A stretch of 21,340 bases of DNA from a virus: IMG/VR virus record IMGVR_UViG_3300021961_000744, positions 1 to 21,340 of that record; one strand, 5' to 3'. The translations under genes and the position numbers were made by a program. Of the stretch, positions 1 to 21,340 are shown piece after piece. A model generated the notes under the pieces. That model was not told the DNA's origin and did not search any database. It saw only the letters and a program-made list of their open reading frames with translations. How positions within the stretch are numbered: the stretch's first letter is position 1; the number at the start of each line of letters is the position of its first letter.

Positions 1-248
1 TAAAAAAAATGTATTCAGGACAATCTGCTGCTATGGGTTTAACTGATACGAGTTACCCAATAAAAATAGAAAAATTAAATGAATTAAAAATAAAAGAAAT
101 TGAAAAGAGTACGGTAGAAAGTGGTCCACCAAGTGTCATTATGCAAAAAGGTGGTGACTCAATTACAACAAATAACACATATGAAACTAACACATCATCT
201 ATAGGATCAGAAATGACCGATAGACGATTTTTCCATGATATAGGGTAA
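1..248 (+). CDS. C-terminal end of a tail protein, possibly the tape measure (5' end uncertain)
   Basis: The frame is open to the left edge, and the first in-frame ATG at 9 gives only 79 residues, so this may be the tail of a longer gene or a short complete one. The sequence is rich in Thr, Asn and Ser and ends in a TDRRFFHDIG-like tail, which resembles the flexible C-termini of T4-like tail proteins. In T4 the gene directly before gp48 encodes the tape measure/hub protein gp29, so position supports a tape-measure-type identity by inference. A stop-like TAA at 1-3 is in another frame and does not settle the start. The stop overlaps the promoter-like box before the next gene. Confidence 0.45.
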   Translation, partial: KKMYSGQSAAMGLTDTSYPIKIEKLNELKIKEIEKSTVESGPPSVIMQKGGDSITTNNTYETNTSSIGSEMTDRRFFHDIG

Positions 249-254
249 TAAATA
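247..254 (+). promoter_or_regulatory. Candidate late promoter AATAAATA before gp48
   Basis: AATAAATA differs in one base from the T4-like late box TATAAATA. It lies 5 bases before the gp48 ATG, so a transcript from it would be nearly leaderless. The surrounding bases match those before gp25 (see findings). Confidence 0.4.
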
Positions 255-259
255 TTAAT

Positions 260-1372
260 ATGTTTAATTTTAAAAATCCATTCAAAGCATTATCAAATGT
301 AATTAAAACAGGTACAGCTGCTAAAAACATTGCAATGTCAAGCAATTTACCTACTATTAATTCATTATCAAAAGGTGTTATTGATTACAATCCTACAAAC
401 ATAAATTACAATTCAGGTAGCGGTGCTGCTAAATCATCAACAACAGGTTCAAACTTTTTTGTTTATCCTGTTGATAAACAAGACCAAGAGCATTACATAT
501 TATTTGATATTGTACAAAGACAAGACAAAACAACAAGTGGTGGTGGCCATCCAAGTGCAACGACATCATTTGCAAATAATAATGTAGGTGGTGTAAATAA
601 TCCAGGTGCAACTGTACAATCTCAAAGATTGAATACGGTCATCTATGGTGCAAATAGATTTTTTGGTGAAGGTGGAAAACTAGGATTTATACCTACAGGT
701 AAAGGTGCTGAAAGAACAGTGGTCTCTACAATTGCAATTTACATGCCACAGACACTTAAATTTAATTTAGCGGCAGATTATGGACCTGCTGAAATAGGAG
801 CAATTACTGCTTTGGGTCCTGCATTAAAGGATTATTTTAGTTCAGGTTTTGACACTTCTAATTTAGGTTCAATTATTCAACAAGGAGCAAAAACAATAAC
901 AGGATTTTCATCATTTATAACAGGCGGTCTAGGTACAGGTCTCAATGCTGCATTACAAAGAAGAACTGGTATTGCACCAGCAGCGATGACGGAAATGATT
1001 TTCAATGGTATTGACTATAGAAATTTCAGTTTTGAATTTAAACTTACACCAAGATCGAAGAAAGAGTCGGATGTTATAAAAAACATGATAAGAGAATTTA
1101 AACTAGGCATGTTACCAGAACGATATGGCACAGGTAGTATTGCCGCATATAAAATTCCATTTGAATTTGTAATACGATTTATGAAAGGTACCAAGATTAA
1201 TCCTTACTTAGAACAAATAGGTTTATGCGCTTGTACAGGTGTGGATATTGACCATGGAGATAAATTTTCAACTCATACTCATGGTGATCCTGTTACTACT
1301 AATCTTACATTAACATTTAGAGAACTAGAACTAATAGAAAAACAAAGATACAAAGAATTAAACCCTTACTAA
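260..1372 (+). CDS. 48: Baseplate tail tube cap protein, gp48-like
   Basis: This 370-residue protein (T4 gp48 has about 364) should sit on top of the baseplate and cap the start of the tail tube. Recognition rests on the C-terminal half: a FKLTPRS motif near residues 260-266 matches WDLTPRS of T4 gp48, an FVIRFMK segment matches the WMVKNFG region, and TLTFRELELIEKQR at the end matches TLEITMREIITLNR. The N-terminal third is rich in Ser, Asn and Gly and probably flexible. It is followed one base later by gp53, so the two are likely translationally linked. The alternative, the paralogue gp54, fits less well because gp54 lacks this C-terminal arrangement. Confidence 0.85.
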   Translation: MFNFKNPFKALSNVIKTGTAAKNIAMSSNLPTINSLSKGVIDYNPTNINYNSGSGAAKSSTTGSNFFVYPVDKQDQEHYILFDIVQRQDKTTSGGGHPSATTSFANNNVGGVNNPGATVQSQRLNTVIYGANRFFGEGGKLGFIPTGKGAERTVVSTIAIYMPQTLKFNLAADYGPAEIGAITALGPALKDYFSSGFDTSNLGSIIQQGAKTITGFSSFITGGLGTGLNAALQRRTGIAPAAMTEMIFNGIDYRNFSFEFKLTPRSKKESDVIKNMIREFKLGMLPERYGTGSIAAYKIPFEFVIRFMKGTKINPYLEQIGLCACTGVDIDHGDKFSTHTHGDPVTTNLTLTFRELELIEKQRYKELNPY

Positions 1373-1373
1373 T

Positions 1374-1904
1374 ATGGCAGATTATTTTTCATACTTTCCT
1401 AAAATACTTTATGATGCTGCTGGCAACGGCAACTATAAGGTAGTAACTAATCTATTAAATCGTGTTGTTATGAAACAAGGTTTAAAAGATGTGGCAGCTA
1501 TTTTTGACACCGTAAGTGTACAAGGTGAAATGTCACCTGAACATGTTGCTGAAGAATATTATGGCAATCAAAAATATTATTGGGTAATACTATTGTTTAA
1601 TAATATCAAAGATAGATTTTACGATTGGCCTTTACCGCAACAAGATTTTGAAAATTATGTAAACGACAAGTACAGTAATCCAAATGCTGTTCATCATTAT
1701 GAGATAGACCAAGAAAGCGGTGCCACATCATCATTTGATAATTCACATAAAGTACAAGTAAATAGTACCGTATCAGGTGCAACTGCTGTAACAAATTACG
1801 ATTACGAATTAAGAAAACAACAAGACAAAAGTAGAATAAGACTTTTAAAACCAGATTATATTGAATTAGTGGTTGAAGAATTTACAACACTATTAGGTAA
1901 TTAA
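1374..1904 (+). CDS. 53: Baseplate wedge subunit, gp53-like
   Basis: This 176-residue protein is a wedge component that, in T4, clamps neighbouring wedges together around the hub. The N-terminus carries the YFSYFPKI motif (residues 4-11). The central MSPEHVAEEYYGNQKYYWVI stretch (residues 53-72), continuing to FNNIKDRFYDWPLP (75-88), is the LysM-like part typical of gp53. Length is close to the T4 protein. The start is one base after the gp48 stop and the gene ends 3 bases before the hub gene, which points to one operon of contiguous baseplate genes. Confidence 0.92.
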   Translation: MADYFSYFPKILYDAAGNGNYKVVTNLLNRVVMKQGLKDVAAIFDTVSVQGEMSPEHVAEEYYGNQKYYWVILLFNNIKDRFYDWPLPQQDFENYVNDKYSNPNAVHHYEIDQESGATSSFDNSHKVQVNSTVSGATAVTNYDYELRKQQDKSRIRLLKPDYIELVVEEFTTLLGN

Positions 1905-1907
1905 TGA

Positions 1908-3920
1908 ATGAGCGACAAACCAAAATACAAAGATAATGAGTACCGATATCCTGGCGATTTTAGAGCAAAAGAGATTTTACTTTACAGTTACAGTGGTAAC
2001 ATACTAGACATATCCGAATTAACTGCTGTACTAAACATCTATCAAAGCATTGACTCACCATTTATAAGTGGTAATTTAATGTTCTTTGACTCAGTAGGTG
2101 CTACAGATAGTTTGCCAATTATTGGTAATGAATTTTTAGAATTTAAATTAAGAACACCAATAGACGCTGGTTTAGATGAAGAAATAGACGCAAGTAATCA
2201 TCGGTTTCAAGTCTATGAAAAAAAATCAATCAAAACAGCACAAAACGTACAAGCCGTTGGTCTATTTTTTACATCACAAGAAAAAATAAGAAATGAAAGA
2301 TTACGAGTTTCAAAAACTCTATCTGGCACATATTCTGAAATGGTTGAAACCCTTGTAAAAGGCGACAAGACATTATTAAACACCAAGAAAAACTTGTTTG
2401 TAGATCAAACACTAGGCAATTACTCATACACTTTTCCAAATGTAAGACCGATGGATGGTATTATGCAAGTAGCATCCTTATCTGAACCAATTAATTTTAG
2501 AACACCTGATTATTTGTTTTTTGAAAACAATAGAGGTTTTCATTTTAGATGTTTAGAAAGTTTGTATAGAGAAAGTGCTGATAACACACGAACACGACCG
2601 TTTGTTGCTTATTTTGATTTGTTATCTGCCTTTAATGCAAACTTTGGTTCACCTGATGAAGAAACAGCATCACCAATGACCAAACCTTATTCATTTACAT
2701 TTAACAATTCATATGACACATTAACAAATACAAGAACAGGAATGTTTGGTAGTTCAATGTATGCACATGATTTGATTGATAAGAAATTTATTAAAACAAA
2801 TCTATCCTATACAAGTTATTATGACCGTGCATTACACATAGACGCTCCTGATGGTATTGGCAATCGTTATCAAGGCATTATGCCACCAGGTCCAGCTGAC
2901 TTTGATGATGAATATACTGTTAATGATAAAAATGCTGGGTCAACAAATAAAAAACAAGTAGATGATTTAACACTTTCAAAAATGAATCGTCTTGGTGCAG
3001 GTAAACGTAAGTACATGGACGATTATTTTGCTAGAGTGTTTGTATCGCCAAATACACGTCATAATCATATAAGAAATAGTGAAGGTATAGCATCCGATCC
3101 TAGAATAGAACAAAAACAGGCATTATCACAATCAACTAGAGATTACTTTTCCATTATTGTAGATGTGCCAGGTAACTTTACTTACAATGCAGGCGATTTA
3201 GTATGGTGTGAAATACCGTCATACAATGCTGCAATGGCAAACAATGAAACATCATTAACCAGAGAGGGTAAAATAGATCCGTTATTAACAGGTCGTTATT
3301 TAATTAAATCATTACATCATCAAATTGATTTTATGGATCAAAAACACACTACAGCCGTAACCGTAGTACGTAACATATTTGCAAGTGATTTACCAAATGC
3401 AGAAACATTTAAGGCAAATGCACAATTTAGAACAAAACCAGTAGATGTAATAGGGTCAGGTATTGACCTTGCTACACTTAACCCTATGAAAAATCTAAAA
3501 GACTTGAAAATACCGTCACCACAGATAAGTACCGTAGAAGACATTGCTAAGACATTAGGCGTAGATTTGAATACAAGTGACTTAAACGTCAAGGATGCCG
3601 CTAATAAGGCGGTAAATGCCGTTTTAAACAGTACTTCCAATAGGGTATTACAAAACAAATACCTTGCACAGATCAATAGTGCCGTATTAGATAGAAAAAC
3701 AGTAGTAGAAAAGATTGCTCAAAAGGCAAAATTACAACTAGGTGGTATAAACCTTAATGCTGTTGCAAATCTATCAAATTTACAAGGTATGGCAAGAGAT
3801 AGATTAGCAGAGGGTATAAGAGGTAGAGTCAATAACTTTGTTCAATCCTCTATAGTAAGTTTTAAAAACACAAACGTATTTAAGTCTGCTTCAAGTTTTT
3901 TTAAAGGTAAATTCTTCTAG
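1908..3920 (+). CDS. 27: Baseplate central hub protein, gp27-like with C-terminal extension
   Basis: The 670-residue product matches T4 gp27 (391 residues) at several places: an LMFFDS segment followed by PIIGNEFLEFKL (T4: LQFYDS, then MDGNEIIQI), a FTYNAGDLVWCEIP strand (T4: LTPGVKIIF), and YLIKSLHHQIDFMDQKHTTA, similar to YVDEVIHELSNNNSVTH. gp27 forms the trimeric torus that carries the gp5 spike. About 170 residues after roughly position 500 have no T4 counterpart; they are predicted helical and rich in Ala, Asn and Lys, and may contact the spike or tape measure. The ATG at 1908 is chosen over an out-of-frame ATG at 1904. Confidence 0.75.
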   Translation: MSDKPKYKDNEYRYPGDFRAKEILLYSYSGNILDISELTAVLNIYQSIDSPFISGNLMFFDSVGATDSLPIIGNEFLEFKLRTPIDAGLDEEIDASNHRFQVYEKKSIKTAQNVQAVGLFFTSQEKIRNERLRVSKTLSGTYSEMVETLVKGDKTLLNTKKNLFVDQTLGNYSYTFPNVRPMDGIMQVASLSEPINFRTPDYLFFENNRGFHFRCLESLYRESADNTRTRPFVAYFDLLSAFNANFGSPDEETASPMTKPYSFTFNNSYDTLTNTRTGMFGSSMYAHDLIDKKFIKTNLSYTSYYDRALHIDAPDGIGNRYQGIMPPGPADFDDEYTVNDKNAGSTNKKQVDDLTLSKMNRLGAGKRKYMDDYFARVFVSPNTRHNHIRNSEGIASDPRIEQKQALSQSTRDYFSIIVDVPGNFTYNAGDLVWCEIPSYNAAMANNETSLTREGKIDPLLTGRYLIKSLHHQIDFMDQKHTTAVTVVRNIFASDLPNAETFKANAQFRTKPVDVIGSGIDLATLNPMKNLKDLKIPSPQISTVEDIAKTLGVDLNTSDLNVKDAANKAVNAVLNSTSNRVLQNKYLAQINSAVLDRKTVVEKIAQKAKLQLGGINLNAVANLSNLQGMARDRLAEGIRGRVNNFVQSSIVSFKNTNVFKSASSFFKGKFF

Positions 3921-4000
3921 TATGCTCAACGTTTATTGCGAGTTTAGAAAAAATTTTCCATATAAGGGTTAATACGGCCACAAGTAAGGACACAATAGAG

Positions 4001-4022
4001 CAATGTACAAACAATGTAAGAA
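4001..4022 (+). repeat. Imperfect 11-bp tandem repeat upstream of a promoter-like box
   Basis: CAATGTACAAA at 4001-4011 is followed directly by CAATGTAAGAA at 4012-4022, 9 of 11 bases identical. The pair ends 8 bases before AATAAATA. The 150-base gap between the hub gene and the next ORF otherwise shows no convincing terminator or gene. Confidence 0.5.
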
Positions 4023-4030
4023 ATATACTA

Positions 4031-4038
4031 AATAAATA
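4031..4038 (+). promoter_or_regulatory. Candidate late promoter AATAAATA before the spike operon
   Basis: One mismatch to TATAAATA, in an intergenic gap, and preceded by tandem 11-bp repeats. It would drive the small ORF at 4072 and the gp5-like gene. Confidence 0.45.
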
Positions 4039-4071
4039 GAATTCCAAAGAACCAAAGATAATTTGAAACAT

Positions 4072-4287
4072 ATGAAAGAAGAAGATACACTAATTAACGA
4101 AGGCACATTCCAAGAATATGACTACAATAATGAAGACCATGAATGTGAATGGAAACGAGTGCATAGAGGGTGGCCTCCATATAGTGCTTCGCACCGCGGC
4201 GCCTACGCAAATAGTAAAAATACGGATAAATATAAGGAGGTGACCGCTTTAAATACGGCACCTTATGGGAATTTTTTATGGCACTAA
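4072..4287 (+). CDS. Small hypothetical protein upstream of the spike gene
   Basis: ATG at 4072 gives 71 residues; a TTG three codons earlier is also possible but has no better ribosome site. The N-terminal third is acidic, and the rest is rich in Tyr, Asn, Lys and Trp with no motif I recognise. The last 10 bases overlap the start of the gp5-like gene, which favours coupled translation. The second half coincides with an unusually GC-rich, hairpin-prone stretch that may instead be a structured leader, so coding status is uncertain. Confidence 0.4.
   Translation: MKEEDTLINEGTFQEYDYNNEDHECEWKRVHRGWPPYSASHRGAYANSKNTDKYKEVTALNTAPYGNFLWH
4234..4262 (+). promoter_or_regulatory. Strong Shine-Dalgarno followed by a hairpin before gp5
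   Basis: AAGGAGG at 4234-4240 is the strongest ribosome site in the neighbourhood but is 37 bases from the gp5 ATG at 4278. A stem GGTG/CACC plus CCG/CGG with one bulged A (4239-4246 with 4256-4262, loop 4247-4255) lies between them and could shorten the effective distance, as proposed for T4 gene 38. A weaker GGGA at 4267-4270 could serve alone. Confidence 0.4.
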
Positions 4288-5381
4288 CAGATTTTATGGG
4301 GAAAGACGGTTTCATCTGGTTTGCAGGTGTTGTAGAGGACAGACAAGATCCTCTTAAACTTGGCCGTGTTCGAGTACGTTGTTTAGGTTATCACACGGAA
4401 GATAAGAAAGTATTGCCTACTTCAGACTTACCTTGGGCACATCCACTGTTACCTATTACTTCATCAGGCATATCTGGTATTGGCCATACTCCACTTGGTC
4501 TATTAGAAGGCAGTTGGGTGATTGGTTTCTTCCGTGACGCAGATACAAAACAAGACGCAGTAATCCTTGGTTCATTGCCAGGCATACCTACAACTACAGG
4601 TGCAATTAACAAGGCAGAGGGACTTGGTTTTTCAGACCCTAATGGCATTTATCCTAAATACGCAAATGAGAGTGATGTCAATAGACTCGCACGGAATGAC
4701 GCAGATAATGAAAGTATTACACTTACAGCAAGAAAGACCCTACGAAACGCAAATTATACAAACATACCTACGGCAACTATACAGGCCGTATTTGACACAG
4801 CAAGTGAGGGTGATATATGGTCCTTACCAGAAAACACTTACGCTGCTCAATATCCTTATAATCATGTATATGAAACCGAATCAGGTCATCTATTAGAATT
4901 TGACGATACACCAGACAAAGAGCGTATATTGCTTTATCACCACAGTGGTACTGAAACAGAAATTACGGCCGCAGGTACAGTAAATAATATTCATAAAGAC
5001 TCAACCTATACGATAACCGAAAAGAACAACAAGGTCTACATTAAGGGAGACTCTGATGTAACCTTAGGTGGCCGACATAAAGTCATCATTAACGCAGATG
5101 GTGAAACAAATAATCACTATGATATACAGGTCGGCCCTAACGCAAATGTCAATATACAAGTAGATGGTGGGAATGTCAATGTTACCGCATTAACCTCTCA
5201 AAGCGGCCCAAATACAGTAGGTGGGGATATAAACCTATTTGCAGGTAAGAATATTACAATGCAGGCCGTCGGTACATTGTCAATTGCCGCTAATAAGATA
5301 GAAGAGGTATCACAGACAACGACCACAAGAAGTGCTCAAAATGAGTACCATACATACGGTAACCCAATTGACCATAACTAA
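4278..5381 (+). CDS. 5: Baseplate spike protein, gp5-like, without lysozyme domain
   Basis: The 367-residue product should form the trimeric needle below the hub. Residues 11-105 form the OB-fold: GFIWFAGVVEDRQDP, then LGRVRVRCLGYH (28-39), LPWAHPLLPIT, and a GSWVIGFFRDA strand. The C-terminal part (about 240-345) has short alternating Val, Ile, Asn and Gly strands of the kind that build the gp5/VgrG triple-stranded beta-helix. The catalytic lysozyme domain that sits between them in T4 gp5 (575 residues) is absent, as is usual for marine T4-like phages. The linker at about 105-235 has a GHLLEFDDTPDKERI segment common to gp5/VgrG-type needles. It probably works with the gp27-like hub and the PAAR tip protein encoded here. 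Confidence 0.9.
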   Translation: MALTDFMGKDGFIWFAGVVEDRQDPLKLGRVRVRCLGYHTEDKKVLPTSDLPWAHPLLPITSSGISGIGHTPLGLLEGSWVIGFFRDADTKQDAVILGSLPGIPTTTGAINKAEGLGFSDPNGIYPKYANESDVNRLARNDADNESITLTARKTLRNANYTNIPTATIQAVFDTASEGDIWSLPENTYAAQYPYNHVYETESGHLLEFDDTPDKERILLYHHSGTETEITAAGTVNNIHKDSTYTITEKNNKVYIKGDSDVTLGGRHKVIINADGETNNHYDIQVGPNANVNIQVDGGNVNVTALTSQSGPNTVGGDINLFAGKNITMQAVGTLSIAANKIEEVSQTTTTRSAQNEYHTYGNPIDHN

Positions 5382-5433
5382 TCACTATTAAAACTGGCTG
5401 GGCTTTCTAATCTATAAAAGTAGTAAGTAACAT

Positions 5434-5631
5434 ATGAATATAACACGGTCGCAAACTCAAGGCAAAACCATAGCCTTTTATATGAAAATTTTTTTCGTGC
5501 TATTTTTTGTGCTATTAAGTGGATGTGTTAAAGTGTCAATAGCATGTAACGTTAATAATATAGAAGAAATCGCATCCGCGGTCGAAGACTGTAAAGAGAA
5601 TCCTACGATGGGGATTAAGGGTACATTCTAA
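5434..5631 (+). CDS. Small predicted lipoprotein
   Basis: The open frame begins at 5434, but the ATG at 5482 gives a clean 49-residue lipoprotein: MK, a hydrophobic core, and a lipobox LLSGC with the modified Cys at residue 15 of the shorter form. Starting at 5434 adds 16 residues before the signal peptide, which is less likely, though neither start has a strong ribosome site. The mature part is about 35 residues with two further Cys and ends in KGTF. No family is recognised. Small phage lipoproteins can act as outer-membrane spanins or exclude superinfecting phages, but nothing here decides between these. Confidence 0.6.
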   Translation: MNITRSQTQGKTIAFYMKIFFVLFFVLLSGCVKVSIACNVNNIEEIASAVEDCKENPTMGIKGTF

Positions 5632-5675
5632 GGAGTTAAACTTTTATACATAGTTATGTTGAGTCCCAGAAAAAG

Positions 5676-5984
5676 ATGCTAGAGCTAACAGAAAACGCAG
5701 TTAAACGATTATCTTACATAGCAGATAAGGCAGGCACTCGTTATGTGAGATTAGATATTAAGGGTGGTGGATGTGCAGGTTTTAATTATGACTGGTCTAC
5801 TACAGATACAAGGGAAGACAAGGATCTATTGTTTGCTGATGTATTGTTAATATCAAGCGATTTAGAGTTTTACTTGTTAGGTACAGAATTAGATTGGGTA
5901 GAAGATACGTTTAAGGCCGAGTTTGTTATATCGAACCCTAATAGTAAAAGCAGTTGTGGCTGTGGGGAATCGTTTAGTATCTAG
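5676..5984 (+). CDS. A-type iron-sulfur carrier protein, IscA/HesB-like
   Basis: This 102-residue protein belongs to the A-type carriers, which bind Fe-S clusters or iron and pass them to apoproteins. The three invariant cysteines are present: C33 in GGGCAGF and C94 and C96 in SSCGCGESF. The N-terminal LTENAVKRLSYIAD helix and the LRLDIKGGG-like strand fit the family, and the length is normal. IscA-like genes occur repeatedly in marine T4-like phages and are viewed as auxiliary metabolic genes. It lies 44 bases after the lipoprotein gene with only a weak ribosome site; no earlier in-frame ATG exists. Confidence 0.92.
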   Translation: MLELTENAVKRLSYIADKAGTRYVRLDIKGGGCAGFNYDWSTTDTREDKDLLFADVLLISSDLEFYLLGTELDWVEDTFKAEFVISNPNSKSSCGCGESFSI

Positions 5985-6025
5985 CCTATCTTAAAATTTT
6001 TTCGCTAAACTTCGAGTCTAATCTG

Positions 6026-6045
6026 ATGTAAACTGTGCGGTTTTT
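6026..6045 (+). promoter_or_regulatory. Conserved 20-bp element in front of a late promoter, copy 1
   Basis: The element TGTAAACTGTGCGGTTTTT with one extra 5' A abuts TATAAATA. The same element, with one base changed, precedes TATAAATA at 7900. It contains a short AAACT/GGTTT stem with a 4-base loop followed by Ts, so it may be a weak terminator, a promoter element, or both. Confidence 0.55.
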
Positions 6046-6053
6046 TATAAATA
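6046..6053 (+). promoter_or_regulatory. Late promoter TATAAATA
   Basis: Exact match to the T4-like late box in an 87-base intergenic gap, 18 bases before the next ATG. A GAGAGAG ribosome site follows at 6060-6066. Confidence 0.8.
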
Positions 6054-6071
6054 TAGTAAAGAGAGAGATAA

Positions 6072-6452
6072 ATGAGTCGTTCCCATTTAGAACAAGTATT
6101 AGGTACTAAACTTCCGATAGTAGATACAGGTGGTGTCAAAACTGTAAGTATCTCTAGTGGTGTATTAGATATTGATTTTAATTACGGTGTCCATGTCGTA
6201 GCACATGACGCCAATATTACTTCTATTACCTTTTCAAATGTTAAAACAGATTATTCTTCTAAAAATGAAGTCTTAGTTATTTTAACACAAGACATTACAG
6301 GTGGTCGTACAATTACATCTTCAGGTTTTTATACAGCAGGTGGTTTAGGTTTAGATATATCAACAACGGCAAATCATATTAATATGGTCACTTTCTTAAC
6401 GACTGACGGTTCTACATTCTACGGATTTAGTAATGGCAAAAACTTTAGTTAG
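6072..6452 (+). CDS. Tail fibre-like structural protein
   Basis: The 126-residue product is beta-rich and ends in DGSTFYGFSNGKNFS, a C-terminal pattern I associate with small marine phage tail fibre or tip proteins. The body alternates hydrophobic strands (SITFSN, EVLVILTQD, INMVTFLTTD) with Gly/Thr turns and has no signal peptide or catalytic motif. It starts a two-gene unit behind an exact late promoter and has a purine-rich ribosome site, so late virion expression is likely. An assignment to a specific T4 fibre protein is not possible from sequence reading. Confidence 0.6.
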   Translation: MSRSHLEQVLGTKLPIVDTGGVKTVSISSGVLDIDFNYGVHVVAHDANITSITFSNVKTDYSSKNEVLVILTQDITGGRTITSSGFYTAGGLGLDISTTANHINMVTFLTTDGSTFYGFSNGKNFS

Positions 6453-6460
6453 AGGTTATC

Positions 6461-7870
6461 ATGCCAATAGCAATTACTCCCACAACTAGTTACGGAAACA
6501 AAACAGTATCGGGTACTACATCTGCCAACGCACTTGTATTACTAAAAAATCCTTCTTCAGGTCAAGTTGTAGCCACAACAACAGCAGACGGTTCAGGTAA
6601 CTACTCATTTACAGTTTCTAATTCAATACCTTTACAAGTATCGGTACCCTCATCTGTTGACCCACAATTACAAACAACAATAGACATTACTTCACCTGCT
6701 ACGCCGTATTCTGATTTTGGTAATGACCAAGTACCTATGGCGGTTGCAGACTTTCCACAAACAACAGGTTCATCTGCTAGTTATTATATTGGAACACCTA
6801 CAGTATCAATTGTAGATACAACAGGTTCAGGTTCAGGTGCTGAAGTTTCTGTAACTATGGCAAATGTGGGTGACCCTTATGCTAGTTATAGTAGTCGTGT
6901 TATAGATAGTGAATTATATGGTGGTGTGGCAAAACCTTTACGACAATATACAATATCAAAATTAGGTAGTGGTTATGAAACACCTAAAATGAGAATTACA
7001 GGTACACAAGTTTTAAGTACAGGTTTAACACCAGAACAATTAGAAACACAATTAGGTATTACAACAGGATTTACATATAATGGTTTTAACTTTTATACCG
7101 AAGTAAGAACAAGAGATATAAGTTGTATTACAAGACAAATAGGTGTTGTGGGTGTAACAGGTGTTGAACAAGTTTTAGGTTCAGACCATTCTACTTGGGG
7201 AGATTATGGTAATGATTATAGAGGTGGTCGTTGTACAGCGACCTTTCCTGGTGAACAAGATGTTACAGAACCAGCAGATGACAGTTCAGTAGATGGCGCA
7301 ACAGCATTACAAGATTTAAAAAATGTGGTAGATAATGCAAACTATTATAATGGTTCTCAATTAGCGGCCTACTATGCAATTATCTATGGGCAAAATCCAA
7401 ACGATATAACACACACAGGTAATCCAGCTGCACCGTTTAGTGGTGTGCCTTCAAATGCTTTAGATGGTGGTGCTGTATGGGCATATAATCAAAATCCAAA
7501 AATTATTTCAAAACAAGAATTGGATTTATTAAAAGGGTACTTTGGTAGAAAACTTATGGTAGAACCTATATCAAGTATTTTACCTACTACTGCTTTTTGG
7601 AATTCATATACAGCTGCAACAGTTTTGTTAGGTGCTTGGAATCTTGGTCAAGGTGTTTTTCAAACTTCTATTGTAACTGAATTAGTAAGTTTTGTTAGGC
7701 AATATAATGGTGTAGTAATTTCTGATATGTCACAAAGAATTAAACCTATATTAGATAAAATCACAGCAGCTGGTGGTAAAGATTTTAATACACTACAAAC
7801 ACAAACTAATAGTGGACAAAGAGTCTTATGGAATTTTAATGGTACAGAACCAACGAATTCCAATCTTTAA
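6461..7870 (+). CDS. Probable virion protein with an N-terminal Ig-like domain
   Basis: This 469-residue protein begins with a domain of about residues 14-60 (SGTTSANALVLLKNPSSG, then TADGSGNYSFTV) of the bacterial Ig-like type, common in surface-exposed phage proteins. A central TTGSGSGAEVSV plus KLGSGYETP motif recurs in other structural proteins of this window. The C-terminal 200 residues are more helical, with segments such as LLKGYFGRKLMVEP and VTELVSFVRQYNGVV, and match no family I recognise. The gene follows the 126-residue fibre-like gene by 8 bases and shares its late promoter. A decoration, fibre or adhesion role is inferred from composition and context only. Confidence 0.6.
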   Translation: MPIAITPTTSYGNKTVSGTTSANALVLLKNPSSGQVVATTTADGSGNYSFTVSNSIPLQVSVPSSVDPQLQTTIDITSPATPYSDFGNDQVPMAVADFPQTTGSSASYYIGTPTVSIVDTTGSGSGAEVSVTMANVGDPYASYSSRVIDSELYGGVAKPLRQYTISKLGSGYETPKMRITGTQVLSTGLTPEQLETQLGITTGFTYNGFNFYTEVRTRDISCITRQIGVVGVTGVEQVLGSDHSTWGDYGNDYRGGRCTATFPGEQDVTEPADDSSVDGATALQDLKNVVDNANYYNGSQLAAYYAIIYGQNPNDITHTGNPAAPFSGVPSNALDGGAVWAYNQNPKIISKQELDLLKGYFGRKLMVEPISSILPTTAFWNSYTAATVLLGAWNLGQGVFQTSIVTELVSFVRQYNGVVISDMSQRIKPILDKITAAGGKDFNTLQTQTNSGQRVLWNFNGTEPTNSNL

Positions 7871-7878
7871 TTTTCTTA

Positions 7879-7898
7879 ATGTAAACTGTGTGGTTTTT
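7879..7898 (+). promoter_or_regulatory. Conserved 20-bp element in front of a late promoter, copy 2
   Basis: TGTAAACTGTGTGGTTTTT preceded by A, identical to the copy at 6026-6045 except for one base in the predicted loop. It ends one base before TATAAATA. Confidence 0.55.
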
Positions 7899-7899
7899 A

Positions 7900-7907
7900 T
7901 ATAAATA
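7900..7907 (+). promoter_or_regulatory. Late promoter TATAAATA
   Basis: Exact late box 77 bases before the next ATG. It is followed by a T-rich leader and by a duplicated ribosome site, AAAGGACTT at 7962-7970 and again at 7971-7979; the second copy is well spaced for the ATG at 7985. Confidence 0.75.
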
Positions 7908-7984
7908 ATATTATTAGTAATTTTATATTTTTTTTTCTTCCGAACATTGTCGAAAACTAACAAAGGACTTAAAGGACTTACACT

Positions 7985-8242
7985 ATGCCTAAAAAGCCTA
8001 AGAAGATTACTATATCGTCTTTAAAGAAAAAGGCACCCAAGGTACCAGACTTTACTTGTGTGTCTATTGATAATGTTATTGAGAAGTTGGAAAAACTTGT
8101 TGAAAAGAAAAAAGCGTTAGATAAAAAATCTTTAAAAGACTTAACAAAACGATTAGAAAAATTAAGAAGTGCTAATGAGAACCTACGAGAAAGTGGTATC
8201 TATTGGTACGAAAAACTAAAACTGTTATTAAAAAATAGATAG
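7985..8242 (+). CDS. Lysine-rich helical small protein
   Basis: The 85-residue protein is very basic at its N-terminus (MPKKPKK, LKKKAPK) and then forms a long amphipathic helix from about residue 28 to the end, with heptad-like Leu and Ile spacing (VIEKLEKLVEKKKALDKK and onward). A short coiled coil is likely. Such basic helical proteins could bind nucleic acid or scaffold other proteins, but no family is recognised. Expression is probably late, from the TATAAATA at 7900. Its stop codon overlaps the ribosome site of the downstream 25-codon gene, suggesting coupled translation. Confidence 0.65.
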   Translation: MPKKPKKITISSLKKKAPKVPDFTCVSIDNVIEKLEKLVEKKKALDKKSLKDLTKRLEKLRSANENLRESGIYWYEKLKLLLKNR

Positions 8243-8252
8243 GAGGTCTCCT

Positions 8253-8330
8253 ATGAATTATTATTTTACAGGTGCTCTTATAATATTGTTAATACTTTTT
8301 ACATTGATGGTTGCGCCTTATCCGTATTAA
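8253..8330 (+). CDS. 25-residue membrane micropeptide
   Basis: The ATG at 8253 opens 25 codons ending at TAA 8328-8330. The product is MNYYFTG, a hydrophobic core of Ala, Leu, Ile, Phe, Thr and Val, and a short tail APYPY: a single transmembrane segment. An unusually strong AGGAGG (8241-8246) is optimally spaced before the ATG and overlaps the stop of the upstream gene, so translation is very plausible despite the small size. Function is unknown; single-span phage peptides of this size can regulate membrane complexes or lysis. Confidence 0.6.
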   Translation: MNYYFTGALIILLILFTLMVAPYPY

Positions 8331-8333
8331 TAT
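8304..8333 (+). promoter_or_regulatory. Possible sigma70-type promoter for pstS
   Basis: TTGATG (8304-8309), an 18-base spacer and TAATAT (8328-8333) give a moderate sigma70 match that would start transcription just before the pstS leader hairpins. No TATAAATA box is seen here. In such AT-rich DNA a chance match is possible. Confidence 0.3.
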
Positions 8334-8352
8334 GAAATTTTTGTTACAATAG

Positions 8353-8420
8353 GGTTTCCTATGTTAAATACTTACGATAGTTATTAAACTATCAATCTCT
8401 AAAGTAAAACATAGGAAACC
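8353..8420 (+). promoter_or_regulatory. pstS leader with two nested inverted repeats covering the ribosome site
   Basis: A perfect 13-bp inverted repeat, GGTTTCCTATGTT at 8353-8365 and AACATAGGAAACC at 8408-8420, encloses a second perfect 7-bp hairpin, GATAGTT at 8376-8382 and AACTATC at 8387-8393 with loop ATTA. The 3' arm of the outer stem contains the pstS ribosome site (AGGA at 8413-8416) and ends 3 bases before the ATG. In RNA the structure would hide the ribosome site; in DNA the dyads could be operator sites. No known riboswitch is recognised. Confidence 0.6.
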
Positions 8421-8423
8421 TAA

Positions 8424-9362
8424 ATGAGAAAATTATTATTCAGTTTAATTATGATTTTGATGACAACTACATTATATGCAAGGGACCAAATATCAATTGT
8501 TGGTTCTTCAACCGTATTTCCATTTGCAACTGTCGTAGCAGAAAAAGTAGGTAAACAAGGTCTTAAAACACCTGTGATTGAATCTACTGGTACAGGTGGT
8601 GGTATGAAATTGTTTTGTAAAGGTGTTGGACCAAATACACCTGATATGACAAACGCAAGTCGAGCTATTAAACCAAAAGAAAGAGATATGTGTTTTAACA
8701 ATGGTGTTACAGATATTTCACAAGTCATTGTTGGTTTAGATGGTATTGCATTTATCCATTCAGCAGAAAACAATACAGTTAATTTTACAGTAGAACAATT
8801 ATGGCAGGCGTTATCTGAAAAAGGTAACAAACCTGAAAAATGGTCTGACATTGATCCAAGTTTACCAAACATTAAAATACAAGTATTAGTTCCACCACCA
8901 ACTTCAGGTACAAGGGATGCGTTTAATGAATTAGTAATGGCAAAAGGCTGTGCTAAAGAAGTTAAAGAGGCAAACAAAAAAGATTGTACTTTATTAAGAG
9001 AAGATGGTGCTGCTATTGAAGCAGGTGAAAATGATACTTTGATTATTAATAAAATAGTTGCTGATAAAAATAACTTTGGTATATTAGGATATTCTTACTA
9101 TGACAATAACAAAGACAAAGTAAGAGCAGCAACAATTAATGGTAAATCAATATCATTACAATCAATACAAGATGGTTCTTATCCAATAAGTCGACCATTA
9201 TTTTTTTATGTAAAAAATCAACACCGTGATGTAATACCTGGTATTGACCAATATGTAAAAGAGTTTACTTCTAAAAGAGCAGTAGGCAAAAGAGGTTACT
9301 TAACTGATATAGGTTTAGTACCTTTGGCTAATCCACAAGAAGCCATTTCTAAAGTAGAATAA
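8424..9362 (+). CDS. pstS: Phosphate-binding periplasmic protein PstS
   Basis: The 312-residue product is the high-affinity phosphate receptor of the Pst ABC transporter. A signal peptide spans residues 1-19 (MRKLL, hydrophobic core, cut after LYA). Phosphate-contact motifs are VGSSTVFPF (26-34), ESTGTGGG (53-60), NASR (77-80) and TSGTRD (160-165). The C-terminal GKRGYLTDIGLVPL and the NGVTDISQVIVGLDGIAF stretch follow the alphaproteobacterial form. Phage-borne pstS is known in marine myoviruses and is thought to keep phosphate uptake going in the infected host by using the host PstCAB. It stands alone, with no pstCAB or phoU nearby. The leader suggests separate control from the late genes. 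Confidence 0.95.
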   Translation: MRKLLFSLIMILMTTTLYARDQISIVGSSTVFPFATVVAEKVGKQGLKTPVIESTGTGGGMKLFCKGVGPNTPDMTNASRAIKPKERDMCFNNGVTDISQVIVGLDGIAFIHSAENNTVNFTVEQLWQALSEKGNKPEKWSDIDPSLPNIKIQVLVPPPTSGTRDAFNELVMAKGCAKEVKEANKKDCTLLREDGAAIEAGENDTLIINKIVADKNNFGILGYSYYDNNKDKVRAATINGKSISLQSIQDGSYPISRPLFFYVKNQHRDVIPGIDQYVKEFTSKRAVGKRGYLTDIGLVPLANPQEAISKVE

Positions 9363-9367
9363 AAAAA

Positions 9368-9385
9368 GGGCGCCTTTTGGCGCCC
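9368..9385 (-). terminator. Rho-independent terminator between convergent genes
   Basis: A perfect 7-bp GC stem GGGCGCC/GGCGCCC with loop TTTT. Read leftward it is followed by a run of 7 Ts, making a classical terminator for the leftward cassette. Read rightward it follows the pstS stop by 5 bases but lacks a T run, so it may still stop or stabilise pstS mRNA. Confidence 0.9.
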
Positions 9386-9412
9386 TCTAAACAAACAACA
9401 AAATAAAATCTA

Positions 9413-9652
9413 TTAAGCAACTTCTAACATTGTCATTGGTACTCTATAAATTCTACCAGACAAATCAACTAAACATTTACTATTCATAATTTTAGTAATT
9501 ACACCTGGTGTCTTTTTAGTTTTTTGTACCACGTTAACCCTTGTACCAACTTTCATTTCATTTTTAACTTTAGATTTGATTAAAGTATCAATCATAGCCT
9601 TGGTATCATTTAATTGTGTGATACTCATATTGTTCAACGTTTCTAACATCAT
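9413..9652 (-). CDS. Small hypothetical protein with SH3/KOW-like C-terminus
   Basis: The 79-residue product has an N-terminal helical half (ETLNNMSITQLNDTKAMIDTLI) and a beta-rich second half (VGTRVNVVQKTKK, PGVITKIMNSKCLVDL, YRVPMTMLEVA) that looks like a small SH3/KOW-type barrel, a fold often used for protein or RNA contact. I recall similar small proteins in marine T4-like phages but cannot name a function. It is the last gene of the leftward cassette, starts 4 bases after the stop of the 49-residue gene, has AGGAG well spaced before the ATG, and ends just before the terminator. Confidence 0.65.
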   Translation of the reverse strand: MMLETLNNMSITQLNDTKAMIDTLIKSKVKNEMKVGTRVNVVQKTKKTPGVITKIMNSKCLVDLSGRIYRVPMTMLEVA

Positions 9653-9656
9653 ATTA

Positions 9657-9806
9657 TTATGCTCCTTTGTAGTGTAGGTTTTTATTTAATCTATTAATAA
9701 TTTTAGATTGATTAAACATTGACATCTTAGGATATTTTTTACATACCTTGTCAACATTTGCAAGTCTTTTTAATAACAACTTAAATCTAATTTCTAGTTC
9801 TGTCAT
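9657..9806 (-). CDS. 49-residue hypothetical protein
   Basis: Read leftward, an ATG at 9806 opens 49 codons ending in TAA at 9657-9659. The product starts MTELEIRFKLLLKRLANVDK and continues with a short basic helix to HYKGA; it is helical and positively charged. An AAGGA ribosome site lies 8 bases before the ATG. The tight packing, 4 bases from the next ATG and 18 bases after the preceding gene, supports it as a real gene of the cassette. No family recognised. Confidence 0.6.
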   Translation of the reverse strand: MTELEIRFKLLLKRLANVDKVCKKYPKMSMFNQSKIINRLNKNLHYKGA

Positions 9807-9824
9807 AATGTATTTCCTTTGTTA

Positions 9825-10187
9825 TTATTTTAAATATAAAGGTCCTGTCCATCTAATTGGATAGTTACCAGTTAATACATTTCCTCTTGGTGAGTTTAAG
9901 GCAGGTGCATTCCAACCAGCAGCCTTTAATATGTCACCTTTTTTAAAATGTTTAAAGTCTTCTTTTGCAATAAAACAAAAGACACCAGTATCGTGTACAA
10001 CTTTAATATATTTCTTACCTTGTGTAACTCTTGTTTTTTTATCCCAATCAGCAACTGAATCTTTTGCCCATTGTGATTGTTCGCCGTGTGCGTTTGTAGA
10101 CCATCTTTCATAGTCTGATTTTGCACCAGCCATCATATTTTTAATACCTTCATCTAAAGTATTAGCAGTTTTTGTTACCATAGTCAT
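9825..10187 (-). CDS. Hypothetical protein of marine T4-like phages
   Basis: The 120-residue product has an N-terminal helical part with several Asp and Lys and a beta-rich C-terminal half: KKYIKVVHDTGVFCFIAKED, then FKKGDILKAAGWNAPALNSPRG and a final WTGPLYLK. I recall this C-terminal pattern (KKGDILKAAGW, ARGN, WTGP) from uncharacterised proteins of cyanophages and pelagiphages, so it is probably conserved, but its function is unknown. AAAGGAG lies 10 bases upstream of the first ATG; the ATG two codons later is an alternative. Confidence 0.7.
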   Translation of the reverse strand: MTMVTKTANTLDEGIKNMMAGAKSDYERWSTNAHGEQSQWAKDSVADWDKKTRVTQGKKYIKVVHDTGVFCFIAKEDFKHFKKGDILKAAGWNAPALNSPRGNVLTGNYPIRWTGPLYLK

Positions 10188-10210
10188 AGTGTTTTTTCTC
10201 CTTTAATTAA

Positions 10211-10405
10211 TTACTTGTTATCAGCAAATACTGATTGTGAAAATAAAGACATAATAAAACTTGCAATACCAATACATACAGCAGAAGCACCAAGTAAATA
10301 TTGATCAGTTTCTATTGCCCCAACAGCTGATACAAATGATAATGTACCAATAATTGCAAAAAAGATTGTCATATATTCAAAAAATTTATTTTTATAGTTT
10401 TTCAT
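10211..10405 (-). CDS. Small two-span membrane protein
   Basis: The preferred start at 10405 gives 64 residues. It has AAAGGA 8 bases upstream, whereas the earlier in-frame ATG at 10432 has no ribosome site. Two hydrophobic segments, about residues 8-31 (FFEYMTIFFAIIGTLSFVSA) and 35-56 (YLLGASAVCIGIASFIMSLF), indicate an inner-membrane hairpin protein with a short charged N-terminus (KNYKNK). It is the first gene of the leftward cassette and lies directly downstream of the sigma70-type promoter. No family is recognised; roles in exclusion, membrane takeover or holin-like activity are conceivable only. Confidence 0.6.
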   Translation of the reverse strand: MKNYKNKFFEYMTIFFAIIGTLSFVSAVGAIETDQYLLGASAVCIGIASFIMSLFSQSVFADNK

Positions 10406-10440
10406 AGTTTTTTCCTTTGTTTTTGTTGTCATATACTATT

Positions 10441-10469
10441 ACTATACCGCATTTTTTTATAAAAATCAA
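10441..10469 (-). promoter_or_regulatory. Sigma70-type (early) promoter of the leftward cassette
   Basis: Read leftward: TTGATT (10469-10464), a 17-base spacer and TATAGT (10446-10441), close to host consensus with ideal spacing. Transcription would start near 10434 and give a leader of about 30 bases before the membrane protein gene. The late box TATAAATA is absent on this strand, so early transcription by unmodified host polymerase is inferred. Confidence 0.7.
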
Positions 10470-10525
10470 CAAAAAAATGGAATATTTGTCCGATTCTTCC
10501 GTAGCTTGTCGGCATTCTGGCGTAT

Positions 10526-10547
10526 GTAGAACAAAAGTAGAACAAAA
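10526..10547 (+). repeat. Perfect 11-bp tandem repeat upstream of a late promoter
   Basis: GTAGAACAAAA occurs twice head to tail (10526-10536 and 10537-10547) and ends 5 bases before TATAAATA. One helical turn per copy places equivalent bases on the same DNA face, as expected for a protein binding site. It lies within the gap between divergent units. Confidence 0.65.
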
Positions 10548-10552
10548 ACCGT

Positions 10553-10560
10553 TATAAATA
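10553..10560 (+). promoter_or_regulatory. Late promoter TATAAATA
   Basis: Exact late box 29 bases before the ATG at 10590; drives the rightward operon with the two basic proteins and PAAR, and possibly beyond. Confidence 0.8.
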
Positions 10561-10589
10561 GTACAAATTAACTAAAAAATGAGGAAATT

Positions 10590-10796
10590 ATGGCAAAAAT
10601 GCGTGAATTTCTGTTCTGGAACGAATCAGGACAAGAGGAAAAGAAAGAAAATACAAGTTTTAAGAAGGCTGTTAAGTCAATACAAGAAAATTTTAAAAAT
10701 CAACGAATTGGATTTGAATATATTAGTAAAAAAGGCAAAAAAATTGTGTCTTCTATACAATTACCATTAGGAAGAAAGAAAAAACTAGGTAAATAA
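10590..10796 (+). CDS. 68-residue basic hypothetical protein
   Basis: MAKMREFLFWNESGQEEKKE opens a 68-residue, lysine-rich product ending in LGRKKKLGK. An alternative overlapping frame from ATG 10579 has no ribosome site, while GAGGA lies directly before 10590, so this frame is preferred. The stop overlaps the next ATG (TAATG). Function is unknown; the charge pattern suggests nucleic acid or virion contact. Confidence 0.6.
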   Translation: MAKMREFLFWNESGQEEKKENTSFKKAVKSIQENFKNQRIGFEYISKKGKKIVSSIQLPLGRKKKLGK

Positions 10797-10948
10797 TGGC
10801 AAAAATAAGTAAAACATTTGTAGCAAGAGTAAAATCATTTAAAAAAACTTCACAAGCAAAGAAAAAAAGAAGTGTAAAAATGTCTTCTATGAATAAATCC
10901 AAAAAAAGACAATATAAACCGTATAATGGTCAAGGAAAAAAACAATAA
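10796..10948 (+). CDS. 50-residue highly basic protein
   Basis: The ATG at 10796, overlapping the upstream stop, opens 50 codons ending in TAA, whose last A is the first base of the PAAR gene. The product MAKISKTFVARVKSF continues with many Lys and Arg (KKTSQAKKKR, KSKKRQYK) and ends GQGKKQ. I recall very similar short basic proteins in cyanophage genomes in this position, so it is likely conserved. About a third of the residues are basic and there is no acidic residue, which fits DNA or RNA binding or a virion-internal role; this is inference. Confidence 0.65.
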   Translation: MAKISKTFVARVKSFKKTSQAKKKRSVKMSSMNKSKKRQYKPYNGQGKKQ

Positions 10949-11247
10949 TGGCCGTAAGAGAGGGAGATAAACTTACAACTGGACATCCATGTGACTCAAT
11001 TACAGATTTAGCAATATCTTTAGTAAGAACAGTAAAAGCAAACAAGATTCCAGGTGCTGTTTTAGGCACTCCAACAATATCACATAGATATCCACCAGTA
11101 CCTATTTGTCCAAATCACATATCAAATTTAAAACAAGGATCATTGAACGTATTAATAGGTGGTATACCTTGGGGACGTATAGGTGATAGTGCTGATAGTG
11201 GTGCAATGATTTCTGGATCCTTAAACGTTTTAGTAAACGGTAGATAA
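10948..11247 (+). CDS. PAAR-domain spike tip protein
   Basis: This 99-residue protein matches the PAAR family, which forms the sharpened metal-binding cone at the end of gp5/VgrG needles (T4 gp5.4). Visible features are TTGHPCD near residues 10-16 with H13 and C15, repeated strand-turn units such as LNVLIGGIPWGRIGDSADSG and LNVLVNG at the C-terminus, and typical length. H46 and C54 are further possible metal ligands. It probably caps the gp5-like spike encoded at 4278, although the two genes are separated by about 5.5 kb of accessory genes. Confidence 0.9.
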   Translation: MAVREGDKLTTGHPCDSITDLAISLVRTVKANKIPGAVLGTPTISHRYPPVPICPNHISNLKQGSLNVLIGGIPWGRIGDSADSGAMISGSLNVLVNGR

Positions 11248-11251
11248 TTCA

Positions 11252-11259
11252 TATAAATA
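11252..11259 (+). promoter_or_regulatory. Late promoter TATAAATA directly before gp25
   Basis: Exact late box ending 5 bases before the gp25 ATG. With the start point known from T4 late promoters, the transcript would begin at or next to the ATG, that is, leaderless or nearly so. No ribosome site lies between the box and the ATG. Confidence 0.6.
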
Positions 11260-11264
11260 TTGAT

Positions 11265-11696
11265 ATGGCCTACTCAAACTATGATGCAACAACAACAAAT
11301 AAGAGTAAAAGATCAAATAGAATCTATAGTGATTTAAATTTGAGTTTTACTAAAAATCCTGCTACAAAGGATGTTGCAAAGGTTTTTGATGTACAAGCAA
11401 TTAAAAGAGCTGTTAAAAATATAATTTTAACAAACAAATATGAAAGACCTTTTAATTCAGACTTTGGATGTAATCTAAGAGGTTTCTTATTTGAAAATAT
11501 AACTGATCCTATTTTAGTTTTAATGAAAGATAGGATTTCAACAGCAATTGAAAAATATGAACCACGAGTTTCTGTGGAAGACATTGTGATAAATGAAGAT
11601 ATTGAAAATAATGGAGTAAATATTATGGTATCTTTTTTAGTAACGGGTGCTGAAGAGCCTGTTACCGTATCAACATTTTTACAAAAAGTAAGGTAG
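11265..11696 (+). CDS. 25: Baseplate wedge subunit gp25
   Basis: The 143-residue protein belongs to the gp25/gpW-like sheath-initiator family (TssE in type VI secretion), which starts sheath polymerisation at the baseplate. Diagnostic parts are YERPFNSDFGCNLRGFLFEN (59-78) and YEPR (98-101), both matching T4 gp25 (RPFDPEFGCDLSDQLFEN and NYEPRI). Length is close to T4 (132). It ends one base before gp6, with which it interacts in T4. No other start codon lies before the conserved region, so the ATG next to the promoter is the start. Confidence 0.95.
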   Translation: MAYSNYDATTTNKSKRSNRIYSDLNLSFTKNPATKDVAKVFDVQAIKRAVKNIILTNKYERPFNSDFGCNLRGFLFENITDPILVLMKDRISTAIEKYEPRVSVEDIVINEDIENNGVNIMVSFLVTGAEEPVTVSTFLQKVR

Positions 11697-11697
11697 T

Positions 11698-13554
11698 ATG
11701 AGTTCACATAGATTAGATATATCAGAATTAGATTTTACAAATATAAAAAGTTCATTACGAACATTTTTATCCAATCAAAACGAATTTAAAGATTATGATT
11801 TTGAAGGAAGTTCATTAGCAATTTTATTAGACCTGTTAGCATACAATACACATTACTTGGCTTACAATGCTAACTTTGTTGCCAATGAAATGTTTATGGA
11901 CACAGCACAGTTAAGATCAAGTGTTGCGTCATTGGCTAAATTAGTTGGTTATACTCCTAATTCTGCTAGAGCACCAATCGCTGATTTAAAATTAGTGATC
12001 AACGATGGTACAGGTTCTACAATTACAATTCCAGCAGGTACAAAATTTACATCAACAATAGATGGTCTAACTTATACATTTGTTTCTATTGCTGATAAAG
12101 CAGTTCAACCAGTTGATGGTGTTTATACTGCTGCAAGTTTAAATGTTTATGAAGGAACATATGTAAGTTATAATTATACATATGACGCACAGGACATTGA
12201 TCAAAGATTTTTAATACCAAGTGATAGAGTTGATACAACTACAATTAAAGTTGTAATTCAAAATAGTGTTTCAGATGTAACTCAAAACACATACACTAAA
12301 GCAACATCAATTACAGAATTAGATGGAACATCAAAAGTTTTCTTTTTACAAGAAGCTGAAGATGGTCAATATGAAATATATTTTGGTGATGGTGTTATTG
12401 GTAAAAAATTAGATGATGGTAACATTGTAAATATAAGTTATGTTGTAACAAACAAAACAGAAGCAAATGGTGCTACATCATTTTCTCTTTCTGGTTCAAT
12501 TTCAGGATTTACAGATATTACTGTTACAGTTAATTCATCAGCACAAGGTGGTGCTGAACCTGAGTCATTACAAAGTATTAAGAAAAATGCTCCTGATTTT
12601 TATTCATCACAAGACAGAGCAGTAACAGTTGAAGATTATAAAACAAAAGTAAAACAATTATATTCTAATACACAAGCAGTTTCTGCTTGGGGTGGTGAAG
12701 ATGCTGAAACACCTTTTTATGGTAGAGTGTATATTTCTATTTTACCAACAAGTGGTTCTAATCTTACTGAGTCAACAAAGGCAAGAATAGTAACAGACTT
12801 AAAAAAATATTCTGTTGCTTCAGTTACACCAGTTATTATTGATCCAGAAATTACAAATGTACTTTTAACTTCAACAGTTAGATTTGATGAAAAGGCTACA
12901 ACAAAAGTAGCAGATACAATTAAGTCAGATGTTATTACAACAATAACAAATTACAATTCAAATACATTACAAAAATTTGATACAATGTTTAGACATTCAA
13001 AACTTACAGGATTAATTGATGATACAGATGAAAGTATTTTATCAAATGTCACAACAGTACGATTAAGAAAATCTTTTGTACCAACAATTGGTAGTTCTAC
13101 AAAATATACAATCAATTATGCAAATGCATTATATAATCCTCATAGTGGTCACGCTTCTGCTGAAGGTGGTATATTATCATCAACAGGATTTAAAATTCAA
13201 AATGATGCTACAAACGTTTGGTTCTTAGATGATGATGGACAAGGTAATGTTAGAAGATATAGAATGGATGGTTCTGTAAGATCATATGGTAATAGTACAC
13301 AAGGTACAATAAATTATTTAACTGGTGTTGTAGAAATTAATTCTTTAAATGTTTCTAACATAGAAAATGTTAGAGGTGCAGCTTCAACAGTTATAGAAGT
13401 TACAGTAAAACCAAATTCAAATGATTTAGTTCCAATACGAAATCAAATATTAGAAATAGATGTTGCAAACAGTTCAGTCACAGTAGAGGCTGATACATTG
13501 GTTGGAGGTTCAGCAAACGCTGGTATTGGATATACCACGACTAGTAGTTATTAA
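11698..13554 (+). CDS. 6: Baseplate wedge subunit gp6
   Basis: The 618-residue product (T4 gp6: 660) is the ring-forming wedge protein that holds the baseplate together and changes shape on contraction. The N-terminus, with LRTFLSNQNEFKDYDFEGSS and ILLDLLAYNTHYLAYNANFV followed by MFMDTAQLRSSVASLAKLVG (about residues 21-88), is the classical gp6/gpJ-like signature. A DFYSSQDRAVTVEDYKT segment in the middle is typical of the conserved core. It follows gp25 directly and shares its transcript. Confidence 0.95.
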   Translation: MSSHRLDISELDFTNIKSSLRTFLSNQNEFKDYDFEGSSLAILLDLLAYNTHYLAYNANFVANEMFMDTAQLRSSVASLAKLVGYTPNSARAPIADLKLVINDGTGSTITIPAGTKFTSTIDGLTYTFVSIADKAVQPVDGVYTAASLNVYEGTYVSYNYTYDAQDIDQRFLIPSDRVDTTTIKVVIQNSVSDVTQNTYTKATSITELDGTSKVFFLQEAEDGQYEIYFGDGVIGKKLDDGNIVNISYVVTNKTEANGATSFSLSGSISGFTDITVTVNSSAQGGAEPESLQSIKKNAPDFYSSQDRAVTVEDYKTKVKQLYSNTQAVSAWGGEDAETPFYGRVYISILPTSGSNLTESTKARIVTDLKKYSVASVTPVIIDPEITNVLLTSTVRFDEKATTKVADTIKSDVITTITNYNSNTLQKFDTMFRHSKLTGLIDDTDESILSNVTTVRLRKSFVPTIGSSTKYTINYANALYNPHSGHASAEGGILSSTGFKIQNDATNVWFLDDDGQGNVRRYRMDGSVRSYGNSTQGTINYLTGVVEINSLNVSNIENVRGAASTVIEVTVKPNSNDLVPIRNQILEIDVANSSVTVEADTLVGGSANAGIGYTTTSSY

Positions 13555-13559
13555 ATGAA

Positions 13560-16166
13560 ATGGCCAACTTTAAAGATAAAATATCAAATCTATTAAATTC
13601 ACAAGTACCTGATTTTGTACTTGAAGATCATCCATTATTTTTAGATTTTGTAAAAGCATACTATCAATTATTAGAGTCAGCAGAAATTACTTTAACAAAC
13701 ATTGGTGATCCAGATCATCTTCAATTAGATAGTGCCACTGGTGCTACAAACTTTTTATTATTAGATGGTACAAATGTAAACAAAGATGATTCTACAGACA
13801 GAATACTTTTAGAAGATACATCATATGGTGATTTTATAAATGGTGAATTAATTACAGGTGCTACATCAGGTGCTACTGCAACAATATTAGTAGAAGATGT
13901 GGATGCAGGTTCTCGTTTATTTGTTACACATCAAAATAAATTTATAGAGGGTGAATTAATTACAGGTTCATCTTCACTTGCTCAAGCTACGATAAAAAAA
14001 TACAGAGCAAATCCCGTTCAAAACATACAACAACTATTAGATTACGCTGATGTTGATAAAACTATATCGGGATTTTTAACTAAATTTAGAAATGCATTTT
14101 TAACTTCTATACCTGATACACTGGATGGTGATGTTAACAAAAGAAATCTAATTAAAAATATTAAATCACTTTATCAAGCAAAAGGCACAAAACGTGCAAG
14201 TGAAATATTTTTTAAACTATTATTTAATGAACAGGCAGAAATAAGATATCCAAAAGATAATATTTTAAGAGTATCAGATGGTAAATGGGATACAAAAAAG
14301 ATACTACGTTGTTTAGAAATAGGAAGTTCAGACGCTACAAATCTTGTAGGTCAAACAATAACTCAAGCAGATAATCCAACAAGTTCATCTATTAATCAGG
14401 CCACAGCTGTAGTTGAAGATGTATTTAAATTTATTATTGGTGGAGTTACTGTTGTTGAATTAGTTTTAGGTGACACATCAGTTAATGGTACTTTTATTGC
14501 TGGTCAAACTATTACAGGAACAGATAATACTGACTCAGACGTTACTGTATCTGTAACTATTACAGGTATTATTGATAACAAAGTTATTACAAATGATGGT
14601 GCATTGTATAATCAAGGTGATGATATTGCATTAACAGCTGGTGGTACAGGTTCATCACTTAAAATAGGTCCAGTAGGTCCTGGTTCTATACAAGAAGTTG
14701 TGATTGATGATGGTGGTACAGGATATGAAATGGGTGATGTTGTTAATTTTAGTTTTGGTAACGCATCAGCAAAAGTTTCAGTAGTAAATGGTGGAGTAAC
14801 ATTAGAAGATGACGGTGGACAATTAATTTTAGAAACAGAAACTACAGCAACCGATCCATATCACGGAGACAAAGTTGTACAAGAAAGTGGAACAGGTGTT
14901 GGAGATATTACAGATGTAAGAATGATTGATAATGGAAATGGTTTTATTTCGTTACCAACTTTAAGTGTTACATCTTCATCAGGTTCAGGTGCTAAAGTGT
15001 TAGCATATGGTACAGAAATAGGAAGAGCATTAACTATAAACGTTGTTGAGGCTGGTTATAATTATCAAGTTTCACCTGCCCCAACAGTTATAATGCCTAC
15101 ATATCTTTTAATTTCAAATATAGTGGGTGCATTTACTGTGGGTGAGAGTGTTTCTGGTATAGGTTCAGATGGCTCATCTATAATTACTGCAACTGTTGTA
15201 TCTTTAAATTCTAATACAAATGTTTTAAAATTATCTGATGCGTCAGGTACATTTGGTACTGATGTAACAATAACAGGTTCAGGTGGTGCAACAGCTACAA
15301 TAAGAAGATTACAACAATCAACAGCAACAGTTGGTGTTTCAGCAGTTATTACAACTGATGGTGCATTTTTAAATGAAGATGGTTGGGTGTCTGAAGATAC
15401 AATGAGAATACAAGATAGTTTATTATATCAGGACTATTCATACATTATAAAAGTTGGAAGATCAATTAATGAATGGAGAGATAGTTATATTAAAACACTT
15501 CACTCTGCTGGTTTTTATTTTCAAGGTGAAATATCTATTGAAACAAGATTAAATGCTCAAGTAAGAAGAGTCACTGGTATAAATTCTGGCATTACAGAAA
15601 TATTAAGATCAGTTCTATCTAAATTATATTCTACAATAATTGGTAGAAGATTAGGAACTGAAACAGATGGTACATCATTAAGAGCAAATGCAAAGTTGGC
15701 TGTATCAGCAGATATGGATACAGGTACAATTACACAGTTTGATAAAACGACAAGAGATGTTACTTTAAAAACACAACCAATTAATATTGACTATGTAAGT
15801 AGAGTAAGAAGAAATTTACCTAATACAGATGGTGGCCTAACAAATGTAAGACAAGGGTTCGCATATGCTGGGCCAAGATTTGGTGTTTTAAACAGATTTA
15901 TTAATACTGCATTTGGAGTTACTGCAAATTCAGGTTTAAGTAGTAGTGGTATTACTTTTGCAATATTAAATGATATTAAAGTACAAGGAACTAGAACAAC
16001 ATTAGATGGATCAAACGCAATCTTTTTAATGACTTCTAGTGCTGATGGAAGAAAACTTAAAACAAACTTTACAATTCCTGCACAAATAGGTGAAGTAGAT
16101 GGTGATTCTTTTGATGAAACTACAGTAACATTTGATAATACTAATATAACAATGGATGTAGGATAA
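13560..16166 (+). CDS. Large virion protein in the gp7 position, probable baseplate component
   Basis: This 868-residue protein begins with LLNSQVPDFVLEDHPLFLDF and KAYYQLLE (11-39), an N-terminal block I know from uncharacterised structural proteins next to gp6 in marine T4-like phages. A second conserved block at about 153-245 includes IKSLYQAKGTKRASEIFFKL and YPKDNILRVSDGKW. Between and after them are Gly/Thr-rich repeats: NGELITGATSGATATI (94-109), IEGELITGSSSLAQATI (129-145) and later variants. In T4 the gene after gp6 is gp7, which completes the gp6-gp7 wedge core, so a gp7-equivalent role is a reasonable inference without sequence proof. Confidence 0.7.
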   Translation: MANFKDKISNLLNSQVPDFVLEDHPLFLDFVKAYYQLLESAEITLTNIGDPDHLQLDSATGATNFLLLDGTNVNKDDSTDRILLEDTSYGDFINGELITGATSGATATILVEDVDAGSRLFVTHQNKFIEGELITGSSSLAQATIKKYRANPVQNIQQLLDYADVDKTISGFLTKFRNAFLTSIPDTLDGDVNKRNLIKNIKSLYQAKGTKRASEIFFKLLFNEQAEIRYPKDNILRVSDGKWDTKKILRCLEIGSSDATNLVGQTITQADNPTSSSINQATAVVEDVFKFIIGGVTVVELVLGDTSVNGTFIAGQTITGTDNTDSDVTVSVTITGIIDNKVITNDGALYNQGDDIALTAGGTGSSLKIGPVGPGSIQEVVIDDGGTGYEMGDVVNFSFGNASAKVSVVNGGVTLEDDGGQLILETETTATDPYHGDKVVQESGTGVGDITDVRMIDNGNGFISLPTLSVTSSSGSGAKVLAYGTEIGRALTINVVEAGYNYQVSPAPTVIMPTYLLISNIVGAFTVGESVSGIGSDGSSIITATVVSLNSNTNVLKLSDASGTFGTDVTITGSGGATATIRRLQQSTATVGVSAVITTDGAFLNEDGWVSEDTMRIQDSLLYQDYSYIIKVGRSINEWRDSYIKTLHSAGFYFQGEISIETRLNAQVRRVTGINSGITEILRSVLSKLYSTIIGRRLGTETDGTSLRANAKLAVSADMDTGTITQFDKTTRDVTLKTQPINIDYVSRVRRNLPNTDGGLTNVRQGFAYAGPRFGVLNRFINTAFGVTANSGLSSSGITFAILNDIKVQGTRTTLDGSNAIFLMTSSADGRKLKTNFTIPAQIGEVDGDSFDETTVTFDNTNITMDVG

Positions 16167-16168
16167 CA

Positions 16169-16176
16169 TATAAATA
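16169..16176 (+). promoter_or_regulatory. Late promoter TATAAATA
   Basis: Exact late box 3 bases after the upstream stop and 13 bases before the next ATG, with GAGAGAG (16181-16187) as ribosome site. Confidence 0.75.
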
Positions 16177-16189
16177 GTAAGAGAGAGAT

Positions 16190-17350
16190 ATGGCAAAACA
16201 AACAATAAACATCGGAACAATAGCAAATGATGGTACAGGTTCGACACTTCGAGCCGCTGGTGATTTAATTAACGACAACTTTAATGAAATCTATACTTCA
16301 TTTGGTGACGGATCAACCTTATCTTCAGGTTTTATAACAGCAACATCAACAGACATTTTTCAAAACAAAACTATAGACAGTGCAAATAACACACTAACTT
16401 TAGATATGTCCGAAGGTACATTAACTGGTACAACAGCAGAATTTAACACCGCATTATCTGATGGTTCTTTTGCCACTTTAGCAGGATCAGAAATTTTAAC
16501 AAATAAAACAATTGACACTGCTAACAATACAATTTCAATTGTTGAGGCAGATATTTCTGATTTACAATCTTATCTTACATCTTCAAGCACAGCAACATTA
16601 ACCAATAAAACCTTTGATGCAAATGGTACTGGAAACTCTATTTCAAATATTGAAGTTGCTGATTTAGCGTCTGGTGTATTAGACACAGACTTAACTTCAG
16701 TATCAGCAAGTGATGATACTCTTGCTTCTGCTAAGGCAATTAAAACTTATGTAGATACAATTGCAGCTGCAGGTATTCATTATCATACTGCTGTACGAGT
16801 AGAATCACCTACAAACTTAAACGCAGCTTACAATAATGGAACTTCAGGTGTAGGTGCAACGTTAACAAATTCAGGTACTTTAGCAGCCATCTCAATTGAC
16901 GGTGTTACTTTATCTCTAAATGATAGAGTTTTAGTTTACAATCAAACAAATGCAGCTCACAATGGTATATATTACGTGTCAACTGTTGGTGATGGTGCAA
17001 CTGCATGGGTACTAACAAGAACAACAGATACAGATAGTTATGGTGCTTCTGATCCAAACGCTTTAGGGGAAGGTGATGCCTTTTTTGTAAAAGAAGGTGA
17101 TACTGGTGCAGGAGAGTTATACGTTATGAATACAAGTGGTACAATTACGTTTGGTACTACAAATATTACATTTACAGTTATTGCTGAAACAGCAGTATAT
17201 TCAGCAGGAACAGCTTTAACATTAACAGGAACAACGTTTTCAGTAACGCCAAGTTCTATCAGTTCTACACAACTTACAAGTGCTGTATCTTTACAGATAT
17301 TAGACTCTTCTGGTACTGTAGTTAAAACAATTTATGGTGCAGGATCATAA
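16190..17350 (+). CDS. Tail fibre-like protein
   Basis: The 386-residue product opens with INIGTIANDGTGSTLRAAGD and LINDNFNEIY, an N-terminal motif frequent in phage fibre and short-tail proteins. It is followed by a repeat NKTID-ANNT at residues 59, 105 and 139 of the kind seen in trimeric beta-structured fibres. The C-terminal part contains a DRVLVYNQTNAAHNGIYYVS-type segment, also common in fibre proteins. Host recognition or baseplate attachment is inferred. It lies between the gp7-position gene and gp8, where cyanophages often carry fibre-like genes. The ATG is preceded by a good purine-rich ribosome site. Confidence 0.7.
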   Translation: MAKQTINIGTIANDGTGSTLRAAGDLINDNFNEIYTSFGDGSTLSSGFITATSTDIFQNKTIDSANNTLTLDMSEGTLTGTTAEFNTALSDGSFATLAGSEILTNKTIDTANNTISIVEADISDLQSYLTSSSTATLTNKTFDANGTGNSISNIEVADLASGVLDTDLTSVSASDDTLASAKAIKTYVDTIAAAGIHYHTAVRVESPTNLNAAYNNGTSGVGATLTNSGTLAAISIDGVTLSLNDRVLVYNQTNAAHNGIYYVSTVGDGATAWVLTRTTDTDSYGASDPNALGEGDAFFVKEGDTGAGELYVMNTSGTITFGTTNITFTVIAETAVYSAGTALTLTGTTFSVTPSSISSTQLTSAVSLQILDSSGTVVKTIYGAGS

Positions 17351-17360
17351 TAAAAATGAT

Positions 17361-17368
17361 TATAAATA
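17361..17368 (+). promoter_or_regulatory. Late promoter TATAAATA before gp8
   Basis: Exact late box in the 35-base gap, 17 bases before the ATG; GAGGA follows at 17374-17378. Confidence 0.75.
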
Positions 17369-17385
17369 TAAATGAGGAATAAGAA

Positions 17386-18885
17386 ATGCCAGCAATAATA
17401 ACAAACAAATTTAGAATGAACAATGCGGAACAGTTTTCAGAATCATTTTCTGAGGCTTCTCCAACAGTTTACTACTTAGGAATAGGTAGAGCACAAGAAT
17501 TTGGTACTTTAACAAGACCAGACGGAAGAACAGACTACGAAGGAACTGAGTCTGCACCAATTACACCAGCAGATAGTGTATTAAACGAATTTAAAAACTA
17601 TGATGATTTATTAGCTGCTAAGAAAATAACAGGTTCAAATGTTTCATTTGTAATACCAAGAAGAAATTGGACATCTGGAACAGTTTACGATATTTACAGA
17701 CATGACTATGAAGAATATGTAACAGGTAGTACATCTACAAGAGTTACAGCTAATAGTACTGCAACAACTTTATTTGACTCAACTTTTTATGTGTTAACTG
17801 AAGATTACAATGTTTACAAATGTTTAGATAATAATAATAATGGTACATCTACTGAAAAACCATCAGGAACATCAACTTCAGTAATTACAACTTCAGATGA
17901 CTACAAGTGGAAATATATGTACACACTTTCAGCATCTGAACAAGCAAACTTTTTATCTACAGACTTTATGGGTGTATCTACAAACTCAACTGTTTCAACA
18001 GCTGCTATTGATGGTGCATTAGATGTAATTAAAATTAAAGCTGGTGGTTCTGCATACACAGTTTCAGGTGGTGCAACATCAGGTACAATAACTGCTATAC
18101 CAATAAGAGGTGATGGTACAGGAGGAGTTGCTTCAGTAACTTTAACTTCAGGTGTTATTACAGCAGTTACAGTTACAACGAGAGGTTCAGGTTACACATC
18201 TGGTTATATTAGAAATGCTGATATAATTACAGCAACAAATGCTGGTGGTGCTGGATCAGGCGCTGAACTAGATGTTATTATTCCACCAAAAGGTGGCCAT
18301 GGTAAAAATGCTGTAGAAGAATTAGGTGGTTTCTTTGTAATGTTAAATACTTCTTTAGAAGGAACTGAAAGTTCAAATTCAGGTGACTTTACAGCTGCAA
18401 ATGACTTTAGAAAAATTATTTTAATTAAGGATCCAAACAATGCAAGTGGAACAGCTGCTTCAGCTGCAACACTAAGAGGAACATATGCAATTAAAATTGC
18501 TAGTTCTCCAACACCAGGAACATTTACTGCTGATGAAGAAATCAATCAAGCAACTACAGGTGCTGTTGGTAAAGTTGTAGAGTGGGATTCTGTAAACGGT
18601 ATTTTATATTACATTCAGACAAGACATAATGATGCTGGTGCTGATAGTAATGGAAATGTAACTGCATTTTCAGGTGCAAATGTAATTACTGGTCAAGGTT
18701 CAAGTGCAACTGGAACACCAAATACATCAGAAAGTGGAACAGTAAACAATGTAACCTTTACTTCAGGTTATGCTGCTCCAGAAATACAACATGACTCAGG
18801 TGATATTATCTATGTTGAGAACAGAACGAAAATTACAAGAGCGACTGATCAAACAGAAAATATAAAATTAATCATTGAGTTTTAA
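17386..18885 (+). CDS. 8: Baseplate wedge subunit gp8 with expanded middle
   Basis: The 499-residue protein is longer than T4 gp8 (334) but matches it at both ends: IITNKFR (4-10; T4 IVTSKFR), LGIGRAQ, PADSV (61-65), VIPRRNW (89-95; T4 VIPRRDW), VYKCLD, DYKWKYMY (172-179; T4 GYVWEYLF), and the C-terminal HDSGDIIYVENRTKI then ATDQTENIKLIIEF (T4 HSGEMIYMENR and AMDQTEEINILFTF). gp8 joins the wedge on the gp10/gp7/gp6 platform. Most of the extra 165 residues are Gly/Thr-rich segments with GxGY and ATTGAVGKV motifs shared with neighbouring proteins, inserted between the two matching ends. Confidence 0.9.
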   Translation: MPAIITNKFRMNNAEQFSESFSEASPTVYYLGIGRAQEFGTLTRPDGRTDYEGTESAPITPADSVLNEFKNYDDLLAAKKITGSNVSFVIPRRNWTSGTVYDIYRHDYEEYVTGSTSTRVTANSTATTLFDSTFYVLTEDYNVYKCLDNNNNGTSTEKPSGTSTSVITTSDDYKWKYMYTLSASEQANFLSTDFMGVSTNSTVSTAAIDGALDVIKIKAGGSAYTVSGGATSGTITAIPIRGDGTGGVASVTLTSGVITAVTVTTRGSGYTSGYIRNADIITATNAGGAGSGAELDVIIPPKGGHGKNAVEELGGFFVMLNTSLEGTESSNSGDFTAANDFRKIILIKDPNNASGTAASAATLRGTYAIKIASSPTPGTFTADEEINQATTGAVGKVVEWDSVNGILYYIQTRHNDAGADSNGNVTAFSGANVITGQGSSATGTPNTSESGTVNNVTFTSGYAAPEIQHDSGDIIYVENRTKITRATDQTENIKLIIEF

Positions 18886-18899
18886 TATAGAGGAAAGAT

Positions 18900-21340
18900 A
18901 TGCCAAGTCCAACTGATTTTAATGTCAGTCCTTATTATGACGATTATACAGAGTCAAAAAAGTTTCACCGTATTCTTTTTCGACCTGCGTTTGCTGTACA
19001 GGCTAGAGAATTAACTCAATCACAAACTCAATTACAAAATCAAATAGAAAGACTATCAGATCACCTTTTTGACAAAGGTGCAATGATTATTCCAGGTGAA
19101 ATTGGATACGATTTAAATTACTATGCTGTTAAATTAACATCTAAATCAAATTCAACAATCGCTGATTATATTGGTAAAACTATAACAGGTGGCACATCAT
19201 TAGTTACTGCAAAAGTAGTAAATGCTGTTGCAACTGATGGTACTGATCCAGACACTTTATTTGTAAAGTATTTTAATTCAAACGGAACAGATAATACAAC
19301 AATTGCTTTTTCAGATGGTGAAACATTAACTGCTTCATCGGGTGATACAGCTGTTGTAAATACAACTGCAACTGGTTCAGCTGCACAAATACAACAAGGT
19401 GTTTACTACATTAATGGTTTTCATGTTCAAGTTTCTGCTCAAACATTAATCTTAGACAAATATACAAATACTCCAAGTTATAGAGTAGGTTTAACTGTAG
19501 CAGAATCTTTTGTAACACCTGGTGATGACTCAAGTTTAAATGATAATGCACAAGGTGTTTCAAATACAAATGCACCAGGTGCTCACAGATTTAAAATAGA
19601 ATTAACATTAGCTAAAAAAGCACTTTCAAGTACAGACGATAGTAACTTTTATGAGTTATTAAGATTATCAAGTGGTACTTTACAAAATCAAGTTAGAACA
19701 ACTGAATACGCTGTATTAGAAGATACTTTAGCAAGAAGAACATATGACGAGTCTGGTGACTACGTTGTAAAACCTTTTGACATTGATGTTAGAGAACATT
19801 TAGCATCAGGTAATAATAGAGGTATCTATACATCTGCTAATGGTGGAGATGCAACAAAACTTGCTGTTGGTTTTTCTCCTGGAAAGGCTTACGTAAAAGG
19901 TTATGAGATAGATACAATTGCTACAACATTTATTAATGTTGACAAAGCAAGAGATTTTGATACTCAAAATAATTTTAGTACAAGATTTGATGTTGGTAAT
20001 TATATCAACGTTACAAATGTATATGGTTCTCCAGATATTGCTTCGGCATCAGGCGTAGAACCTTTTAAAGGATTAACATTACATAACGTAGCTACAAGTT
20101 CACGTGGTAGTGCAAATGCTGGAACAGACTCATCTATATCACATATAGGTAGAGCAAAGACTAGAGGATTTGAATATTCTTCTGGTACTGCATCAGCAAA
20201 TATCTTTGCAAGTTCGAGTTTAACAAGTGCTGTTTATAAACATTATCTTTTTGATATAGTTTTATTTACACACTTAAACATAACTACTGCACAATCATTT
20301 ACAACAGGTGAAATAGTTACTGGTGGAACTTCAGGTGCAACGGGTGTTGTACAAAGTATATCTACAACTGAAAGTGCTACAATTACAGGAATATCTCAAG
20401 CAACTCCAGCTGTAGTAACAGCAAATAATAGTTTTAAAGAAGGACAACAAATAACAATTGCAAGTGTGGCTGGTATGACTGAAGTAAATGGAAACGTTTA
20501 CACAGTTAGAAATCCATCAAGTACAACATTTGAATTGTATGACACAGATGGTACAACTGCAATTAATTCATCAGCATATACTGCTTACACTTCAGGTGGT
20601 ACAGCTGCACACGGTGTTGTTATAATATCAAACGTGCAAGGTGAATTTACTACAGGTGAAACAATTACAGGTGGTACATCAAGTAATACAGCAGTTATTC
20701 AATCAGACGCTGTTGGATTTAAAGGTGTTACATCATTTGATTTACCGTCAGTTAAACAAGTTGCAATGACAGGATCTCCAACATTTACTGCTGATACTTC
20801 ATTGGATGCTACATATGGAGATAACTTTGTATTAACAGGATCAATTGATGTTGGTTCAGGTAGTGCTTCTGTTACAGGTATTAATACAAGATTTAATGAA
20901 GAATTAAAAGTAGGAGATTCAATCTCGTTTACAAACGATAGTGGAACTACAGAAACAAAATTAGTAGAAGCAATTATATCTAATTCAAGTTTAACATTAT
21001 CAAGTGTAACTGCAGCTGCTTCTACAAAAACAATTGTAACAAGAAGAAGAGCAAAAGGTCAATCTCCAGAAAAAAATGTTTCTATATTTAAATTACCTTA
21101 TACAAATATTAAAACTTTAAGAACAACTGCAAATGGTAATGCTTCAGACACAAGTTATACATTTAGAAAACATGAAATTAAATCACTAACTGGAGATGGT
21201 ATTGGAACATTTACTGCTGGTGTAGATGAAACATTTGCTGATTTAACAGAAAGTGATTACACTATTTCAATTACAAATTTAGGTTCTGGTGGTTCAGGTG
21301 CTGTAGGTGATGTTTTAAGTTTAACAGGAAATAACCACGA
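18900..21340 (+). CDS. Large DUF4815-like virion protein, 3' end outside window
   Basis: The ATG at 18900, with GAGGAAAG just upstream, opens at least 813 codons to the right edge without a stop. The N-terminal block FNVSPYYDDYTESKKFHRIL and FRPAFAVQARELTQSQTQLQ (7-46) and SPGKAYVKGYE (326-336) are hallmarks of DUF4815-type phage structural proteins, probably baseplate-associated or fibre-linked. Gly/Thr repeats, for example FTTGEIVTGGTSGATGVV and FTTGETITGGTSSNTAVI, resemble those in the 868-residue protein and gp8. In marine T4-like phages such genes follow gp8 and can be very long; a role around gp9/gp10 position is inferred from order. Confidence 0.85.
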   Translation, partial: MPSPTDFNVSPYYDDYTESKKFHRILFRPAFAVQARELTQSQTQLQNQIERLSDHLFDKGAMIIPGEIGYDLNYYAVKLTSKSNSTIADYIGKTITGGTSLVTAKVVNAVATDGTDPDTLFVKYFNSNGTDNTTIAFSDGETLTASSGDTAVVNTTATGSAAQIQQGVYYINGFHVQVSAQTLILDKYTNTPSYRVGLTVAESFVTPGDDSSLNDNAQGVSNTNAPGAHRFKIELTLAKKALSSTDDSNFYELLRLSSGTLQNQVRTTEYAVLEDTLARRTYDESGDYVVKPFDIDVREHLASGNNRGIYTSANGGDATKLAVGFSPGKAYVKGYEIDTIATTFINVDKARDFDTQNNFSTRFDVGNYINVTNVYGSPDIASASGVEPFKGLTLHNVATSSRGSANAGTDSSISHIGRAKTRGFEYSSGTASANIFASSSLTSAVYKHYLFDIVLFTHLNITTAQSFTTGEIVTGGTSGATGVVQSISTTESATITGISQATPAVVTANNSFKEGQQITIASVAGMTEVNGNVYTVRNPSSTTFELYDTDGTTAINSSAYTAYTSGGTAAHGVVIISNVQGEFTTGETITGGTSSNTAVIQSDAVGFKGVTSFDLPSVKQVAMTGSPTFTADTSLDATYGDNFVLTGSIDVGSGSASVTGINTRFNEELKVGDSISFTNDSGTTETKLVEAIISNSSLTLSSVTAAASTKTIVTRRRAKGQSPEKNVSIFKLPYTNIKTLRTTANGNASDTSYTFRKHEIKSLTGDGIGTFTAGVDETFADLTESDYTISITNLGSGGSGAVGDVLSLTGNNH

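Follow-up and report, generated by a model that had tools for sequence, protein, structure and literature searches.

A nested inverted repeat overlapping the predicted promoter of a pelagiphage pstS gene, a candidate silencer of read-through RNA

How can a gene be translated if its ribosome-binding site lies in one arm of a perfect inverted repeat? The question is raised by pstS in the window analyzed here (the whole stretch of 21,340 nucleotides, positions 1 to 21,340 of IMG/VR virus record IMGVR_UViG_3300021961_000744), a T4-like tail/baseplate gene block with baseplate wedge and hub families. The pstS product was 66.5% identical to PstS of Pelagibacter phage Mosig EXVC030M, a member of the Kyanoviridae whose host is SAR11. 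A gene for Fe-S cluster biosynthesis (A-type carrier-like, PF01521) was also present amid the baseplate genes (5676-5984). The surroundings of pstS were as follows:

7900-7907, plus strand: TATAAATA, a T4-type late-promoter-like site (sequence match; putative promoter activity)
7985-8242, plus strand: 85-aa gene (open reading frame) 5' of pstS, on the same strand
8253-8330, plus strand: 25-codon small membrane-like open reading frame (MNYY..PYPY), conserved in 6 relatives, with its stop 23 nt before the 5' arm of the repeat
8424-9362, plus strand: pstS, encoding a phosphate-binding protein (PF12849, 312 aa)
9365-9388, no strand assigned: terminator hairpin GGGCGCC..GGCGCCC 3' of pstS, its T-run scored on the minus strand

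Thus pstS is located downstream of two same-strand open reading frames, and no same-strand terminator was found between 7700 and 9700. Six TATAAATA sites were present in the window, all on the plus strand and five no more than 30 nt from a gene start, a number by itself not above chance. Other genes of the window have such sites directly upstream, unlike pstS, and the site at 7900 is likely one source of RNA reading into it.

The inverted repeat that a sequence-only reading had described before pstS was confirmed in each of its parts, a 13-bp perfect outer repeat, a 7-bp perfect hairpin enclosed by it, and a ribosome site within the 3' outer arm, which ends 3 nt before the ATG at 8424:

8353-8365, plus strand: outer 5' arm GGTTTCCTATGTT (anti-Shine-Dalgarno strand), fully complementary to the 3' arm; promoter DNA, predicted to be in RNA by read-through only
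8376-8393, plus strand: inner hairpin GATAGTT-ATTA-AACTATC (stems 8376-8382 and 8387-8393), predicted 5' end of the own-promoter mRNA
8408-8420, plus strand: outer 3' arm AACATAGGAAACC, holding the Shine-Dalgarno sequence AGGA (8413-8416)

A G-U pair (8352/8421) extends the outer helix by one, and an additional 5-bp helix (8369-8373/8402-8406) lies between the outer and inner stems. The predicted RNA fold of 8330-8460 had an energy of -29.6 kcal/mol (z = -4.1), a stability reached by none of 200 shuffles. The leader was also unique among the genes of the window, as previously claimed: this was the sole perfect inverted repeat of at least 12 bp with arms within 150 nt, and no other of such kind was found. 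Markov-random 21-kb windows had a 13-bp repeat at this arm distance in 26 of 200 cases (13%), so that repeat length alone is not significant; the weight rests on the position of the repeat (on the Shine-Dalgarno sequence and against a promoter) and on the comparison with relatives.

The 5' arm overlaps a conserved promoter-like element, whose parts in the window are:

8332-8348, minus strand: Pho-box-like element of two half sites at 11-bp spacing, matching the pstS box of the SAR11 host as its reverse complement
8341-8346, plus strand: TTGTTA, -35-like hexamer, rigidly spaced from the -10 element in relatives
8363-8370, plus strand: GTTAAATA, -10 element (TTAAAT, 8364-8369) overlapping the 5' arm, kept in nearly all related pstS leaders

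About 40 related leaders shared the element (A/G)TTAAAnTTTTGTTA(C/A)-N15-GTTAAATA, from which a few deviated (e.g. L050); in the window, TTGTTA and TTAAAT are separated by 17 nt. The conserved element and its spacing predict that transcription starts near 8376, where the inner hairpin begins; with the -10 element inside the 5' arm, transcripts of this promoter would lack that arm. A scan with the sigma-70 consensus did not list the proposed promoter, and the case for it therefore rests on conservation.

Read in reverse complement, the upstream part of the phage promoter corresponds to the host box that precedes SAR11 pstS, TGTAACAAAASTTTAAC. With up to 2 mismatches, this box had 88 matches in 0.51 Mb of host pstS loci, all on the sense strand, and one in shuffled DNA. 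PhoB sites consist of half sites at 11-bp spacing. The two half sites at this spacing, upstream of the -10 element, were clear in relatives, the upstream one being degenerate in the window. The promoter is probably of host type and PhoB-controlled, judging from these resemblances, although the box is inverted relative to that of the host and differs from it in the window at 3 of 17 positions (0-2 in many relatives); predicted Pho boxes in phages have been described as unreliable and in need of binding tests (PMC10976474). In leader L034 the element was the exact reverse complement of the host box (17/17). The inverted orientation relative to the gene was found throughout the phage family, and the more distant phages L071 and L072 had the host orientation. 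No TTAAC variant of the box turned up in a pattern scan.

The same promoter element preceded other genes in L216, L217, L228, L231, L234, L236, L237, L239 and L240, encoding a metallophosphoesterase-like protein (N-terminus M(T/P)HYKSIFISDIHLG) or a small membrane-like protein. In some, the -10 element is followed at once by a strong hairpin. These genes may form a phage Pho regulon. L222, L224 and L225 retained the promoter with no pstS downstream, L222 and L224 with a strong hairpin after it and L225 with the 5' arm as well, and these are possibly remains after pstS loss.

Folding predictions differed sharply between long and short RNAs. The probability of AGGA being unpaired was 0.00 for RNAs starting at 7912, 8236, 8330 or 8353, and 0.34-0.38 for starts from 8360 to 8376 (0.34 from 8376), so that even in the short RNA the site is only about one-third unpaired. 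The longer read-through fold retained the outer helix, and the short RNA showed a 5'-terminal hairpin and weak structure only. Many relatives had a similar contrast between long and short RNAs.

We therefore consider it rather likely that the outer repeat is a read-through silencer, and that the short own-promoter RNA, lacking one arm, is translatable. Since the 5' arm is promoter DNA, it is present in RNA only when transcription enters from upstream. RNA entering from the upstream late structural genes would carry both arms, which would form a 13-14 bp helix, bury the Shine-Dalgarno sequence and leave pstS untranslated. RNA from the pstS promoter itself (the Pho-box-like element plus the -10 GTTAAATA inside the 5' arm) would start at about 8376 without the 5' arm, with its Shine-Dalgarno sequence much more accessible, and would begin with the inner hairpin, probably protecting its 5' end. 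PstS would then be made only upon firing of this presumably host-PhoB-activated promoter.

The OFF structure proposed by the sequence-only reading is thus upheld, by folding and comparison, for RNA starting upstream of 8353, but not for the own-promoter mRNA; a start downstream of 8365, which that reading had named as evidence against it, is what the promoter predicts. Nor would something have to open the structure, as had been supposed: with a start near 8376 it is bypassed. Opening by ribosomes on the short upstream frame was rejected, since the 25-codon open reading frame ends at 8330, 23 nt short of the 5' arm, and ribosomes should not reach it. The start region of this frame (8238-8255 in the window) reads AGGAGGTTTCCTATG in L002 and L003, just upstream of their small open reading frame, and repeats the GGTTTCCTATG of the pstS 5' arm (with one mismatch in the window); it could therefore also pair with the pstS Shine-Dalgarno sequence.

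The inner hairpin lies at or near the predicted +1. Many class I relatives (defined below) had a hairpin at the same position with other stems, and so did other genes with this promoter (L231, L236, L237, L240); class II leaders had none. Protection of the mRNA 5' end is its likeliest role. Bacterial mRNAs of the ompA type carry stabilizing stem-loops at their 5' ends. The phage leaders resemble them in having a stem-loop within a few nucleotides of the predicted 5' end, kept in position and changing in sequence.

Related pstS leaders were found first via the protein and then by pattern; one collection was selected with the promoter motif itself, and the protein-recovered set was not so selected. 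Repeating the profile scan with a different query brought up largely the same contigs, indicating that the set is near saturation in IMG/VR at this sensitivity. Initiation regions fell into two classes: class I, with the nearly constant block TCTCTAAAGTAAAACATAGGAAACCTAAATGAGA, and class II, with varied blocks such as TTAACAAGGAG. Class II 5' arms paired better with their own initiation regions than swapped arms did (-9.03 vs. -7.57 kcal/mol; 13/20000), and the same comparison gave 72/20000 for 16 representatives and 0/20000 for all leaders. The helix was built from different bases in different lineages (CTTGTT/AACAAG, CTGTGTT/AACACAG, ATTGTTAA/TTAACAAT and GGTTAA/TTAACC).

These lineage differences bear on whether the repeat acts as DNA, as an operator dyad bound by a dimeric regulator, an idea also raised in the sequence-only reading. 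The 5' arm does span the -10 region, a plausible site for a repressor. Between lineages, complementarity was conserved and arm sequence was not, the separation of the arms varied with the inner hairpin, and strong repeats followed the arrangement of the upstream gene (see below), which is not something an operator would require. The operator was rejected on the first of these grounds, and we give it a very small chance of being correct.

RNAalifold on 12 class I leaders did not recover the outer stem, any covarying pair or a conserved core. The outer stem was missed because indels displace the 5' arm and the 3' block of class I is nearly constant; with so little variation in the block, covariation is not demonstrable within this class. 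Stems lost without compensation, also named beforehand as adverse evidence, did occur: L048, L050, L204 and L207 had an unchanged 3' arm and no matching 5' arm. The TCTCTAAAGTAAAACATAGGAAACCTAAATGAGA block around the pstS start (8396-8430 in the window) was near-invariant across class I even in leaders lacking the upstream arm; it may serve as a binding site for a protein or S1, or mark a recombination joint.

The same data bear on a true RNA switch or thermosensor, with the whole leader in the functional mRNA and a ligand, a protein or temperature opening the Shine-Dalgarno helix. Such a device would fit the stable nested fold with its fully paired ribosome site, a near-invariant class I initiation block that could bind a protein, and the obvious reason for control of a gene like pstS. 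We nevertheless find it improbable: the 5' arm falls on the -10 of a promoter with rigid spacing, the inner hairpin changes freely in sequence and is absent in many relatives, and 13 perfect pairs, with an arm-to-arm energy of -21.7 kcal/mol at 37 °C, would be hard to open. The undescribed ligand switch suggested earlier found no support either, as a search of the window against Rfam matched no known RNA family and the class I alignment held no conserved aptamer-like core. RNA thermometers rely on weak, imperfect helices over the ribosome site that melt at physiological temperatures; the helix here is perfect over 13 bp, and a thermosensor is unlikely.

Helix strength was compared between arrangements of the upstream gene. 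For every 5' arm, pairing with its own initiation region was ranked against pairing with 223 other such regions of the same contigs, an own score within the best 5% being considered strong. Among 21 distinct leaders with a same-strand upstream gene that stops short of the -10 element, 11 reached the best 5%; with an upstream gene that is divergent or codes through the arm, none of 8 did. Helix strength differed between these arrangements (Mann-Whitney p of about 8e-4), a value to be read with the facts that the sequences are related rather than independent and that the grouping rule was set after the energies had been seen. Close relatives also contrasted, L058 (helix) with L056 (none) and L038 with L034. 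On the PstS tree, the helix group required at least 6 changes, and across 4 independent pairs differing in neighborhood the expected direction was seen in 3.2 on average and the opposite never, too few for significance. In Mosig EXVC030M the repeat is bulged and the gene upstream of pstS is divergent. In L034, L056, L057, L060, L204 and L207, a small conserved gene upstream of pstS ended in a lysine-rich tail (VKVLLKSKKKR*) encoded by the promoter/arm DNA, its stop codon being the TAA of the -10 element.

It could still be argued that function lies in the promoter, the inner hairpin and the conserved initiation region alone, and that the outer repeat is a functionless by-product of an AT-rich promoter spacer opposite that region. 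The frequency of such repeats in random windows is in keeping with this, as are the 10 of 21 same-strand leaders without a strong helix, its absence from all leaders of other arrangements, and a class I 3' block that stays conserved in leaders without the 5' arm. Own-versus-swapped pairing, the rank against 223 other initiation regions and the dependence on the upstream gene argue against it, and we regard it as unlikely, though deserving real weight. For the broader form of the read-through silencer we put the chances at about even, as one joint claim: that the leader is a gate on transcript origin, with a starvation-like promoter in the 5' arm, starvation-initiated RNA alone being translated and late read-through remaining silent, and that the hairpin has been gained and lost repeatedly, tracking upstream-gene arrangement.

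Hairpins hiding the Shine-Dalgarno sequence, with a late promoter in the 5' strand, are known for T4 e, soc, 49 and I-TevI (also segB and Aeh1 mobE); in e, soc, 49 and I-TevI, long transcripts hide the ribosome site and the 5' strand is missing from promoter-proximal ones (PMC3014915, PMC2988022). As in these four genes, pstS lies downstream of same-strand genes, and its Shine-Dalgarno sequence is predicted by folding to be paired in RNA from upstream promoters. In place of their promoter, a fixed-spacing promoter-like element (predicted start 8376) overlaps the 5' arm. Unlike in T4, the pstS promoter is a Pho-box-like element plus GTTAAATA and not the late TATAAATA, the gene encodes a host-derived phosphate-binding protein, and the late transcript would be the long one, opposite to the early/middle read-through of T4. 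As its promoter is not of the T4 late type, the pstS leader is not classed as a T4 late-promoter hairpin, though it is predicted to work like one.

Host PhoB control of pstS has been reported for cyanophage P-SSM2, as mentioned in a discussion in PMC10976474. Like that gene, the present one is a phage pstS with a predicted host phosphate-starvation promoter; unlike it, it belongs to SAR11 phages, with a box inverted relative to that of the host and a PhoB site that is a candidate by sequence. In the literature searched, no Shine-Dalgarno hairpin overlapping the promoter was found described for PhoB-controlled phage pstS of the P-SSM2 type, and no such leader in work on pelagiphage pstS regulation.

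If true, the read-through silencer would extend the T4 hairpin, known from genes for lysis, capsid and endonuclease functions, to a nutrient gene of host origin, and would place it in phages of the abundant SAR11 bacteria. An auxiliary metabolic gene would thereby stay under starvation control even downstream of late structural genes, and pstS transcripts that late read-through contributes to phage metatranscriptomes would be no sign of PstS protein.
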